Source: an uncultured Spirochaetaceae bacterium | GTDB taxonomy: Bacteria > Spirochaetota > Spirochaetia > Sphaerochaetales > Sphaerochaetaceae | DNA length: 60,236 bases | Assembly (NCBI GenBank): GCA_944392985.1 | Contig: CALXYL010000013.1 | Location: 1 to 60,236 of the forward strand | Direction: 5' to 3' | Shown: positions 1 through 60,236 of the stretch, piece by piece | Layout of the letters: each line of letters opens with the position of its first letter | Position numbering within the stretch: the first letter of the stretch is position 1 | Made by a program: the position numbers and the translations under genes | Notes under the pieces: generated by a model | The model's input: only the letters and a program-made list of their open reading frames with translations | What the model was told of the DNA's origin: nothing | Databases searched by the model: none

Positions 1-24
1 CCCGATGTTTCCTCCTCCATTCCT

Positions 25-55
25 CTCCACCTTTCGCTCTGCTTAGAAGGTGGAG
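25..55. other. Inverted repeat, 9-bp stem
   Basis: Bases 25-33 (CTCCACCTT) pair perfectly with 47-55 across a 13-nt loop. There is no clear T-tract on either side, so it may be the remnant of a terminator or an RNA hairpin belonging to a gene outside the window. Confidence 0.4.
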
Positions 56-73
56 ACTCCTGGAGATTAAGGT

Positions 74-110
74 TGAAAAGGGCGCATCCTTCATCTGGAA
101 TGCGCCCTCT
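74..110 (-). terminator. Intrinsic terminator of the alcohol dehydrogenase gene
   Basis: A perfect 9-bp stem (79-87 with 100-108, AGGGCGCAT) with a 12-nt loop is followed on the minus strand by a short T run (complement of 75-79). It lies just downstream of the alcohol dehydrogenase stop codon. Confidence 0.8.
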
Positions 111-126
111 GCTTGCGTTAAGGGAA

Positions 127-1317
127 TCACTTCCTCTTTGCAGCTCCTTCGTAGATTGCCTTTATGTCATCCTTGTGCAGTGTCATGAAGGCTCCAAGGG
201 TCCTCTTTCCATGGAATACCGCTTTGTCGGCAAGCTCCTCGATCTGCTCCGGCGTGAGGTTGACTCCGAGCTCCTCAATGCTTGTAGGCATATTGATGCT
301 GCGGAAATACTCCTCGAAAGCCACGATCGCGGCTTCCGCATCCGCTTCGTCGTTTCCTGTTCTCTTCGTGCCGAATACGTTTTCCCCAAGCGCGATGAAG
401 CGTTCCCTGTCCACATGGCATACATGGCGTGCCCATGTGCCCCAGATCGCAGTGAGGCCAGCACCGTGGGCAACATCGAACATGCCGGAAAGCTCATGCT
501 CGATCTGGTGGCATGCCCAGTCTCCTCTCTGGTCATGGCCCATTGCCATGAGGTTGTTGTGGGAGAGGGAGGATGCCCACATGAGGTTCTTCCTTGCTTC
601 ATAGTCCTCTGGGTTCTCAAGCGCGATCCTTCCATACTTCGCGACTGTCCTGAGAAGGGCGAACGAGAGGTTGTTCGTGAACTCAAGGGAGGCACCGGAG
701 TGGAAGTACCTCTCCAGTGTGTGCATCATCATGTCCGCTGTGCCGCATGATGTCTGGTATGGGGGAACGGAGTAGGTCAGTTCCGGGTTGAGCAGCGCAA
801 AGCGCGGCCTGCACCAGTCTGAGTTGCATCCTCTCTTCAGGTCGCCATCCTCATTCGTGATGACGGAGCTGTCGCTCATCTCTGAACCTGTTGCGGAGAG
901 CGTGAGCACGACGCCGATCGGATATGAACCCTGGGGCTTCCTTGCTCCTGTATAGAAATCCCATACATCCCCATCCTTGTCATAGAGGCCATATGCGATT
1001 GCCTTTGCGCTGTCGATTACCGATCCGCCGCCTGCTGCAACGATGAAGTCGATTCCTTCCTTCCTGCAGAGATCGATTCCCTCCCTGATAAGCGAAAGCC
1101 TTGGATTCGGTTTGACTCCTCCGAGAAGGACATAATCGATGCCTTCCTTGTCCAGCTGGTCCGTGAGCTTCTTCATCAGGCCGTTCCTGATGATCCTCTC
1201 GGATCCATAATGCATGAGGACCTTCCTTGCACCGAAGGCCCTGAGTTCATTGCCGAGGTTGTCCTCTGCACCCTGGCCGAGCGTCACGCGCGTAGGCGTA
1301 TAAAGAGTGGATGTCAT
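127..1317 (-). CDS. Iron-containing alcohol dehydrogenase (butanol dehydrogenase type)
   Basis: A 396-residue cytoplasmic NAD(P)H-dependent, metal-containing alcohol dehydrogenase, expected to reduce an aldehyde to an alcohol and so regenerate NAD(P)+ in fermentation. The N-terminal half carries the dinucleotide-binding GGGSVIDSAKA motif (about residue 95). The C-terminal helical half carries the metal ligands: the Asp and His of GTADMMMHTLE, the His residues of CHQIEHELSG and the His of DVAHGAGL. Length and motif order match BdhA/YqhD-like enzymes. A GGAGAG ribosome site sits 4-5 nt before the ATG, a promoter is visible upstream and a terminator follows, so it is probably monocistronic. The exact alcohol substrate cannot be read from the sequence. 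Confidence 0.92.
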   Translation of the reverse strand: MTSTLYTPTRVTLGQGAEDNLGNELRAFGARKVLMHYGSERIIRNGLMKKLTDQLDKEGIDYVLLGGVKPNPRLSLIREGIDLCRKEGIDFIVAAGGGSVIDSAKAIAYGLYDKDGDVWDFYTGARKPQGSYPIGVVLTLSATGSEMSDSSVITNEDGDLKRGCNSDWCRPRFALLNPELTYSVPPYQTSCGTADMMMHTLERYFHSGASLEFTNNLSFALLRTVAKYGRIALENPEDYEARKNLMWASSLSHNNLMAMGHDQRGDWACHQIEHELSGMFDVAHGAGLTAIWGTWARHVCHVDRERFIALGENVFGTKRTGNDEADAEAAIVAFEEYFRSINMPTSIEELGVNLTPEQIEELADKAVFHGKRTLGAFMTLHKDDIKAIYEGAAKRK

Positions 1318-1352
1318 GATACTCTCCTTTTCTGCTGTTCAAGCATGTCCAC

Positions 1353-1381
1353 ATTATATTACAAAACAGCTGCCTCTGTAA
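1353..1381 (-). promoter_or_regulatory. Sigma-70-type promoter for the alcohol dehydrogenase
   Basis: On the minus strand TTACAG (1376-1381) and a perfect TATAAT (1353-1358) are separated by 17 nt. The -10 box lies 36 nt upstream of the alcohol dehydrogenase start, in the short gap after the preceding gene. Confidence 0.7.
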
Positions 1382-1392
1382 CAGATAATGGT

Positions 1393-4311
1393 TTACGGCG
1401 CTTTTATTATGGCTTCCCCATCAAGTCCGCTTGCCTTTATGATGAGGGGCCTGTCGCTTCGGACGGCGAGGAAATGCCTTGTCTCCTCCGTGTGCTGCAG
1501 CTGGGAGATCCCTTCGTAGCAGAATGAGCCATCCCCATATGTCGGATTGATGGTCAGGTAGATGCATCCCAATGATGTCATGTTCTGGAAGAAATGGGTG
1601 CCCTGGCTCGGCTCGACCTGCATTTCCTTAAGCCCTGTCTCGACTATCACATGGGCCTTTGAGATCTGTGACCATGTGCACGGGATGCCAAGCCAGCGAT
1701 CCGAGGAGCCCAGACGACCTGCGGCGATGAGGACATAAGGGCCTTCCGCTTTCCTGTTCAGCTGTTCCAGCTCCCTCGCCATCTCCGTCATCTCCTTTCT
1801 GTCGAAGGCATCCGGCTTGATCGTGATGATCTCCTTTATATCATCGATGACGCCATTCCCCATTACCTTCAATGCATGTACAAGCGCATTCTCCCTGTCG
1901 CTCTCGGTAATCGGGACTTCAGTGTATCCGCTTGTTCCCGATATAGGGCGGATCTGGAGTATGGAGAAATCAGGGCGGTCCTCGTGTTCCGTGTTGACTG
2001 CGAATTCGATTTCCACCGGCTCGGCCATTGCCTTTGCGCCAAGGCTGAGCATATCCGAGATGATCGGGGCAAGCGGAAGTGTCTCATACTTCAGGATCCC
2101 GTTGAATGTCAGCATCCTGATCCCTTCCGCGCGTGTTGATTCGCTGAGTGTTCCCGTATATGGGTCGAGAACGGAGGCAATACCCTTGAATGCCTTTGGG
2201 AACTTCCTCGTCTCCTCTTCAATTGGAAGCTGCACGAGGTTGTCCTGATCCTTTTCAGGATCAAAGTGTCCAGATAGCGAGAGCGCAAAGAAGCTGTCCT
2301 GTACGGAAGATTCCCCTGTGAGCGAATCCGACGGCATGCGCGGCTTTGCGGGACAGAAGCGGAGGGAGGTGCCTGTGTCGACTATGGTCTTGCCAAGCCC
2401 GAAGGAGAGCATTCCCACACCATCCTCGGCTTTCTGCCCTGGAATCGGATAGTAATTGAGCGATCTTGCGACGCCAGACACATTCGGATACCAGTAATCC
2501 CCGTGGGCTGATCCCGTCACCTGCTGGATGATGACAGCCATCTTTTCCTCTTCGGGTGAGTGGAGCGTGCTTCTGAGGTATTCCCTTGCTGTGCTTGAGT
2601 ATGTCGATGCCCACACGGTCTTAACTGATTGGACAAGTGAGTCGAGGCGTTCCTCATCCGTGCCGCAGTTGGCTATCATCGATGTCTGGTAGACGCCCGC
2701 AAATGGCTGGAAATGCGAATCCTCCAGAAGGGAAGATGATCTTACTGACAGAGGCTTCCTGATGACAGCGAGTGCAGCTCTGAGGTCGCTTATGAGGCTT
2801 TCAGGCATCCTTGATGCAAGGAATGCACGGAGTATCTCCATATCCTCCTTCTCCTGGAAATCCTGGCAGGAGAAGCCGTTTTCCTCCATGAAGGCATCGA
2901 AGAGTTCCGTCGTTATGACAATCGTCCTTGGGATTGAAAGGTAGACGGATGGATACATTGCCTGTATCCCATTCGCCTTCATCTCCATCGCGATGAATGC
3001 CAAGCCGCGGCCTTTTCCACCCAGCGATCCGTTCCCGATCCTTGCGAACAGCACCGTCTCATCGTATGACTGGGCGGAGAACTGCGCTATGACTCCTCTT
3101 GTCCTTTCCCTGCGGTAATCGCGTATCGTCGTGTAGAGGAGATCCCTTACTTCCCTGTCGGACAGCCCTGTATCAAGATTGATGTTCTTGATCTTCGCCG
3201 CAAGCATGTAAAGAGACTGTGCCCTGAGCCATCGTGAGAAATCATTCCGCTTTGAATGGTATCTGAAGGAAGGAAGAGGCAGATTCTTGAGGATCTCCTG
3301 GACTTCCTTCATCGTGTCCGCTCTTCCGATCTCCTTCCCTGTTTCTGGATCACGGAAGATGAATGGGCCGAAGTTGTAGTACCTGAGGAAATGCTCCTCC
3401 AGCTTCTGCAGAAGGGAGGGGGAGAGCTTCCAGAGGAAATCCGCGCCGATCCTGTCCGCATCGGCTTTGTTCTTCATCTCAGTGCTCTGGATCAGGATAG
3501 GAAGCTCCTGATTGTCCTGCCGGATCGCATCCGCAAGCCTTATCCCGGAACCTTCGGATCCTGATTCTGACGGGAAGTTTATGTCCGTGATGACGCCGAG
3601 TATGTTCTGCCGGTATCGTGAGTAGGTATCCCACGCCTCCTCATAGCTGCGTGCAAGGAGGATCTTCGGCCGCCCCCTCATCCTCAGTGTCTTTCCCCAC
3701 TCATTCAGGGCTTCAAGTATGGAAAGCCTGTTCTGTCTGATCAGGCACATGTACATCTGAGGCAGGTATGAGGAGATGAACCGTATGGAATCCTCCACGA
3801 GTATTATGACCTGCACATCAGCCTCATCTGTGTCATGCTGGACATTCATCCTGTCCTCTATGAGCTTGACCATGGCAAGGAAGAGCGAGGCATTGCCCTG
3901 CCAGTAGAAAAGATAATCGATATACGGGCAGTTCTCTCCCCTGAGCTCCTTTGCCTTCCTGTGGTCAGGAGAGGGGGAGAGGGCTATGACGGGCATGTCG
4001 GGAACCTTTTCCTTGATGGCCTTTGCAAGTCCCTCCACACGTTCAGAGCCGAGATCCAGCATCGAGATCACAAGGTCGAAGCGCTGCGCATCGATCATTT
4101 GGAGTGCGATCTCCTCGTTTGACGCATGCAGTATCTTCGGCGGTGTCGAGAGGCCGAGTGCTGTGTATTCCCTGTATAGCTCTTCCTCGACCCTTCCATC
4201 CTCCTCGAGCATGAACCTGTCATAATCTGAGCATATGAGGAGCACGCTGTAGACATGGCGCAGCATCAGATTCGAGAATGGCAGCCATGTGGGGTCGAGG
4301 AGGTACATCAT
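1393..4311 (-). CDS. Receiver-like/PEP-synthase ATP-grasp protein
   Basis: A 972-residue cytoplasmic protein. Residues about 20-130 and 165-310 look like two degenerate response-regulator receiver folds (alternating hydrophobic strands, with DLVISMLDLG and LGVITDINFP at the phospho-Asp strand). Residues about 410-780 match the ATP-binding (ATP-grasp) domain of pyruvate phosphate dikinase/PEP synthase, including GNGSLGGKGRGLAFI and RKPLSVRSSSLLEDS. The phosphohistidine swivel domain and the PEP-binding barrel of true PEP synthase are absent, so it cannot run the full reaction alone. Similar proteins occur in Bacteroidetes and spirochaetes without a settled role. Two ATGs overlap the start (4311 and 4308); the SD AGGAGA favours 4308. 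It overlaps the stop codon of the small membrane protein upstream, so the two are probably cotranscribed. Confidence 0.85.
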   Translation of the reverse strand: MMYLLDPTWLPFSNLMLRHVYSVLLICSDYDRFMLEEDGRVEEELYREYTALGLSTPPKILHASNEEIALQMIDAQRFDLVISMLDLGSERVEGLAKAIKEKVPDMPVIALSPSPDHRKAKELRGENCPYIDYLFYWQGNASLFLAMVKLIEDRMNVQHDTDEADVQVIILVEDSIRFISSYLPQMYMCLIRQNRLSILEALNEWGKTLRMRGRPKILLARSYEEAWDTYSRYRQNILGVITDINFPSESGSEGSGIRLADAIRQDNQELPILIQSTEMKNKADADRIGADFLWKLSPSLLQKLEEHFLRYYNFGPFIFRDPETGKEIGRADTMKEVQEILKNLPLPSFRYHSKRNDFSRWLRAQSLYMLAAKIKNINLDTGLSDREVRDLLYTTIRDYRRERTRGVIAQFSAQSYDETVLFARIGNGSLGGKGRGLAFIAMEMKANGIQAMYPSVYLSIPRTIVITTELFDAFMEENGFSCQDFQEKEDMEILRAFLASRMPESLISDLRAALAVIRKPLSVRSSSLLEDSHFQPFAGVYQTSMIANCGTDEERLDSLVQSVKTVWASTYSSTAREYLRSTLHSPEEEKMAVIIQQVTGSAHGDYWYPNVSGVARSLNYYPIPGQKAEDGVGMLSFGLGKTIVDTGTSLRFCPAKPRMPSDSLTGESSVQDSFFALSLSGHFDPEKDQDNLVQLPIEEETRKFPKAFKGIASVLDPYTGTLSESTRAEGIRMLTFNGILKYETLPLAPIISDMLSLGAKAMAEPVEIEFAVNTEHEDRPDFSILQIRPISGTSGYTEVPITESDRENALVHALKVMGNGVIDDIKEIITIKPDAFDRKEMTEMARELEQLNRKAEGPYVLIAAGRLGSSDRWLGIPCTWSQISKAHVIVETGLKEMQVEPSQGTHFFQNMTSLGCIYLTINPTYGDGSFCYEGISQLQHTEETRHFLAVRSDRPLIIKASGLDGEAIIKAP

Positions 4312-4502
4312 CTTCTCCTTTCCATCAGCTTCCTGACAAAGCCGTATGCCGCGGGTATTGCAGTGATGAGGATGATGATGCCGAAAATGCGCAGCGCTGT
4401 ATCGGAAAGAGGCTGGGCGAGTATTGCGATTATGACCGCAGCAAGCTCAGTCGCGAGCGCTGCCAATGCTGAAGCATATATGATGCTGTCCCTTCTGTTC
4501 AT
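4308..4502 (-). CDS. Small two-helix membrane protein
   Basis: A 64-residue protein with two predicted membrane segments (about residues 8-30 and 38-56), a short polar turn between them and a basic tail ending in ERRR. Its stop overlaps the start of the receiver/ATP-grasp gene, suggesting translational coupling. No family is recognised. It may anchor or modulate its partner, but that is only inferred from position. Confidence 0.6.
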   Translation of the reverse strand: MNRRDSIIYASALAALATELAAVIIAILAQPLSDTALRIFGIIILITAIPAAYGFVRKLMERRR

Positions 4503-4660
4503 ATGTGGAGTATAGCACGAAAGGGAATGCTGTTCCCGGATGGATGCAAACAGGCCAGAAACAAAAAATATTCAGCAGAATTATGAGGTAATCATAGTAA
4601 AAAAGTGTTAAAACATATGTAATGATAAATTTTCAACTGAAAAACTGATGTATCTTTCGA

Positions 4661-4689
4661 TTGACGGCATCGGGATAGTGCCTTAATCT
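4661..4689 (+). promoter_or_regulatory. Candidate promoter of gdhA
   Basis: TTGACG (4661-4666) and TAATCT (4684-4689) are 17 nt apart. Transcription would start near 4696, inside the CGGAGG ribosome site, giving a leader of about 10 nt. The same non-canonical TAATCT -10 appears in front of nifJ. Confidence 0.4.
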
Positions 4690-4705
4690 GGAATCGGAGG
4701 CCGAT

Positions 4706-6043
4706 GTGTATAGAATTGATGATTTCATTGCGGATATCGAACGGAGGAATCCTGCGGAGCCTGAATTCATACAGGCAGTAAGGGAAGTCGTGGAATCTGT
4801 CATAGATACCGTCAATGACAATCCGCGCTATATCCAGAACAGGATCCTTGAGCGCATCACGGAGCCAGACCGCGTCATCTCCTTCAAGGTCGAATGGGAG
4901 GATGATGATGGGAACATAAGGGTGAACAGGGGATACAGGGTGCAGTTCAACAACGCCCTTGGCCCTTATAAGGGAGGTCTCCGCTTCCATGCTTCCGTTA
5001 CGGAAGGGACGATGAAGTTCCTTGCTTTCGAGCAGATATTCAAGAATGCACTGACAACGCTTCCGATGGGAGGAGGTAAGGGCGGTTCTGACTTCTCCCC
5101 GAAAGGACGCTCTGATGCGGAGATTCTCCGCTTCTGCCGCTCATTCATGACGGAGCTCTATAAGTATATCGGTCCGGATACCGACATTCCCGCCGGGGAT
5201 ATCGGAGTAGGTGGGAGGGAGATAGGCTTCCTCTATGGCCAGTACAAGCGGATCATGACGGAGAACACTGGAGTCCTTACAGGAAAGGGCCTTGGATGGG
5301 GAGGCTCCAGGATAAGGCCCGAGGCGACAGGCTTCGGAACGATGTACTTTGCCAGGGACATGCTCCATGAGAATGGGGAGAAGATGAATGGAAAGCGCAT
5401 CGCCGTGTCAGGGTTCGGGAATGTCGCCTGGGGAGCGGTGATGAAGGCGTCACAGCTCGGGGCGAAGGTCGTTACCATCTCAGGTCCTGATGGATATATC
5501 TATGATGAGAATGGCATCAACACCCCCGAGAAATGGGCCTATATGCTGCAGCTCAGAGCAAGCAACAATGATGTAGTGAAGCCATATGCAAACCGCTTCA
5601 AGGCGGAGTTCGTGCCAGGGAAGAAGCCTTGGGAGGTCCCTGTCGATCTTGCTTTTCCATGTGCTATCCAGAATGAGCTCAATGAGGAGGATGCCGCTGC
5701 TCTCGTGCGTAACGGTGTGAAGTATGTCGTTGAGACCTCGAACATGGGATGCACGGCAGATGCCATAGCGCTATTGAAGAAGAACAGGGTCCTTTTCGCT
5801 CCTGGAAAAGCAGCGAATGCAGGAGGTGTCGCGGTTTCCGGTCTTGAGATGAGCCAGAATGCGATGCATTACTTCTGGAGCGCGGAAGAGGTGGACAGCC
5901 GCCTTCAGACGATCATGGATTCAATCCATCATGAGTGCGTCGCCCATGGCAGGGAGGATGATGGATATATCGATTACGCAAAGGGCGCGAACATAGCAGC
6001 ATTCAGGAAAGTAGCTGACGCGATGTGCGATCAGGGTTTCTGA
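4706..6043 (+). CDS. gdhA: Glutamate dehydrogenase
   Basis: A 445-residue hexameric-type glutamate dehydrogenase that interconverts 2-oxoglutarate plus ammonia and glutamate. It shows the substrate-binding NNALGPYKGGLRFH segment with the conserved Lys, the catalytic-loop PMGGGKGGSDFSPKG, the PAGDIGVGGREIGFL motif, and a Rossmann domain (SGFGNVAWGA) in the C-terminal half. Length is that of the NADP-type bacterial enzyme. The start is a GTG preceded by CGGAGG at 5-nt spacing; the overlapping ATG at 4704 is out of frame. A terminator follows. It links the amino acids released by the peptide operon to central carbon metabolism, or assimilates ammonia. Confidence 0.96.
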   Translation: MYRIDDFIADIERRNPAEPEFIQAVREVVESVIDTVNDNPRYIQNRILERITEPDRVISFKVEWEDDDGNIRVNRGYRVQFNNALGPYKGGLRFHASVTEGTMKFLAFEQIFKNALTTLPMGGGKGGSDFSPKGRSDAEILRFCRSFMTELYKYIGPDTDIPAGDIGVGGREIGFLYGQYKRIMTENTGVLTGKGLGWGGSRIRPEATGFGTMYFARDMLHENGEKMNGKRIAVSGFGNVAWGAVMKASQLGAKVVTISGPDGYIYDENGINTPEKWAYMLQLRASNNDVVKPYANRFKAEFVPGKKPWEVPVDLAFPCAIQNELNEEDAAALVRNGVKYVVETSNMGCTADAIALLKKNRVLFAPGKAANAGGVAVSGLEMSQNAMHYFWSAEEVDSRLQTIMDSIHHECVAHGREDDGYIDYAKGANIAAFRKVADAMCDQGF

Positions 6044-6066
6044 TTGGATGAACCTCCTATACCCCC

Positions 6067-6100
6067 TGTCCCGGAAGCTATGGTTTCCGGGACATCTTTG
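6067..6100 (+). terminator. Terminator after gdhA
   Basis: A 10-bp stem (6067-6076, TGTCCCGGAA, with 6085-6094) and 8-nt loop are followed by a weak T-rich run. Confidence 0.65.
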
Positions 6101-6158
6101 TCATCCTTGGAAAGCCCTCCATATTGTGATAATACACAGGAGTTGGGGTTGATATCAG

Positions 6159-8778
6159 ATGATGGTAGCAAGGGCTTTTCTCAGATATACATTGATGATT
6201 CTCAGCATTCTATTCCTTCTTTTGGCTGCAGGATGCACGTTCTATTCAGAGGAGATAATCGAACCGGTTGTTCCAGATGAAGGGGAACCGGATTCTCCAG
6301 ATGAACCTGATGTACCTCCAGTTCCAAGCGAGTATCCGTCTGCGCGCTATTATTAACCTTCTGATCGAAAAGTATGGCGATATGAGTGAAGGCTATAAAG
6401 CAGGTGATAGGATCAAAGCCAATATCTATGATTATCATTATGGGGATATTACTGTATCAGGGTCTTTTTCGGCAGTAGTCTTGGATCCATCAGATATCGA
6501 AGTAGAACAGGCAATCCTTCTTCTTGATGACAATCCTGTCATTGTTGATAACGGTATAGTCCAGAGCGGTGAATCCGCAATTGAGGAAATCCAATCAATT
6601 GTGAAGGATTATATGGATAATCTTGTTGACACTGGATTCTCGGAGTACAGCTCGGATTATTTCCTCATAGCAAGGGAAGCTGGAGGAGATTCAATACAGG
6701 CAAATGATTCTTCAGGCGCGCAGAAGAGCTATGCAGTAAGATCTTTCAAGGCAATCCGGGAGAAACAGGAAAATGATTCATACACCTCAGCTTTGGCAGT
6801 GCAGTTCATTCTGGACGGGGATGAACCGATATGGATTGAGGCTGAGACGAATACAGGATCCATCATTGAAAACTGGAAGTGCAGATTCTATAGCATCGGA
6901 TCATATCATGAGGGAGAACCAGGCAGGCTCAGCATTCCAGCAGGTGCAGAATACATACCGTCGGCTGCATTCATAAGCGATATCATCGTTGGGAGATATG
7001 GTGATGGCAGTGATGAATATAAGGATGGCGACAGGATCAAGGCTGTAATCAACACACCTTTCTTTCATCAGGGAACAGGGAAAAGCATCAAAGGAGGGTT
7101 TGAGGTAGAGATCTCTGGGGATTCCGTTTATGTTGAGGCAGCCTCTCTTCTGGTTGATGATGAGAGAATAACTGTAATAGGTGGTGAAATTGTTGATGGT
7201 TCTTTGGATATAAACACTATACAGAAGATTCTCCTATCCTATTGCGTAAATTTCCATGAAAGCCAATTCAAATCCGATACATCAGATTACTTCCTATTTG
7301 AAAGAGAAATGTCTGAGCCCCTGCTTCTGAATGCAGTTTTCGATGAAGAGTGGGTTATGAGATGGTGTTCCTTGGATTCATACCGGATCGTCAGGGAGAA
7401 GCAGGAAGGCAATGCATTTGATTCTGATATAGCAATCAGGATCAGCCTTTCTGATGGGAGCGGTTATTCAGTAGAGATAGAGCTCTCTGGCTCAGCATCC
7501 AAATTGGGTAAGGATGTGGTTTACTATAAGCTGGGTTCTCAAGAGGAAGGATCTCCAAGTGATTCAATTATCAAGGGGCCGGAAAACCAACCCGATGGAA
7601 TGTATTATTACAATCTTCTGGTTTCCAAGTTTGGCGATGGTAGCGATGGATATAGGGAAGGGGATAAGTTCTGGGGAATAATACCCGAATCTTCTTATCA
7701 CATTGAAAGCGATAGTGTCGTAAGCGGCCATCTTGAAGCAACTGTAGAAGATGCTGATTCCAGTAGTTTCTCGGTCAATGTTGATTCTGCGGTGCTTGAA
7801 ATTAACGATGAACTTATACGTATAGAAAATGGAACTATTGTGCAGGGATCTTCTTCTGTTTCCATGTACCTTATTGAGAACATTGTGATTTCCTATATGC
7901 AAAAGCTGGTAGATAGCAATTTCTCTTATTATTCATTGTTTGATTATTTCCTGATGGAAAGATGCATCGAAAATGAGAAGATATATGCATTTGATTCTTC
8001 TTGGGATCTGAGCACTTTCAATATTGATTCCATGAAAGTCATTAGAGAACAGATAGAGGAAAATACTTTTGATTCTCAGTTGGGTTTTCTTCTAGATCTT
8101 TCTGGAAATGAAGATATTATTGTTGAGGCGGAAAATGGCAGAATTATGTACTCATGTATTGGAAATCATGCCATAGGAAATCCTGGAAATATTCTTATTG
8201 AAGGCCCAAGTACCATTATCGATGCTCAGTATTATCTTGATAAACTGGCAGATTATGGCATCAATGGCTCTATGCTGAATTATAAGAGTGGGGATAGTGT
8301 TTCCGTTGAATTCAGCAATTATTTCTATGAGCGGACAGGTGATTATATAACAGGAACCATTACAGCTGAAGCAACAGCAACAGATTTGTTCATAGAAAGC
8401 GCTGATTTCACCTTTGGGACCAGTATAGGGAAATGGAATGTCACGATAGAAGATAACGAAGTCTCGTATTCAGGAAATGGAGCTTCATATACAACTGATT
8501 TTCTATACTATGCTAAAGATCTCGTGAGTGAAGCAAGAATATCCTTGGATTCCTCGGAAATCACGGGATTCTCACAGATACGTGATCTATCAAGGGGTGG
8601 GGCAACTATTCGGTTGAAAAATGAGGATTACATAACGAGAGATTATATAATTGAAGAGTTGACTTTGACTCGTGTCAAAAACAACGATGTTATCATGTCC
8701 TGTCATCTTGCTTGCGGCAATGAATATGTGCTGATTGAAACAAGAAATGGTTCTGTTTATCGGTATCAGCAGGGCTAA
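6159..8778 (+). pseudogene. Repeat-containing lipoprotein gene split by a frameshift
   Basis: The first frame (6159-6356) encodes a lipoprotein signal peptide with lipobox LLAAGC followed by an acidic, proline-rich linker (PDEGEPDSPDEPDVPP), then hits TAA at 6354-6356. The second frame (from about 6350 to 8778, 836 codons if opened at 6268) encodes about four copies of a 210-residue unit, each beginning with a pattern like YYxNLLxxKYGDGSxGYxxGDRIKA. The first unit would read ARYY-INLLIEKYGD if two bases had not been lost in the TATTATTA run, so the two frames are one gene. The reading could be a mutation, slippage-driven phase switching or a sequencing error. No known domain is recognised; an exported surface lipoprotein is inferred. 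Codon use is more AT-rich than its neighbours. The 6268 ATG has no good ribosome site. Confidence 0.7.
6345..8778 (+). repeat. Four degenerate protein-level repeats of about 210 residues
   Basis: Units start near 6345, 6961, 7600 and 8227. Each has the opening YYxxLLxxKYGDGSxxYxxGD, a central DYFLxxR segment after a conserved helix (about residue 100 of the unit) and, in units 1-3, an IREKQExNxxDSxLA motif followed by a GxxxxGxPGxxxIxGP end. The fourth unit is more divergent. The repeats are visible only in translation, so the duplications are old. Confidence 0.7.
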
Positions 8779-8795
8779 TGGAGGAGGGACAGCGA

Positions 8796-11177
8796 ATGAA
8801 TCATAGAAAATACATTGCATTCCTGCTGCTTCTCGCTCTCATCCTGTCCAGCTCCTTTGCTGATGCTTTCACGGCAGTGGGGTTTGGGGAGACAGTGTCC
8901 GATGCCCGTAGCGATGCGCTTTCCACCCTTGCGGGGCAGATTTCAACGAATGTGTCCACTCTCGTCATGACTTCTTCATATGAGAAGGATGGGGAAAATG
9001 CCGTAGAGCAGTATGGGAGCAGCAGTCTGCAGGCATCGGAGTTTGATCTTGTCGGTTACTCCTTTGGTGTTCCTGAACGTATGGAAGATGGCCTTTGGCG
9101 CGTTGAGGCCGTGCTTCCCGAGGCATCTGCGTCGGAGTATTATGCAAGGCTCGATGAGCTTTCCGTGACAATAGCGGAGCAGTTTGGAGAATTGGGAAAT
9201 CTTGCGGATCTTGATTCCGTTTCATATGTGCAGATAGACCAGCTGATTGACTTGCTTGATGAATATGAGTCGAACCGTATTGTGGCAACCAGCCTTGACA
9301 GATCCTTGAGCAACTCTGTGCCGGAGCTTCCAGTCTCAAGATCCCAGGTCGAGGCTCAGCGCAACGCTAAGCTGTATGCGGAGGAGACTTCGATTGATCA
9401 GCAGCTGGATCAGTATGACATCAGTGCGGCGTTCGGCCTTCTGACAGATGAGATGGAGAGGGAAAGGCAGGATCTTGAGACGCGTCTTTCCGAGCTTCGC
9501 TCAGATAATGAGGCGCGTATCCAGGCCCTTCATGAGCAGACGCAGGCGAGGCTTGCGGAACTTTCTGGCATAGCTGTGCCAGAGTTTGATGCTGAAGCAG
9601 AAGATGAGGCATTCAGCCAGGTATCACGCGCCATTGATTCCATCATGAGGCTTTCACAGGGACTGTCAGCGGCGAAAAGGACAGGATCAGATGCGATAGA
9701 GCGGCTGGATGAGGAGTATTCCAAGGAAGCTGAGGCATATATTGCCGAGCTGATGGCAAGACCCCATGCGGCGATTGAGCTTGATGCGAACGGGAAACCA
9801 ACTGCGACGGCAATCTCAAGAAGGAGAGCGGGAGCGGAGAATGAGGTCAGAAAGACGATACTCCCCCAGTATTCCCAAGAGATCAACAGGCAGTTTGGTA
9901 CCCTTCTCGATATGATGGCCTCAAACATCAAGCAGATTGCCTCCGTGGCGCAATCCATCATCGGCTATGATTTCATCCTCTCTTCCGCACAGCAGGATGT
10001 TTCAGTGGCCATCACGGACTATGATAGCGAAGCTGGGGCATTCCTCGGTTATGCTCAGGTCAACATCGGAGGACAGGATCATAGGATTGATTTTTCGATT
10101 CCCTATGCAGATTGGTCCGGTGAGAATATCCCCTCATATAATGATTTCTTTGCTTATGAGGAGTATCTCTTCGTGGCAAGTCAGTGGATCAATATGCTGA
10201 AGGACAACACCTCCCTCTTCATCCTCGAACTAGGAACGAGCATCCAGTATGATCCGATAGGCTACGGAATCTACATGAGTATCGATTCATTCTCCGTAAC
10301 CAGAAGGGATACAGGAGAGAGGATCATTTCCGACAGACAGCTTGGTGAATCAATCAATCTGATTGAACTGCCATTTGATCTCGATGCGCTTTTCGATTTC
10401 AGCTTCAGCCTGGATCAGGACATGCAGACCGGCTTCAACTATAAAGCAAATGCCTCAGCAGTAAGGAGCGAAGAGCATCTTGATGATATCGTCGATCTTT
10501 ATGGCCTTGATCTGGAATCGCTTTCTGCGGCAGTGCTCACATCTTTGAGGAGGATGCGTCCGGAGGACAGGGCCGCGATGGGGAAGCCTGGCTTTGAGGG
10601 CCGCATCGATAGGCAGGTCACTGAACACGATAAGCAGGTCGCAAAGGAAGATAAGCAAAAGGTCATTGATGGTTTTATCGGGGACTCCGTGTTGCTGATC
10701 AAGCCGTATGCAATCGGGTCTTTTATCTTCCCTCATGATGGAATAACACAGGGAGGAGGCGGAGTAGGGGCGGAAGTCCTGATGCATTTCAATGATACTG
10801 ATGATTACATCAATTTCCTCTACTCGCTTTCCGCGGATGTCAGCCTGACCGGCAGAAAGCATATCTATGTCGTTGATGACATGCTCCATACGGAGAAAAG
10901 CGGCATGGTCTGCCTACGTGTCCTCGGAGGTATGGGGCTTCTGCTTCATCTGGATGGCATGCCTTTCGTTGGCAGGATAGGAGCCGGGGTCGGGTTCGAC
11001 GCAGCATCCCAGGCCATCATAAATGGAAACGTGGGTGCGTCCTTTCCTGCAGGATCCGGACTGGTAGAGGTTTCCCTGTCCCTTGATCTTTCCGTGGGTA
11101 TTGGGGAAAAGGATGATTTCAGCGCAGGCTTAGGGATCACCATCGGCTACATATTTGATACTGGGCTGCGGATCTGA
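8796..11177 (+). CDS. Exported LPP20-like protein with coiled coil and C-terminal barrel-like region
   Basis: A protein of 793 residues if started at the ATG at 8796, which has GAGGAGG 8 nt upstream; the upstream in-frame ATG at 8778 lies before that site. A signal peptide (residues about 1-23, ending SFADA) is followed by an LPP20/FlgT-like domain (about 25-110: AVGFGETVSDARSDALSTLA), a charged coiled coil (about 190-330, rich in Glu and Arg), and a C-terminal third with alternating glycine/aromatic strands and a hydrophobic last strand (GITIGYIFDTGLRI) typical of outer-membrane insertion. This arrangement suggests an outer-membrane or periplasm-spanning protein. It follows the repeat lipoprotein by 17 nt. 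No close family is recognised. Confidence 0.8.
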   Translation: MNHRKYIAFLLLLALILSSSFADAFTAVGFGETVSDARSDALSTLAGQISTNVSTLVMTSSYEKDGENAVEQYGSSSLQASEFDLVGYSFGVPERMEDGLWRVEAVLPEASASEYYARLDELSVTIAEQFGELGNLADLDSVSYVQIDQLIDLLDEYESNRIVATSLDRSLSNSVPELPVSRSQVEAQRNAKLYAEETSIDQQLDQYDISAAFGLLTDEMERERQDLETRLSELRSDNEARIQALHEQTQARLAELSGIAVPEFDAEAEDEAFSQVSRAIDSIMRLSQGLSAAKRTGSDAIERLDEEYSKEAEAYIAELMARPHAAIELDANGKPTATAISRRRAGAENEVRKTILPQYSQEINRQFGTLLDMMASNIKQIASVAQSIIGYDFILSSAQQDVSVAITDYDSEAGAFLGYAQVNIGGQDHRIDFSIPYADWSGENIPSYNDFFAYEEYLFVASQWINMLKDNTSLFILELGTSIQYDPIGYGIYMSIDSFSVTRRDTGERIISDRQLGESINLIELPFDLDALFDFSFSLDQDMQTGFNYKANASAVRSEEHLDDIVDLYGLDLESLSAAVLTSLRRMRPEDRAAMGKPGFEGRIDRQVTEHDKQVAKEDKQKVIDGFIGDSVLLIKPYAIGSFIFPHDGITQGGGGVGAEVLMHFNDTDDYINFLYSLSADVSLTGRKHIYVVDDMLHTEKSGMVCLRVLGGMGLLLHLDGMPFVGRIGAGVGFDAASQAIINGNVGASFPAGSGLVEVSLSLDLSVGIGEKDDFSAGLGITIGYIFDTGLRI

Positions 11178-11203
11178 AGTGAGGTCGGTGCTTTCTCTTT
11201 TCA

Positions 11204-11240
11204 TTGACCTTGAAACGAACTCACGCTAGACTGACTAGCG
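11204..11240 (+). promoter_or_regulatory. Promoter with overlapping palindromic operator candidate
   Basis: TTGACC (11204-11209) and TAGACT (11227-11232) are 17 nt apart. The perfect inverted repeat CGCTAG-N5-CTAGCG (11224-11240) covers the -10 box, a layout expected of a repressor site. A second inverted repeat, CCCCTG (11290-11295) with CAGGGG (11311-11316), lies in the roughly 120-nt leader before the lipoprotein gene. Confidence 0.5.
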
Positions 11241-11359
11241 ATGCAGTCTGTGGGGGCTCGGTTATGGGAGATGCTGTCCATCTTTTATTCCCCTGCTTCG
11301 CAGATAGCGTCAGGGGCAATCCCTTTGAAATGCTTTATTTTTGATAAAGGAGTATAGAG

Positions 11360-11926
11360 ATGAAGAAATTGCTTCTTGCAGCACTTGTTGCACTGATCGT
11401 GCTCGCTGGATGCGCTTCAACCGATTCCGCGGAAAGCGCAGCTGATCCCAATGCAATGCCTGAGTGGGTCATGTCTGACCAGTCCACACAGGATGTGCAT
11501 TACGCAGTAGGCTATGCAAAGCAGGCTACTCAGATGAACTCAATCAAGAGAGCTCAGGCTGAGGCAAGGACTCTCCTCGCAGAGTGGGTGAATATTGCTG
11601 TTGATGAGATCATCACCACATACACCAACGATGCTGGCAGCGGAGAGAACAGGCAGGCTGTCGATGCATTCGAGACGATTGCAAAGCAGAGGGCACAGGC
11701 TGTCCTTTCCGGATCAACACAGGAAGCTTTCTGGGTAGATGCTGATGGTGGTGTCTATGTTCTTATGGGAATCCCCGTGGAGAACGTAAAGGATCAGATG
11801 TATGGCGCAGTGACAGAGTCTGCAAGCCAGGCTGGTTTTGAGAAGAACGAGGCAGCAGCAGAGGCTAACGCCATGATGAACGCTGCTATCGATATGTTCT
11901 TCAGCTCACCGAGCGTGACGGAGTAA
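11360..11926 (+). CDS. LPP20-family lipoprotein
   Basis: A 188-residue lipoprotein: residues 1-17 form a signal with lipobox IVLAGC, Cys18 being the predicted lipidation site. The mature part matches the LPP20 fold (PEWVMSDQSTQDVHYAVGYAKQ, then an Ala-rich helix with repeated A..A...L). LPP20 proteins are envelope lipoproteins of unclear function, structurally related to FlgT/CsgG-associated modules. A strong AAGGAG site precedes the ATG. It is first in a three-gene unit with the 11928 and 12706 genes (1-nt and 10-nt gaps). Confidence 0.85.
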   Translation: MKKLLLAALVALIVLAGCASTDSAESAADPNAMPEWVMSDQSTQDVHYAVGYAKQATQMNSIKRAQAEARTLLAEWVNIAVDEIITTYTNDAGSGENRQAVDAFETIAKQRAQAVLSGSTQEAFWVDADGGVYVLMGIPVENVKDQMYGAVTESASQAGFEKNEAAAEANAMMNAAIDMFFSSPSVTE

Positions 11927-11927
11927 G

Positions 11928-12695
11928 ATGATCCGATCAGCATCACGCAGGGCAGTTGCCATAGTGCTGATCATTGCGGGCCTTGCGGTATTGTCGCCGC
12001 AGGGTCCGTCCATTTTTGCCGCAGCAGGGCGGGATGCCTTCAATTCAACGGTATTCAGGGATTATGAGGAATATGAAGGAACCGTCTATATGGGGCTTTC
12101 CGGCCCATATACCGACAAGGCCAAAGCGCTCAGGGTTGCTCTTGAGAATGCCTGTACGATGGCATCGGTGGCGCAGGAGCTGAGGATGCGGGCTGATCTC
12201 GATATCCATACCGATACCAGAAGGGATATCGACAGGATGCGTGTCTATTCTTCCGGTGATTACAGTCCGGAGATCTACAGCGATGTCATGAAGAATATGG
12301 AGATCGTCGATCTCGTATGGTATGGCGATGATATAGGAGCAGCGGCTTTTATCTCATATGGCGATGCCTCACGTATCGAATGGAATCATGGCGTGGACTG
12401 GGAGAAGCAGCCAATAAAGGTTCCAGGCTATGTATTCGCTGTAGGAACAGTCAAGGAATACTACTATATACAGGACTCGATAAACGCGGCCGCCTACGAA
12501 GGTGCTGTCAATCTTGTCCTCAACCATCAGGATTCAATCGTCGCAGTCAATGAGGAGATAAGCATGGATGAGGAGAACATGGAGGTTTATGCCTACCAGA
12601 TCGGCTTCAATATCCTTGAGGGCTTCACCGTCCTTGCTTATTCATACGATCCTGCGGCGCGCACATATAGCGCTCTAGTCGGAGCGAAGCTGTAA
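11928..12695 (+). CDS. Exported protein of unknown function in the LPP20 cluster
   Basis: 255 residues with an N-terminal signal (charged start, hydrophobic 9-33, ending near IFAAA). The rest resembles LPP20-type proteins loosely: an Ala/Leu helix (KAKALRVALENACTMASVAQ) after the first strands and a second similar half (INAAAYEGAVNLVLNHQDS) after VPGYVFAVGTVKEYYY, suggesting two tandem LPP20-like modules. It starts one base after the preceding stop, so it is translationally coupled. No specific family is recognised. Confidence 0.75.
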   Translation: MIRSASRRAVAIVLIIAGLAVLSPQGPSIFAAAGRDAFNSTVFRDYEEYEGTVYMGLSGPYTDKAKALRVALENACTMASVAQELRMRADLDIHTDTRRDIDRMRVYSSGDYSPEIYSDVMKNMEIVDLVWYGDDIGAAAFISYGDASRIEWNHGVDWEKQPIKVPGYVFAVGTVKEYYYIQDSINAAAYEGAVNLVLNHQDSIVAVNEEISMDEENMEVYAYQIGFNILEGFTVLAYSYDPAARTYSALVGAKL

Positions 12696-12705
12696 GGAGG
12701 TTTTC

Positions 12706-13455
12706 ATGAAGATCAGGGTTCTGGGTATTGTCCTTGTGCTTGCGCTTGTCCTTTCTTCCTGCGCAACGGAGACGGATATCAACGAGAAGAATGAGGATGG
12801 ATCCCCAATCTGGACGACGATCGTTCCCCAGAGCAATAGATATGTATATGGAGTAGGCTCTGCCAAGCTCCAGACTGAGCAGAACAGCAGGACAGCAGCG
12901 GACGCAAACGCACGTGCGGATCTCTCGAGGAAGCTCCAGGTCATGATGAGCGATGCCGTGGCGACATATTCCAACGACAGCGAGGGCCAGATGCTCTCGG
13001 CATTTGAGCAGATCACGGTGCAGACTGTCAGCATCTCAATCCGCGGGATCAAGACGGAGCAGCGCTGGACGGCACCGGATGGAACGGTCTGGTCACTCGT
13101 TTCCGTCAGCGTGAAGGACCTTGATGATATCTATGAGCTTGAGGCCAATGAGTATAAGAACAAGGTAGCCAAGGATCAGGTCATTCTCCAGGAGAGATAC
13201 CTTGAGCTTCTTGAGAATATCGCCCAGGCGGAAGCACAGGCAGCGGCCGCAGCGGCAGGGGAGGCCCCTGTTGTTGAAGGTGATATCAACCTGATTCTCC
13301 AGGGAGCCTCTGCAGATGATCTCAGGGCGGCGGCAAAGGCCCGCTATGACGAGGAGAACAGCAGCATGGAGGCGATTCTTGGCGCTATCTCCCCGGAGGA
13401 TCTCGGAGCGGCAATCGCGGCGGGTTTCGCGGCTAGCGGATATGATCTGACGTAA
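12706..13455 (+). CDS. LPP20-family lipoprotein
   Basis: 249 residues with lipobox VLSSC (Cys19 predicted lipidated). The LPP20 domain runs from about residue 35 to 140 (PIWTTIVPQSNRYVYGVGSA, then an Ala/Arg-rich helix) and is followed by a helical, alanine-rich tail (EAQAAAAAAGEAP). An AGGAGG site lies 5 nt upstream. It is a clear paralog of the 11360 lipoprotein, which shares the TYSNDSE/TYTNDAG and FEQI/FETI segments. Confidence 0.85.
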   Translation: MKIRVLGIVLVLALVLSSCATETDINEKNEDGSPIWTTIVPQSNRYVYGVGSAKLQTEQNSRTAADANARADLSRKLQVMMSDAVATYSNDSEGQMLSAFEQITVQTVSISIRGIKTEQRWTAPDGTVWSLVSVSVKDLDDIYELEANEYKNKVAKDQVILQERYLELLENIAQAEAQAAAAAAGEAPVVEGDINLILQGASADDLRAAAKARYDEENSSMEAILGAISPEDLGAAIAAGFAASGYDLT

Positions 13456-13507
13456 GGGTTGCCGGCATCCGGTAGCCACCATTATATTCGTGATGGAATT
13501 TTTCCGG

Positions 13508-13564
13508 ATTGCATGCAATAATACCTTTGCAGTAAAGGAAAATGATGTGCATCCGAACGGATGC
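13508..13564 (+). promoter_or_regulatory. Palindrome and leader hairpin before the barrel-like protein
   Basis: ATTGCATGCAAT (13508-13519) is a perfect 12-bp palindrome next to an AATAAT -10-like element. GCATCCG (13549-13555) pairs with CGGATGC (13558-13564), making a leader hairpin just before the GGAGG ribosome site. Binding proteins are unknown. Confidence 0.35.
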
Positions 13565-13580
13565 TTATGGAGGATAAAAA

Positions 13581-14174
13581 ATGAAAAAGAGAATTCTTGC
13601 AGTTCTTCTTGCACTTCTTATGGTTTCTGCAGCTTTCGCGGCACCGGTGTTCCAGCTTGGTGGTCTCGTTTCCTACAACAAGACAGTAGTCAGCGACGAA
13701 GGTCTTGATTTTGAGGTTGAGGATCTCAAGGACATCAACAACTTCTCATTCGGTGCTGATATCCGTATCAACCCGGCGAAGTTCTTCAGCATCGATATCC
13801 CTGCGACAATCGGATTCGGCACTGAGGGCAGCTTCAGCATCGCGACAATCCCGACTCTCAATGTCAACATCCCGCTTGGGGAGTTCGCTGACATCGCAGT
13901 CGGTGCTGGCACCCAGCTTGATTTCCAGCGCATTGGGCAGGATGGATCCTGGTCCATGAACGGACTTCCGTTCAGCGATTTCGGCGATGCGATCGCATCT
14001 TCCAAGCTCGTCTATAGGGCAGCTGTGACAATCAACCTCGGACCTCTTGGAATCGGTGCTGTGGTAACTCTTCCTGGCGAGGCAGGATTCAACAGCGACG
14101 ACATCGGCGGTATCTTCACTCCGATGTGGGAGTCCACAAGGATCTCGGCTGTTGCCCTCTTCAACTTCGGCTGA
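13581..14174 (+). CDS. Small exported, probable outer-membrane beta-barrel protein
   Basis: 197 residues with a classic signal peptide (MKKRILAVLLALLMVSAAFA, cleavage at AFA-AP). The mature protein alternates hydrophobic and polar residues in strands (FSIDIPATIGFGTEGSF, VNIPLGEFADIAVGAGTQ), is Gly/Asp-rich, lacks cysteine and ends in an aromatic strand (SAVALFNFG) with terminal FG, as expected for an outer-membrane barrel of about eight strands. It has its own leader and a strong terminator, so it is probably an abundant single-gene transcript. Confidence 0.8.
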   Translation: MKKRILAVLLALLMVSAAFAAPVFQLGGLVSYNKTVVSDEGLDFEVEDLKDINNFSFGADIRINPAKFFSIDIPATIGFGTEGSFSIATIPTLNVNIPLGEFADIAVGAGTQLDFQRIGQDGSWSMNGLPFSDFGDAIASSKLVYRAAVTINLGPLGIGAVVTLPGEAGFNSDDIGGIFTPMWESTRISAVALFNFG

Positions 14175-14194
14175 TAGGGATTCACCTCGGATCG

Positions 14195-14226
14195 TCCGCC
14201 TTTCTTCGGAGAGGCGGATTATTTTT
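14195..14226 (+). terminator. Strong intrinsic terminator
   Basis: A 10-bp stem (14195-14204 with 14209-14218, one G-U pair) is closed by a C(UUCG)G tetraloop and followed by TTATTTTTT. Confidence 0.9.
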
Positions 14227-14525
14227 TCCAGAATCATATTGACGAGGGAGGAGAGGATATGATAAATAATGGTTAGCCATAGCTAACTAAGTCATCCGGG
14301 AATAAGGTCCGCGGCTGGGCAATGCCCGTTCTGCCATGCTTGTGGTTGTCCTTCTGGCTGGAATCCATGCGGAGCCGCTCCTTTTTCCTTCTTTCCCCAC
14401 GTAAGCTATATATTCTTCGGTTGTATTCTCCCCCGACTTGCGATAATCTATGTAATTGGCTGATACCCTTCTGTTATCGGTTATGGCTGTGGCATTGCCA
14501 CATGAAATATTTGAGGAGTGTTGAA
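14227..14525 (+). promoter_or_regulatory. nifJ upstream region: promoter and inverted repeats
   Basis: No gene is seen here. A candidate promoter is TTGTAT (14421-14426), 17 nt, TAATCT (14444-14449). Two perfect inverted repeats stand out: GTTAGC-CATA-GCTAAC (14272-14287) and TGTGGCA-T-TGCCACA (14488-14502), the latter in the predicted leader 24 nt before the start codon. The second could be an operator or leader hairpin controlling nifJ. The GAGGAG ribosome site is at 14513-14518. No known riboswitch pattern is recognised. Confidence 0.4.
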
Positions 14526-17500
14526 ATGGCAGACAAGAAAATGGTTACCATTGATGGAAACACCGCTGCGGCGCACATAGCATACGCCTTCAGTGATGTA
14601 GCCGCTATTTACCCGATTACTCCGTCCTCACCTATGGGCGAGTATGCAGAGCAGTGGTCCTCGACAGGCCGCGAGAATCTCTGGGGCAAGAAAGTAGACA
14701 TCATGGAGATGCAGTCAGAGGCTGGTGCCGCTGGTGCTGTTCATGGTGCTCTTGCCGCAGGTGCCCTGACGACCACATTCACAGCGTCACAGGGTCTTCT
14801 CCTTATGATCCCGAACATGTACAAGATCGCTGGTGAGATGATCCCGACGGTATTCCACGTTTCGGCTAGGTCACTCGCTGCACAGTCGCTTTCGATCTTC
14901 GGTGATCACTCCGATGTCATGGCATGCCGCAACACTGGCTTTGCGATGACATGTGCTTCCAGCATCCAGGAGACGATGGATATGGCTCTTGTTGCTCATC
15001 TCGCGACACTTGAGTCACAGGTTCCGTTCCTTGCTTTCTTCGATGGCTTCAGGACATCCCATGAGATCCAGAAGGTCGAGGAGATCTCCTATAATGACAT
15101 CCGCACGCTTGTCGACGAGAAGTACATCGAGCGCTTCCGCTCACGCGCACAGCGCCCTGAGCACCCGATGACAAAGGTCGCAGCACAGAATGAGGATGTT
15201 TACTTCCAGGGAAGGGAGACCGTCAATCCGTACTATGATGCAGTTCCTGCAATCGTCCAGAAGTACATGGACAAGGTTGCGGCCCTCACAGGAAGGCAGT
15301 ATCACCTCTTCGACTATGTCGGCGCACCTGATGCAACGGATGTCATCGTCATCATGGGTTCAGCTGCTGATACATTCGAGTGGGTTGTTGATTACCTCAA
15401 CAAGAAGGGCGGCAAGGTCGGACTTGTGAAGGTCAGGCTCTACAGGCCGTTCTCCGCTTCCGCATTCGTTTCCTGCATCCCGGCATCTGCAAAGAGGATC
15501 GCAGTCATGGATAGGACGAAGGAGCCAGGTGCTCTTGGTGAGCCTCTCTATGAGGATGTCGTCACAGCGCTTGCACAGCAGGGCAGGACAGGAATGAAGG
15601 TCATCGGAGGCCGCTATGGTCTTTCCTCGAAGGACTTCACTCCGACCCATGCGAAGTCAGTATTCGACTTCCTTGCACGCGACGATGCATGGCATGATTT
15701 CACAATCGGTATCAATGACGATGTGACCGGCCGCTCGATCCCTGTCAGCGACAAGATCGACGTTACACCGGAAGGCGTTGTCTCCTGCATGTTCTGGGGC
15801 CTTGGTTCCGATGGTACTGTCGGTGCTAACAAGAACTCCATCAAGATCATCGGCGACAACACCGATATGAACGCTCAGGCATACTTCGCATATGACTCGA
15901 AGAAGTCCGGCGGTATCACGATCTCCCACCTCAGGTTCGGAAAGGGCAAGCTCGACATGCCATGGCTGATTGACCATGCTGACTTCGTCGCATGCCATAA
16001 CCCGGCTTATATCGGACGCTATGATATGCTTTCCGCTCTCAAGGATGGTGGCGTATTCCTTCTCAACAGCCAGATTCCTTCTGACGAGGTGTTCGAGCAT
16101 CTTACGAAGGATATGCAGGAGCAGATCATCAACAAGCATATCCACTTCTACAACATCGATGCTCTCGACATTGCAAGGAGCGTTGGCCTTGGCTCGAGGA
16201 TCAACACCGTCATGCAGGCTGCGTTCTTCAAGATCGCGAATGTCCTTCCTGAGACAGAGGCAATCGAGCTGATCAAGAAGTACATCAAGAAGACGTTCCT
16301 CAAGAAGGGCGAGGAAGTTGTCAACAAGAACTGGGCAGCAGTCGATGGAGCTTCCGCAGCTCTCGTCGAGGTCAAGGTTCCGGCATCCATCACGAAGAGC
16401 TATGAGCCGAAGAGGCTTATCCCGGATGATGCAGACGATTTCACGAAGAACGTCATTGAGCGCATCATGCACCTCCAGGGCAATGACATTCCTGTTTCCC
16501 AGATGTCCTATGACGGCAAGCTGCCTACAGGAACGGCAAAGCTGGAGAAGAGAGGCGTTGCTGCATATGTTCCTCACTGGGACAGCACGAAGTGTATCCA
16601 GTGCAACCAGTGTGTCCAGTCCTGTCCGCATGCAGCGATCCGCGCTAAGCAGATCACTCCTGAGGATATGGAGAAGGCTCCTGCGACATTCCATGCGATC
16701 AAGTCGAATACGAAGAACGACAGGAACCTCCTTTTCAAGATCCAGGTCTATACAGAGGACTGCCAGGGATGTGGCGTCTGCGTAGAGGCATGCCCGGCTA
16801 AGGAGAAGGCTCTTGAGCTCAAGCCGATTGCTGAGGAGAGGGCTAATGGTGAGATCGAGAACTGCACGTTCTTCGAGGGCCTCACATATGACAACCTCGA
16901 CGGTCTCAACATGGGAACTGTCAAGGGTCTCCAGTTCAAGCAGCCGCTTTTCGAGTTCTCGGGCGCCTGTGCTGGCTGTGGTGAGACACCGTATGTGAAG
17001 ATGCTCAGCCAGATCTGCGGAGAGAGGGCAGTCATCGCAAATGCAACAGGATGCTCCTCGATCTACTCTGGAACGTTCCCGACCATTCCTTACACGAAGA
17101 GGGCTGATGGCCGTGGACCGGCTTGGGGCAACTCGCTCTTCGAGGATAATGCAGAGTATGGACTCGGTATGCGCCTCGCTGTCGATTCCAACAGGACGCT
17201 TCTCAGGATGAAGTGCGATGAGCTCATCGCAGCAGGATGCTCCGATGCTCTCAAGGCAGCTATCGAGAAGTGCTACTCACTCTGGGAGGACACAACAGAG
17301 GCTTCGATCACAGCTCAGAAGGAAGTACAGGCTGTGCTTGCTTCCGAGAAGGCGAAGGATGCAGCTTCCCAGGCTCTCCTCGACAAGATCGTTGAGCTGC
17401 AGGATTACTTCTCTGAGAAGGATGTCATCATCATCGGTGGTGATGGATGGGCTTATGATATCGGATTCGGCGGTGTTGACCACGTCGTTGCTTCCGGCAA

Positions 17501-18068
17501 GAACGTGACGATCCTCGTCCTTGATACAGAGGTCTATTCCAATACCGGTGGACAGGCTTCCAAGTCGACCCCGATGGCCGCTGTCGCGAAGTTCGCGAAT
17601 GCAGGAAAGAAGGTCGGCAAGAAGAACATGGGCTTCATGATGATGAGCTATGGACATGCGTATGTCGCGTCCATCGCGCTTGGCTATAACAGGCTCCAGG
17701 CTCAGAAGGCTCTTCAGGAAGCTGTCGCATACAACGGTCCTTCGATCGTCTTCTGCTACGCTCCGTGTATCAACCACGGTATCAACATGAGGTTCTCTCA
17801 GGTTGAGGCAAAGAAGGCTGTCGAGGCTGGCTACTGGCCGCTGTACCGCTTCGATCCTCGCCTTGAGGCAGGAAAGAGGTTCGTATGGGAGACCAAGCCG
17901 GCAACTGGAGACTACCAGGAGTTCATCAAGGGTGAGACAAGGTATGCGTCACTCTACAAGACGAACCCAGAGCATGCTGATGAGCTCTTCGCAGCAGCTG
18001 CGGAGGATGCAAAGGAAAGGCTTGCATTCTATCAGAGGTGCGGCGAGGTTCTCGGCGAGACCATCTAA
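14526..18068 (+). CDS. nifJ: Pyruvate:ferredoxin (flavodoxin) oxidoreductase
   Basis: An 1180-residue single-chain enzyme that oxidises pyruvate to acetyl-CoA and CO2 and reduces ferredoxin. Domain order is canonical: N-terminal pyruvate-binding domain (ITPSSPMGEYAEQW), transketolase-like C-terminal-type domain, gamma domain, two [4Fe-4S] clusters (CIQCNQCVQSCP near residue 690; CQGCGVCVEACP near 745), then the thiamine-diphosphate domain with its proximal-cluster cysteines (CAGCGET), GGDGWAYDIG (about 970) and DTEVYSNTGGQ. The start chosen is the ATG with GAGGAG 7 nt upstream; the upstream open stretch back to 14322 lacks coding character. It is monocistronic, bracketed by terminators. This is the central pyruvate-oxidising enzyme of an anaerobe. 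Confidence 0.97.
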   Translation: MADKKMVTIDGNTAAAHIAYAFSDVAAIYPITPSSPMGEYAEQWSSTGRENLWGKKVDIMEMQSEAGAAGAVHGALAAGALTTTFTASQGLLLMIPNMYKIAGEMIPTVFHVSARSLAAQSLSIFGDHSDVMACRNTGFAMTCASSIQETMDMALVAHLATLESQVPFLAFFDGFRTSHEIQKVEEISYNDIRTLVDEKYIERFRSRAQRPEHPMTKVAAQNEDVYFQGRETVNPYYDAVPAIVQKYMDKVAALTGRQYHLFDYVGAPDATDVIVIMGSAADTFEWVVDYLNKKGGKVGLVKVRLYRPFSASAFVSCIPASAKRIAVMDRTKEPGALGEPLYEDVVTALAQQGRTGMKVIGGRYGLSSKDFTPTHAKSVFDFLARDDAWHDFTIGINDDVTGRSIPVSDKIDVTPEGVVSCMFWGLGSDGTVGANKNSIKIIGDNTDMNAQAYFAYDSKKSGGITISHLRFGKGKLDMPWLIDHADFVACHNPAYIGRYDMLSALKDGGVFLLNSQIPSDEVFEHLTKDMQEQIINKHIHFYNIDALDIARSVGLGSRINTVMQAAFFKIANVLPETEAIELIKKYIKKTFLKKGEEVVNKNWAAVDGASAALVEVKVPASITKSYEPKRLIPDDADDFTKNVIERIMHLQGNDIPVSQMSYDGKLPTGTAKLEKRGVAAYVPHWDSTKCIQCNQCVQSCPHAAIRAKQITPEDMEKAPATFHAIKSNTKNDRNLLFKIQVYTEDCQGCGVCVEACPAKEKALELKPIAEERANGEIENCTFFEGLTYDNLDGLNMGTVKGLQFKQPLFEFSGACAGCGETPYVKMLSQICGERAVIANATGCSSIYSGTFPTIPYTKRADGRGPAWGNSLFEDNAEYGLGMRLAVDSNRTLLRMKCDELIAAGCSDALKAAIEKCYSLWEDTTEASITAQKEVQAVLASEKAKDAASQALLDKIVELQDYFSEKDVIIIGGDGWAYDIGFGGVDHVVASGKNVTILVLDTEVYSNTGGQASKSTPMAAVAKFANAGKKVGKKNMGFMMMSYGHAYVASIALGYNRLQAQKALQEAVAYNGPSIVFCYAPCINHGINMRFSQVEAKKAVEAGYWPLYRFDPRLEAGKRFVWETKPATGDYQEFIKGETRYASLYKTNPEHADELFAAAAEDAKERLAFYQRCGEVLGETI

Positions 18069-18086
18069 GCTGGCTTTTGCCAACGG

Positions 18087-18120
18087 AGGGGCTGTCTTAT
18101 GGCAGCCCTTCTTCTTTTTT
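18087..18120 (+). terminator. Terminator after nifJ
   Basis: GGGCTG (18089-18094) pairs with CAGCCC (18103-18108), extended by a G-U and an A-U pair outside, followed by TTCTTCTTTTTT. Confidence 0.85.
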
Positions 18121-18151
18121 CGACAACAATCGCATATATGTTGTTTTTCCG

Positions 18152-18181
18152 TTTCAGAGCAGTGGCGATATAGGTTATATT
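18152..18181 (+). promoter_or_regulatory. Promoter of the small 18192 gene
   Basis: TTTCAG (18152-18157) and TATATT (18176-18181) are 18 nt apart. The -10 box ends only 10 nt before the ATG, and no ribosome site is visible between, so the mRNA would be nearly leaderless. Confidence 0.45.
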
Positions 18182-18191
18182 ATCTGTAGCT

Positions 18192-18491
18192 ATGAGTCGG
18201 GTGCATGCGGAGATCAATACATTCTATGGGGAATTCCCCGCTGATTTTGAGTTCTCTATCGATGAGGACAGGATTGAGGGCACATACTCCTTCATCGGGT
18301 ATGAAGGCGCATTCCAGGGGATGATGACAGGGGAGGATACCTTCTCCGTTGCAGGTACAGTCGATTCATACGTCGGCCGTATCGATTTCTCCATTGACGG
18401 GCATTATGATGGAAAGTCCGTCATAGGAGAGGGAAGGACGGGGAGCAAGGGGAAATTCACCGTGAGGGGGATCCCCATCGGTGAGATCTGA
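18192..18491 (+). CDS. Small protein of unknown function
   Basis: 99 residues, no signal peptide, no membrane segment, no cysteine. The sequence is a series of short acidic, glycine-containing strands (FEFSIDEDRIEGTYSFIGYE, IDFSIDGHYDGK), suggesting a small all-beta fold such as a lipocalin/streptavidin-like or OB-like barrel, but no family is recognised. It has no Shine-Dalgarno, but has a promoter directly upstream. Coding is supported by the biased composition and by sitting cleanly between a terminator and the next leader; it remains only probable. Confidence 0.55.
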   Translation: MSRVHAEINTFYGEFPADFEFSIDEDRIEGTYSFIGYEGAFQGMMTGEDTFSVAGTVDSYVGRIDFSIDGHYDGKSVIGEGRTGSKGKFTVRGIPIGEI

Positions 18492-18619
18492 TCCCTTAAT
18501 ATTTTTTTGCATTAATGCGTATATTGCATGCATAATCATACATACTGACACTATACCACCACCTTTGATTGTGGTAATATTTCCCCAAGCGCTGAAAAGG
18601 AGTGCTTGGAGGAAACCAC
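18492..18619 (+). promoter_or_regulatory. Leader region of the peptide-uptake operon
   Basis: An AT-rich stretch with palindromes: GCATTAATGC near 18525, and TACCAC (18554-18559) facing GTGGTA (18571-18576), 11 nt apart. The second overlaps a TAATAT -10-like box, a likely operator position. A confident -35 is not seen. GGAGG precedes the ATG at 18620. Confidence 0.35.
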
Positions 18620-19432
18620 ATGAAGTTCGTTTACAACGAAGAGAAGAATCTTGAAATGAGGAACATCCTCATGATGCAGCCTACTCTTGAGGAGGCTGAG
18701 GCCGAGCTTGCAAAGGACGAGACCGATCCGCTTGCATGGTATAAGAAGGGCGTTGCGCTTGCTAACCTCGATAAGGTTGAGGAAGCCATTGATGCCCACT
18801 CAATCGGTATAGCATATGCTCCGTTCTATGCGCCCAATTACTTTGGTCGCGGCCGTCGCCATAATGCAATAGGTGAGTGGCGCCAGGCTATCGCTGATTT
18901 CACACTCTGCATCCAGATCGATCCTTCAAACTGGACATACTGGTATTACAGGGCAACGACATGGAACATCCACGAGGAGTACGAGAACTGCATCTATGAT
19001 TTCAAGCAGTGCCTTTCCCTCTCGATCCCTGATGAGCATTATCCTCTTATCCACTGGCTCTATACGTCGAACTGTGAGCTTGGCAGATTCGATGAGGCGA
19101 AGAAGGTCCTTGATCTGATTGACTGCAGCAAGGCCCATGCTCCGCAGATGGATTATGGCTATGAGAGGGCTGTCCAGCTTTACAAGGGCATCGTCAAGCC
19201 GGAGGATTTCATCAATGAGGAGGAGATGGCCAAGAAGGTTCTCAACCGCCCTGGCAGGGTTCACCTTGAGGAATGCGGCATGCTCTATGGCCTTTACTGG
19301 TTCCAGACGATGAATGGCAATGACAAGGCAGCCTATGATGCAATCGCAAGGCTCCAGGAAATCGGAGTTCCCGGCGCGTTCGGCTATACGAAGTCAATCC
19401 CAATCGCAAAGAAGCTCGGGATAATCAAATAA
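18620..19432 (+). CDS. TPR protein, paralog 1 of the MKFVYN family
   Basis: 270 residues, cytoplasmic (no signal). Starting at 18620 gives the MKFVYNEEKN N-terminus shared by all four paralogs and puts GGAGG at the right distance; the upstream ATG at 18602 precedes that site. Residues about 40-170 contain tetratricopeptide-type helix pairs (WYKKGVALANLDKVEEAIDA, then DFTLCIQIDPSNWTYWYYRA). Family-specific blocks are YAPFYAPNYFGRGRRHN, YERAVQLYKGIVKPEDFI and the C-terminal PIAKKLGIIK. It opens the peptide-uptake operon, 10 nt before ridA. The function is unknown; a scaffold or regulator for peptide uptake or degradation is inferred from context. Confidence 0.85.
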   Translation: MKFVYNEEKNLEMRNILMMQPTLEEAEAELAKDETDPLAWYKKGVALANLDKVEEAIDAHSIGIAYAPFYAPNYFGRGRRHNAIGEWRQAIADFTLCIQIDPSNWTYWYYRATTWNIHEEYENCIYDFKQCLSLSIPDEHYPLIHWLYTSNCELGRFDEAKKVLDLIDCSKAHAPQMDYGYERAVQLYKGIVKPEDFINEEEMAKKVLNRPGRVHLEECGMLYGLYWFQTMNGNDKAAYDAIARLQEIGVPGAFGYTKSIPIAKKLGIIK

Positions 19433-19442
19433 GGAGGGGAAT

Positions 19443-19796
19443 ATGGCGGAGGATATCAAGTACATTGACCCGACCCCGACATTCTCGCGTGCAACCGTCC
19501 ATAATGGCGTGATCTACTTCACCGGGCATGTCGATGGAAAGAAGCATCCTACGATCAAGGAGCAGACGAAGGCTCTTCTTGAGCGCTATGATGAGCTCTT
19601 TAAGCTCTATGGCACTGACAAGGACCACCTACTCATGGTGACGATCTACATCTCCGATATGTCTCTCAAGAAGGAGATGAACGAGGTCTACAATGCATGG
19701 ACAACGCCGGGGCGATCACCGGCTAGGGTCTGCATCGAGTCGAAGATCGATGATGGGTATCTCCTGGAGATGAGCGTCATAGCCGCACTATGCTGA
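19443..19796 (+). CDS. RidA-family protein
   Basis: 117 residues of the RidA/YjgF/UK114 fold. RidA enzymes deaminate reactive enamine/imine intermediates released by PLP enzymes acting on amino acids. Visible family features include the N-terminal strand IYFTGHVDG, the helix ALLERYDELFKLYGTDKDHL followed by VTIYISDMS, and the R of SPARVCIES, equivalent to the substrate-carboxylate-binding Arg of the family. It overlaps dppB by 7 nt. Its presence in a peptide-import operon fits detoxification of amino-acid breakdown products, though non-deaminase Rid subfamilies exist. Confidence 0.88.
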   Translation: MAEDIKYIDPTPTFSRATVHNGVIYFTGHVDGKKHPTIKEQTKALLERYDELFKLYGTDKDHLLMVTIYISDMSLKKEMNEVYNAWTTPGRSPARVCIESKIDDGYLLEMSVIAALC

Positions 19797-20722
19797 AGTA
19801 TATACTCAGACGGCTTCTGCAGCTGATACCAACGCTTTTCCTTGTGTCGGTGGTGGTCTTCCTTATGGTGAGGATCATCCCCGGCGATCCTATCACCCTC
19901 CTTTACGGCGTATCGGAGGGTGAGGGCGTCAGCGAGGAAACGCTTGATGCGATGAGGGAGCAGTATGGTCTCAATGATCCATTGATCGTGCAGTACCTGA
20001 GATGGATCACTGGTATATTCCATGGAGACCTAGGCACCTCGATCCTGACCCATAAGACGATCGCCACAGAACTGGGCAACAGGTATCATTACACGATTAT
20101 ACTCGCCATCGGAGGAACGGTTCTCGGCTCCTTCCTTGGTGTCATTGCGGGCGTCATTGCATCGACGTTCCATAACAAGGCAGGGGATAATATCGTCATG
20201 GTAATCTCCATGATTGCCGTGTCCGTGCCATCCTTCTTCCTGGCGATGCTTCTGATGCTCTATTTCTGTCTCCATCTTGGCGTTCTGCCGAGCTTGGGTA
20301 TGAGTACATGGCGGCATGCGATACTGCCGATCACTACGCTTGGCCTTGGCGCTATCGGAATGATATCAAGGACAACGCGCTCATCGATGCTTGATGTCAT
20401 CAACCAGGACTACACAAGGACTGCAAGGGCATATGGTGTCTCAAAGACGAAGATCATCCTCGCCTACGCATTCAAGAATGCCTTCATCCCTGTCCTGACG
20501 GCAATCGGACTGAGATTCGGAAGCCTTCTTGCGGGTGCTACAATGGTCGAGACGATCTTCAATATCCCCGGTATCGGTACATTCCTCGTCAATAGCGTCA
20601 ATGGCCGTGATTACCCGGCGATACAGAGTACCGTTCTTGTCCTTTCCTGCTCGTTCGTCATCGTCAATACCTTTGTCGACATCCTCTATGGCTTCGTCGA
20701 TCCAAGGGTCAAGATAAAGTGA
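19790..20722 (+). CDS. dppB: Di/oligopeptide ABC transporter permease (DppB/OppB)
   Basis: 310 residues with six predicted membrane helices. The first (about 9-30, LIPTLFLVSVVVFLMVRIIP) and the following GDP motif are diagnostic of DppB/OppB. The EAA loop facing the ATPases is near RAYGVSKTKIILAYAFKNAFIPVLT. It forms the inner-membrane channel with DppC. Its start lies inside the ridA end, implying coupling. Confidence 0.94.
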   Translation: MLKYILRRLLQLIPTLFLVSVVVFLMVRIIPGDPITLLYGVSEGEGVSEETLDAMREQYGLNDPLIVQYLRWITGIFHGDLGTSILTHKTIATELGNRYHYTIILAIGGTVLGSFLGVIAGVIASTFHNKAGDNIVMVISMIAVSVPSFFLAMLLMLYFCLHLGVLPSLGMSTWRHAILPITTLGLGAIGMISRTTRSSMLDVINQDYTRTARAYGVSKTKIILAYAFKNAFIPVLTAIGLRFGSLLAGATMVETIFNIPGIGTFLVNSVNGRDYPAIQSTVLVLSCSFVIVNTFVDILYGFVDPRVKIK

Positions 20723-20729
20723 GGCCGGC

Positions 20730-21569
20730 ATGAAGAATCCAATACTCAGAAGATTCATCAAGAGAAAGGTCTCTGTCATAGGGCTTGTCATACTCTTCAT
20801 TTTCTTCTTCATGGCCATCTTCGGGCCACTGTTCTTCCCCGGCGGACCACTGGAGCAGAACCTGAGGGAGATCGGGCAGGGGCCGAGCCTGAAGCATCCC
20901 TGCGGAACTGATTATCTTGGACGTGATATCCTTACAAGGATCGTGTATGGAGCACGTGTCTCCATGTACATCAGCTTCTCCGGCGTCCTCTCCGGCTGTC
21001 TTATCGGCATCATACTCGGAGTGCTTGCCGGATATTATGGAGGCTGGGTAGACTCTGTCATCTCAAGGGTGATCGATGTCCTTCTTGCCTTCCCCGGACT
21101 GCTTCTGGCTATCGTGATCGTCGCGATCCTGGGCAACGGCACAGGAAATACGATTGTCGCTATAGCGGTATTCTCAATACCTTCCATAGCGCGAATGGTC
21201 CGTGGCGTTGTCCTTACCAACAAGGATGCCCAGTATATCGGAGCTGCTAAGGTGATCGGGGAAAGCAACATAAAGATCATATGCAAGCACATCGTCCCGA
21301 ACTCAGTCTCGCAGATGATCGTCAATGTCACGCTCAACCTCGGTTCGGCGATCCTTACATCATCATCGCTGTCGTTCCTCGGCCTTGGTGTCCAGCCACC
21401 TAATCCTGAATGGGGTGCTATGCTCAACAAGGCAAAGGATGTCCTCAGGTCGAATCCCTGGGAGGCTATCTTCCCCGGAATTGCCATCACGCTTGTAGTC
21501 ATGAGCTTCAGCCTCGTTGGTGACGGACTGCGCGATGCGCTCGATCCGAAGCTCAAGAACACCAAGTAA
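20730..21569 (+). CDS. dppC: Di/oligopeptide ABC transporter permease (DppC/OppC)
   Basis: 279 residues, with an N-terminal helix (IGLVILFIFFFMAIFGPLFF) followed by the OppC-type periplasmic segment with HPCGTDYLGRDILTRIVYGA, then five further helices and the EAA loop around AAKVIGESNIKIICKHIVPN. It pairs with DppB 7 nt upstream. Confidence 0.94.
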   Translation: MKNPILRRFIKRKVSVIGLVILFIFFFMAIFGPLFFPGGPLEQNLREIGQGPSLKHPCGTDYLGRDILTRIVYGARVSMYISFSGVLSGCLIGIILGVLAGYYGGWVDSVISRVIDVLLAFPGLLLAIVIVAILGNGTGNTIVAIAVFSIPSIARMVRGVVLTNKDAQYIGAAKVIGESNIKIICKHIVPNSVSQMIVNVTLNLGSAILTSSSLSFLGLGVQPPNPEWGAMLNKAKDVLRSNPWEAIFPGIAITLVVMSFSLVGDGLRDALDPKLKNTK

Positions 21570-21578
21570 GGAGTCTTT

Positions 21579-22565
21579 ATGGAAGAAGCATTGCTTAAGG
21601 TCAGGAACCTGAAGACATATTTCTATACGGAAGAGGGTGTCATGCCGGCTGTTGACGGGCTGGACTTTGACCTGATGCCGGATGAGACGCTGGCAATCGT
21701 CGGTGAATCAGGATGCGGAAAGAGCGTTACATCCCTTTCAATCCTGCGGATTGTCGCAACACCTCCGGGAAAGATCGTCGATGGCGAGATCGTATTCAAG
21801 GGTGAGAACCTTCTTGAGAAGAGCGAGAAGGAGATGAGGAGCATCAGAGGCAATCATATCTCGATGATTTTCCAGGAGCCTCTGACATCGCTCAATCCTG
21901 TATTCACCATCGGTTATCAGATCTGTGACATCCTTCATCTGCATCAGGGCCTGAAGAAGAAGGAGGCCAGGGCAAAGGCACTGGAGATGCTGAACAAGGT
22001 CAAGATCCCATCGGCAGAAGCCGTGCTGGATGAGTATCCGCACCAGCTTTCCGGTGGCATGAGGCAGCGAGTCATGATCGCTATGGCCCTTGCCTGCAAT
22101 CCTGATATCCTCATCGCTGATGAGCCTACGACAGCCCTTGATGTTACCATCCAGGCGCAGATCATGCATCTGCTCAAGGATCTCCAGAAGGAGAACCATA
22201 CGTCGATCATACTCATCACGCATGATCTCGGTGTCGTTGCCCAGATTGCGAAGAGGGTCATGGTCATGTATGCCGGTCTTGCGGTTGAGTATGCGGACGT
22301 GAAGAGCATCTTCGCTGATCCTCTCCATCCATATACGTCTGGATTGCTGAAATCGATACCGATGCCGACAGATAAGAAGGACACGCTCTTCTCCATCAAA
22401 GGAAGCATCCCCAGCCCGAAGGATTATCCTGAAGGATGCCGCTTCTCTCCGCGCTGTGAGGAGTGCATGGAGATCTGCTCAAGGAAGGCTCCTCCTCTTG
22501 TCACTCTTCCTGATGGCAGGAAGGTCCGCTGCTGGAAGTACGCGAAGGAAGGGGAGGTGGAATGA
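21579..22565 (+). CDS. dppD: Peptide ABC transporter ATPase (DppD/OppD)
   Basis: 328 residues. Walker A GESGCGKSVTS, Q-loop FQEPLTSLNPVF, signature LSGGMRQRV, Walker B ILIADEPTTALD and H-loop ITHD are all present. The C-terminal oligopeptide-transporter extension with its cysteine-containing motif (CRFSPRCEECMEIC) is intact; in relatives this binds an Fe-S cluster. It overlaps dppF by 4 nt. Confidence 0.95.
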   Translation: MEEALLKVRNLKTYFYTEEGVMPAVDGLDFDLMPDETLAIVGESGCGKSVTSLSILRIVATPPGKIVDGEIVFKGENLLEKSEKEMRSIRGNHISMIFQEPLTSLNPVFTIGYQICDILHLHQGLKKKEARAKALEMLNKVKIPSAEAVLDEYPHQLSGGMRQRVMIAMALACNPDILIADEPTTALDVTIQAQIMHLLKDLQKENHTSIILITHDLGVVAQIAKRVMVMYAGLAVEYADVKSIFADPLHPYTSGLLKSIPMPTDKKDTLFSIKGSIPSPKDYPEGCRFSPRCEECMEICSRKAPPLVTLPDGRKVRCWKYAKEGEVE

Positions 22566-23569
22566 TGGAAGAAAAGAAGGAAGTGCTGCTTGAGGTGGAG
22601 AACCTCAAGGTATATTACCCCGTCAAGGCCAATACCATCTTCTCAAGAAAGGAGTATGTGAAGGCTGTCGACGGCATCTCCTTCCGTGTCTACAAGAAGG
22701 AGGCTTTCGGAATCGTCGGCGAGTCCGGCTGTGGAAAGTCAACGACGGGCCACACTATAGTCGGCCTTCTCCGCCCGACGGAGGGGGACATCAAGCTCCA
22801 CGGTGAGACGATCCTCGATGAGAAGAAGCGCTACAGCAAGGAAATGGCGAAGAAGATCCAGATCATCTTCCAGGATCCGTATTCGTCCCTTGATCCGCGT
22901 TTCACTGTCGGCCGATGCATCAGGGAGCCTCTTGATGAGCATAAGATCGGAACGAAGGAGGAGAGGCAGAAGCTCGTAGAGCGCCTTATGACAGAAGTCG
23001 GTCTCAACAGCGATCAGATCACCCGCTATCCTCATGAGTTCTCAGGCGGTCAGCGCCAGAGGATCGGGATTGCGAGAGCGCTGACGCTCAGCCCTGAGCT
23101 GATCATCTGCGACGAGCCTGTTTCCGCTCTGGATGTATCGATCCAGGCCCAGATACTGAACCTGATGCAGGAACTGAAGGAGAAGAGGGGTCTGACATAC
23201 ATATTCATCTCCCACAACCTCAGTGTCGTGCACCATCTCTGCGATAGGATCGCCGTTATGTATCTTGGGCATATCGTTGAGATCACATCAAAGGATGAGC
23301 TTTTCGAGAATGCGCTGCATCCATATACGAAGGCCCTGCTCAGCGCGATTCCCGTACCTGATCCTGAGATGAAGACGATGCAGGCCGAGATCCAGGGAGA
23401 TGTTCCATCGCCGCGGCATCCACCAGCAGGCTGCTGCTTCCACACCAGGTGTCCCTTCGCTACGAAGGAATGCTCTGAGGTGGTGCCGGAGCTTGTCGAG
23501 ATCTCGCCGGATCATTTCGTGGCATGTCATCTTGTAAAGAAAAACCAAGGAAAAAGGAGAAGAAGATGA
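22562..23569 (+). CDS. dppF: Peptide ABC transporter ATPase (DppF/OppF)
   Basis: 335 residues. Walker A GESGCGKSTTG, Q-loop FQDPYSSLDPRF, signature FSGGQRQRI, Walker B LIICDEPVSALD and H-loop ISHN are intact, with the C-terminal CCFHTRCPFATKEC motif. It acts as a heterodimer with DppD. The start of the first binding-protein gene overlaps its last four bases. Confidence 0.95.
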   Translation: MMEEKKEVLLEVENLKVYYPVKANTIFSRKEYVKAVDGISFRVYKKEAFGIVGESGCGKSTTGHTIVGLLRPTEGDIKLHGETILDEKKRYSKEMAKKIQIIFQDPYSSLDPRFTVGRCIREPLDEHKIGTKEERQKLVERLMTEVGLNSDQITRYPHEFSGGQRQRIGIARALTLSPELIICDEPVSALDVSIQAQILNLMQELKEKRGLTYIFISHNLSVVHHLCDRIAVMYLGHIVEITSKDELFENALHPYTKALLSAIPVPDPEMKTMQAEIQGDVPSPRHPPAGCCFHTRCPFATKECSEVVPELVEISPDHFVACHLVKKNQGKRRRR

Positions 23570-25140
23570 AGAGACTGGTATCAACAATGCTGATTGCATT
23601 CCTTGCTGTCGCCTTCGTGTTCGCAGGGGGAGGAAAGGAGAAGAGCTCAGCGCCTCTTCCGGAGTTCAAGGACACGATCACGATCGCGACCGGCAGTGAC
23701 CAGAACTACATGGATGGACATATGAATGTCACCAATGATGTCTACCTTAGGGCTGTCTACTCCCAGCTCGTGAGAAGAGGTCTTGATGGGAACATCGAAG
23801 GAGACCTTGCCGAGAGCTGGTCAGTCGGGGATGATGGCGTGACATGGACATTCAACCTCCGCCATGGAGTGAAGTTCCATAACGGCAAGGAACTTACCTC
23901 AGCTGACGTCGTCGCATCGTACAGAAGGCTTCTGGATAATCCTTCCATACGCTACAGCACGCTTGTCAGCGGCTACATCAAGGATGTCTACGCCGTTGAT
24001 GACTACACAGTCTGCCTTGTCACAACGGAGCAGATCGCGAGCCTCCTTGCGAACCTGACTCATCGCTCGAACCTGATACTCGATGCCGATTACATCGAGA
24101 AGTATGGCATGGAGCTTGGTCTTACTGCGGAGTCAGTGAACGGAACAGGTCCGTACCGCCTTGCGTACTGGGATAAGGATCAGGAGATGGTCTTTGAAGC
24201 CTTTGAGGATTATTTCCGCGGTGAGGTACCCACAAAGAAGATCGATATCCTCATCGTCTCCGACGCCAATGCTCGTCTCATCGCCCTTGAAACGGGCCAG
24301 GTTGATATCTCAATAGTGAACACCTCTGAAATCCCGCGTCTCCAGCAGACACCGGGCATCCAGGTGAAGATGTATGAGAGCATCGCATCACAGGGGCTTC
24401 AGTTCAACTGCGCGAATGAGTACATGAAGGATCCGCGTGTCCGCCAGGCGATCTCCTACGCGATCGACCGCCAGCTCATCATCGATACCCTCTATTCGGA
24501 TATCGGGGAGAAGGTCTGTACATCTCCCGTCAATCCGAATGTCTGGGGCTACAATGACTTCGGCGTGATCCAGCAGGATCAGGAGAAGGCCAGAGCGCTC
24601 CTTGCAGAAGCCGGGTACCCTGATGGATTCGAGATCAGCATCATGCTCTATCCGAACTACAACAAGTCCACCGAGACCTGTGAGATGATTGTCGCGATGC
24701 TTGCCGAGGTCGGTATCCGCGCGACGATCGAGGTTGTGGATAATGCAGGATTCAATGCTTCGATGGGAAGCAGGACATACCCTGGCGAGAGGTTCCCATG
24801 GGCGATGTTCTTCATGGGTTTCGGCGCTGGAACCGCTGACTGCGACGAGGGCCTGAGGAGGATCTGGACGACATCGCCAGATGGGAACAACAACAATAAC
24901 TACGGCTGGTACTCAAATGCAGAGGTCGATAGGCTTCTTGAGGAAGCGAAGGCTGAGCTCGATGAGGAGAAGAGGCTTGATCTTTATCGTCAGGCTGAGC
25001 AGATCCTCTTCATCGACGATCCCGCCGCGATATTCACGAATGACAGATACAGTATCTGGACGATGTCCGATAAGGTCGAGGGTTTTGAGGTCAACGTCAA
25101 CAACGCGATCTTCTGGGACAACCTGAGATGCAGGAACTAG
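23566..25140 (+). CDS. Peptide-binding protein, paralog 1 (SBP_bac_5 family)
   Basis: 524 residues from the ATG at 23566, with AAGGAGA upstream. A signal peptide (residues about 1-19, FLAVAFVFA-GGGKEK) is followed by the family-5 solute-binding fold (LAESWSVGDDGVTWTFNLR, the hallmark segment near residue 80; RVRQAISYAIDRQ near 285). There is no lipobox cysteine in place, so it is a soluble periplasmic protein or attached in some other way. It delivers peptides to DppBCDF. Paralogs follow at 26895 and 28488, and parts of its sequence are identical at DNA level to the third copy. A strong hairpin follows the stop. Confidence 0.93.
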   Translation: MKRLVSTMLIAFLAVAFVFAGGGKEKSSAPLPEFKDTITIATGSDQNYMDGHMNVTNDVYLRAVYSQLVRRGLDGNIEGDLAESWSVGDDGVTWTFNLRHGVKFHNGKELTSADVVASYRRLLDNPSIRYSTLVSGYIKDVYAVDDYTVCLVTTEQIASLLANLTHRSNLILDADYIEKYGMELGLTAESVNGTGPYRLAYWDKDQEMVFEAFEDYFRGEVPTKKIDILIVSDANARLIALETGQVDISIVNTSEIPRLQQTPGIQVKMYESIASQGLQFNCANEYMKDPRVRQAISYAIDRQLIIDTLYSDIGEKVCTSPVNPNVWGYNDFGVIQQDQEKARALLAEAGYPDGFEISIMLYPNYNKSTETCEMIVAMLAEVGIRATIEVVDNAGFNASMGSRTYPGERFPWAMFFMGFGAGTADCDEGLRRIWTTSPDGNNNNNYGWYSNAEVDRLLEEAKAELDEEKRLDLYRQAEQILFIDDPAAIFTNDRYSIWTMSDKVEGFEVNVNNAIFWDNLRCRN

Positions 25141-25147
25141 CTTGCTT

Positions 25148-25208
25148 CGATGGAGGGATGCCGCTGCATCCTTCCATCGCTTGTCTGGATTGCCGTGAAT
25201 CGGCAGTC
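25148..25208 (+). other. Tandem intercistronic hairpins
   Basis: A 14-bp stem with one G-U pair (25148-25161 with 25166-25179, loop CGCT), then an 8-bp stem (25188-25195 with 25201-25208). No T-tract follows, so they are more likely mRNA 3-prime stabilisers or partial attenuators than full terminators. Confidence 0.7.
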
Positions 25209-25231
25209 AAGGCAAACGGAGGAGCAAAGCA

Positions 25232-26044
25232 ATGAAGTTCGTCTACAACGAGAAGAAGAACGAGGAGCAGAGGAAGATCCTGATGATGAGGCCGACAGTC
25301 GCTGAGGCACAGGCTCTTCTGGATAAGGACGATACCGATCCATATTCATGGTATGTAATGGGGACAGCACTGGCTGAGGAGGAGAGGATCGAAGAGGCGA
25401 TCGATGCCTATTCCATGGGCATCATGTATGCGCCGTTCTATGCTCCGAATTACTTCGGCCGCGGCCGCCGCCACAATGCAGCTGGTGAATGGAAGCAGGC
25501 GATGGCGGATTTCACGGTTGCGATCCAGCTCGATCCTTCAAATTGGACATACTGGTATTACAGGGCAACGACTGCAAACGTAAGGGGTGGGCTCCTTCAG
25601 GATTCCATCGATGATTTCAGGCAGTGCCTCCTTCTTACCGATCCGCATGAGCATTATCCTCTCATCCACTGGCTCTACACGACATACGCGGAGCTTGGTG
25701 ACTACAAGAAGGCAGAGGAGTCTCTTGATCTGATTGATTGCTCACTCAAGGCGCCGCAGATGGATTATGGCTATGAGAGGGCTGTGCAGCTGTATAAGGG
25801 CATCGTGAAGCCAGAGGATTACATCGACGAGGAGAAGATGGCTAAGGTGGTCATCGATAGACCGAACAGGGTCCATTTCGAGGAAAGCCATATGCTCTAT
25901 GGCCTTTACTGGTACTGGATGATCCATGGCGATGAGAAGAAGGCATATGACGCAATCGCAAGGCTGCAGGAGATCGGCTATCCTGGAACATTCGGCTTGC
26001 TGAAGTCACAGCCGATTGCAAGGAAGCTGGGAATCATCAAATAG
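25232..26044 (+). CDS. TPR protein, paralog 2 of the MKFVYN family
   Basis: 270 residues, no signal peptide. It is the same architecture as the 18620 protein, with YAPFYAPNYFGRGRRHN near residue 68, the DPSNWTYWYYRAT helix, YERAVQLYKGIVKPEDYI near 190 and the PIARKLGIIK end. GGAGGAG lies upstream. It follows the first binding-protein gene in the operon and precedes paralog 3 by 14 nt. Function unknown. Confidence 0.85.
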   Translation: MKFVYNEKKNEEQRKILMMRPTVAEAQALLDKDDTDPYSWYVMGTALAEEERIEEAIDAYSMGIMYAPFYAPNYFGRGRRHNAAGEWKQAMADFTVAIQLDPSNWTYWYYRATTANVRGGLLQDSIDDFRQCLLLTDPHEHYPLIHWLYTTYAELGDYKKAEESLDLIDCSLKAPQMDYGYERAVQLYKGIVKPEDYIDEEKMAKVVIDRPNRVHFEESHMLYGLYWYWMIHGDEKKAYDAIARLQEIGYPGTFGLLKSQPIARKLGIIK

Positions 26045-26058
26045 GGAAAGGGGGGAAC

Positions 26059-26868
26059 ATGAAATTCGTCTACAACCAGAAGAAAACGGATGAGATCTCT
26101 GACGTGCTTATGATGAGGCCGACAGTCGCTGAGGCACAGGCTCTCCTTGATAAGGATGATACCGATGCCAAGGCATGGTTCCGCATGGGCATGGCGCTTG
26201 GCCTTGAGGGAAGGAATGAGGAATCGCTGGAAGCCTATTCCCACGGCATCATGTATGCGCCGTTCTATGCTCCGAATTACTTCGGCCGCGGACGCCGCCA
26301 CAACGGCATGGGGCACTACTATGCAGCGCTCGCGGACTTCACGATGGCAATCCAGCTTGATCCATCAGTCTGGACGTACTGGTATTACAGAGCCACTGCG
26401 GAGAATATGCATGGCGATCTCGATGCTTCCCTTTCTGATCTTGAAGAGTGCATACCGCTCACAATCCCTTCCCAGCGCTATGTTATAGTCCACTGGCTGT
26501 ATACGACATATGCCGAGAAGGGAGACTATGCCAAGGCTGAGGCCAGCCTCGACTATGTCGATGGCATTGTTGAGTGCCCGAAGCGCAACTATGGCTACAG
26601 ACGTTCCGTGCAGCTTTATAAGGGCATTGTCAAACCCGAGGAGTATATCAACGAGGAGGAGATGAAGAAGGTCGTCCTAGATCAGCCGGGCAGGGTCCAT
26701 CTCGAGGAGAACGGCATGCTTTATGGCCTTTACTGGTACTGGATGATCCATGGGGACGAGAAGAAGGCGTATGATGCCATCGCCCAGCTCCAGAAGGTCG
26801 CAGTCAAGGGTGCTTTCGGCTATACGAAATCAATCCCGATTGCGAGGAAGCTGGGAATCATCAAATAA
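26059..26868 (+). CDS. TPR protein, paralog 3 of the MKFVYN family
   Basis: 269 residues, the most divergent of the four in the middle (DLDASLSDLEECIPLTIPSQ) but keeping the MKFVYN start, YAPFYAPNYFGRGRRHN, VQLYKGIVKPEEYI and PIARKLGIIK. Its DNA shares long runs with paralog 2 at the 5-prime end (the bases encoding MMRPTVAEAQALLDKDDTD), pointing to tandem duplication or conversion. Preceded by AAAGGGGGG, a weak ribosome site. Confidence 0.83.
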   Translation: MKFVYNQKKTDEISDVLMMRPTVAEAQALLDKDDTDAKAWFRMGMALGLEGRNEESLEAYSHGIMYAPFYAPNYFGRGRRHNGMGHYYAALADFTMAIQLDPSVWTYWYYRATAENMHGDLDASLSDLEECIPLTIPSQRYVIVHWLYTTYAEKGDYAKAEASLDYVDGIVECPKRNYGYRRSVQLYKGIVKPEEYINEEEMKKVVLDQPGRVHLEENGMLYGLYWYWMIHGDEKKAYDAIAQLQKVAVKGAFGYTKSIPIARKLGIIK

Positions 26869-26894
26869 CCAATCGGTGGAAAAGGAGGGATCAA

Positions 26895-28472
26895 ATGAGG
26901 AGAACCGCTATAGTGCTGCTGCTTGCAGCAATCGCTGCAATCTCTGCTTTCGCAGGCGGAGGGAAGGAAGAGGTGGGTTCAGCGCCTCTTCCGGAGTTCA
27001 AGGACACGATCACGATCGCAACCGGCAGTGACCAGAACTACATGGATGGCCAGATGAACAACACCAACGATGTCTACCTCCGCGCTGTGTATTCACAGCT
27101 CGTGAGGAGGGCTCTCGATGGAAGCATCGAGGGGGACCTTGCTGAGAGCTGGTCAGTCGGAGAGGATGGTGTGACCTGGACATTCAACCTCCGCCATGGA
27201 GTGAAGTTCCACAACGGCAAGGAACTCACCTCAGCTGATGTCGTTGCATCATACGACAGGCTCCTGAACAATACAGCCGTAAGGTACAATTCCTATGCGA
27301 AGGGATACATCAAGGAAGTCTATGCCGTTGATGACTACACAGTCTGCATCGTCACCACGGAGCAGATCGCGAGCATGCTTGCGAACCTCACACACCGCTC
27401 CAACCTGATCATGGATGCTGACTACATCGAGAAGTATGGAATGGATCTCGGTCTCACTGCGGAGTCAGTGAACGGAACAGGTCCGTACCGCCTGACATAC
27501 TGGGATAGGGGACAGGAGATGGTACTTGAATCATTCGAGGACTATTTCCGCGGTGAGGTGCCTACGAAGAAGATCGATATCCTCATCGTCTCCGATGCGA
27601 ACGCACGTCTTTTCGCGATTGAGACCGGACAGGTCGACATCTCTACTGTCAACACATCGGAGATCCCTCGCCTCCAGGAGACACCGGGCATCCAGGTGAA
27701 GATGTATGAGGGCATCGGATCACATGGCCTGCAGTTCAACTGCGGCAATGAGTATATGAAGGATCCGCGCGTCCGCCAGGCGATCTCCTACGCGATCGAC
27801 CGCCAGCTCATCATCGACACGCTCTATGCGTCAATCGGAGAGACGGTCTGCACTGCTCCCGTCAATCCGAATGTCTGGGGCTACCATGACTTCGGAGTGA
27901 TCCAGCAGGATCAGGAGAAGGCCAGACAGCTCCTTACTGAAGCCGGGTACCCCGACGGATTCGAGATCAGCATCATGGTTGAGCCTAGCTACAACCGTTC
28001 AACCGAGACCTGCGAGATGATTGTGGCGATGCTCGAGGAGGTCGGAATCCATGCGACGATCGAGGTTGTCGATAACGCTACATTCAAGGGTTCCCGCGGC
28101 AACAGGTCGTATCCGGGAGAGGATTTCCCATGGGCGATGTTCTTCATGGGATTCGGTGCCGGAACCGCTGACTGTGACGAGGGCCTGAGGAGGATCTGGG
28201 AGACATCCCCTGACGGGAACAACAACAATAACTACGGCTGGTACTCCAATGCTGAGGTCGACAGGCTTCTCAATGAGGCGAAGGCCGAGCTCGATGAGGA
28301 AAAGAGGCTTGATCTTTACCGCCAGGCCCAGCAGATCATCTTCCTTGATGATCCTGCCGCGATCTTCACCAACGACAGGTACAATATCTGGACGATGTCC
28401 GATAAGGTCGAGGGCTTCGAGGTGAATGTGAATAATGCAATCTTCTGGGATAACCTGCGCTGCAGGAACTAG
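26895..28472 (+). CDS. Peptide-binding protein, paralog 2
   Basis: 525 residues, signal peptide about 1-19 (AAIAAISAFA-GGGKEE), then the family-5 binding fold with the same blocks as paralog 1 (DLAESWSVGEDGVTWTF; VRQAISYAIDRQLIIDTL). It differs mostly in the ligand-facing stretches around residues 385-420 (SIMVEPSYNRSTE, TFKGSRGNRSYPGEDF), so peptide preference may differ. An AAGGAGGG site precedes the ATG. Confidence 0.93.
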   Translation: MRRTAIVLLLAAIAAISAFAGGGKEEVGSAPLPEFKDTITIATGSDQNYMDGQMNNTNDVYLRAVYSQLVRRALDGSIEGDLAESWSVGEDGVTWTFNLRHGVKFHNGKELTSADVVASYDRLLNNTAVRYNSYAKGYIKEVYAVDDYTVCIVTTEQIASMLANLTHRSNLIMDADYIEKYGMDLGLTAESVNGTGPYRLTYWDRGQEMVLESFEDYFRGEVPTKKIDILIVSDANARLFAIETGQVDISTVNTSEIPRLQETPGIQVKMYEGIGSHGLQFNCGNEYMKDPRVRQAISYAIDRQLIIDTLYASIGETVCTAPVNPNVWGYHDFGVIQQDQEKARQLLTEAGYPDGFEISIMVEPSYNRSTETCEMIVAMLEEVGIHATIEVVDNATFKGSRGNRSYPGEDFPWAMFFMGFGAGTADCDEGLRRIWETSPDGNNNNNYGWYSNAEVDRLLNEAKAELDEEKRLDLYRQAQQIIFLDDPAAIFTNDRYNIWTMSDKVEGFEVNVNNAIFWDNLRCRN

Positions 28473-28487
28473 AAGAAGGAGAGGAAA

Positions 28488-30065
28488 ATGAAGAAACTGA
28501 TGGCAATGCTCATCGTGGCTGTACTTTCAGCCGCAGCTGTCTTTGCCGGGGGCTCGGAAGAGGAGAATACAGCTCCTCTTCCAGAGTTCAAGGACACGAT
28601 CACGATCGCAACCGGTGCTGACCAGAACTACATGGATGGTCAGATGAACAACACCAACGACGTCTACCTCCGCGCTGTGTATTCGCAGCTCGTGAGGAGG
28701 GCTCTCGATGGAAGCATCGAGGGGGACCTTGCTGAGAGCTGGTCAGTCGGAGAGGATGGCGTGACATGGACATTCAACCTCCGCCATGGAGTGAAGTTCC
28801 ACAACGGCAAGGAGCTCACCTCAGCCGATGTCGTCGCATCCTACAGAAGGCTTCTGGATAACACCGCTATCCGCTACAGCTCGCTTGTCAGCGGCTACAT
28901 CAAGGATGTCTACGCCGTTGATGACTACACAGTCTGCCTTGTCACAACGGAGCAGATCGCGAGCCTCCTTGCGAACCTGACTCATCGCTCGAACCTGATA
29001 CTCGATGCCGATTACATCGAGAAGTATGGCATGGAGCTTGGTCTTACTGCGGAGTCAGTGAACGGAACAGGTCCGTACCGCCTTGCGTACTGGGACAGGG
29101 ACCAGGAGATGGTGCTTGAGTCATTCGAAGGCTATTACCGCGGAGAGGTGCCAACGAAGAAGATCGATATCCTCATCGTCTCTGACGCCAATGCGCGCCT
29201 TGTCGCGATTGAGACCGGACAGGTTGATATAACCACTGTCAATACGTCCGAGGTTCCTCGTCTGCAGGAAACACCTGGCATCCAGGTGAAGATGTATGAG
29301 GGAATCGGGGCACACGGCCTGCAGTTCAACTGCGCGAATGAATACACGAAGGATACACGTGTCCGCCAGGCGATCTCCTACGCGATTGACCGCCAGCTCA
29401 TCGTTGACACGCTCTATGCGTCCATCGGCGAGAAGGCATGTACGTCCCCTGTCAACCCGAACGTCTGGGGATACAATGACTTCGGCGTGATCCAGCAGGA
29501 TCTTGATAAATCCAGAGAGCTTCTTGCAGAGGCTGGTTATCCCGGTGGTGGTTTTGAGATCAGCATCATGTGCGATCCTACATACAACAAGGCAACAGAA
29601 ACCTGCGAGATGGTCGTCGCGATGCTCTCTGAAGTCGGAATCAATGCAACGATCGAGACTGTTGATGTCGCTACGTTCAACTCCTCCATGGGTGGCAGGA
29701 CATATCCCGGCGAGAGGTTCCCGTGGGCGATGTTCATCATGGGCTTTGGTGCCGGAACCGCTGACTGCGACGAGGGCCTGAGGAGGATCTGGACGACATC
29801 ACCGGACGGAAACAACAACAATAACTACGGCTGGTACTCAAATGCAGAGGTCGACAGGCTCCTCAATGAGGCTAAATCAGAGCTCGATGAGGAGAAGAGG
29901 CTTGATCTTTATCGTCAGGCTGAGCAGATCCTCTACATCGATGATCCCGCAGCCGTCTGGACAAATGACAGGTACAATGTCTGGACGATGACCGATAAGG
30001 TCGAGGGTTTTGAGGTCAACGTCAACAACGCGATCTTCTGGGACAACCTGAGGTGCAGGAACTAG
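28488..30065 (+). CDS. Peptide-binding protein, paralog 3
   Basis: 525 residues, signal peptide ending VFA-GGSEEE. The gene is a mosaic: its 5-prime part (about 28650-28850) is nearly identical to paralog 2, while 28883-29095 is identical over 213 bp to paralog 1 (23961-24173). Distinct stretches include EISIMCDPTYNKATE. Preceded by AAGGAGAGG and followed by a UUCG hairpin. Confidence 0.93.
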   Translation: MKKLMAMLIVAVLSAAAVFAGGSEEENTAPLPEFKDTITIATGADQNYMDGQMNNTNDVYLRAVYSQLVRRALDGSIEGDLAESWSVGEDGVTWTFNLRHGVKFHNGKELTSADVVASYRRLLDNTAIRYSSLVSGYIKDVYAVDDYTVCLVTTEQIASLLANLTHRSNLILDADYIEKYGMELGLTAESVNGTGPYRLAYWDRDQEMVLESFEGYYRGEVPTKKIDILIVSDANARLVAIETGQVDITTVNTSEVPRLQETPGIQVKMYEGIGAHGLQFNCANEYTKDTRVRQAISYAIDRQLIVDTLYASIGEKACTSPVNPNVWGYNDFGVIQQDLDKSRELLAEAGYPGGGFEISIMCDPTYNKATETCEMVVAMLSEVGINATIETVDVATFNSSMGGRTYPGERFPWAMFIMGFGAGTADCDEGLRRIWTTSPDGNNNNNYGWYSNAEVDRLLNEAKSELDEEKRLDLYRQAEQILYIDDPAAVWTNDRYNVWTMTDKVEGFEVNVNNAIFWDNLRCRN

Positions 30066-30077
30066 TATGATAATGGT

Positions 30078-30099
30078 ATGGAAGGCTTCGGCCTTCCAT
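30078..30099 (+). other. UUCG hairpin between binding-protein and peptidase genes
   Basis: A perfect 9-bp stem (30078-30086, ATGGAAGGC, with 30091-30099) is closed by a TTCG tetraloop. It is followed by GCTTTC rather than a T-tract, so it is probably a processing or stability element. Confidence 0.7.
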
Positions 30100-30118
30100 G
30101 CTTTCAAAAGGAGGCAAT

Positions 30119-31567
30119 ATGTTCAAAGGAGATGTGTTTTCCCCTGCCGTGTTCGAGGGGAAGGGTGAGATAGAGCTGAGAGGGGAGCGTTTCTCCTATC
30201 ATACAGTCAGCGAGGATAATGTGATCTATGACGGGGACGGGAAGGCGATAGCATCGATCTTCTCGTTCTCCTATTTCAGGGATGATGTTGCTGATCTTTC
30301 AAAGAGGCCAGTCATCTTCGGCTTCAATGGAGGGCCTGGCACTTCATCATGCATGGTGCACACGGGATTCCTCGGCACCAAGAGGCTTGCGTACAAGGAT
30401 GATGTCGATGACATGACCGGGCTTCCTCCCTACGAGGTCATAGACAACCCCGAATGCCTGTTGGATATCGCGGACATAGTGCTTGTCGACCCTGTATCCA
30501 CCGGCTATGGTGTCCTGATTGATGAGACGAAGGGGGAGAAGTTCTTCGGTGTCGAGGAGGATGCCGAAGCCTTCCTCAATTTCGTCCAGAGATGGATCCA
30601 GAAGTATGGCAGATGGCTCAGCCCGAAGTACCTCATCGGTGAAAGCTATGGCTGTACCCGTGCTTCCGTCGCAGCTGGAATCGCAGCGAGAGGAAGCGCG
30701 GAGAGAAGCTATGACTTCGCCTTCGATGGCATTGTGTTCATCGGCAACACCGTCACGACAGGCAAGTATTTCAACAGGGAAGTACCCACTGAGCCGGCGG
30801 TCCTTGGCTTCCCGACATACGCTGCGATCAACTGGTACCACAATACGGATCACTCCATTCCTCTTGATGAATGGGTCAGCAAGGCGAAGGCCTTCGCCGA
30901 TACGGAGTACCTGCAGGGTCTTTACAGGGGAAGCTCACTTCCGGAGAAGGAGAGGAAAGCGCTCAAGAGGAAGCTGATGCATTTTGCAGGAGTGTCCGAT
31001 GGCTACCTTGAGGAGAGGAATCTTATCATCGATGACGCGTCCTTCCGTCATGAGGTCATCAGGAAGAGCGGACGCGCTGTATCCCGCCTTGATGCGAGGA
31101 TGACAAGGCCCCTTTATGATCCGTTCACAGATGAGATCGAGTACGGGCTTGCAACCGATGCATCCCGCGGCAAGTACAATCCATACTTCCTCTCCGCCCT
31201 TCTCGGCGGCATCTTCCCAATCCTCGGGATCAAGGATTTCGACAGGCCGTATATGTCGTCCTGCGCTCTCTACAAGAAGTGGAACAAGGAAGCGGAGCTG
31301 ACTACAGGCCAGCATCTGTACAACGCTATGTGGAGAACACCGGGGATGAGGGCATTCTTCGCGAACGGCTATTATGATATGGCTACCGAGATAGGAGTTG
31401 CCTACTATATGCTCGATCACGCCCATCTGCCGATGGACAGGGTCTCCATCAAGGGCTATCCGTCGGGGCATATGATCTACATCGGAAACCAGAACATCAA
31501 GGATCTTACTGATGACATCAGGTCCTTCCTTCAGGGAAGACAGCCAGCAAAGGAGGAAAAGGAATGA
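30119..31567 (+). CDS. Serine carboxypeptidase-like peptidase (S10 family)
   Basis: 482 residues from the ATG at 30119, which has AGGAGG upstream. The alpha/beta-hydrolase features of family S10 are present: the oxyanion strand NGGPGTSSC near residue 72, nucleophile Ser in GESYGCTRA, a C-terminal Asp-region (FFANGYYDMATE) and the catalytic His in YPSGHMIYI. S10 enzymes remove C-terminal residues from peptides; they are usually secreted, but this one has no signal peptide. Placed directly after the peptide importer, it probably hydrolyses imported peptides in the cytoplasm. It overlaps the fourth TPR gene by 4 nt. Confidence 0.9.
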   Translation: MFKGDVFSPAVFEGKGEIELRGERFSYHTVSEDNVIYDGDGKAIASIFSFSYFRDDVADLSKRPVIFGFNGGPGTSSCMVHTGFLGTKRLAYKDDVDDMTGLPPYEVIDNPECLLDIADIVLVDPVSTGYGVLIDETKGEKFFGVEEDAEAFLNFVQRWIQKYGRWLSPKYLIGESYGCTRASVAAGIAARGSAERSYDFAFDGIVFIGNTVTTGKYFNREVPTEPAVLGFPTYAAINWYHNTDHSIPLDEWVSKAKAFADTEYLQGLYRGSSLPEKERKALKRKLMHFAGVSDGYLEERNLIIDDASFRHEVIRKSGRAVSRLDARMTRPLYDPFTDEIEYGLATDASRGKYNPYFLSALLGGIFPILGIKDFDRPYMSSCALYKKWNKEAELTTGQHLYNAMWRTPGMRAFFANGYYDMATEIGVAYYMLDHAHLPMDRVSIKGYPSGHMIYIGNQNIKDLTDDIRSFLQGRQPAKEEKE

Positions 31568-32373
31568 AATTCGTGTTCAACGAGAAGCGCAATGAGGAGA
31601 TGCGCAGGATGCTGATGATGCAGCCGACGATGGAGGAGGGACAGGCCCTTGTCGATAAGGATGAGACCGATCCATATGCCTGGTATGTCATGGGAAAGGC
31701 TCTCAGTACGCAGAAGCGCTATGATGAGGCAATCGAGGCCCACTCCCGCGGCATCATGTATGCTCCTTTCTACGCCTATAACTACTTCGGACGTGGAACG
31801 AAGCACAGCCTGAAGAAGGAATGCTATGAAGCGCTTGCGGATTATACCGTTGCTCTCCAGCTTGATCCGTCGAACTGGCTCTTCTGGTATTACAGGGCGA
31901 CTGAGCTCAACACGAACGGCTTCGTGGCGGAGTCCATCGATGATTTCAGGGAGTGTCTCCGTCTTACCGCCCCTCAGGAGCACTATCCGCTGATCCACTG
32001 GATCTACACCTCCTACGCGGAGATCGGGGAGTATGGGAAGGCTGAGGAATCGCTGGATCTCATCGACTGCTCCATAAAGGCCCCGCAGATGGATTACGGC
32101 TATGAGAGGACGGTGCAGCTGTACAAGGGAATCGTCAGCCCGGATGAATTCATCAATGAGGAGGAGATGGAGAAGAAGGTCCTCCCGCGACCTGGCCGCG
32201 TCCATCTTGAGGAATGCGCGATGCTCTACGGACTCTATTGGTTCAGCATGATCCATGGCGATGAGAAGAGGGCATATGATGCCATAGCCAGGCTTCAGGA
32301 GATCGGTGTCCCCGGCGCGTTCGGGTATGTGAAATCACTGCCGATCGCAAGGAAGCTGGGAATCATCAGCTGA
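31564..32373 (+). CDS. TPR protein, paralog 4 of the MKFVYN family
   Basis: 269 residues. It begins MKFVFNEKRN and keeps the family blocks in modified form (YAPFYAYNYFGRGTKHS; YERTVQLYKGIVSPDEFI; PIARKLGIIS). It is the last gene of the operon and its start overlaps the peptidase stop, so the TPR protein and peptidase are coupled. A strong terminator overlaps its stop codon. Function unknown. Confidence 0.85.
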   Translation: MKFVFNEKRNEEMRRMLMMQPTMEEGQALVDKDETDPYAWYVMGKALSTQKRYDEAIEAHSRGIMYAPFYAYNYFGRGTKHSLKKECYEALADYTVALQLDPSNWLFWYYRATELNTNGFVAESIDDFRECLRLTAPQEHYPLIHWIYTSYAEIGEYGKAEESLDLIDCSIKAPQMDYGYERTVQLYKGIVSPDEFINEEEMEKKVLPRPGRVHLEECAMLYGLYWFSMIHGDEKRAYDAIARLQEIGVPGAFGYVKSLPIARKLGIIS

Positions 32374-32405
32374 GGAAGGGGCGGCGTGGCCGCCCTTCCT
32401 TTTTC
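32373..32405 (+). terminator. Terminator of the peptide-uptake operon
   Basis: A 12-bp stem with a single bulged G (32373-32385 with 32389-32400, GC-rich core) and a 3-nt loop is followed by TTTTTT. It separates the peptide operon from the mgl operon. Confidence 0.92.
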
Positions 32406-32438
32406 CTCCGAACAGTGAAAAAAAACAGAGTTTCCTGA

Positions 32439-33740
<1,302 letters not shown>

Positions 33741-33758
33741 TCCTTTTCTGGTAAGGGC

Positions 33759-33789
33759 ATGGTGGCGGATGCTCAGCGTCCGCCATCAT
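33759..33789 (+). other. Strong intercistronic hairpin between mglB and mglA
   Basis: A 14-bp stem with two wobble pairs (33759-33772 with 33776-33789) and a TCA loop. There is no T-tract after it. It is probably an mRNA stabiliser that raises binding-protein expression over the ATPase and permease, as in other sugar ABC operons. Confidence 0.75.
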
Positions 33790-33820
33790 CGATATTCGAT
33801 GCATAGTTGGGAAGGATAAG

Positions 33821-35317
33821 ATGAGCGGTAAAACCGTACTTGAAATAAGGAATCTATCCAAATCCTTTGCAAAGAACAGGGTCCTCGATGGCATCAACCT
33901 CACCGTGGAAGAAGGAACTGTGTGCGGCCTTATGGGGGAGAACGGCGCAGGCAAGTCCACGATGATGAAATGCCTTTTCGGCATCTATGCAAAGGATGAA
34001 GGCCAGATCTCGCTTTTCGGCCATCCTATTGATTTCAAGAATCCGAAGGATGCACTGGAAAACGGCGTGGCCATGGTGCACCAGGAGCTTCAGCAGTGCC
34101 TGGATCGCACTGTCATGGACAACCTCTTCCTCGGACGTTATCCCACGACGGGAGGTATCGTTGATGAGGCGAGGATGCTAAGGGAAAGCAACAATCTCTT
34201 TGCTCGGCTCAAGATGAATGTCAATCCGAAGACGGTGATGAGGACGATGTCAGTCTCACAGCGCCAGATGGTCGAGATTGCCAAGGCTGTCAGCTACGAT
34301 GCAAAGCTGATCGTCCTTGATGAGCCAACGAGCTCACTGACTGAAAGGGAGGTCAGGAAGCTCTTCTCTATTGTCGATGATCTCAGGAAGCAGGGCGTTT
34401 CCTTCGTATATATTTCACACAAGATGGATGAGATCTTCGAGATCTGCGATGATGTCGCTGTTCTCCGTGATGGCAAGATGATCTTCAAGAAGCATGTCGC
34501 CGATACGGATATGAATGAGCTGATCGCCGCAATGGTCGGCCGTTCGCTGGACAAGCGCTTCCCCGATGTGGATAACACGCCAGGGAAGGAGTACCTCGTC
34601 GTGAAGGATCTCAAGACAAAGTTCGCTCCAGTCCTGCATGATATCTCATTCTCCGTAAGGAGGGGCGAGATATTCGGCCTGTACGGTCTTGTGGGCGCAG
34701 GTCGATCAGAGCTGCTTGAGACGCTCTTCGGAATCAGGACGATTGCCAGTGGCGAGGTCTCTGTTGATGGCCGGAAACTGCGCTTCCGCTCCTCAAAGGA
34801 CGCGATGGAGCACTCATTTGCCCTCGTTACGGAGGAACGCAAGCTCAATGGCATGTTCGGCAAGGATACGATCAAGTTCAATACCACGATCACGAACCTC
34901 GAAGCGTACAAGAGCTTCCATCTTCTCGATAACAAGAAGATGTATGAGGCGACGAACAGGGAGATCTCGGTGATGAATACGAAATGCGTCTCCCCTGATG
35001 AGCTGATCACGGCGCTTTCAGGAGGAAACCAGCAGAAGGTCATCATCGGAAAGTGGATGGAAAGGGCTCCTGATGTATTCCTGATGGATGAACCGACCCG
35101 AGGTATTGATGTCGGTGCAAAATATGAGATCTATCAGCTGATCATCAGAATGGCAAAGGAGGGCAAGACGATTATCGTCGTCTCTTCCGAGATGCCGGAG
35201 ATCCTTGGTATAACGAACCGCATAGCGGTCATGAGCAACCATAGGCTTGCTGGTATCGTCAATACCAATGAGACCAATCAGGAAGAGCTTCTCAGGCTCT
35301 CTGCCAAGTATCTGTAA
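33821..35317 (+). CDS. mglA: Galactose/methylgalactoside ABC transporter ATPase
   Basis: 498 residues with the two fused ABC domains of the sugar CUT2 class. The first has Walker A GENGAGKSTMMKC, the MSVSQRQMVEIAKA signature region and Walker B LIVLDEPTSSL. The second has the family-typical degenerate Walker A GLVGAGRSELLE, signature LSGGNQQKV and VFLMDEPTRGIDVG. It energises uptake through MglC. An AAGGA site lies before the ATG. Confidence 0.96.
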   Translation: MSGKTVLEIRNLSKSFAKNRVLDGINLTVEEGTVCGLMGENGAGKSTMMKCLFGIYAKDEGQISLFGHPIDFKNPKDALENGVAMVHQELQQCLDRTVMDNLFLGRYPTTGGIVDEARMLRESNNLFARLKMNVNPKTVMRTMSVSQRQMVEIAKAVSYDAKLIVLDEPTSSLTEREVRKLFSIVDDLRKQGVSFVYISHKMDEIFEICDDVAVLRDGKMIFKKHVADTDMNELIAAMVGRSLDKRFPDVDNTPGKEYLVVKDLKTKFAPVLHDISFSVRRGEIFGLYGLVGAGRSELLETLFGIRTIASGEVSVDGRKLRFRSSKDAMEHSFALVTEERKLNGMFGKDTIKFNTTITNLEAYKSFHLLDNKKMYEATNREISVMNTKCVSPDELITALSGGNQQKVIIGKWMERAPDVFLMDEPTRGIDVGAKYEIYQLIIRMAKEGKTIIVVSSEMPEILGITNRIAVMSNHRLAGIVNTNETNQEELLRLSAKYL

Positions 35318-35328
35318 GGAGTGGGAAA

Positions 35329-37011
35329 ATGGCGGATATAAAGGAAAGGATAGCAACGCTGGAGGAAGATAGGAAAATCCAGGAGTATACCGAAAAGCTC
35401 CGTGCACTCAGAGCTGACGGCGTTACCAGGATCAATGACTGCCGAATCGAGATTGCTTCAATCAGGAAGAACAAGCTGATTGATCAGGAAGAGAGGAATA
35501 TGCGTATCAGGAGCCTTGAGGCGGAGATAGAGAAGGCGAAGGAAGTCGCCGCCGCCAATAAGGCTGAGATAGCCGCGCTGTCGAAGGAAGCGGTGAAGTA
35601 CGTCAATTCCGTCTCAAAGGAGATCGAGAAAGCTGTAAACGAGAAGCAGAACAGGAAGATGGCCGGGGCAAAGGACTTCTATGAGAAGGAAGTTGCCCAG
35701 ATCAAGGCGAATGCTGCCGAAAGGGAAGAGGAGACGAAGAACCGCCTTGCCGGAGGCGATCCCCAGATGCTCAAGAGCGAGATAGAGATCTGCCGCTATG
35801 AGCTCAAGAGCGCCCTCTATGATTCCAAGGCACGCTACAAGGATCAGCTGGACAAGGCCAAGGCCGCAAAGCATCAGGCATTCGTTGACCACATACAGAA
35901 GAACAGGGAGCTGAGGAACGGCAAGTCCGCCTTCGGTGAGGATATGCAGATGAAGTGGAAGAACTTCGTGAGGAACTTCACTCCATCCTCATTCTTCCTC
36001 GCCAATGGGCTTTATATCGCGATCATCATCTTCTTCATCGTCTGTATCATCGCCGCGCCTCTCATGGGATCCGGAAACCTTCTGTCACTGCCGAATATCC
36101 TCACGATCCTTGAGCAGGCATCGACAAGGATGTTCTATGCACTCGGTGTTGCCGGTCTCATCCTGCTTGCAGGTACTGACCTCTCCATCGGAAGAATGGT
36201 CGCTCTCGGTTCTGTCACGACCGGTCTCATACTCCATCCGGGAATGAACATCGTATCCCTCTTCGGCTTCCCGACATGGGATTTCACTCCGCTTCCGATG
36301 GGTGTCAGGGTACTGATGGCTCTTCTGCTGGCTGTTGTCCTCTGTGTATTCTTCAGCGCTGTTGCTGGTTTCTTCACAGCACGCTTCAAGATGCATCCGT
36401 TCATCTCGACGATGGCTAACCAGCTGATCATCTACGGAATGCTCTTCTACGGGACTTCCGGTACTCCTGTCGGATCGATCGACAGTGAGATAAGGAGCCT
36501 GATCGGCGGGCGCTGGACGCTCGGTGTGCTCAATGGGCAGTACATCACGTTCCCGAAGCTCATCATCCCCGCAGTGATTGCAATCATCATCGCATGGATC
36601 ATCTGGAACAAGACGACATTCGGAAAGAACATGTATGCTGTCGGCGGAAATGCTGAGGCGGCGGCTGTTTCCGGCATCTCCGTATTCTGGGTCACAGTCG
36701 GCGTATTCATCATGGCTGGTGTATTCTATGGTTGCGGATCATTCCTAGAGGCATTCAGGGCGAACGCGTCAGCGGGAACAGGCCAAGGCTATGAGATGGA
36801 CGCCATCGCGGCGTGTGTTGTCGGTGGAATATCATTCAATGGAGGTATCGGAAAGATAGGCGGTGCGGCAATAGGCGTTGTGATCTTCACCTCGCTCACT
36901 TACTGCCTTACGTTCCTTGGTATCGATACGAACCTCCAGTTCGTATTCAAGGGATTCATCATCCTTGCTGCTGTCTCCCTCGATAGCATCAAGTATCTCA
37001 AGAAGAAGTGA
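35329..37011 (+). CDS. mglC: Galactose/methylgalactoside ABC permease with N-terminal coiled coil
   Basis: 560 residues, about 220 more than the E. coli protein. Residues 1 to about 205 are a highly charged, Ala/Glu/Lys-rich coiled coil with no signal peptide, so it lies in the cytoplasm next to the ATPase. The permease proper begins about residue 218 (NGLYIAIIIFFIVCIIAAPL) and has the CUT2 hallmarks: LAGTDLSIGRMVALGSVTTG, KMHPFISTMANQ, GNAEAAAVSGI and ACVVGGISFNGGIGKIGG. It starts 11 nt after mglA. The extension could regulate the ATPase, dock a partner or stiffen the complex; its role is unknown. Confidence 0.94.
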   Translation: MADIKERIATLEEDRKIQEYTEKLRALRADGVTRINDCRIEIASIRKNKLIDQEERNMRIRSLEAEIEKAKEVAAANKAEIAALSKEAVKYVNSVSKEIEKAVNEKQNRKMAGAKDFYEKEVAQIKANAAEREEETKNRLAGGDPQMLKSEIEICRYELKSALYDSKARYKDQLDKAKAAKHQAFVDHIQKNRELRNGKSAFGEDMQMKWKNFVRNFTPSSFFLANGLYIAIIIFFIVCIIAAPLMGSGNLLSLPNILTILEQASTRMFYALGVAGLILLAGTDLSIGRMVALGSVTTGLILHPGMNIVSLFGFPTWDFTPLPMGVRVLMALLLAVVLCVFFSAVAGFFTARFKMHPFISTMANQLIIYGMLFYGTSGTPVGSIDSEIRSLIGGRWTLGVLNGQYITFPKLIIPAVIAIIIAWIIWNKTTFGKNMYAVGGNAEAAAVSGISVFWVTVGVFIMAGVFYGCGSFLEAFRANASAGTGQGYEMDAIAACVVGGISFNGGIGKIGGAAIGVVIFTSLTYCLTFLGIDTNLQFVFKGFIILAAVSLDSIKYLKKK

Positions 37012-37029
37012 TATCCCTTTCTTCCGATC

Positions 37030-37060
37030 AAGGCTGGGCTCAGGCTCAGCCTTTTCCTTA
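37030..37060 (+). terminator. Weak terminator or attenuator after mglC
   Basis: A 10-bp stem with one wobble pair (37030-37039 with 37044-37053), loop TCAG, then TTTTCCTTA. The next gene starts 12 nt later, so it may reduce rather than stop transcription into the second mglB. Confidence 0.6.
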
Positions 37061-37071
37061 TAGGTGATGAT

Positions 37072-38067
37072 TTGAGACGGATCTTCCTGCTTTTCATTCT
37101 TCTCCTTCCTTGTGTCTCCCTCCTTGCGATGGGATCATCTGACGATGTGAAGATCGGCGTTGCCATCTATGATTTCGAGGATTCATTCATTGCGGAGGTG
37201 CGTGATGCGATAGCCGTGTGCAGTGAAGGGGATGTACCTGTCACCATAGTCGATGCCGCGGGGCGCCAGCAGACGCAGAATGAGCAGATTGAGCAGTTCA
37301 TCAAGGACGGGTATAGCGCGATCATAGTCAATTCCGTCGATCGCACTGCCTCTGGCGTGATAATCGAGAAATGCCGGCAGAATGACGTGCCTCTCGTTTT
37401 CTTCAACAGGGAGCCTGTCAAGGATGATATGGCGAAGTGGGACAAGGTCTACTATGTCGGGGCTGATGCCGTTGATTCCGGCGTGATGGCTGGAAGGATC
37501 ATGGCCTCTTACTGGCTTTCCCATCCTGAGGCCGATCGCAATGGGGATGGAAGGATGCAGTTCGTCATAATACGAGGAGAGACAGGGCATCAGGATACAG
37601 AGCTAAGGACGGAGTATTTCATCGAGACGCTGCTTTCAGCTGGTATCATGCTGGACAAGCTGCATGAGGATACGACCAGATGGAGACGTGAGGAGGGATA
37701 TGATGTCATGGCATCATTCCTGAACCGATCCGGAGATGCGATAGAGGCAGTCTTTGCCAATAACGATGACCTTGCACTCGGAGCTATAGAGGCACTTCAG
37801 GAAAGAGGGTATTTCAATGGCGGTGATTTCATTCCCGTTGTCGGTATCGACGGAACCCCTACAGGCAGAAAGGCATTGGAGAATGGAACATTGCTGGGAA
37901 CTGTGTTCAATGATGCCGAAAACCAGGGGAGGGCTGCATACCGCATCGCCAAGGAGCTTGCTGAAGGAAGAGTGCCTACGGAAGAGGTCATAGGCTACAG
38001 TATCACCGATGATCGTTATGTCTGGATACCGTATTCACCTCTTCCTGGAAAGGCAGCAGAGGAATGA
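37072..38067 (+). CDS. mglB: Galactose/glucose-binding protein with normal topology
   Basis: 331 residues from a TTG start with AGGTGA 4 nt upstream; the ATG at 37067 is out of frame. A signal peptide (about 1-20) is followed by the usual MglB order: KIGVAIYDFEDSF (Asp37, Phe39 as ligand residues), VFFNREP (Asn112, Arg113), Ca-site DRNGDGRMQ (155-163), GHQDTELR (His173, Asp175, Arg179), Trp204, NND (230-232), GID (Asp260) and GTVFND (Asn280). Every expected sugar contact is present. It is the conventional counterpart of the permuted protein at 32535. The weak start and preceding hairpin suggest low expression, compatible with a sensing role for the neighbouring two-component system, which is inference. 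Confidence 0.92.
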   Translation: MRRIFLLFILLLPCVSLLAMGSSDDVKIGVAIYDFEDSFIAEVRDAIAVCSEGDVPVTIVDAAGRQQTQNEQIEQFIKDGYSAIIVNSVDRTASGVIIEKCRQNDVPLVFFNREPVKDDMAKWDKVYYVGADAVDSGVMAGRIMASYWLSHPEADRNGDGRMQFVIIRGETGHQDTELRTEYFIETLLSAGIMLDKLHEDTTRWRREEGYDVMASFLNRSGDAIEAVFANNDDLALGAIEALQERGYFNGGDFIPVVGIDGTPTGRKALENGTLLGTVFNDAENQGRAAYRIAKELAEGRVPTEEVIGYSITDDRYVWIPYSPLPGKAAEE

Positions 38068-38071
38068 AAGA

Positions 38072-38095
38072 CCGGCAGCGGGGGGATGCTGCCGG
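38072..38095. terminator. Hairpin between convergent mgl and sensor-kinase genes
   Basis: A perfect 8-bp GC-rich stem (CCGGCAGC, 38072-38079, with 38088-38095) and 8-nt loop directly after the mglB stop. Without a T-tract on either strand it is a plausible but unproven transcription stop. The remaining gap to 38243 holds further short inverted repeats (GCTGA-TCCGG-TCAGC near 38222) and no gene. Confidence 0.5.
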
Positions 38096-38243
38096 CCAGA
38101 CCATGTGATGATGCTCTCCTCCGAAGAGCTGCGGCTGGATTGGATTGGGCGATGCCCTCCAGCTATCAGCTGCAATCTGTGAAGGGAAATGACGCAGCCA
38201 ACCATATATACGCCTTAAGTGGCTGATCCGGTCAGCTTTCTGA

Positions 38244-39995
38244 TCAGGAAAGCCTCGTATTCACTATCGGATCGATCGGAGGCAGGTGGGGGATCGTGAT
38301 GGTGACAGCAGTCCCTTCATCGGGTTCTGATTCAATCGAGAGGCCAAAAGAGCTTCCATAGGTGAGCCTGATCCTCTCATCGATGTTCCTGAGCCCGATT
38401 CCGTTTCCCTGGCTGTGCGGATTATCCTCGCTCAGTATTGAATCAAGGACCTCCTGCTTCATCCCTACGCCATTATCGCGGATGGTGATCGCGATCCTGC
38501 CTTCTCCTATATCCCTGGCCTTGATCGTGATGAGGCCCTCTTCCTGCAGGTACTTGATCCCATGGTATATTGAGTTCTCCACGATGGGCTGTATGATGAG
38601 CTTTATCGTTGGGACGTTCTCAAGCTCAGAGGGGAGATCGATCGTGAAGCGGAAGCGGTCCTTGTAGCGCATCGACTGGATATCAAGATAGCTTTCGACA
38701 TGGGAAAGCTCCTCTTTCAGTGTTATGATGTCATGCCCTTTCGCGATTGATATCCTGAAGAGGCTTGCCAGGGCAGTCACCATCCTTACGACTCCCTTGT
38801 TGTTTCCTGTCTCCGCCATCCAGACCACGCTGTCAAGCGTGTTGTACAGGAAGTGCGGGTTGATCTTCGCCTGCAGGGCGTCGAGTTCCCTCTGCCTCTT
38901 CACGGCTTCTGTCTTTCTCACTTCCTCCATCAGGTCCTCGATCCTGTCAACCATCACCTGGAACGAATGGGAGAGCGACTCGACTTCCTTTGATTTCCCT
39001 TCCGTTTCCGAGACATGGAAGTTCCCGTTCTGCACATCCCTCATATTCATCTCAAGCTCCCTGAGCGGCTTTGTGATGACACGGGAGATGATGCGCGAGA
39101 GAAGGAATGCCGCCAGAAGCGATATCCCCATAACGGCAAAGAGCGTCATGCGGAATATCCTCAGAGGTTCCAGAAGCTCATCCATGAAGGCCACGCCGAC
39201 TATGCGCCATCTGGTGTTCTCCACTGTCTGGATGATCGTCATCCGCTCCCGGTCCTCGAAGGTGGAGATGTATGAGCCGAATACATTCTCCGAAACACCA
39301 AGAAGATCCTCATTCCTTGTGCCTTCGATGATCTGCCTTTCATATGGATGGTAGATGATGGCGCCATCATTCGAGATGATGTAGGCGTAGCCTGTATCGG
39401 AGAGCCTTACGCTTTCAAGGAGCTCCTCCACGGCATTGAAGTTGAGATCGATCAGAAGAACTGCAGGAGATGGCTTCCTGCTGATGTCCCCATAGGTGAT
39501 GATGGTGGAGTAGGACAGGACGAGATCATCCGTGATGGAGCTGCGATGGGGACCGGTGAAGAAGAAATCCCCCTCGCCATCATGGGCCCTGCTGAACCAG
39601 CGCTCAATGATGATTGAGCTGCTGTCCTCTGCGATAAACGGTTCTGTGGAGACAAGCATCCGTCCGTTCATGTCGAATGCGGAGATGCTGACAAGGTCAT
39701 CCCTTGAGTTGATCAGGGATTCGAGCCGTATCTTTATTTCATCGGCAGCAAGATCCGTGGAGAAGCGCGATAGCTCCCTGACATAGTCCGATACATCGAT
39801 TATGTCTGAAATATATGTGCTCAGGTTGCTGTTGACCTGTGTCACGATCTCGTTCATCGATGACATGGCATTGTCCTCGATCGCCTTTGATACGAAAATA
39901 CCCATCAGCGAGCTGACTATGATCACGAACATGCTGATGACAAGTGCCATCGATCCAGTGATGAGGGTATGTATCGATACAGGTTTCCTCATCAT
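38244..39995 (-). CDS. Sensor histidine kinase (YesM family)
   Basis: 583 residues. A membrane helix (about 8-32) is followed by an extracytoplasmic Cache-type sensor domain (about 35-270, with FDMNGRMLVSTEPF and GYAYIISNDGAIIYHP), a second helix (about 278-300), HAMP (300-350), a coiled linker and the His_kinase domain with phospho-acceptor His near residue 381 (INPHFLYNTLDS). The HATPase has N-box IVENSIYHGIK and G1 DNGVGM. It phosphorylates the response regulator whose gene overlaps its start by 4 nt. Its convergent position next to the mgl operon suggests it responds to sugars, perhaps through an MglB-type protein. Confidence 0.93.
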   Translation of the reverse strand: MMRKPVSIHTLITGSMALVISMFVIIVSSLMGIFVSKAIEDNAMSSMNEIVTQVNSNLSTYISDIIDVSDYVRELSRFSTDLAADEIKIRLESLINSRDDLVSISAFDMNGRMLVSTEPFIAEDSSSIIIERWFSRAHDGEGDFFFTGPHRSSITDDLVLSYSTIITYGDISRKPSPAVLLIDLNFNAVEELLESVRLSDTGYAYIISNDGAIIYHPYERQIIEGTRNEDLLGVSENVFGSYISTFEDRERMTIIQTVENTRWRIVGVAFMDELLEPLRIFRMTLFAVMGISLLAAFLLSRIISRVITKPLRELEMNMRDVQNGNFHVSETEGKSKEVESLSHSFQVMVDRIEDLMEEVRKTEAVKRQRELDALQAKINPHFLYNTLDSVVWMAETGNNKGVVRMVTALASLFRISIAKGHDIITLKEELSHVESYLDIQSMRYKDRFRFTIDLPSELENVPTIKLIIQPIVENSIYHGIKYLQEEGLITIKARDIGEGRIAITIRDNGVGMKQEVLDSILSEDNPHSQGNGIGLRNIDERIRLTYGSSFGLSIESEPDEGTAVTITIPHLPPIDPIVNTRLS

Positions 39996-41578
39996 CGCAT
40001 CTTCGTCCTGTACTGTGATGGTGATAACCCGATGTTCTTGCGGAAAATGAATGAGAAGTAATTCGGTTCGGAGAAACCAGTCCTTTCCGCGATCTCATAA
40101 GTCTTGGCATCGGTATTCTTCAGTAGCTCCTTTGCCTTCTCAAGCCTCGCTGATGTCAGATACTGCACGAACGAGACACCTGTCTCCTTCTTGAATGTCG
40201 TTGAGAAGTATGCAGGGGAAACGGATATCTCCTCCGCGATCTGGTCAAGGCCGAATACTGGATCGGCATAGCGTTCCCCTATGATCCTCTTCGCCTTCTC
40301 CACGAACTGTATCCGGGAATTCTCACGTACGCCGGATGCCATTCCGTTAGCCTTGAGAGCCAGCTTGGTCATCAGCCGCTCAGCTCTGGAAAGGCTGTTT
40401 GCATGCGAGAGCGCGATGAACAGATCCTCATCATCCAGCAGCGTGGCGATGTTCCTTCCATATGATTCGCAGATTCCGGAGATCACTGAGAGGACATTCA
40501 CCATGGCGTTCTGTATATTAGGAGTCTCTGTCAGCCCTTGGAAGAATGAATGGATTGCCTTCTCTGTGCTTTCAGGAGTTCCGAACTTGATCTGCAGCAC
40601 AAGCTCCGTCCTGTTGTCGCCTAAGGAGTCCGACACATCCCTTTCCGTTGCCTCGACATCCCCGATCCCGATGATATGCTGATCGGGATCAAGCTGCAGA
40701 TAGTTCAGGGCTTCCAGCGCGCTTCGATAGCTTTCAGGCAGATGGCGCTTATCCGTTATGATCTCGCCGACCCCTATGCTGAATGGCTTTGAGAAGTAAT
40801 GGATGATCCGGGACTGGAGCAGGGAAAGGAAGCGGAATATCTGCTTTGAGAAGAGAGAGGAGAATGCTGCTTCCATCTCCGACGTGAATATAAGCACAAG
40901 CTGGTGCTCATAGATGAATGGTATGATCCAGTCCTCTGTATCCAGTGATTCGCTCCTGATCTCATCGACAGCGACGGATGAAAGCGTCTCCTGCGGCAGA
41001 TCGATGATCGCGACAGCAAGCATCGGGCGGTTGACCCCAGGTGCATACTCACTTGCCTTGTCCTCATCAGAAGGGGAATCTGCCTTACGCTGAAAGGGAG
41101 GGGGTACCATCAGGGATATCAGATAGCGTTCCCTGTATATCTCCATTGCATCCTGGTAGACGGATTCCAGCTTCATTATCTCGGAAGCCTTCGCCTTGTC
41201 ATCATCAAGGCGGGCCTTGGCTCGCCTGAGCACATCCTTCATCGAGCTGATGCTTACCGGCTTAAGCACATACTCAGCGACATTCAGCCGCATCGCTGTC
41301 TGTGCGAATGTGAATTCGTCGTATCCGGAAAGGATGATAACCTCCACCGATTCAGAGCGGTTCTTCCTGACCTCCTCTATGAATCCAATACCATCCAGAT
41401 AGGGCATCCGTATATCAGTGATGATTACATCGGGCATCGTGTCATCAAGGAAGTCCAGTGCCTCGCGTCCATTCGAGGCTTCGCCTATGACTGAGAATCC
41501 ATATTCCTCCCATGGAGTGCACTCCCTGATCGAGCGCCTTACCTCATCCTCGTCATCCACAAGCAGTATTGAATACAT
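39992..41578 (-). CDS. AraC-type response regulator (YesN family)
   Basis: 528 residues. The receiver domain (about 1-120) has the acidic pair DDED, phosphorylatable Asp55 (VIITDIRMP), Ser/Thr LSGYDEF and Lys VLKPV. A long middle linker is followed by a C-terminal AraC/XylS pair of helix-turn-helices (about 425-528: LDQIAEEISVSPAYFSTTFK and TYEIAERTGFSEPNYFSFIF). It is phosphorylated by the overlapping YesM-type kinase and probably activates transport genes such as mgl; the target is inferred. Confidence 0.93.
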   Translation of the reverse strand: MYSILLVDDEDEVRRSIRECTPWEEYGFSVIGEASNGREALDFLDDTMPDVIITDIRMPYLDGIGFIEEVRKNRSESVEVIILSGYDEFTFAQTAMRLNVAEYVLKPVSISSMKDVLRRAKARLDDDKAKASEIMKLESVYQDAMEIYRERYLISLMVPPPFQRKADSPSDEDKASEYAPGVNRPMLAVAIIDLPQETLSSVAVDEIRSESLDTEDWIIPFIYEHQLVLIFTSEMEAAFSSLFSKQIFRFLSLLQSRIIHYFSKPFSIGVGEIITDKRHLPESYRSALEALNYLQLDPDQHIIGIGDVEATERDVSDSLGDNRTELVLQIKFGTPESTEKAIHSFFQGLTETPNIQNAMVNVLSVISGICESYGRNIATLLDDEDLFIALSHANSLSRAERLMTKLALKANGMASGVRENSRIQFVEKAKRIIGERYADPVFGLDQIAEEISVSPAYFSTTFKKETGVSFVQYLTSARLEKAKELLKNTDAKTYEIAERTGFSEPNYFSFIFRKNIGLSPSQYRTKMR

Positions 41579-42540
41579 CAGCGGTACATCCTCAGTATGC
41601 TTTCGAGCATCGACACGAGCTTGCGGCAGAACGGCTCCGGCTCAATGACACGCACCGATGTTCCGCTCTGTATGATGCGGAGCATGAGCTCTATCGAGTT
41701 CTCCGCCTTCATCGTGCATATCCAGCTTCCATTCTCCTGTCTCTCCATCTTCGGCTTGTCATGGATGATCGATGAGAAGGAATTGAGCGCGCTCTTCTCC
41801 TTTATGACCATCTTGAGGGGAATCATATCGATTGCCTCATACCGCTCCTCAACGCTGCGCGAGAATGGCTTGAGGTTGTCCGGGATCGTGTATGTCTCAT
41901 CGAGCATCCGGGCTTCGGTTATCGATGCGATATCCAGCGTGATGATATCCTTCGTATGCCTGAGGCGCCCTGTCACGGTAATCGGTCTGCGTCCTTCACC
42001 TTCACCTTTGTATCCGATGAAATAGGGTGCGATCTCGATTTCCTCCTCTTCAGGCTGTGTCGTTGTTATCCTTGCGATCCTTCCGGATACCCAGCAGTCT
42101 ATCAGGACTTCAAGTATTGCGTTGTAATGGCCAGCGACGCTTCTGTCGCTTTGTATCGCCTTGTCGATGCGCTCTGCCAGTGAAAGGGCGTTCTCGCTGA
42201 TCTTCGGAGCATAGGAGCGCATATTCATCGCCAGCTTCCTCAACCCTGATGCCAGATGCGGGTTGGCGAATTCCGCAGTGGAAGCAAGCGCCTCCGCTCC
42301 CATGTTGAAAGCGAGGCTTTCATAGACCGAGAGCTCCATCGGAGAGGATCCATCATCCTTCTCCCTCAGCTTGATCAGGTTGTTCTCCTCATAGATGTCT
42401 ATGTATTCGGAAAGATCATCGACATAGCGTGAGATCGTTGAACGGTGGACTCCCATCCTCCTAGCGATCTCTGCCCGCCTCAGGCCCTCCGGATGCGACC
42501 TGAGAAGGAGCTCAAGCTGTGCAATCCTTTCGCCTTTCAT
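41578..42540 (-). CDS. HTH/WYL-domain transcriptional regulator
   Basis: 320 residues. The N-terminal winged helix (about 1-60, EGLRRAEIARRMGVHRSTIS) is of DeoR/HTH_11 type. A central segment around EIAPYFIGYKGEGEGRRPIT corresponds to the WYL ligand-binding domain, with the motif altered, followed by a WCX-like C-terminal part ending in VRVIEPEPFCRKLVSMLES. WYL domains bind nucleic acid or small ligands. The stop shares one base with the response-regulator start, so all three regulators form one operon read from a promoter in 42541-42608. Confidence 0.85.
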   Translation of the reverse strand: MKGERIAQLELLLRSHPEGLRRAEIARRMGVHRSTISRYVDDLSEYIDIYEENNLIKLREKDDGSSPMELSVYESLAFNMGAEALASTAEFANPHLASGLRKLAMNMRSYAPKISENALSLAERIDKAIQSDRSVAGHYNAILEVLIDCWVSGRIARITTTQPEEEEIEIAPYFIGYKGEGEGRRPITVTGRLRHTKDIITLDIASITEARMLDETYTIPDNLKPFSRSVEERYEAIDMIPLKMVIKEKSALNSFSSIIHDKPKMERQENGSWICTMKAENSIELMLRIIQSGTSVRVIEPEPFCRKLVSMLESILRMYR

Positions 42541-42608
42541 ACGCCCTCCTTCCTAGATTCTATCATATGGTACGCTCATAATCGCAAAAGACGTGCTATC
42601 ATCATGGC

Positions 42609-42809
42609 ATGAATGATGAAATCGAGAGGATGGAGATAAAGATCAGCTATCTGGAAAGCCAGTATGATGAGCTGAATAATGCCGTAATCGAAAGGGAAAG
42701 GACCATTTCGATCCTTGAGAAGAGGATAGAGGCGCTCGAGCGCAAGGTGGAGGATCTGATAGAGGTGTCGGGGCCGGCACGCCCGTCAAGGCGGCCGCCC
42801 CACTATTGA
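42609..42809 (+). CDS. slyX: SlyX-family protein
   Basis: 66 residues forming one long coiled coil with the SlyX signature: ISYLESQYDELNNAV, then EKRIEALERKV, and the characteristic C-terminal PPHY. The biological role of SlyX is not established. A TATCAT -10-like box (42597-42602) lies 6 nt before the ATG and no ribosome site is seen. Its stop TGA abuts the convergent thioesterase stop with no gap. Confidence 0.85.
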   Translation: MNDEIERMEIKISYLESQYDELNNAVIERERTISILEKRIEALERKVEDLIEVSGPARPSRRPPHY

Positions 42810-43613
42810 TCACCTTCTTACCCAGCCTGTCTCTGCCTCGAAAACAGGGGAGAGCGTTCCGTCCTCCATGCGCTTCGCGATGCGGGTGAAGAAAACCGGC
42901 TGATCCTCTGAAAGGGGATCCTCGCTCTCGGAATATGTCTCGACAACAAGATCATCACCATCGAATGTCTGCTTGATCCAGTGGCAGTCGATGGTATGTA
43001 TCCTGTGTGAATCCAGGAATGTGAATGGAAAGGCATCGCAGGTCCAGTTGATGTAGCTGACATTGTTGATGTGTCCATTCGTGTCAGTATCATAGTAGTA
43101 CGTTTGCGGATGGAAATCAGGAAGGCGGTAGCCGCTGAAATCATCAGCGATCCTCAGCTTCCCGATATCTGGATCGATATAGCGAAGCTCCCTGCTAGGT
43201 ATCGTGAAATACTGCAGAGCCTCATTCGGCCGGATTGGGCGGTGCCTTCCGATATCGATGACCACCCAGTGGCTGACAGTCGTGAATACGCTTTCTCCCT
43301 TTTCTGTCCGACCTGTGACGATACGGGGAGCGAACATCCTGTAAGGCTCCTCCGGCCAGGTCTCGATGCTGACTGTCTCCATCCAGTCCGGCAGACGGTC
43401 AATCGTCATCTTCGCCCTTACAATGACCCAGGTCTTGTTCTCGTTGGCAACGAACTCCGGTATTGCGCAGTGGCTCTGCGAAGAATGCTTCGCGGCGGCT
43501 TCCTGCAGCATTGTGAAGAAGAATGGGATACGGGCCTTGAAGAACCTGTCCGTGTCGGAGCTCCTGACCTCCATTTCATCATATCCGATTCCATTCTCGT
43601 CAATTCTGAACAT
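42810..43613 (-). CDS. Acyl-ACP thioesterase
   Basis: 267 residues from the ATG at 43613, which has AGGAAGGAA upstream; an upstream ATG at 43667 would overlap rsmD by 68 nt. It has two hot-dog domains, as in bacterial acyl-ACP thioesterases of the FatA/FatB type: the first with an RSSDTDRFFKARIPFFF start and WVIVRAKMTIDRLP, the second with DTDTNGHINNVSYINWTCD, which contains the catalytic Asp/Asn/His region. It releases free fatty acids from acyl-ACP. It overlaps rsmD by 14 nt at the end of the housekeeping block. Confidence 0.87.
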   Translation of the reverse strand: MFRIDENGIGYDEMEVRSSDTDRFFKARIPFFFTMLQEAAAKHSSQSHCAIPEFVANENKTWVIVRAKMTIDRLPDWMETVSIETWPEEPYRMFAPRIVTGRTEKGESVFTTVSHWVVIDIGRHRPIRPNEALQYFTIPSRELRYIDPDIGKLRIADDFSGYRLPDFHPQTYYYDTDTNGHINNVSYINWTCDAFPFTFLDSHRIHTIDCHWIKQTFDGDDLVVETYSESEDPLSEDQPVFFTRIAKRMEDGTLSPVFEAETGWVRR

Positions 43614-44154
43614 CTTTTCCTTCCTTCCTATAGAAAAGCAGGATAGACCTGCCATACTTCCTTTCATCGGACAAGGAGAATGATCCTTCCCTTTCCGGCC
43701 ATGCCTTCCTCTCCTCTGTGGGGATGTGGATTATGAACAGGCCGTTGTCCTTGACCGCGCCGCCTTTTTCGGTAGCACGGAGGATGCTTATCTTCTCCTC
43801 CATGGGAAATGGGGGATCAGCATAGACAATCGAATAGCTGTATGCCCCTGATGAGAGGAACCGCAGGGCATCCATCATGAACAGCCTGTGGTTTTCCTCC
43901 ACGAATGAGAGGTTCTGCTCGATTGTGGCCTTCTTGCCCCTGTCCATCTCCACCAGATGCACCGGGGATGCCCCGCGTGAGGCGGCTTCGATCGCGACGC
44001 AGCCAGACCCGGAGAAGAGATCCAGGAATGATGTATCGCTCAGGTCCCCAAGGATCGAGAACAGCGATTCCCTCATCCTGTCCATTGCGGGCCTGATCAC
44101 CCCTGGCGGGCATTTGATCTGCCGCCTTACGTATTTTCCACCTGTGATGCGCAT
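43600..44154 (-). CDS. rsmD: 16S rRNA (guanine-966-N2)-methyltransferase
   Basis: 184 residues. It starts MRITGGKYVRRQIKCPPG, typical of RsmD, with the SAM-binding motif FLDLFSGSGCVAIEAASRGA and catalytic loop ADPPF. It methylates G966 of 16S rRNA during 30S assembly. Eight bases separate it from the HD-hydrolase gene. Confidence 0.93.
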   Translation of the reverse strand: MRITGGKYVRRQIKCPPGVIRPAMDRMRESLFSILGDLSDTSFLDLFSGSGCVAIEAASRGASPVHLVEMDRGKKATIEQNLSFVEENHRLFMMDALRFLSSGAYSYSIVYADPPFPMEEKISILRATEKGGAVKDNGLFIIHIPTEERKAWPEREGSFSLSDERKYGRSILLFYRKEGKDVQN

Positions 44155-44162
44155 CGGGGCTA

Positions 44163-44732
44163 TCAGCCTTCCTCAGGCCAGAGCCCTATTTCCTGGGCAA
44201 CATGTGTTATGCCGTCAATGGCAAGCTGGATTATGTCGGCTGTCTCCATGCCAAGCATTCCGCATCCCTTTTCTATGACAGCGCGATTGACACCTGCTGC
44301 GAAGGATCTGTCCTTCCACTTCTTCTTGATGGATTTCACGGAAATGCCTTTCATCTTCTCCGGCCTCATGAGAGCTGTTGCCGTGATGAGACCCGTAAGC
44401 TCATCAACAGTGTAGAGCATCTTCTCCATGAGAAGGGTAGGTTCCACATCCGACACGAGGCCATACCCATGACTGCAGATAGCGTGAACCATCTCCTCCG
44501 GAGCATCGATCTCCTTCAGCAGCTCCGGTGCCTTGTGGCAATGCTCCTCTGGAAACATCTCCCAGTCGATATCATGCAGGAAGCCGACGATCCCCCAGTA
44601 TTCCGGATCTTCGCCAAAGCGTGCCGCCGCTTCCTTCATAACCGCTTCGACGGAAAGCGCATGATGATAAAGGCTCTCCGATTTATTGTATTTCCTGAAA
44701 AGACCTTCGGCCCCTTCCCTTGTCACTGCCAT
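44163..44732 (-). CDS. HD-domain (HDIG) hydrolase
   Basis: 189 residues from the ATG at 44732, with GGAGG 5 nt upstream. The HD core is visible: His in YHHALSVEAVM, HD pair in GFLHDIDWE, a further His in ICSHGYG and Asp in YTVDELTGL. Such proteins are metal-dependent phosphohydrolases, often of nucleotides; the substrate is unknown. It lies between recG and rsmD. Confidence 0.85.
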   Translation of the reverse strand: MAVTREGAEGLFRKYNKSESLYHHALSVEAVMKEAAARFGEDPEYWGIVGFLHDIDWEMFPEEHCHKAPELLKEIDAPEEMVHAICSHGYGLVSDVEPTLLMEKMLYTVDELTGLITATALMRPEKMKGISVKSIKKKWKDRSFAAGVNRAVIEKGCGMLGMETADIIQLAIDGITHVAQEIGLWPEEG

Positions 44733-44748
44733 ATTGCCTCCGCTTGGA

Positions 44749-46776
44749 TTATATCCCTCTTTCCCCGCTTTTTGCCAATGCCTGGCGAAGCGGTGCATTC
44801 TCAGCTTTCAGCAGTCCCCTGTCCTCCTGGACAACCTTCTCAGCTTCCTCCCTCGCCATCTCTACCATCTCGATGCTGCCTGTAAGGGAAGCGAAGCGCA
44901 GGTGGAGGAATCCGGATTGCTTCTCGCCGGTGATCTCTCCCGGGCCGCGTATCTCAAGATCCTTCTCGGCGATGCAGAATCCGTCTGTTGTTTCCCTCAT
45001 GATGTTCAGCCTCTGCTTTGCATCATCTGTGAGATTGCTGCCATAGACAAGGAAGCAGTAGGAAGGGAGAGTGCTGCGCCCGACCCGTCCCCTGAGCTGA
45101 TGAAGGGCCGCCAGACCGAAGCGCTCTGCGTGCTCTATGACCATGCAAGTCGCTTCAGGGACATCAATCCCTACCTCTACGACCGATGTCGCGACAAGGT
45201 ACTGCAGCTTCTTCTCCCTGAATGAGCGGAGTATCTGCATCTTCTCATCATCCGGAAGCCTTGAATGTATCAGGCAGGATTGGATGCCGGGGTATTCCTT
45301 CCTTAGAAAGTCATGCATCGTCGTGACATCCCTCAGGTCTCCCTCTCCCTCATCATCTATCCTTGGGTAGACGAAATATGCCTGATGCCCACGCTGGAAC
45401 TCGACACCCACGGCATTGTACATCTCAGCGCGCCGTGATTCGCTTACAAGATATGTCCTTACCGGAATCCTTCCATTCGGCATTGAATGAAGCGTGGATA
45501 CAGCGCTGTCCGCGAAGAGCGTAAGGGCAAGCGAGCGGGGTATCGGGGTGGCCGTCATCGAGAGTATGGAGGCATTGCTGCCTTTCTTCCTCAGGGCTTC
45601 CCTCTGCATCACCCCGAAGCGGTGCTGTTCATCGATTATGACATATCCAAGATCGTGGAATGATACATCCTCGGAAAAGAGGGCGTGTGTGCCTATGGCA
45701 AGATCGGTTGATCCCTCCTTCAGTGATTTGAGCAGAAGGCGGCGGCTCTCCCCTTTGACACTGCCTGTGATGAATGCGATCCTGACGCCCAGAGGTGCAA
45801 GAAGGGCAGCCGCTCCATCGGCATGCTGCCTTGCAAGGAGCTCTGTCGGGGCCATGAATGCGACCTGCTTGCCGCTGTCGATCGCATGAAGTGCTGTCAG
45901 CCATGCGACAAGCGTCTTTCCTGATCCGACATCACCTTGCAGCAGACGCTGCATCGGAATCCCGCTGTCCATGTCCTCCCGTATTTCCTCAGCTGCCTTC
46001 ATCTGGTCATCCGTCAGCTGGAAGGGGAGGGATTGAAGCAGCGCCTTCTCCCTTCTGGAAGGCTGGCTTCCAATGCGCTTTGCACGCATTTTCCGGTTCC
46101 TGAGCATCGACAGCTCGAGGAGGAACAGCTCCGTGAAGGAAAGGGTCCTCAGCGCTTCTTCAGCTTCCTCCATCGTCTCAGGGTAGTGGAGAGCGCGATA
46201 TGCCTGGCTGTGATGCATGAGTCCAAGGCGGTCATACAAGCTGGCTGGAAGCTCGTCCGGCATTGGGGAGAGAGCATCGAGCGCATAGGATGAAGCCCTC
46301 CTGAGCATCTTCTCAGTAAGGCTTCCTGAAAGAGGATAGACAGGAAGGATCTTCCCGATGCCAGCTTCCTCCTTCGTTCTCTTTATCTCGAATGAGGCGA
46401 TCTGGTAGATTCCGCGTATTTTCGATACCTTGCCGTAGATGTACCATGAGGAACCCAGCTTCAGCTGATCCTTGAGGAAATTCCTGTTGAAGCAGAGTAT
46501 CTCCAGCCTCGTGCCATCATCATCTTCGGCCCGGACCTTCAGCGTCATCCCGCGCTGAGTGCGGAATTCCTCATGCCTGAGCACCGTGATCCTGCAGGAG
46601 ATTGTCGGATCGCTTATGCTTGCATCCGCAAGGCGGCGTTCCTCCCGCCTGTCGTCATATGCCCTTGGACGGAGGAAAAGCATCGAGCGTAGAGTCGTGA
46701 CACCTAGTGCAAGAAGGTCTGCTGCGGCCTTCTTCCCAATGCCCGGAACCTCGGTGATGCTTCTCTCCCTCTCCAT
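44749..46776 (-). CDS. recG: ATP-dependent DNA helicase RecG
   Basis: 675 residues. N-terminal wedge/OB domain (helix-hairpin-helix start VPGIGKKAAADLLALGV), Walker A QGDVGSGKTLVAW, DEQH box IIDEQHRFGV, motif III SMTATPIPRSLA, motif VI QLRGRVGRS and the C-terminal TRG-type segment are all present. It remodels stalled replication forks and Holliday junctions. It abuts yggT with a 1-nt gap. Confidence 0.96.
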   Translation of the reverse strand: MERERSITEVPGIGKKAAADLLALGVTTLRSMLFLRPRAYDDRREERRLADASISDPTISCRITVLRHEEFRTQRGMTLKVRAEDDDGTRLEILCFNRNFLKDQLKLGSSWYIYGKVSKIRGIYQIASFEIKRTKEEAGIGKILPVYPLSGSLTEKMLRRASSYALDALSPMPDELPASLYDRLGLMHHSQAYRALHYPETMEEAEEALRTLSFTELFLLELSMLRNRKMRAKRIGSQPSRREKALLQSLPFQLTDDQMKAAEEIREDMDSGIPMQRLLQGDVGSGKTLVAWLTALHAIDSGKQVAFMAPTELLARQHADGAAALLAPLGVRIAFITGSVKGESRRLLLKSLKEGSTDLAIGTHALFSEDVSFHDLGYVIIDEQHRFGVMQREALRKKGSNASILSMTATPIPRSLALTLFADSAVSTLHSMPNGRIPVRTYLVSESRRAEMYNAVGVEFQRGHQAYFVYPRIDDEGEGDLRDVTTMHDFLRKEYPGIQSCLIHSRLPDDEKMQILRSFREKKLQYLVATSVVEVGIDVPEATCMVIEHAERFGLAALHQLRGRVGRSTLPSYCFLVYGSNLTDDAKQRLNIMRETTDGFCIAEKDLEIRGPGEITGEKQSGFLHLRFASLTGSIEMVEMAREEAEKVVQEDRGLLKAENAPLRQALAKSGERGI

Positions 46777-46777
46777 T

Positions 46778-47365
46778 TTACAGCGGCAGCCTCAGCGCGA
46801 GGTCAGCGAGGATCATGAATGCCTGCTTGAGCACGAAATAGAGCGCGATGTTTATGGCAAGCGAGATCAGCGCGATGGTGCTGTCTCTTGGGATCCTCGT
46901 CGTGAAGCACTTCCTGACCATATTGGAGATGGGATCCGAGAACTGCCCATACATGCTGTATAGGGACGGACTATGTGTAAAGGCTGCGATGGCGCGGAAG
47001 ATGAGTATGATGATCGAGAAGAAGAGGAATATCGATATACCATAGCTCCAGATCGCGGAGATGATCTGCGCCAGTATGATCCCCAGCGTCAGGAAGCCGA
47101 ACGAGCCATAGACGGCAAGAAGGGACTGGACGACGGCAAGCACTCCGATTGCGATGATCGGGGAGAAGTCGAGCATACCGATCCGCGCCTTGTCAGAACG
47201 GAAGAGGCCGAGATACGGATCAACTGCCCTTGCGATGTAATAGGTGAACGAGCCCGGCCTTGGATAAGGGCGGAACCATGACATGATGATCCTGATCCAG
47301 ATCAGGAATGAATAGAGTTCTATGAGCCTTGCTGCGAACAGCGAAATCTGCATCAGTGCGTGCAT
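46778..47365 (-). CDS. YggT-family membrane protein with two YGGT units
   Basis: 195 residues from the ATG at 47365, with GGAGG upstream. Each half carries a YGGT-like unit: a hydrophobic helix, the WIRIIMSWFRP/FYLVKQ-like turn, and a segment ending DPYLGLFRS (first) or DPISNMVRK (second). About four membrane helices. YggT proteins have been linked to envelope and chloroplast/cell-division processes; function here is unknown. It is coupled to dnaE and recG. Confidence 0.82.
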   Translation of the reverse strand: MHALMQISLFAARLIELYSFLIWIRIIMSWFRPYPRPGSFTYYIARAVDPYLGLFRSDKARIGMLDFSPIIAIGVLAVVQSLLAVYGSFGFLTLGIILAQIISAIWSYGISIFLFFSIIILIFRAIAAFTHSPSLYSMYGQFSDPISNMVRKCFTTRIPRDSTIALISLAINIALYFVLKQAFMILADLALRLPL

Positions 47366-47384
47366 GAAAGCCTCCAATATGAAT

Positions 47385-50300
47385 TTAGGAAATCCAGACC
47401 CGGCTGACCAGTGGCATTTCCTCAAGTTCCCTCAGAAGCTCCCTGGAATATTCCACCTGGTACATTCCTCCTGCCCTGAGTTCCTCGCAGTCATTGCCGC
47501 TGATCGTGAAGGTGACAGGGGTATAGCCCTCATGGCTCTGCAGCGATGCCGCGATCGGCCTGAGATCCTCGCTCCTGTACGGGCTGCTGTCCTTCAGCTG
47601 GATGTGGATCATGCGTATTGCCTCTGCCTTCAGCTCGTATGGAGAGCATACGGAGGAAAGGGTGAATGAGAGCCTTGTGTCACCATCCTTTCTTCTGAAT
47701 GTCCCTGTGAAGCCATATATCCCATCCTCCTCGACTCTGTCCCTGATCGTGTCATAGACGGAAGGGAACGCCACTGCATCGACTTCCCCTTCCTTTGTCT
47801 GGAGGGAGTATATTCCCATCTTCTTCTTGTCGGCCTTCGTTATTACCTGCCTCACCGATGTGACCATCGCGATGATCGAGGTCTCCTCGTTGAGAGGAAT
47901 CATTTCCGGCGCGGCAAGGCTGACACGGACTGCTGCAGTGATCTGCTCCTCATACTCATCAAGGGGATGGCCGGAGATGTAGAATCCAAGATACTCCTTC
48001 TCCATCCTGAGCCTCTCTTCCTTCGGCATCGGCTCTGCGCTTCTCATCCTGAATTCCCCGATAACGGGATCATCGGAGCCGAAGAGGGAAAGCTGTCCAT
48101 AGGCAGAGGCTTCCTTTGCTTCCTTGTCGAAGCGGAGGGCATCCTCAAGGTTCGCAAGGAGCGTTGCCGAATCGGTGCCGAGATCATCGAATGCTCCCGC
48201 CTTGATCAGTGATTCAACAGTCTTGGAGTTGATGCTTTCGCTCTGGCGGGAGAGGAAATCCATGAAATCCTTATACGGCCCATGCTCATTGCGTTCCCTG
48301 ATGATCTCCCCGACGATGTTCTCGCCGACATTCTTTATTCCTGCCAGCCCGTAGATGATATCCCCATCGACAACATTGAAGTGCTTCTCCGATTTATTGA
48401 TGGACGGAGGGAGGATCTTCAGCCCGTACTTCGGTGCAAGGTTCAGATACTCGGTGAACTTGGCGGGGTTGTTCATCTCATTCGTCAGGTTGGCAGCAAG
48501 GAACTCGGCTCCATAGTTTGCCTTGAGGTACGCTGTCTGGTATGCCACGATTGAGTATGCAACCGCATGTGATTTGTTGAAGCCATAGCCTGCGAATGGC
48601 TCAAGGATGTGGAATATTTCCTCGGCGTGCTGCTCGGTGAAGCCGTTCTTCACGGCTCCTGCCTTGAATTTGACGAGCTCTTCCGCCAGCTTCTCTTTCT
48701 TCTTCTTGCCCATGATCCTTCTGAGGATATCCGCCTGACCGAGCGTATAGCCTGCGATGATCTGGGCAACCTTCATGACCTGTTCCTGATAGACGATGAC
48801 TCCGTATGTCTCCTTCAGCACATCCTCAAGGCATGGATCGGGGTAGGTTATCTTCCTCTTCCCGAGCTTTGAGTCGATGAACTGGTCGATGAACTGCATC
48901 GGGCCTGGCCTGTACAGGGCGTTCAAAGCGACAAGCTCCTCAATGGTCTGGGGATGCTCGCGCCGTAGGATATCTGCCATGCCGTCGGATTCAAACTGGA
49001 ATACGCATTTTGAATCGCCCCTGCAGAGCATATCAAAGGTTTTCACATCATGCTCATCGATTCTGTTGATATCGAAATCGGGCTCCTTCTTGTGGATGAG
49101 CTCGATGGTGTGCTTGATCAGCGTGAGCGTCTTCAATCCCAGGAAGTCCATCTTCACAAGGCCGCAGTTCTCGATCTGCGTCATCGGATACTGCGTTGCG
49201 ATGCCCCCGGTCTTAGGATCGGCATAGAGCGGTACGTATTGGTCGAGGTTCTCCCTCCCGATGACAACACCTGCGGCATGAAGCGATGAATGCCTGTTCA
49301 GCCCTTCAAGGCGGCGTGCGGTATCAAAGAGCTCCTGGTACAGCGGCCCGCTCTCCTCGATCTGCTTCAGCTTCGGCTCAAGCTCAAACGCCTTGTCCAG
49401 CGTCATCTTCAGCTCATCTGAGATCAGGGAACAGATCCTGTTCGATTCCTCGTAGGGGATATCGAGGACACGGCAAACATCCTTCACAACGGCCTTCGGC
49501 TTGAGTGTTCCGAACGTTATGATCTGACCGACCCTATCCTTACCATAGTGCTCAGTCACGTATTCGATTACCTGCCCCCTTCCTTCGAAGCAGAAATCAA
49601 CATCGAAGTCCGGAAGAGAGACGCGTTCAGGGTTCAGAAAGCGTTCGAAGAGCAGGTTGTACTTGATCGGATCGACATCGGTGATGGTCGTGGCATATGC
49701 CACAAGCGATCCCGCGCCGCTTCCTCGCCCTGGCCCGACGGGGATTCCATGTGTCTTTGCCCAGTGGATGTAGTCCCTGACAATGAGGAAGTATGCGGGG
49801 AAATCCATCTGTATGATGATTCCCAGCTCGTAGTCGAGCCTTTTCTGCAGTTCCGGAGTGACAACCGGATACCGCTTCTTCAGTCCCTCGTTTGCCAGAT
49901 AAGTAAGATAATCCGCATCTGATTCAAACTCAGGCGGGATCGTGCACTTGGGAAGGATAGGACCGGGGAAGGCGATCTCTAGATGGCAGCGCTCCGCGAT
50001 CTTCCCTGTATTCTCCACGGCTTCAGGACACCAGGAGAAGAGCTCTGCCATCTCCTCGGGCGTGCGGAAGTAGAATTCGCCCTCCTTGTATCTGAGCCTG
50101 TTCCTGTCGCTCTTCTTCGTCGCGGTTCCGATGCAGAGGAGCGTGTCATGGGCATTCCAGTCATCCTTCTCGATGTAGTGGATATCATTGGTGCAGACAG
50201 GCGGGATGTCACATTCGCGTGCAAGGCGCAGCAGGAGCGGCAGTATCTTCCTGTCCTCAGGAAGCCCATGATCCTGCATCTCGATGTAGTATCTGTCGCC

Positions 50301-50795
50301 GAACAACCCCTTGTACCAGAGGGCCTTTTCCTTCGCCTTCTCGTATTCATCATGCAGCAGTGCCTGCGCAACCTCACCCGCAAGGCAGGCAGAGAGGCAG
50401 ATCAGATCCTCGCTGTGTGCGGCAAGCACTTCATGATCGATCCTTGGCTTGTAGTAGAAGCCTTCCTTGTATGAGATGGAATTCAGCTCCATCAGGTTGT
50501 GGTAGCCCTTGTCGCTCATGGCCAGACAGATCAGGTGGTAGTATCTGTTCCCATCTGCGGCAGGAGAGCGGTCATGCCTGTCATTGGCGATGTAGAACTC
50601 ACAGCCGACTATCGGGTTGATTCCTTCCTTGCGGCAGGCTTCATAGAAGGTGACGGCACCGAACATGTTTCCGTGATCAGTCAGCGCCAGAGCCGGCATT
50701 CCCGTAGCCTTTGCCTTGGCAACATAACGCGGTATGGAAGCCGCTCCATCGAGAAGCGAGAAATCAGAATGGTTATGGAGATGTACGAAGCTCAT
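47385..50795 (-). CDS. dnaE: DNA polymerase III alpha subunit
   Basis: 1136 residues of the DnaE1 type: N-terminal PHP domain (HNHSDFSLLDG), polymerase palm with catalytic aspartates (PDFDVDF near residue 400), fingers/thumb with YQEQVMKVAQIIAGY and GKKKKEKL, tandem helix-hairpin-helix (YGLAGIKNVGENIVGEII), and a C-terminal OB domain (SIIAMVTSVRQV). It is the replicative polymerase. No ribosome site precedes its ATG and a TATAAT box lies 8 nt upstream. It leads the block yggT-recG-HD-rsmD-thioesterase. Confidence 0.97.
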   Translation of the reverse strand: MSFVHLHNHSDFSLLDGAASIPRYVAKAKATGMPALALTDHGNMFGAVTFYEACRKEGINPIVGCEFYIANDRHDRSPAADGNRYYHLICLAMSDKGYHNLMELNSISYKEGFYYKPRIDHEVLAAHSEDLICLSACLAGEVAQALLHDEYEKAKEKALWYKGLFGDRYYIEMQDHGLPEDRKILPLLLRLARECDIPPVCTNDIHYIEKDDWNAHDTLLCIGTATKKSDRNRLRYKEGEFYFRTPEEMAELFSWCPEAVENTGKIAERCHLEIAFPGPILPKCTIPPEFESDADYLTYLANEGLKKRYPVVTPELQKRLDYELGIIIQMDFPAYFLIVRDYIHWAKTHGIPVGPGRGSGAGSLVAYATTITDVDPIKYNLLFERFLNPERVSLPDFDVDFCFEGRGQVIEYVTEHYGKDRVGQIITFGTLKPKAVVKDVCRVLDIPYEESNRICSLISDELKMTLDKAFELEPKLKQIEESGPLYQELFDTARRLEGLNRHSSLHAAGVVIGRENLDQYVPLYADPKTGGIATQYPMTQIENCGLVKMDFLGLKTLTLIKHTIELIHKKEPDFDINRIDEHDVKTFDMLCRGDSKCVFQFESDGMADILRREHPQTIEELVALNALYRPGPMQFIDQFIDSKLGKRKITYPDPCLEDVLKETYGVIVYQEQVMKVAQIIAGYTLGQADILRRIMGKKKKEKLAEELVKFKAGAVKNGFTEQHAEEIFHILEPFAGYGFNKSHAVAYSIVAYQTAYLKANYGAEFLAANLTNEMNNPAKFTEYLNLAPKYGLKILPPSINKSEKHFNVVDGDIIYGLAGIKNVGENIVGEIIRERNEHGPYKDFMDFLSRQSESINSKTVESLIKAGAFDDLGTDSATLLANLEDALRFDKEAKEASAYGQLSLFGSDDPVIGEFRMRSAEPMPKEERLRMEKEYLGFYISGHPLDEYEEQITAAVRVSLAAPEMIPLNEETSIIAMVTSVRQVITKADKKKMGIYSLQTKEGEVDAVAFPSVYDTIRDRVEEDGIYGFTGTFRRKDGDTRLSFTLSSVCSPYELKAEAIRMIHIQLKDSSPYRSEDLRPIAASLQSHEGYTPVTFTISGNDCEELRAGGMYQVEYSRELLRELEEMPLVSRVWIS

Positions 50796-50803
50796 TGCAT
50801 CGG

Positions 50804-50832
50804 ATTATAAGGCAGAGAGCGTCTTTTGTCCC
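50804..50832 (-). promoter_or_regulatory. dnaE promoter, apparently leaderless
   Basis: On the minus strand GGGACA (50827-50832), 17 nt, TATAAT (50804-50809). Transcription should begin about 50797, one or two bases before the ATG at 50795. Confidence 0.65.
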
Positions 50833-50853
50833 TACATTGATCGTAGTTGTGTC

Positions 50854-51753
50854 TCACTCCTCCTCGGAAGAAGTGAGTGAGCGTTCATTCAGGGTGTCGA
50901 TGATGCTCCTCATGATTCCCCTTGTCCGTGTTTTCTGCAGAGGGGATATATCAGGGAAGGAGGACTCGACGAATGTGAAGATCATCGATTCAAGCGTGTT
51001 CTCCTCATCGTCATCGAGGGGGAAGCGGAGAGAGGAGAAGATGCTGTCGATGTCACGGGAATAGCAGATCCCGTGCAGTGGATATGTTATCGCGATCTTC
51101 GGGTTGATCAGTATGTCCTGATCAAGGGAGGCGGTGAATGCGGCAGAGACGGAATCCTCAGGTGCGAGCATGAAGGATCCAGCCTGTGAGAAGAACTGGC
51201 AGTTCTTGTCTGAGAATGCGATCCTGACGCGTGAGATCAGTCCCTGGGGAGGCAGTGCAATCCGTCCGGATCTGTCCAGAAGCCTTGTGAGCGGCATCCA
51301 GCGTGAATGAAGGCGCTTCTTCTTCATGAAGCGCACTTCGACAGTGGCATCGAGAGCGATCAGGGTTCCGGGGAAGGATGTCGTGAAATCCTTTGCGGCG
51401 ATTGCTCCTCCCAGCGTGGCACGGCGGGTGATCAGGCGGCTTCCGATGGTCTGTATATTCTCGATCAGGGCTCTTGGGAGCACGGTTTTCCCAGTGCTCA
51501 TGATCTCATCGAGCGTCACCATCGCACCGAATTCGGCAAAGCGGTCATTGCGCTGGAAGCGATGCATCTCCTCGATCTCCCCGAGGTAGATGATCTCTGC
51601 ATTCATCCTGTGTGATGGATAGGCATCCGGACGGGACATTATGAATGTTCCTCCGGCCCAGAGCGATGAAGCAGGGTAGTGGAGGATTATGGATGCGTAC
51701 TCACTGAGGTTGGCAGGAGTGTGTATATTAGGCGAGCTGAGTCCTTCGTACAT
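50854..51753 (-). CDS. FAD-binding subunit of a molybdenum-hydroxylase-like complex
   Basis: 299 residues with the vanillyl-alcohol-oxidase-type FAD fold of XdhB/CoxM: an N-terminal FAD-binding stretch (LWAGGTFIMSRPDAYPSH), the ARRATLGGAIAAKDF-type loop (TRRATLGGAIA, about residue 115) and the CO_deh_flav_C-like C-terminal region. It transfers electrons from the Fe-S subunit to NAD or another acceptor in intact enzymes. It overlaps the Fe-S gene by 26 nt and ends the operon. Confidence 0.85.
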   Translation of the reverse strand: MYEGLSSPNIHTPANLSEYASIILHYPASSLWAGGTFIMSRPDAYPSHRMNAEIIYLGEIEEMHRFQRNDRFAEFGAMVTLDEIMSTGKTVLPRALIENIQTIGSRLITRRATLGGAIAAKDFTTSFPGTLIALDATVEVRFMKKKRLHSRWMPLTRLLDRSGRIALPPQGLISRVRIAFSDKNCQFFSQAGSFMLAPEDSVSAAFTASLDQDILINPKIAITYPLHGICYSRDIDSIFSSLRFPLDDDEENTLESMIFTFVESSFPDISPLQKTRTRGIMRSIIDTLNERSLTSSEEE

Positions 51754-52216
51754 TCCTCTTCCTCCTTATCTCTATGCCTTTGCGCACGATGCTGATCGCA
51801 TCTTCTGGATCCATGCAGGGACAGCGGACAATCGAGAGCTCCTTGAGTATCTCCTCCTCATCTGTGATTCCTTCCTCAATCAGGGACTCGAAGATCAGGG
51901 AACGGGAGGCATAGCACTCAGAGCAGGGAAAGCGGCCTGCTGCCTCATATGCCTTCTCTATGTCCTTCATGTTCCTCGTCTTGCGGAAGCTGTCGAATGT
52001 GACTACGGTCTTTCCCCTGATCTCGAATGCCGGGACGAGGCAGGAAAGCATTGCCTTCCCGTCAACAAGCACGGTGCATAGTCCGCACATCTCCCCATTG
52101 CAGTGGTTGACAGCGCCATCATCCCCCATGTTCTCGCGCAGGATCAGGGAGAGCGGCTTATCTGAGTTGAGGGAAAGTGTAAGGGTTTTCCCATCTATCG
52201 TGCAGTCGATCTTCAT
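51728..52216 (-). CDS. 2x[2Fe-2S] subunit of a molybdenum-hydroxylase-like complex
   Basis: 162 residues with both cluster domains intact: the plant-ferredoxin-type Cys39, Cys44, Cys47, Cys59 (HCNGEMCGLC) and the helical-domain Cys98, Cys101, Cys132, Cys134 (PCSEC; RCPC). It matches XdhC/CoxS small subunits. It overlaps the large-subunit gene by 4 nt. Confidence 0.9.
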   Translation of the reverse strand: MKIDCTIDGKTLTLSLNSDKPLSLILRENMGDDGAVNHCNGEMCGLCTVLVDGKAMLSCLVPAFEIRGKTVVTFDSFRKTRNMKDIEKAYEAAGRFPCSECYASRSLIFESLIEEGITDEEEILKELSIVRCPCMDPEDAISIVRKGIEIRRKRNVRRTQLA

Positions 52217-54144
52217 CTGTCCTCCCCAAATGCTGTGTTAAGCTCCTCTGCGCTTATAGGCAGGGAGGAGATCCTGTTCCCCGCGGCCTGTGAAAGCGCA
52301 TTCGACAGTGCCCCGAGTGTCAGTCCCCGCGCCAGCTGATGAACGGATGCTATCGTGTCATCAGTGCCTTCTTCCTTTATATCAATCGATATATGGAATG
52401 AAAGGGGGATATTCATACCGTTTTCCTGCAGTGTCATCATGATCGTGCGCCTGAGGGAATTCTCCAAGGGGACCCTGTCCATGATGGTCGGGAAGGAGAA
52501 GGAAGCCCACACTCCGGAGACTGAGGGGATCATTGTCGCCCTGTCGATCCTGATCTCGCAGACGACAGCACCGCAGCCAGTGTTCTCGAACTCGCATGGG
52601 TAGGATGCATTCTCCGCATCGAATTTGAGCGATACCGGCAGCTTCTCCGATTCCTTGAGGACGCTCAGCCTCTTTGCGGCGCTTTCCATCTGCAGCGTGA
52701 ATGAGCTTACAAGGCGGGAAAGGACATCCGGGCCTGAGTCCAGGGTATCCGGGCCGGGGTCAAGGAAAAGAACGCCTTCGGGACGACCGGGTGTCAGCCT
52801 GTCGGATATCCTCTTCTTCCATATGCGCATCGTCCCCTGATGGTTGATGGCGGAAGTGTTGATCGTCACGTTCTTCTTCTGCGTGAATGTCATCATCGCG
52901 GAGAATCCGGATTCCTTGGCAAGGGTTGTGGAGAATCCGGAGATTCCGGCACCGCTGGCGATCCCGATGCCCTTGATGTATCCGAGAAGTCCGAATTCCT
53001 CCCTCTGGAAAACATTAGCGGACCATTTGCGGTCATATGATGATCTCTCTGCCACATCCTCCGTACGGGCCTTGATGCCACTGAGCTCGAAGCCGGGGAT
53101 GTAATCCGTGAACTTACGCTTTTCCTTCTCTATTGCGAGCCTGTAGAGATGAGGGGTTGTCCCCGCTGTTTCAGCAAGGCGGGAGATGTGGTATTCGGTG
53201 GAGGCCAGTGCCTCGCTGTATCCAAGGGAACCGCAGAAGGATGCCGGCTGGAACGGGGAGGACGTGATGCGTACCGTTGCCCGGAAGCCCTTGAGCGGGT
53301 ATGGGGGTATAAGCCCGGTCATCGCCTGCCTCTGGTATTCCTCCGGGGCGAAGGCGAAAGCACCTTGATCCACAGTCATCTCCGCTGTCTCGTATACCGG
53401 TCTTGATTCCTCGTCCAGCAGTACGCGGCGATGGACGTTCACCGCGGGGCGGGAGAAGAATCCTTCGGACCTGATCTCACATGGCATGCCTGTCTTGATC
53501 GCGGCGGATGCGGCTATAGCAGCAAGGACTGCTGGGTCTATCAGGAATTCATCATGCTTCGCCGTGAACGGGCTGAGATGGATGGAGATATTCCTCTTCG
53601 GGTATCCTGTGGCCCTCTCTACCGTATTCCTGATGAGCTCGGTCCATTGGGAAGGTGCCTCTATGTGCATCATGGCCCCGTCCATCCATGCCGTCACTGT
53701 GTACAGTCTCCTGTTGTGACGGGCAAGGCGGGTCATGGAGAAGTCTGTCTCCTTCACCGTGTAGCGCCCATCCTCGTTGCTGTCCATCTCTCCCCAGCTG
53801 TATTCAAGGCTGTCCGGAAGCGTCGTGTTGTCAACTCCATCCTCAAGCGGCTCTGTGGATACCCCGATCCTGCGCATCATCAGGGCTGCGGATTCATAGT
53901 CTGGAGCGAAGAGCGCGAGTATGATCTGATCGGGGTAGGTGATTGTCTCCTTCGCGATGATCGGCATCGTGCGGCCGAGGAATTCAATGGAATTGGTGCC
54001 TGGAAGATCTCCTCCTGTCAGTACAAGATAACGTGAATCCATCTCAGGGAGATTGAGTTCGGAGATGCGCTGTGCGCCTTCCTTCGCATGGAGAAGGAGT
54101 CCGCAGCGCATGCTGTACCGGGAGAAATTCTTGCGTTCCGCCAT
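52213..54144 (-). CDS. Divergent molybdopterin-type large subunit lacking key motifs
   Basis: 643 residues, about 100 fewer than XdhA/CoxL relatives. The fold can be followed: the N-terminal alpha/beta-hammerhead (GLLLHAKEGAQRISEL, VLTGGDLPG), the segment HIEAPSQWTELIRNTVERAT, and a C-terminal end LTLGALSNALSQAAGNRISSLP equivalent to the IGEPP...IANAI...RITELP end of relatives. However the GGGFGGK cofactor loop after the HIEAPSQW segment reads SPFTAKHDE, and the catalytic Glu of the GEP motif is missing. It may be inactive, use another cofactor or have another role. Together with the intact Fe-S and FAD subunits it forms one operon. Confidence 0.75.
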   Translation of the reverse strand: MAERKNFSRYSMRCGLLLHAKEGAQRISELNLPEMDSRYLVLTGGDLPGTNSIEFLGRTMPIIAKETITYPDQIILALFAPDYESAALMMRRIGVSTEPLEDGVDNTTLPDSLEYSWGEMDSNEDGRYTVKETDFSMTRLARHNRRLYTVTAWMDGAMMHIEAPSQWTELIRNTVERATGYPKRNISIHLSPFTAKHDEFLIDPAVLAAIAASAAIKTGMPCEIRSEGFFSRPAVNVHRRVLLDEESRPVYETAEMTVDQGAFAFAPEEYQRQAMTGLIPPYPLKGFRATVRITSSPFQPASFCGSLGYSEALASTEYHISRLAETAGTTPHLYRLAIEKEKRKFTDYIPGFELSGIKARTEDVAERSSYDRKWSANVFQREEFGLLGYIKGIGIASGAGISGFSTTLAKESGFSAMMTFTQKKNVTINTSAINHQGTMRIWKKRISDRLTPGRPEGVLFLDPGPDTLDSGPDVLSRLVSSFTLQMESAAKRLSVLKESEKLPVSLKFDAENASYPCEFENTGCGAVVCEIRIDRATMIPSVSGVWASFSFPTIMDRVPLENSLRRTIMMTLQENGMNIPLSFHISIDIKEEGTDDTIASVHQLARGLTLGALSNALSQAAGNRISSLPISAEELNTAFGEDR

Positions 54145-54150
54145 GCTCAG

Positions 54151-54179
54151 AGCATACCATCTCTCCTTCTGCAGTGCAA
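54151..54179 (-). promoter_or_regulatory. Promoter of the molybdo-operon, apparently leaderless
   Basis: On the minus strand TTGCAC (54174-54179), 17 nt, TATGCT (54151-54156). The -10 box ends 6 nt before the ATG at 54144 and no ribosome site lies near it. Confidence 0.65.
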
Positions 54180-54229
54180 CGAGAGAGGTTATGGCGTTAT
54201 GCCATCGTTCAGGGTATTATCGTAGCAGT

Positions 54230-56332
54230 ATGAATGCAAGGGAAGAGATCGACAGGCTGACTGAAAAGCTGAAGATGTATCAGGATAAATACTACAAGGA
54301 AGGCATCTCGCTTATCCCCGATAGCGAGTATGACAGGCTTTCCGACCATCTTGCCGCACTGGAGAGGGAGCACCCTGATCTCCAGCATCCGGATTCCCCG
54401 ACAAAGCGTGTCGGCTCGGATCTGACGAATGATTTCCCGGAAGTAAGGCATACCATTCCCGTCCTTTCTTTGGATAAGGCATATTCCGATGGTGCTGTGC
54501 TGGATTTCTTCAATCGTTCCATACAGAAGGAGGGAGGGCTTCTTTCCTTCGCCGCGGAAGAGAAGATCGATGGGATTTCCATGGTCCTTTATTATGAGAA
54601 GGGGGTGCTGGTCAGGGCAGTTACACGCGGCAATGGGGAGATCGGCAATGATGTGACGCCTAATATCATGACGATGCCATCAGTCCCACTTTCCCTTCCT
54701 GAGAGCATCGATATCGCTGTGCGAGGGGAAGTATACCTGGGGAAGGAGGATTTCCTCCGCCTTAACGAAGCTGAGACTGATGAATCGAAAAGGGCTGCGA
54801 ATCCGCGGAATCTGGCGGCGGGCACGGTGAGAAGGCAGAAGAGCAGCGAGGCGCGGAGGGTTCCGCTTACGATCTTCTGCTATGAGGGGTTCTGGGACGA
54901 TAAGGACAGCACGCCGCAGGATCATCTGCACATCCTTGCCAAGCTGAAGGCTCTGGGGTTCAGGATCAATCCGCATCTTGCTTTCTTCTCTTCCGACGCT
55001 GAGACTGCCCGCAGGAAACTGGATGAGGCTGGGCTGGATGGTGAGGCATATGCCTTTTCGGATATCGATGGTTTCATCAGGAAGAAGGCGGAGGAGAGGG
55101 CTGGGCTGCCATATGAGATCGATGGCCTTGTATTCAAGATCAATGAGCTGGATGTAAGGGAGCGCTTCGGGTATACAGAGCATCATCCCCGATGGGCGAT
55201 CGCCTACAAGTTCGATGCTCCACAGGCGGAAGCAAGGCTGCTTGGAATAACCGTGCAGGTGGGACGCACAGGGCGTATCACTCCTGTTGCGGAGATCACT
55301 CCCACGAAGCTCGGCGGTTCTACGATCAGGAGGGCAACGCTCCATAACCAGGAGTATATCGATGAGCTTGAGCTGGCAATCGGGGATACCGTATCCATCT
55401 CAAAGCGCGGTGATGTGATCCCTGCGGTTGAGAACGTCATCGAGAAGAACACCGATGGCAACACCGTCTACCGCCTCCCTCATGACTGCCCCTGCTGCCA
55501 TACCCCGATCGTGCAGGTAGGTGGACTGCAGTTCTGCCCTGACTATGATTGTCCCGATCAGGTGAAGGGACGCATCTCATACTTTGCATCTGCAGATCAG
55601 ATGGATATTGAGACCCTTGGCCCTAAGACAGTCGCACTTCTCTATGATGCGGGGATCCTTAAAGGAATCGAGGATATCTACACGGCTGACTTCACAGCGG
55701 CAGCTTCGTTGCCAGGTATGGGCGAAAAGAGCATCGGACAGCTGGAGAAAGGAATCAGGGAAAGCCTTTCCCGTCCCTTCGTCACTGTCCTTTCGTCACT
55801 TGGTGTTGCGGAGATCGGCAGGAAAACAGCCCAGATGCTCGTTGAGAATGGCTTTGATTCGATCGACAGGATCCTTGAAGCCGCTGATCTCAAGGATCCT
55901 TCCGCCTTCGCCTCTATCCCGGGATTCGGCTCTGTGATGGGAGAGAGGATAATCGAGGCATTCAGCTCTCCCCGTCTCAGGGAGACGATAGAGGCGCTCA
56001 GGAAGGCTGGGCTTCATCTTGATGCGGCTTCCGACCAGGTGGAGGAGAAAGCGGAGGATCAGGTGTTCTCCGGACAGGTCTGGTGCATAACCGGATCATT
56101 CAAGGCATTCAATCCCCGCTCCAAGGCACTTCGGGAGATCGAGAAGCGCGGAGGAAGGACAGTATCATCAGTCACGTCCAAGACCACGCACCTCCTTGCA
56201 GGGGAAGGCGGTGGATCAAAGCGGAAGGAGGCTGAGAGGCTCGGTGTCCAGATTGTCACAGAGGAGGAGTTCCTTTCGGCAATCGGAGCGGGAACGGAAA
56301 GAGGCGAGGATGGACAGCTTCTGCTGTTCTAG
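54230..56332 (+). CDS. ligA: NAD-dependent DNA ligase
   Basis: 700 residues from the ATG at 54230: adenylation domain with catalytic Lys112 (EEKIDGIS), NAD-binding Ia domain before it (YYKEGISLIPDSEYD), OB fold with VGRTGRITPVAEI, four-Cys zinc finger (CPCCHTPI then CPDYDCPDQ), helix-hairpin-helix repeats (LPGMGEKSIGQLEKGI) and a C-terminal BRCT domain. It seals nicks during replication. The start lacks a ribosome site; TATTAT at 54215-54220 lies 9 nt before it, so the transcript may be leaderless. The promoter region is shared divergently with the molybdo-operon. Confidence 0.96.
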   Translation: MNAREEIDRLTEKLKMYQDKYYKEGISLIPDSEYDRLSDHLAALEREHPDLQHPDSPTKRVGSDLTNDFPEVRHTIPVLSLDKAYSDGAVLDFFNRSIQKEGGLLSFAAEEKIDGISMVLYYEKGVLVRAVTRGNGEIGNDVTPNIMTMPSVPLSLPESIDIAVRGEVYLGKEDFLRLNEAETDESKRAANPRNLAAGTVRRQKSSEARRVPLTIFCYEGFWDDKDSTPQDHLHILAKLKALGFRINPHLAFFSSDAETARRKLDEAGLDGEAYAFSDIDGFIRKKAEERAGLPYEIDGLVFKINELDVRERFGYTEHHPRWAIAYKFDAPQAEARLLGITVQVGRTGRITPVAEITPTKLGGSTIRRATLHNQEYIDELELAIGDTVSISKRGDVIPAVENVIEKNTDGNTVYRLPHDCPCCHTPIVQVGGLQFCPDYDCPDQVKGRISYFASADQMDIETLGPKTVALLYDAGILKGIEDIYTADFTAAASLPGMGEKSIGQLEKGIRESLSRPFVTVLSSLGVAEIGRKTAQMLVENGFDSIDRILEAADLKDPSAFASIPGFGSVMGERIIEAFSSPRLRETIEALRKAGLHLDAASDQVEEKAEDQVFSGQVWCITGSFKAFNPRSKALREIEKRGGRTVSSVTSKTTHLLAGEGGGSKRKEAERLGVQIVTEEEFLSAIGAGTERGEDGQLLLF

Positions 56333-56378
56333 TGACCAACATTGATAAATGAGGTATAAGGAAATAGGAGGAGAGCTT

Positions 56379-57680
56379 ATGAACATCCTTGCAGAAGAGC
56401 TTAACAGCGTGCTTTCTGATTCAGTTGCCTATGGTTTCCTGTCCTCGATCGGCAGGCGGATGTATTTTCCGAAGGGAATCGTCGCCCAGAGCGATGAGGC
56501 TAAGGAGAAGGCAAAGCGCTACAACGCGACTGTCGGTCTTGCAACGAAGCATGGCGAGCCTTTTTACCTTGAGGATATCTATTCATCATTCAGGGAAGGT
56601 CTCTTCAAGCCATCCCAGATATTCTCGTATGCTCCCGGTGGTGGTGATAAGACGCTGCGTTCCCTTTGGAAGGAGGCGATGCTGAGGAAGAATCCTGCGC
56701 TAAGCGGGAAGAAGTTCTCTCTTCCTCTTGTTACAGGCGGCCTGACACATGCGATCAGCATGGTTGCCCAGCTCTTCGTGTCAGAGGGAGATGCTGTTGT
56801 CTGCCCGGATCTCTTCTGGGACAACTACGATCTGATCTTCCGCGATCTTATCGGGGCGGAGCCCGTTCTCTTCCCATTCTACGGGAAGGAGGGAGGTTTC
56901 AACATCGATGGGATGAAGGAAGCACTGCTCTCCGTTCCTGGAGATCATGTGAGGATCATCCTCAATTTCCCGAACAACCCAACAGGATACACGCCGAGCC
57001 AGGAGGAGGCGAAGCGCCTTGTCGATGCTGTGGTCAGCGTTGCGGATACAGGCAAGAAGGTGCTTGTCATCTCCGATGATGCCTACTTCGGCCTCTTCTT
57101 CGAGGAGGACACCGAGAAGCAGTCGCTTTTCTCCTATTTCGCCGATGCACATGAGAACATCTTCGCGGTCAAGGGAGACGCGGCAACGAAGGAGGAGATG
57201 GTATGGGGCTTCAGGGTAGGCTTCATAACATATGCTTCAAAGGGCTTCTCGGATGCACATCTTGACGCTCTCACGAAGAAAACGCTTGGGATGATCCGCT
57301 GCACCGTCTCCAACTGCGACAGGCCCGGTCAGAGCCTTATCGTGGAAGCCATGAGGAACGGCAGCAGGTATGAGGCGGACAAGGCTGAGATCTTCAGCGA
57401 GATGAAGAAGCGCTATGAAATCGTCCATAAGGCTGTCAGGAAGCATGATGGCGATAACCTGCTTACTCCTTATGATTTCAATTCAGGCTATTTCATGGCG
57501 TTCGATACCCACGGACGGAGCGCGGAGGAGCTGAGGCTCTATCTGCTGGATAAGTATCAGATCGGTGTCATCAACATCATGGGAGGCACTCTCCGCCTCG
57601 CATACTGCTCTGTGGAGCCGGAAGGGCTGGAAGAGCTTGTTGATACCGTTTACAAGGCGGCGGGGGAGATATGGAGCTGA
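56379..57680 (+). CDS. PLP-dependent aminotransferase, class I/II
   Basis: 433 residues from the ATG at 56379, which has GGAGGAG upstream. Fold-type I features: FPNNPTGYTPS substrate/cofactor loop, the PLP-pyridine Asp in VISDDAYFGLFF, the Schiff-base Lys in ATKEEMVWGFR and C-terminal Arg in TLRLAY. It transfers amino groups between an amino acid and a 2-oxo acid; the donor is not readable. It overlaps the ModE-like gene by 10 nt. Confidence 0.88.
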   Translation: MNILAEELNSVLSDSVAYGFLSSIGRRMYFPKGIVAQSDEAKEKAKRYNATVGLATKHGEPFYLEDIYSSFREGLFKPSQIFSYAPGGGDKTLRSLWKEAMLRKNPALSGKKFSLPLVTGGLTHAISMVAQLFVSEGDAVVCPDLFWDNYDLIFRDLIGAEPVLFPFYGKEGGFNIDGMKEALLSVPGDHVRIILNFPNNPTGYTPSQEEAKRLVDAVVSVADTGKKVLVISDDAYFGLFFEEDTEKQSLFSYFADAHENIFAVKGDAATKEEMVWGFRVGFITYASKGFSDAHLDALTKKTLGMIRCTVSNCDRPGQSLIVEAMRNGSRYEADKAEIFSEMKKRYEIVHKAVRKHDGDNLLTPYDFNSGYFMAFDTHGRSAEELRLYLLDKYQIGVINIMGGTLRLAYCSVEPEGLEELVDTVYKAAGEIWS

Positions 57681-58033
57681 GCACGAAGCTCTATATCCTC
57701 GATGGCGAAGGCCGGAAGTTCATGGGAGCCGGAGTCCTCTGGCTTCTTGAACGTGTCGAGGAGACGGGCTCCCTGCTCTCTGCCAGCCGCAGCATGGGAC
57801 TTTCCTATACGAAGGCAAGGGCGATGCTTGATATGCTTGAGGCGAATCTCGGGCGTCCTGTGCTGGATAGGAAGAAGGGTGGAGCGGAACGCTCAGGTGC
57901 TTCGCTTACACCATTTGCAAGGAAGTATATTTCCCTATACAGGGAATTCCAGACGGAAGCAAAGGCGGATGCCGAACGCCGGTTTGAGGCTTTCTCAGCA
58001 TCTGTTGATAAGCTCATGGAGGAAGGGATATGA
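57671..58033 (+). CDS. ModE-like winged-helix regulator (DNA-binding domain only)
   Basis: 120 residues. The arrangement (VLWLLERVEETGSLLSASR, then MGLSYTKARAMLDMLEANLG and DRKKGGAERSGASLTPF) is that of the ModE N-terminal winged helix. The molybdate-binding TOBE domains are absent, so it is not a classical molybdate sensor. It lies between the aminotransferase and pfkA with overlaps on both sides, so it is cotranscribed with them. Confidence 0.82.
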   Translation: MELSTKLYILDGEGRKFMGAGVLWLLERVEETGSLLSASRSMGLSYTKARAMLDMLEANLGRPVLDRKKGGAERSGASLTPFARKYISLYREFQTEAKADAERRFEAFSASVDKLMEEGI

Positions 58034-59364
58034 GCACGAAGGAACAGTACGATTTCACGATTGAAACGCTAGGTCCGGCGAAACTCAATTCGCCGATCAG
58101 GATGTCCAAGCGCGGAGGCGATGGGCTTGCCGATTACGTCCGTGATTCAGAGAGGATCCTCTTCTCTATCGAGGCAGAGGAAGTTGATGGCAAATCGGAG
58201 ATACTCCATTCCGATACGCTTGAGATCGCAGGGCCAAGGGAGAAGATCTACTTCAATCCTGCCCATGTCCATGCCGCGATCTGTACATGCGGCGGCCTCT
58301 GCCCCGGACTTAACAATGTCATCAGATCCGTTGTGCGCTGCTTCTGGTATCGCTATGGCGTCAGGAGGATCTCCGGTATCCAGTATGGCTACCTTGGCCT
58401 TCTTGAGAACTCACCATGGCCGGTCATCCCACTCGATCCTGATGTTGTCGATGATATCCTTGAAAAGGGTGGTACGATCCTCGGTTCGGCCCGTGGCGGT
58501 GGAAAGCAGGTTGAGGAGATCGTTGATTCACTGGAGAGGATGAATATCAACATACTCATCACCATCGGTGGCGACGGAACCCTCCGCGGTACCCAGGATA
58601 TCGGAGAGGAGATCAAGAGGCGCGGTCTCAAGATCGCTGTTGTAGGCGTCCCAAAGACCATCGACAATGATCTTTCCTTCATCGATGCTTCCTTCGGCTT
58701 TGATACAGCTGTAGCGCAGGTCGTGCCTGTTATCAGGGGCGCTCACGCAGAAGCGACCGGTGCCATAAATGGCATTGGACTGGTGAAGGTCATGGGCAGG
58801 GAGTCTGGATTCATTGCCGCAAATGCATCCCTTGCACAGTCGGACGTCAACTTCTGTCTCATTCCTGAATCCCCATTCGATCTTGAAGGGCCGAATGGAC
58901 TTCTTGAGAACGTGAAGAGGCGCCTTCTTGAAAGAGGCCATGCTGTCATCCTCATCGCAGAGGGTGCTGGCCAGGAGTTCCTGCCGCAGACAGGGGAGAC
59001 GGATGCTTCCGGCAACGTCAAGTTCCACGATATCGGCATATTCCTGAAGAACGCTATGAAGGAGTATTTCGCGGAGCAGGGAATCGCTACGACGATCAAG
59101 TACATCGATCCATCGTACATCATCCGTTCCGCCCCGGCAGACAGCTATGATTCGATCTACTGCGCCCGTATCGGAGCTCACGCGGTGCACGCGGCGATGG
59201 CCGGCAAGACACAGTGCATCGCCTCGCGCGTCAACAACCAGTTTGTCTATGTTCCGATCAAGGTCGCGGTCTCAAAGCGCAGCCATGTGGACATCGAGGG
59301 ATCCCTCTGGAGGGATGTCCTTGAGAACACAAGGCAGCCGTTCTCGATGAAGAACTCCGACTGA
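58030..59364 (+). CDS. pfkA: 6-phosphofructokinase, long/trypanosome-like clade
   Basis: 444 residues. It phosphorylates fructose 6-phosphate to the 1,6-bisphosphate. Diagnostic sites: GGDGTLRG in the phosphoryl-donor site (Gly where PPi enzymes have Asp) and PKTIDNDL with Lys rather than the Gly of E. coli. The Gly plus Lys combination is found in the ATP-dependent long PFKs of trypanosome/Treponema type, so ATP is the more likely donor. Other motifs are EVMGRESGF-equivalent KVMGRESGFIA and SYIIRS. It overlaps the ModE-like gene by 4 nt and is followed by a terminator. Confidence 0.92.
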   Translation: MSTKEQYDFTIETLGPAKLNSPIRMSKRGGDGLADYVRDSERILFSIEAEEVDGKSEILHSDTLEIAGPREKIYFNPAHVHAAICTCGGLCPGLNNVIRSVVRCFWYRYGVRRISGIQYGYLGLLENSPWPVIPLDPDVVDDILEKGGTILGSARGGGKQVEEIVDSLERMNINILITIGGDGTLRGTQDIGEEIKRRGLKIAVVGVPKTIDNDLSFIDASFGFDTAVAQVVPVIRGAHAEATGAINGIGLVKVMGRESGFIAANASLAQSDVNFCLIPESPFDLEGPNGLLENVKRRLLERGHAVILIAEGAGQEFLPQTGETDASGNVKFHDIGIFLKNAMKEYFAEQGIATTIKYIDPSYIIRSAPADSYDSIYCARIGAHAVHAAMAGKTQCIASRVNNQFVYVPIKVAVSKRSHVDIEGSLWRDVLENTRQPFSMKNSD

Positions 59365-59382
59365 GACTGCCTTCGATCAGCG

Positions 59383-59413
59383 AAGCCCGATGCTCCGGTG
59401 TCGGGCTTTTCTT
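59383..59413 (+). terminator. Terminator after pfkA
   Basis: An 8-bp stem (AAGCCCGA, 59383-59390, with 59401-59408) and 10-nt loop are followed by TTCTTC. Confidence 0.8.
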
Positions 59414-59597
59414 CTCCGCCGACAGGCAGAGAGAACATCAAGTGTCAGAATAGACTGTGTTTGTTACTTCATCTGACGTATATAATTGGCTCTGATAAAA
59501 CTGACACCATGCCGGAAAATGCAACAATGTTTCAAAATTTTTGGAAATTTTCTGAAAACCTCTTTTCATACTTTGGAGAACTCGCTATATTATGGCC
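59414..59597 (+). promoter_or_regulatory. Intergenic promoter region ahead of the small RNA
   Basis: No credible gene. Two promoters are seen: TGTTTG (59458-59463), 17 nt, TATAAT (59481-59486), flanked by an inverted repeat GTGTCAG (59442-59448) and CTGACAC (59501-59507); and TTTTCA (59563-59568), 17 nt, TATATT (59586-59591). The second would start transcription near 59598, at the small RNA. Confidence 0.55.
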
Positions 59598-59683
59598 AGA
59601 AAGTGGAAGCAGAACTTCCATTCTAACCTCCTTTTGTTCCCCATGTGCGGTTTACCTCCTTTTGTCCGCAATGGGGTTTTTTT
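59598..59683 (+). ncRNA. Candidate small RNA with two anti-Shine-Dalgarno motifs
   Basis: A transcript of about 85 nt is framed by a promoter (-10 at 59586-59591) and a terminator. It has hairpin 1 (59602-59609 with 59615-59622), a single-stranded ACCUCCUUUUGU (59626-59637), and a terminator stem (59639-59650 with 59666-59676, one bulged G) followed by seven U. The terminator loop holds an exact second copy of ACCUCCUUUUGU (59654-59665). This motif matches the 16S rRNA 3-prime tail (ACCUCCUUU), so the RNA could base-pair with ribosome binding sites of many mRNAs. No known sRNA family is recognised, and expression is unproven. Confidence 0.6.
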
Positions 59684-59759
59684 ATGAGACTTTGTCCTGA
59701 GTTTTAGTACCAAGGACATGAACATATGGCGGCACAAAGGTCGCTAGTATCAAACTGGG

Positions 59760-59795
59760 CAGCAGGAATCATCCGCGGAGATGGCCTGCTGTTTT
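59760..59795 (+). terminator. Terminator-like hairpin at the IS insertion point
   Basis: CAGCAGG (59760-59766) pairs with CCTGCTG (59785-59791), followed by TTTT. The insertion-sequence end begins two bases later, so the T-tract may be cut by the insertion. Bases 59684-59759 hold no recognised feature. Confidence 0.45.
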
Positions 59796-59796
59796 C

Positions 59797-60236
59797 GGCT
59801 CTGTTCAGAAAGTTGTGGGATTAAGGGAATAGCAACGCAACAAAAGAGGGATGAAATCCTTTAAGATTTGAAAAAAGCAAGAACAAATCAAAAGGAAGAT
59901 CATCCCGTGCAAGAGAGTATCATAATACGCCATGAGCTTCCACATTTCATTGTGGATAAGGAACCAGAACTGAGGCTCAGCAGCAGAGGCAAGGAAATAT
60001 ATGTCACCCGAGTGCATTCAGACAACGAAGAGGAGAAGGAATGCCCGGGATGCGGGAGGAGGATGCATGTGCACGGCAGCCGGGAATCGGTGTATCAGGA
60101 CATAGAGCTGGTCGGGCATCTGCATTACATCATAGTCAGGCTTGAGCGGTACATCTGCCCAGGATGCAGAAGCCCGGGTTTGCTGCCGAGGGACACCGGA
60201 TTACGGAGCGCCTCAGGAGAAGGATAATCATGCGGA
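59797..60236 (+). mobile_element. Left part of an ISL3-family insertion sequence
   Basis: The sequence from 59797 begins GGCTCTGTTCAGAAAG, which fits an ISL3-type terminal repeat starting GGCTCT, and leads into a zinc-ribbon transposase. The element runs off the window end, so its right end and target duplication (expected 8 bp; left copy would be CTGTTTTC, 59789-59796) cannot be checked. Confidence 0.6.
59907..60236 (+). pseudogene. ISL3-family transposase, N-terminal part, probably frameshifted
   Basis: The N-terminal zinc ribbon of ISL3/IS204-type transposases is visible (CPGCGRRMHVHGSRES then CPGC). A GTG start at 59907 with AAGGAAGA upstream is preferred over the TTG at 59868. The reading frame ends at 60227, but the family-like continuation GFAAEGHRITERLRRRIIMR is read in the -1 frame from 60176, with the switch at the CCCGGG run (60173-60178). 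The gene is therefore interrupted, or uses frameshifting; the window ends before this can be decided. Confidence 0.6.

Follow-up and report, generated by a model that had tools for sequence, protein, structure and literature searches.

The stretch of DNA analysed here (the window, 60,236 nucleotides from an uncultured Spirochaetaceae bacterium) contains the gene of a small RNA (sRNA) of about 86 nt, at positions 59598–59683 of the + strand. We consider it likely that this RNA acts in trans, and that it carries two redundant anti-Shine-Dalgarno (anti-SD) seeds with which it represses a set of mRNAs independently of Hfq. From the sequence we infer that the targeting of ribosome-binding sites is its best-supported function, and the RNA probably switches off mRNAs by covering the sites where ribosomes dock. 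The two seeds would be displayed in a single-stranded linker and in the loop of the terminator hairpin, and would pair with purine-rich Shine-Dalgarno sequences (SDs) of the type (C)AAAAGGAGG(U). Such pairing would block binding of the 30S subunit and lower the translation of the mRNAs concerned, without Hfq.

A preliminary description had placed a promoter, a short structured transcript and a terminator between pfkA and an insertion sequence (IS), and this setting is confirmed. The gene for pfkA lies upstream at 58030–59364 on the + strand (family PF00365, tested on the copy of a relative), and a second conserved neighbour, encoding a LysR-type or ModE-like helix-turn-helix (HTH) protein (PF00126), at 57671–58033 on the same strand. 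An IS of ISL3 type (Zn_ribbon_ISL3) starts immediately 3' of the U-run, at about 59684. As read by eye in the sequence, pfkA appears to have its own terminator at about 59386–59410, and the sRNA gene therefore looks like a separate transcription unit. Its sigma70-like promoter, TTTTCA-N17-TATATT, is present as described earlier at 59563–59591, with a −35-like TTTTCA at 59563–59568, a spacer of 17 nt and a −10-like TATATT at 59586–59591, and it is kept in same-genus relatives as TTTTCA/TTTACA-N17-TATATT/TATAGT. The transcript is predicted to start near 59598 with a 5' hairpin (59598–59624). This is followed by the first anti-SD motif, ACCUCCUUUUGU, at 59626–59637, which is an unpaired linker in the predicted fold, and by a terminator hairpin of 11 bp (59639–59676), which is indicated by both fold and covariation. 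The second copy of ACCUCCUUUUGU lies in the loop of the terminator, at 59654–59665. A run of seven U (59677–59683), found throughout the family alignment, marks the 3' end of the RNA.

None of the small open reading frames (ORFs) across the region shows any sign of conservation, and the ATG within the stem is lost in relatives. The reverse complement of the gene contains ACAAAAGGAGGU twice, and could in principle be the functional transcript, an RNA with GGAGG loops that binds CsrA or serves as ribosome sites. We give this almost no credence: the U-run, the promoter and the conservation of the promoter all indicate the + strand, and there is no sign of a conserved minus-strand ORF there.

The position of the IS is worth recording. 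The ISL3-type element lies directly after a seven-T run at all four places where it was seen in the window genome, and in three of the four cases (this sRNA, L003 and L004) the T-run forms the 3' end of a terminator with a strong hairpin (−19 to −20 kcal/mol at L003 and L004). The element may target transcription terminators.

The predicted fold of 59598–59683 consists of two hairpins, with both motifs unpaired, and has an energy of −25.3 kcal/mol (z = −3.2; none of 200 shuffles was as stable), in keeping with the structured RNA and terminator proposed earlier. The repeated 12-mer, ACCTCCTTTTGT, is indeed identical at the two motif positions, and ACCTCCTTT occurs in the 60 kb only at these two positions and at one other + strand site, at 16726. 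Both copies had been said to lie in unpaired positions, and the predictions bear this out among relatives: averaged over 64 related sequences, motif 1 has an unpaired probability of 0.78 and motif 2 one of 0.95, compared with 0.55 for the whole RNA. Motif 1 is degenerate in several distant families, in which the loop motif alone is kept, and loop motif 2 is the most widely kept element of the sRNA.

The two motifs and the stems have evolved very differently. In 63 distinct family sequences motif 1, CCTCCTTTTGTT, is nearly invariant; the terminator loop, UUUACCUCCUUUU, is also nearly invariant and the linker reads ACCUCCUUUUGUU, while the stem is made of many different pairs. Both CCUCCUUU motifs are thus almost fixed, while the terminator stem changes by compensatory substitutions. 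The 5' hairpin has likewise changed in sequence and is still predicted as a hairpin (GGAAG..CTTCC, AGGGAA..TCCTGG, GTGGA..TCCAC, AGGAAACAAAGAGTTTCC). An alignment of 66 sequences, reaching other families, has double-sided changes at all 11 stem pairs, with 131 covariation cells against 32.5 ± 5.3 in shuffles (0/500), though this alignment was fitted to the structure and is to that extent biased in favour of covariation. The signal collapses in slid controls of the same alignment, and an alignment of 14 sequences made by sequence alone agrees, with 17 covarying cells against 6.0. The preliminary description had regarded loss of the CCUCC loops in relatives as evidence against it; the opposite is seen, in that the loops are the most conserved part class-wide and the stems vary with compensation. 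For the same reasons it is extremely unlikely that the element is merely the terminator of a conserved locus, with a loop that has no regulatory role. A terminator hairpin and U-run are clearly present, but terminator loops normally vary freely, whereas in this RNA it is the stem that varies beneath a constant loop, and the motif has been retained a second time outside the hairpin. Two related genomes (L212 and L214) have an additional hairpin immediately upstream of the terminator, with ACCUCCUUU in the loop.

The gene is widely distributed. When 100 relatives were searched at the DNA level, almost every genome of the same genus proved to have it, and with a covariance model (R2) 123 of the 139 family genomes are positive, nearly all of them with a single copy. 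A pattern scan of named genomes located it in Sphaerochaeta, Bullifex, Ornithospirochaeta, Pleomorphochaeta, Brucepastera and many other Spirochaetales. A contig of the cultured S. halotolerans (L138) is among those with the gene. With a model that includes distant members (R3), 219 of 395 genomes of the class are positive at E ≤ 0.01, where about 4 chance matches would be expected in 395 if the rough E-values hold. The covariance search proposed as a check thus recovers the RNA in both family and class, and by sequence comparison the sRNA is traceable across the class Spirochaetia. Among 19 control genomes outside the group, which came in through loci that match the scan pattern by chance and are mostly of other phyla by name, there was one match below 0.01 (E 0.003) and none below 0.001. 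Three genomes of 1.0–1.2 Mb (G231, G077 and G099) gave no significant match to the sRNA. Six genomes from distant families (G096, G084, G496, G561, G562 and G567) have three to five model matches each, which suggests that the sRNA has multiplied in some of these families. Taken together, the presence in 123 of 139 genomes, the compensated stem and the near-fixed motifs mark the locus out as a real sRNA gene.

Gene order is also partly conserved. Within the family, pfkA is upstream on the same strand at 58 of 110 loci, and the LysR/ModE-like HTH gene at 34 of 110. In three other families (L260–L262) pfkA is again upstream, and in L260 and L261 the glucose-6-phosphate isomerase gene follows the sRNA (PF00342 for the copy of L261). 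Brucepastera (L083), L258 and L259 have a different upstream neighbour, which is common to all three. This synteny supports common descent of the sRNA gene across families.

Since pfkA immediately precedes the sRNA gene, in the same orientation, in many lineages, the RNA might be a processed 3' fragment of the pfkA transcript, either an sRNA or a cis element, rather than the product of an independent gene. This is very unlikely: pfkA has an apparent terminator of its own and the sRNA its own promoter, the sRNA persists where pfkA is not its neighbour (for example L065, L079 and L258), and distant copies have a different type of promoter right upstream.

On the other side of the gene, at about 15 loci of the window's genus (L015, L092, L127, L143 and L166 among them), the next gene, some 160–180 nt downstream, comes from a single cluster, and the member tested encodes an integrase of phage type (PF00589). 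Integration may therefore take place on the 3' side of the sRNA gene. A search for an attachment-site repeat found no second copy of the terminator fragment within the integrase-adjoining loci.

The promoters of the distant copies are of a different kind. The pattern GT[A/T]AC-N16..18-GTT[T/A], typically TGTAAC-N17-GTTT, occurs no more than 130 nt upstream of 25 of 42 sRNA copies outside the family, of which some are near-duplicates, so that the independent cases are fewer. Its background frequency is 0.005 per 130 nt, and it is found at 0 of 90 loci in the window's family; in the window's genus the sigma70-like promoter stands where the distant copies have the TGTAAC type. The consensus for ECF16 promoters is (T/C)GTAAC-N17-CGAA (PMC8315932), which resembles the distant sRNA promoters in the −35 box and the spacing but differs in the −10 element. 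The EcfF promoter also has a GTAAC element (PMC3420878), resembling the same −35 box. Judged from this pattern, the distant copies seem to depend on an ECF-type sigma factor, and hence to respond to stress, in many Spirochaetia outside the Sphaerochaetaceae, while in the window's own genus, within the Sphaerochaetaceae, the sigma70-like promoter would drive the sRNA instead.

The match to 16S rRNA was measured against the 16S tail of relatives, GGATCACCTCCTTTCTGA, as the 16S gene of the window genome is truncated. The claim that the motif mimics the 3' end of 16S rRNA holds for 9 nt (ACCUCCUUU) but not beyond, where the sRNA has UGU and 16S has CUGA. Because the sRNA copies ACCUCCUUU and then departs from 16S, its perfect partner is an SD of the type ACAAAAGGAGGU.

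The likeness to 16S raises the question of whether mRNAs are involved at all. The sRNA could be a decoy of the 16S 3' end that binds and titrates a protein, or a 30S factor, with specificity for ACCUCCUUU; its effect would then be on the assembly of ribosomes or on initiation, not on individual mRNAs. It would fit such a role that the motif itself is conserved near-strictly, in two copies with 9 nt identical to the 16S tail, and that no conserved target was found. We nevertheless consider it unlikely. In 16S, ACCUCC is preceded by GAUC, which is part of what Era recognises. This GAUC is absent from the sRNA, which has UCUA, UUU or AAUU there, and the sRNA keeps UUUUGU where 16S has UUUCUGA. 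In addition, the similar motifs of LhrC, csRNAs and alpha-r14 act by pairing.

Pairing with SDs, the reading that we prefer, would have to proceed without a recognisable Hfq: this protein (PF17209) was found in 0 of 60 genomes, compared with 5 of 14 control genomes, though a very divergent Hfq could have been missed. In the 1.96 Mb of the window genome AAAAGGAGGT occurs 11 times, two of these being the sRNA gene itself. Six of the other nine sites are at SD spacing before a possible start, and five of the six precede ORFs of at least 62 aa. Four of these ORFs encode a secreted protein of barrel-like type, a dipeptide-type ABC permease (PF00528), a protein resembling GlcNAc-2-epimerase (PF07221) and a putative rhomboid; the fifth is 62 aa long. 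Strong predicted partners within the window include family-5 solute-binding proteins (PF00496 for the gene at 26895). Among the candidate targets in the window genome are a barrel-like protein of the outer membrane, the dipeptide-type permease and solute-binding proteins of ABC systems, although the enrichment of transport genes may only reflect the strong SDs of such genes. The window has three near-identical family-5 solute-binding protein genes between 23566 and 30060 (at 23566, 26895 and 28488), with a peptide ABC transporter ATPase-like gene nearby (22565).

Among SDs of the GGAGG type AAAAGGAGG is rare (4 of 145), and SD statistics over 433 genes show no obvious depletion or excess of it. 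By predicted duplex energy the sRNA binds the SDs of the window on average no better than the 16S tail does. The full 11-mer complement, CAAAAGGAGGT, has 0–4 non-self sites per genome in ten relatives, and these few sites share no gene, so that no target common to the relatives was found. As CAAAAGGAGGT is nearly confined to the sRNA gene, shorter pairing must be assumed, and no conserved regulon is apparent. The rarity of the complement implies one of two things: the sRNA acts broadly through shorter pairing, or it selects SDs that are unusually rich in A. Relative G058 has a single non-self site for the full-length complement (locus L245), and this falls within the SD before the gene of a ribosome hibernation-type protein (PF02482), a possible target.

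A bolder reading, which we regard as rather doubtful, is that the sRNA is a class-wide, single-copy general brake on translation, controlled by a stress sigma factor, which in spirochaetes without Hfq contends with the 16S tail for the SDs of numerous mRNAs, and that the Sphaerochaetaceae have placed it under a housekeeping promoter beside pfkA, coupling translation to glycolysis. In some lineages the sRNA gene sits between pfkA and pgi.

The interest of the system is that one sRNA, spread through the Spirochaetia in hosts with no recognisable Hfq, has kept invariant seeds while its promoter was swapped during evolution. It provides a ready test of how an sRNA acts without Hfq, and bears on why RNAs with anti-SD loops arise repeatedly in distant phyla, and on how targets are chosen with a seed that is in essence the tail of the ribosome itself.

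Rfam 15 has no match at gathering score in the window, and none in the loci of ten relatives besides a tRNA. The best of the weak matches, LhrC (RF00616), was rejected at 25.7 bits against a cut-off of 110. Searches of the open-access literature on spirochaete sRNAs yielded mainly studies of Borrelia and Leptospira, and nothing that could be identified with this RNA. The closest parallel in design, though not in descent, is with the alpha-r14 or 'cuckoo' RNAs of Rhizobiales (NfeR1, SmelA075, SmelA099), which have ultraconserved anti-SD loops on diverging stems, with targets that include ABC transporters and ntrB (PMC10746234, PMC3927594). The invariant anti-SD loops, diverging stems and redundant seeds are shared, but those RNAs carry their own motif, CCUCCUCCC, in every loop of their three or four hairpins, whereas the spirochaete sRNA displays ACCUCCUUUU(GU) once in a linker and once in the loop of its terminator, and its hosts have no recognisable Hfq; it is therefore not a member of that family. 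The layout in L212 and L214, with two consecutive ACCUCCUUU-loop hairpins, is nearer to that of the cuckoo RNAs than is the window's version. LhrC of Listeria and the csRNAs of Streptococcus have redundant CU-rich motifs, placed in single-stranded parts and in loops, that of the terminator among them, and in csRNAs CCUCCU is implicated in blocking ribosome sites (PMC4691137); they differ in motif (UCCC), copy number and phylum. RepG of Helicobacter pylori uses the C/U-rich loop of its terminator for direct pairing with the leader of its target (PMC8295292). The spirochaete RNA would pair through its terminator loop in a similar way, but RepG recognises a variable G-repeat rather than SDs, and is without a second motif of this kind. 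The putative control by a stress sigma factor would have a parallel in the alternative (stress) sigma factors that govern CcsR1–4 of Rhodobacter sphaeroides, a set of homologous sRNAs (PMC8307010); these four are processed from a transcript common with ccaF1, whereas the spirochaete sRNA is usually in one copy with its own promoter. With PF17209 found in none of the 60 genomes the RNA stands apart from the Hfq-dependent sRNAs, and it has the feature general to anti-SD sRNAs, a conserved and predicted-unpaired sequence complementary to SDs. We judge it to be a new family of sRNAs whose functional kind is already known.
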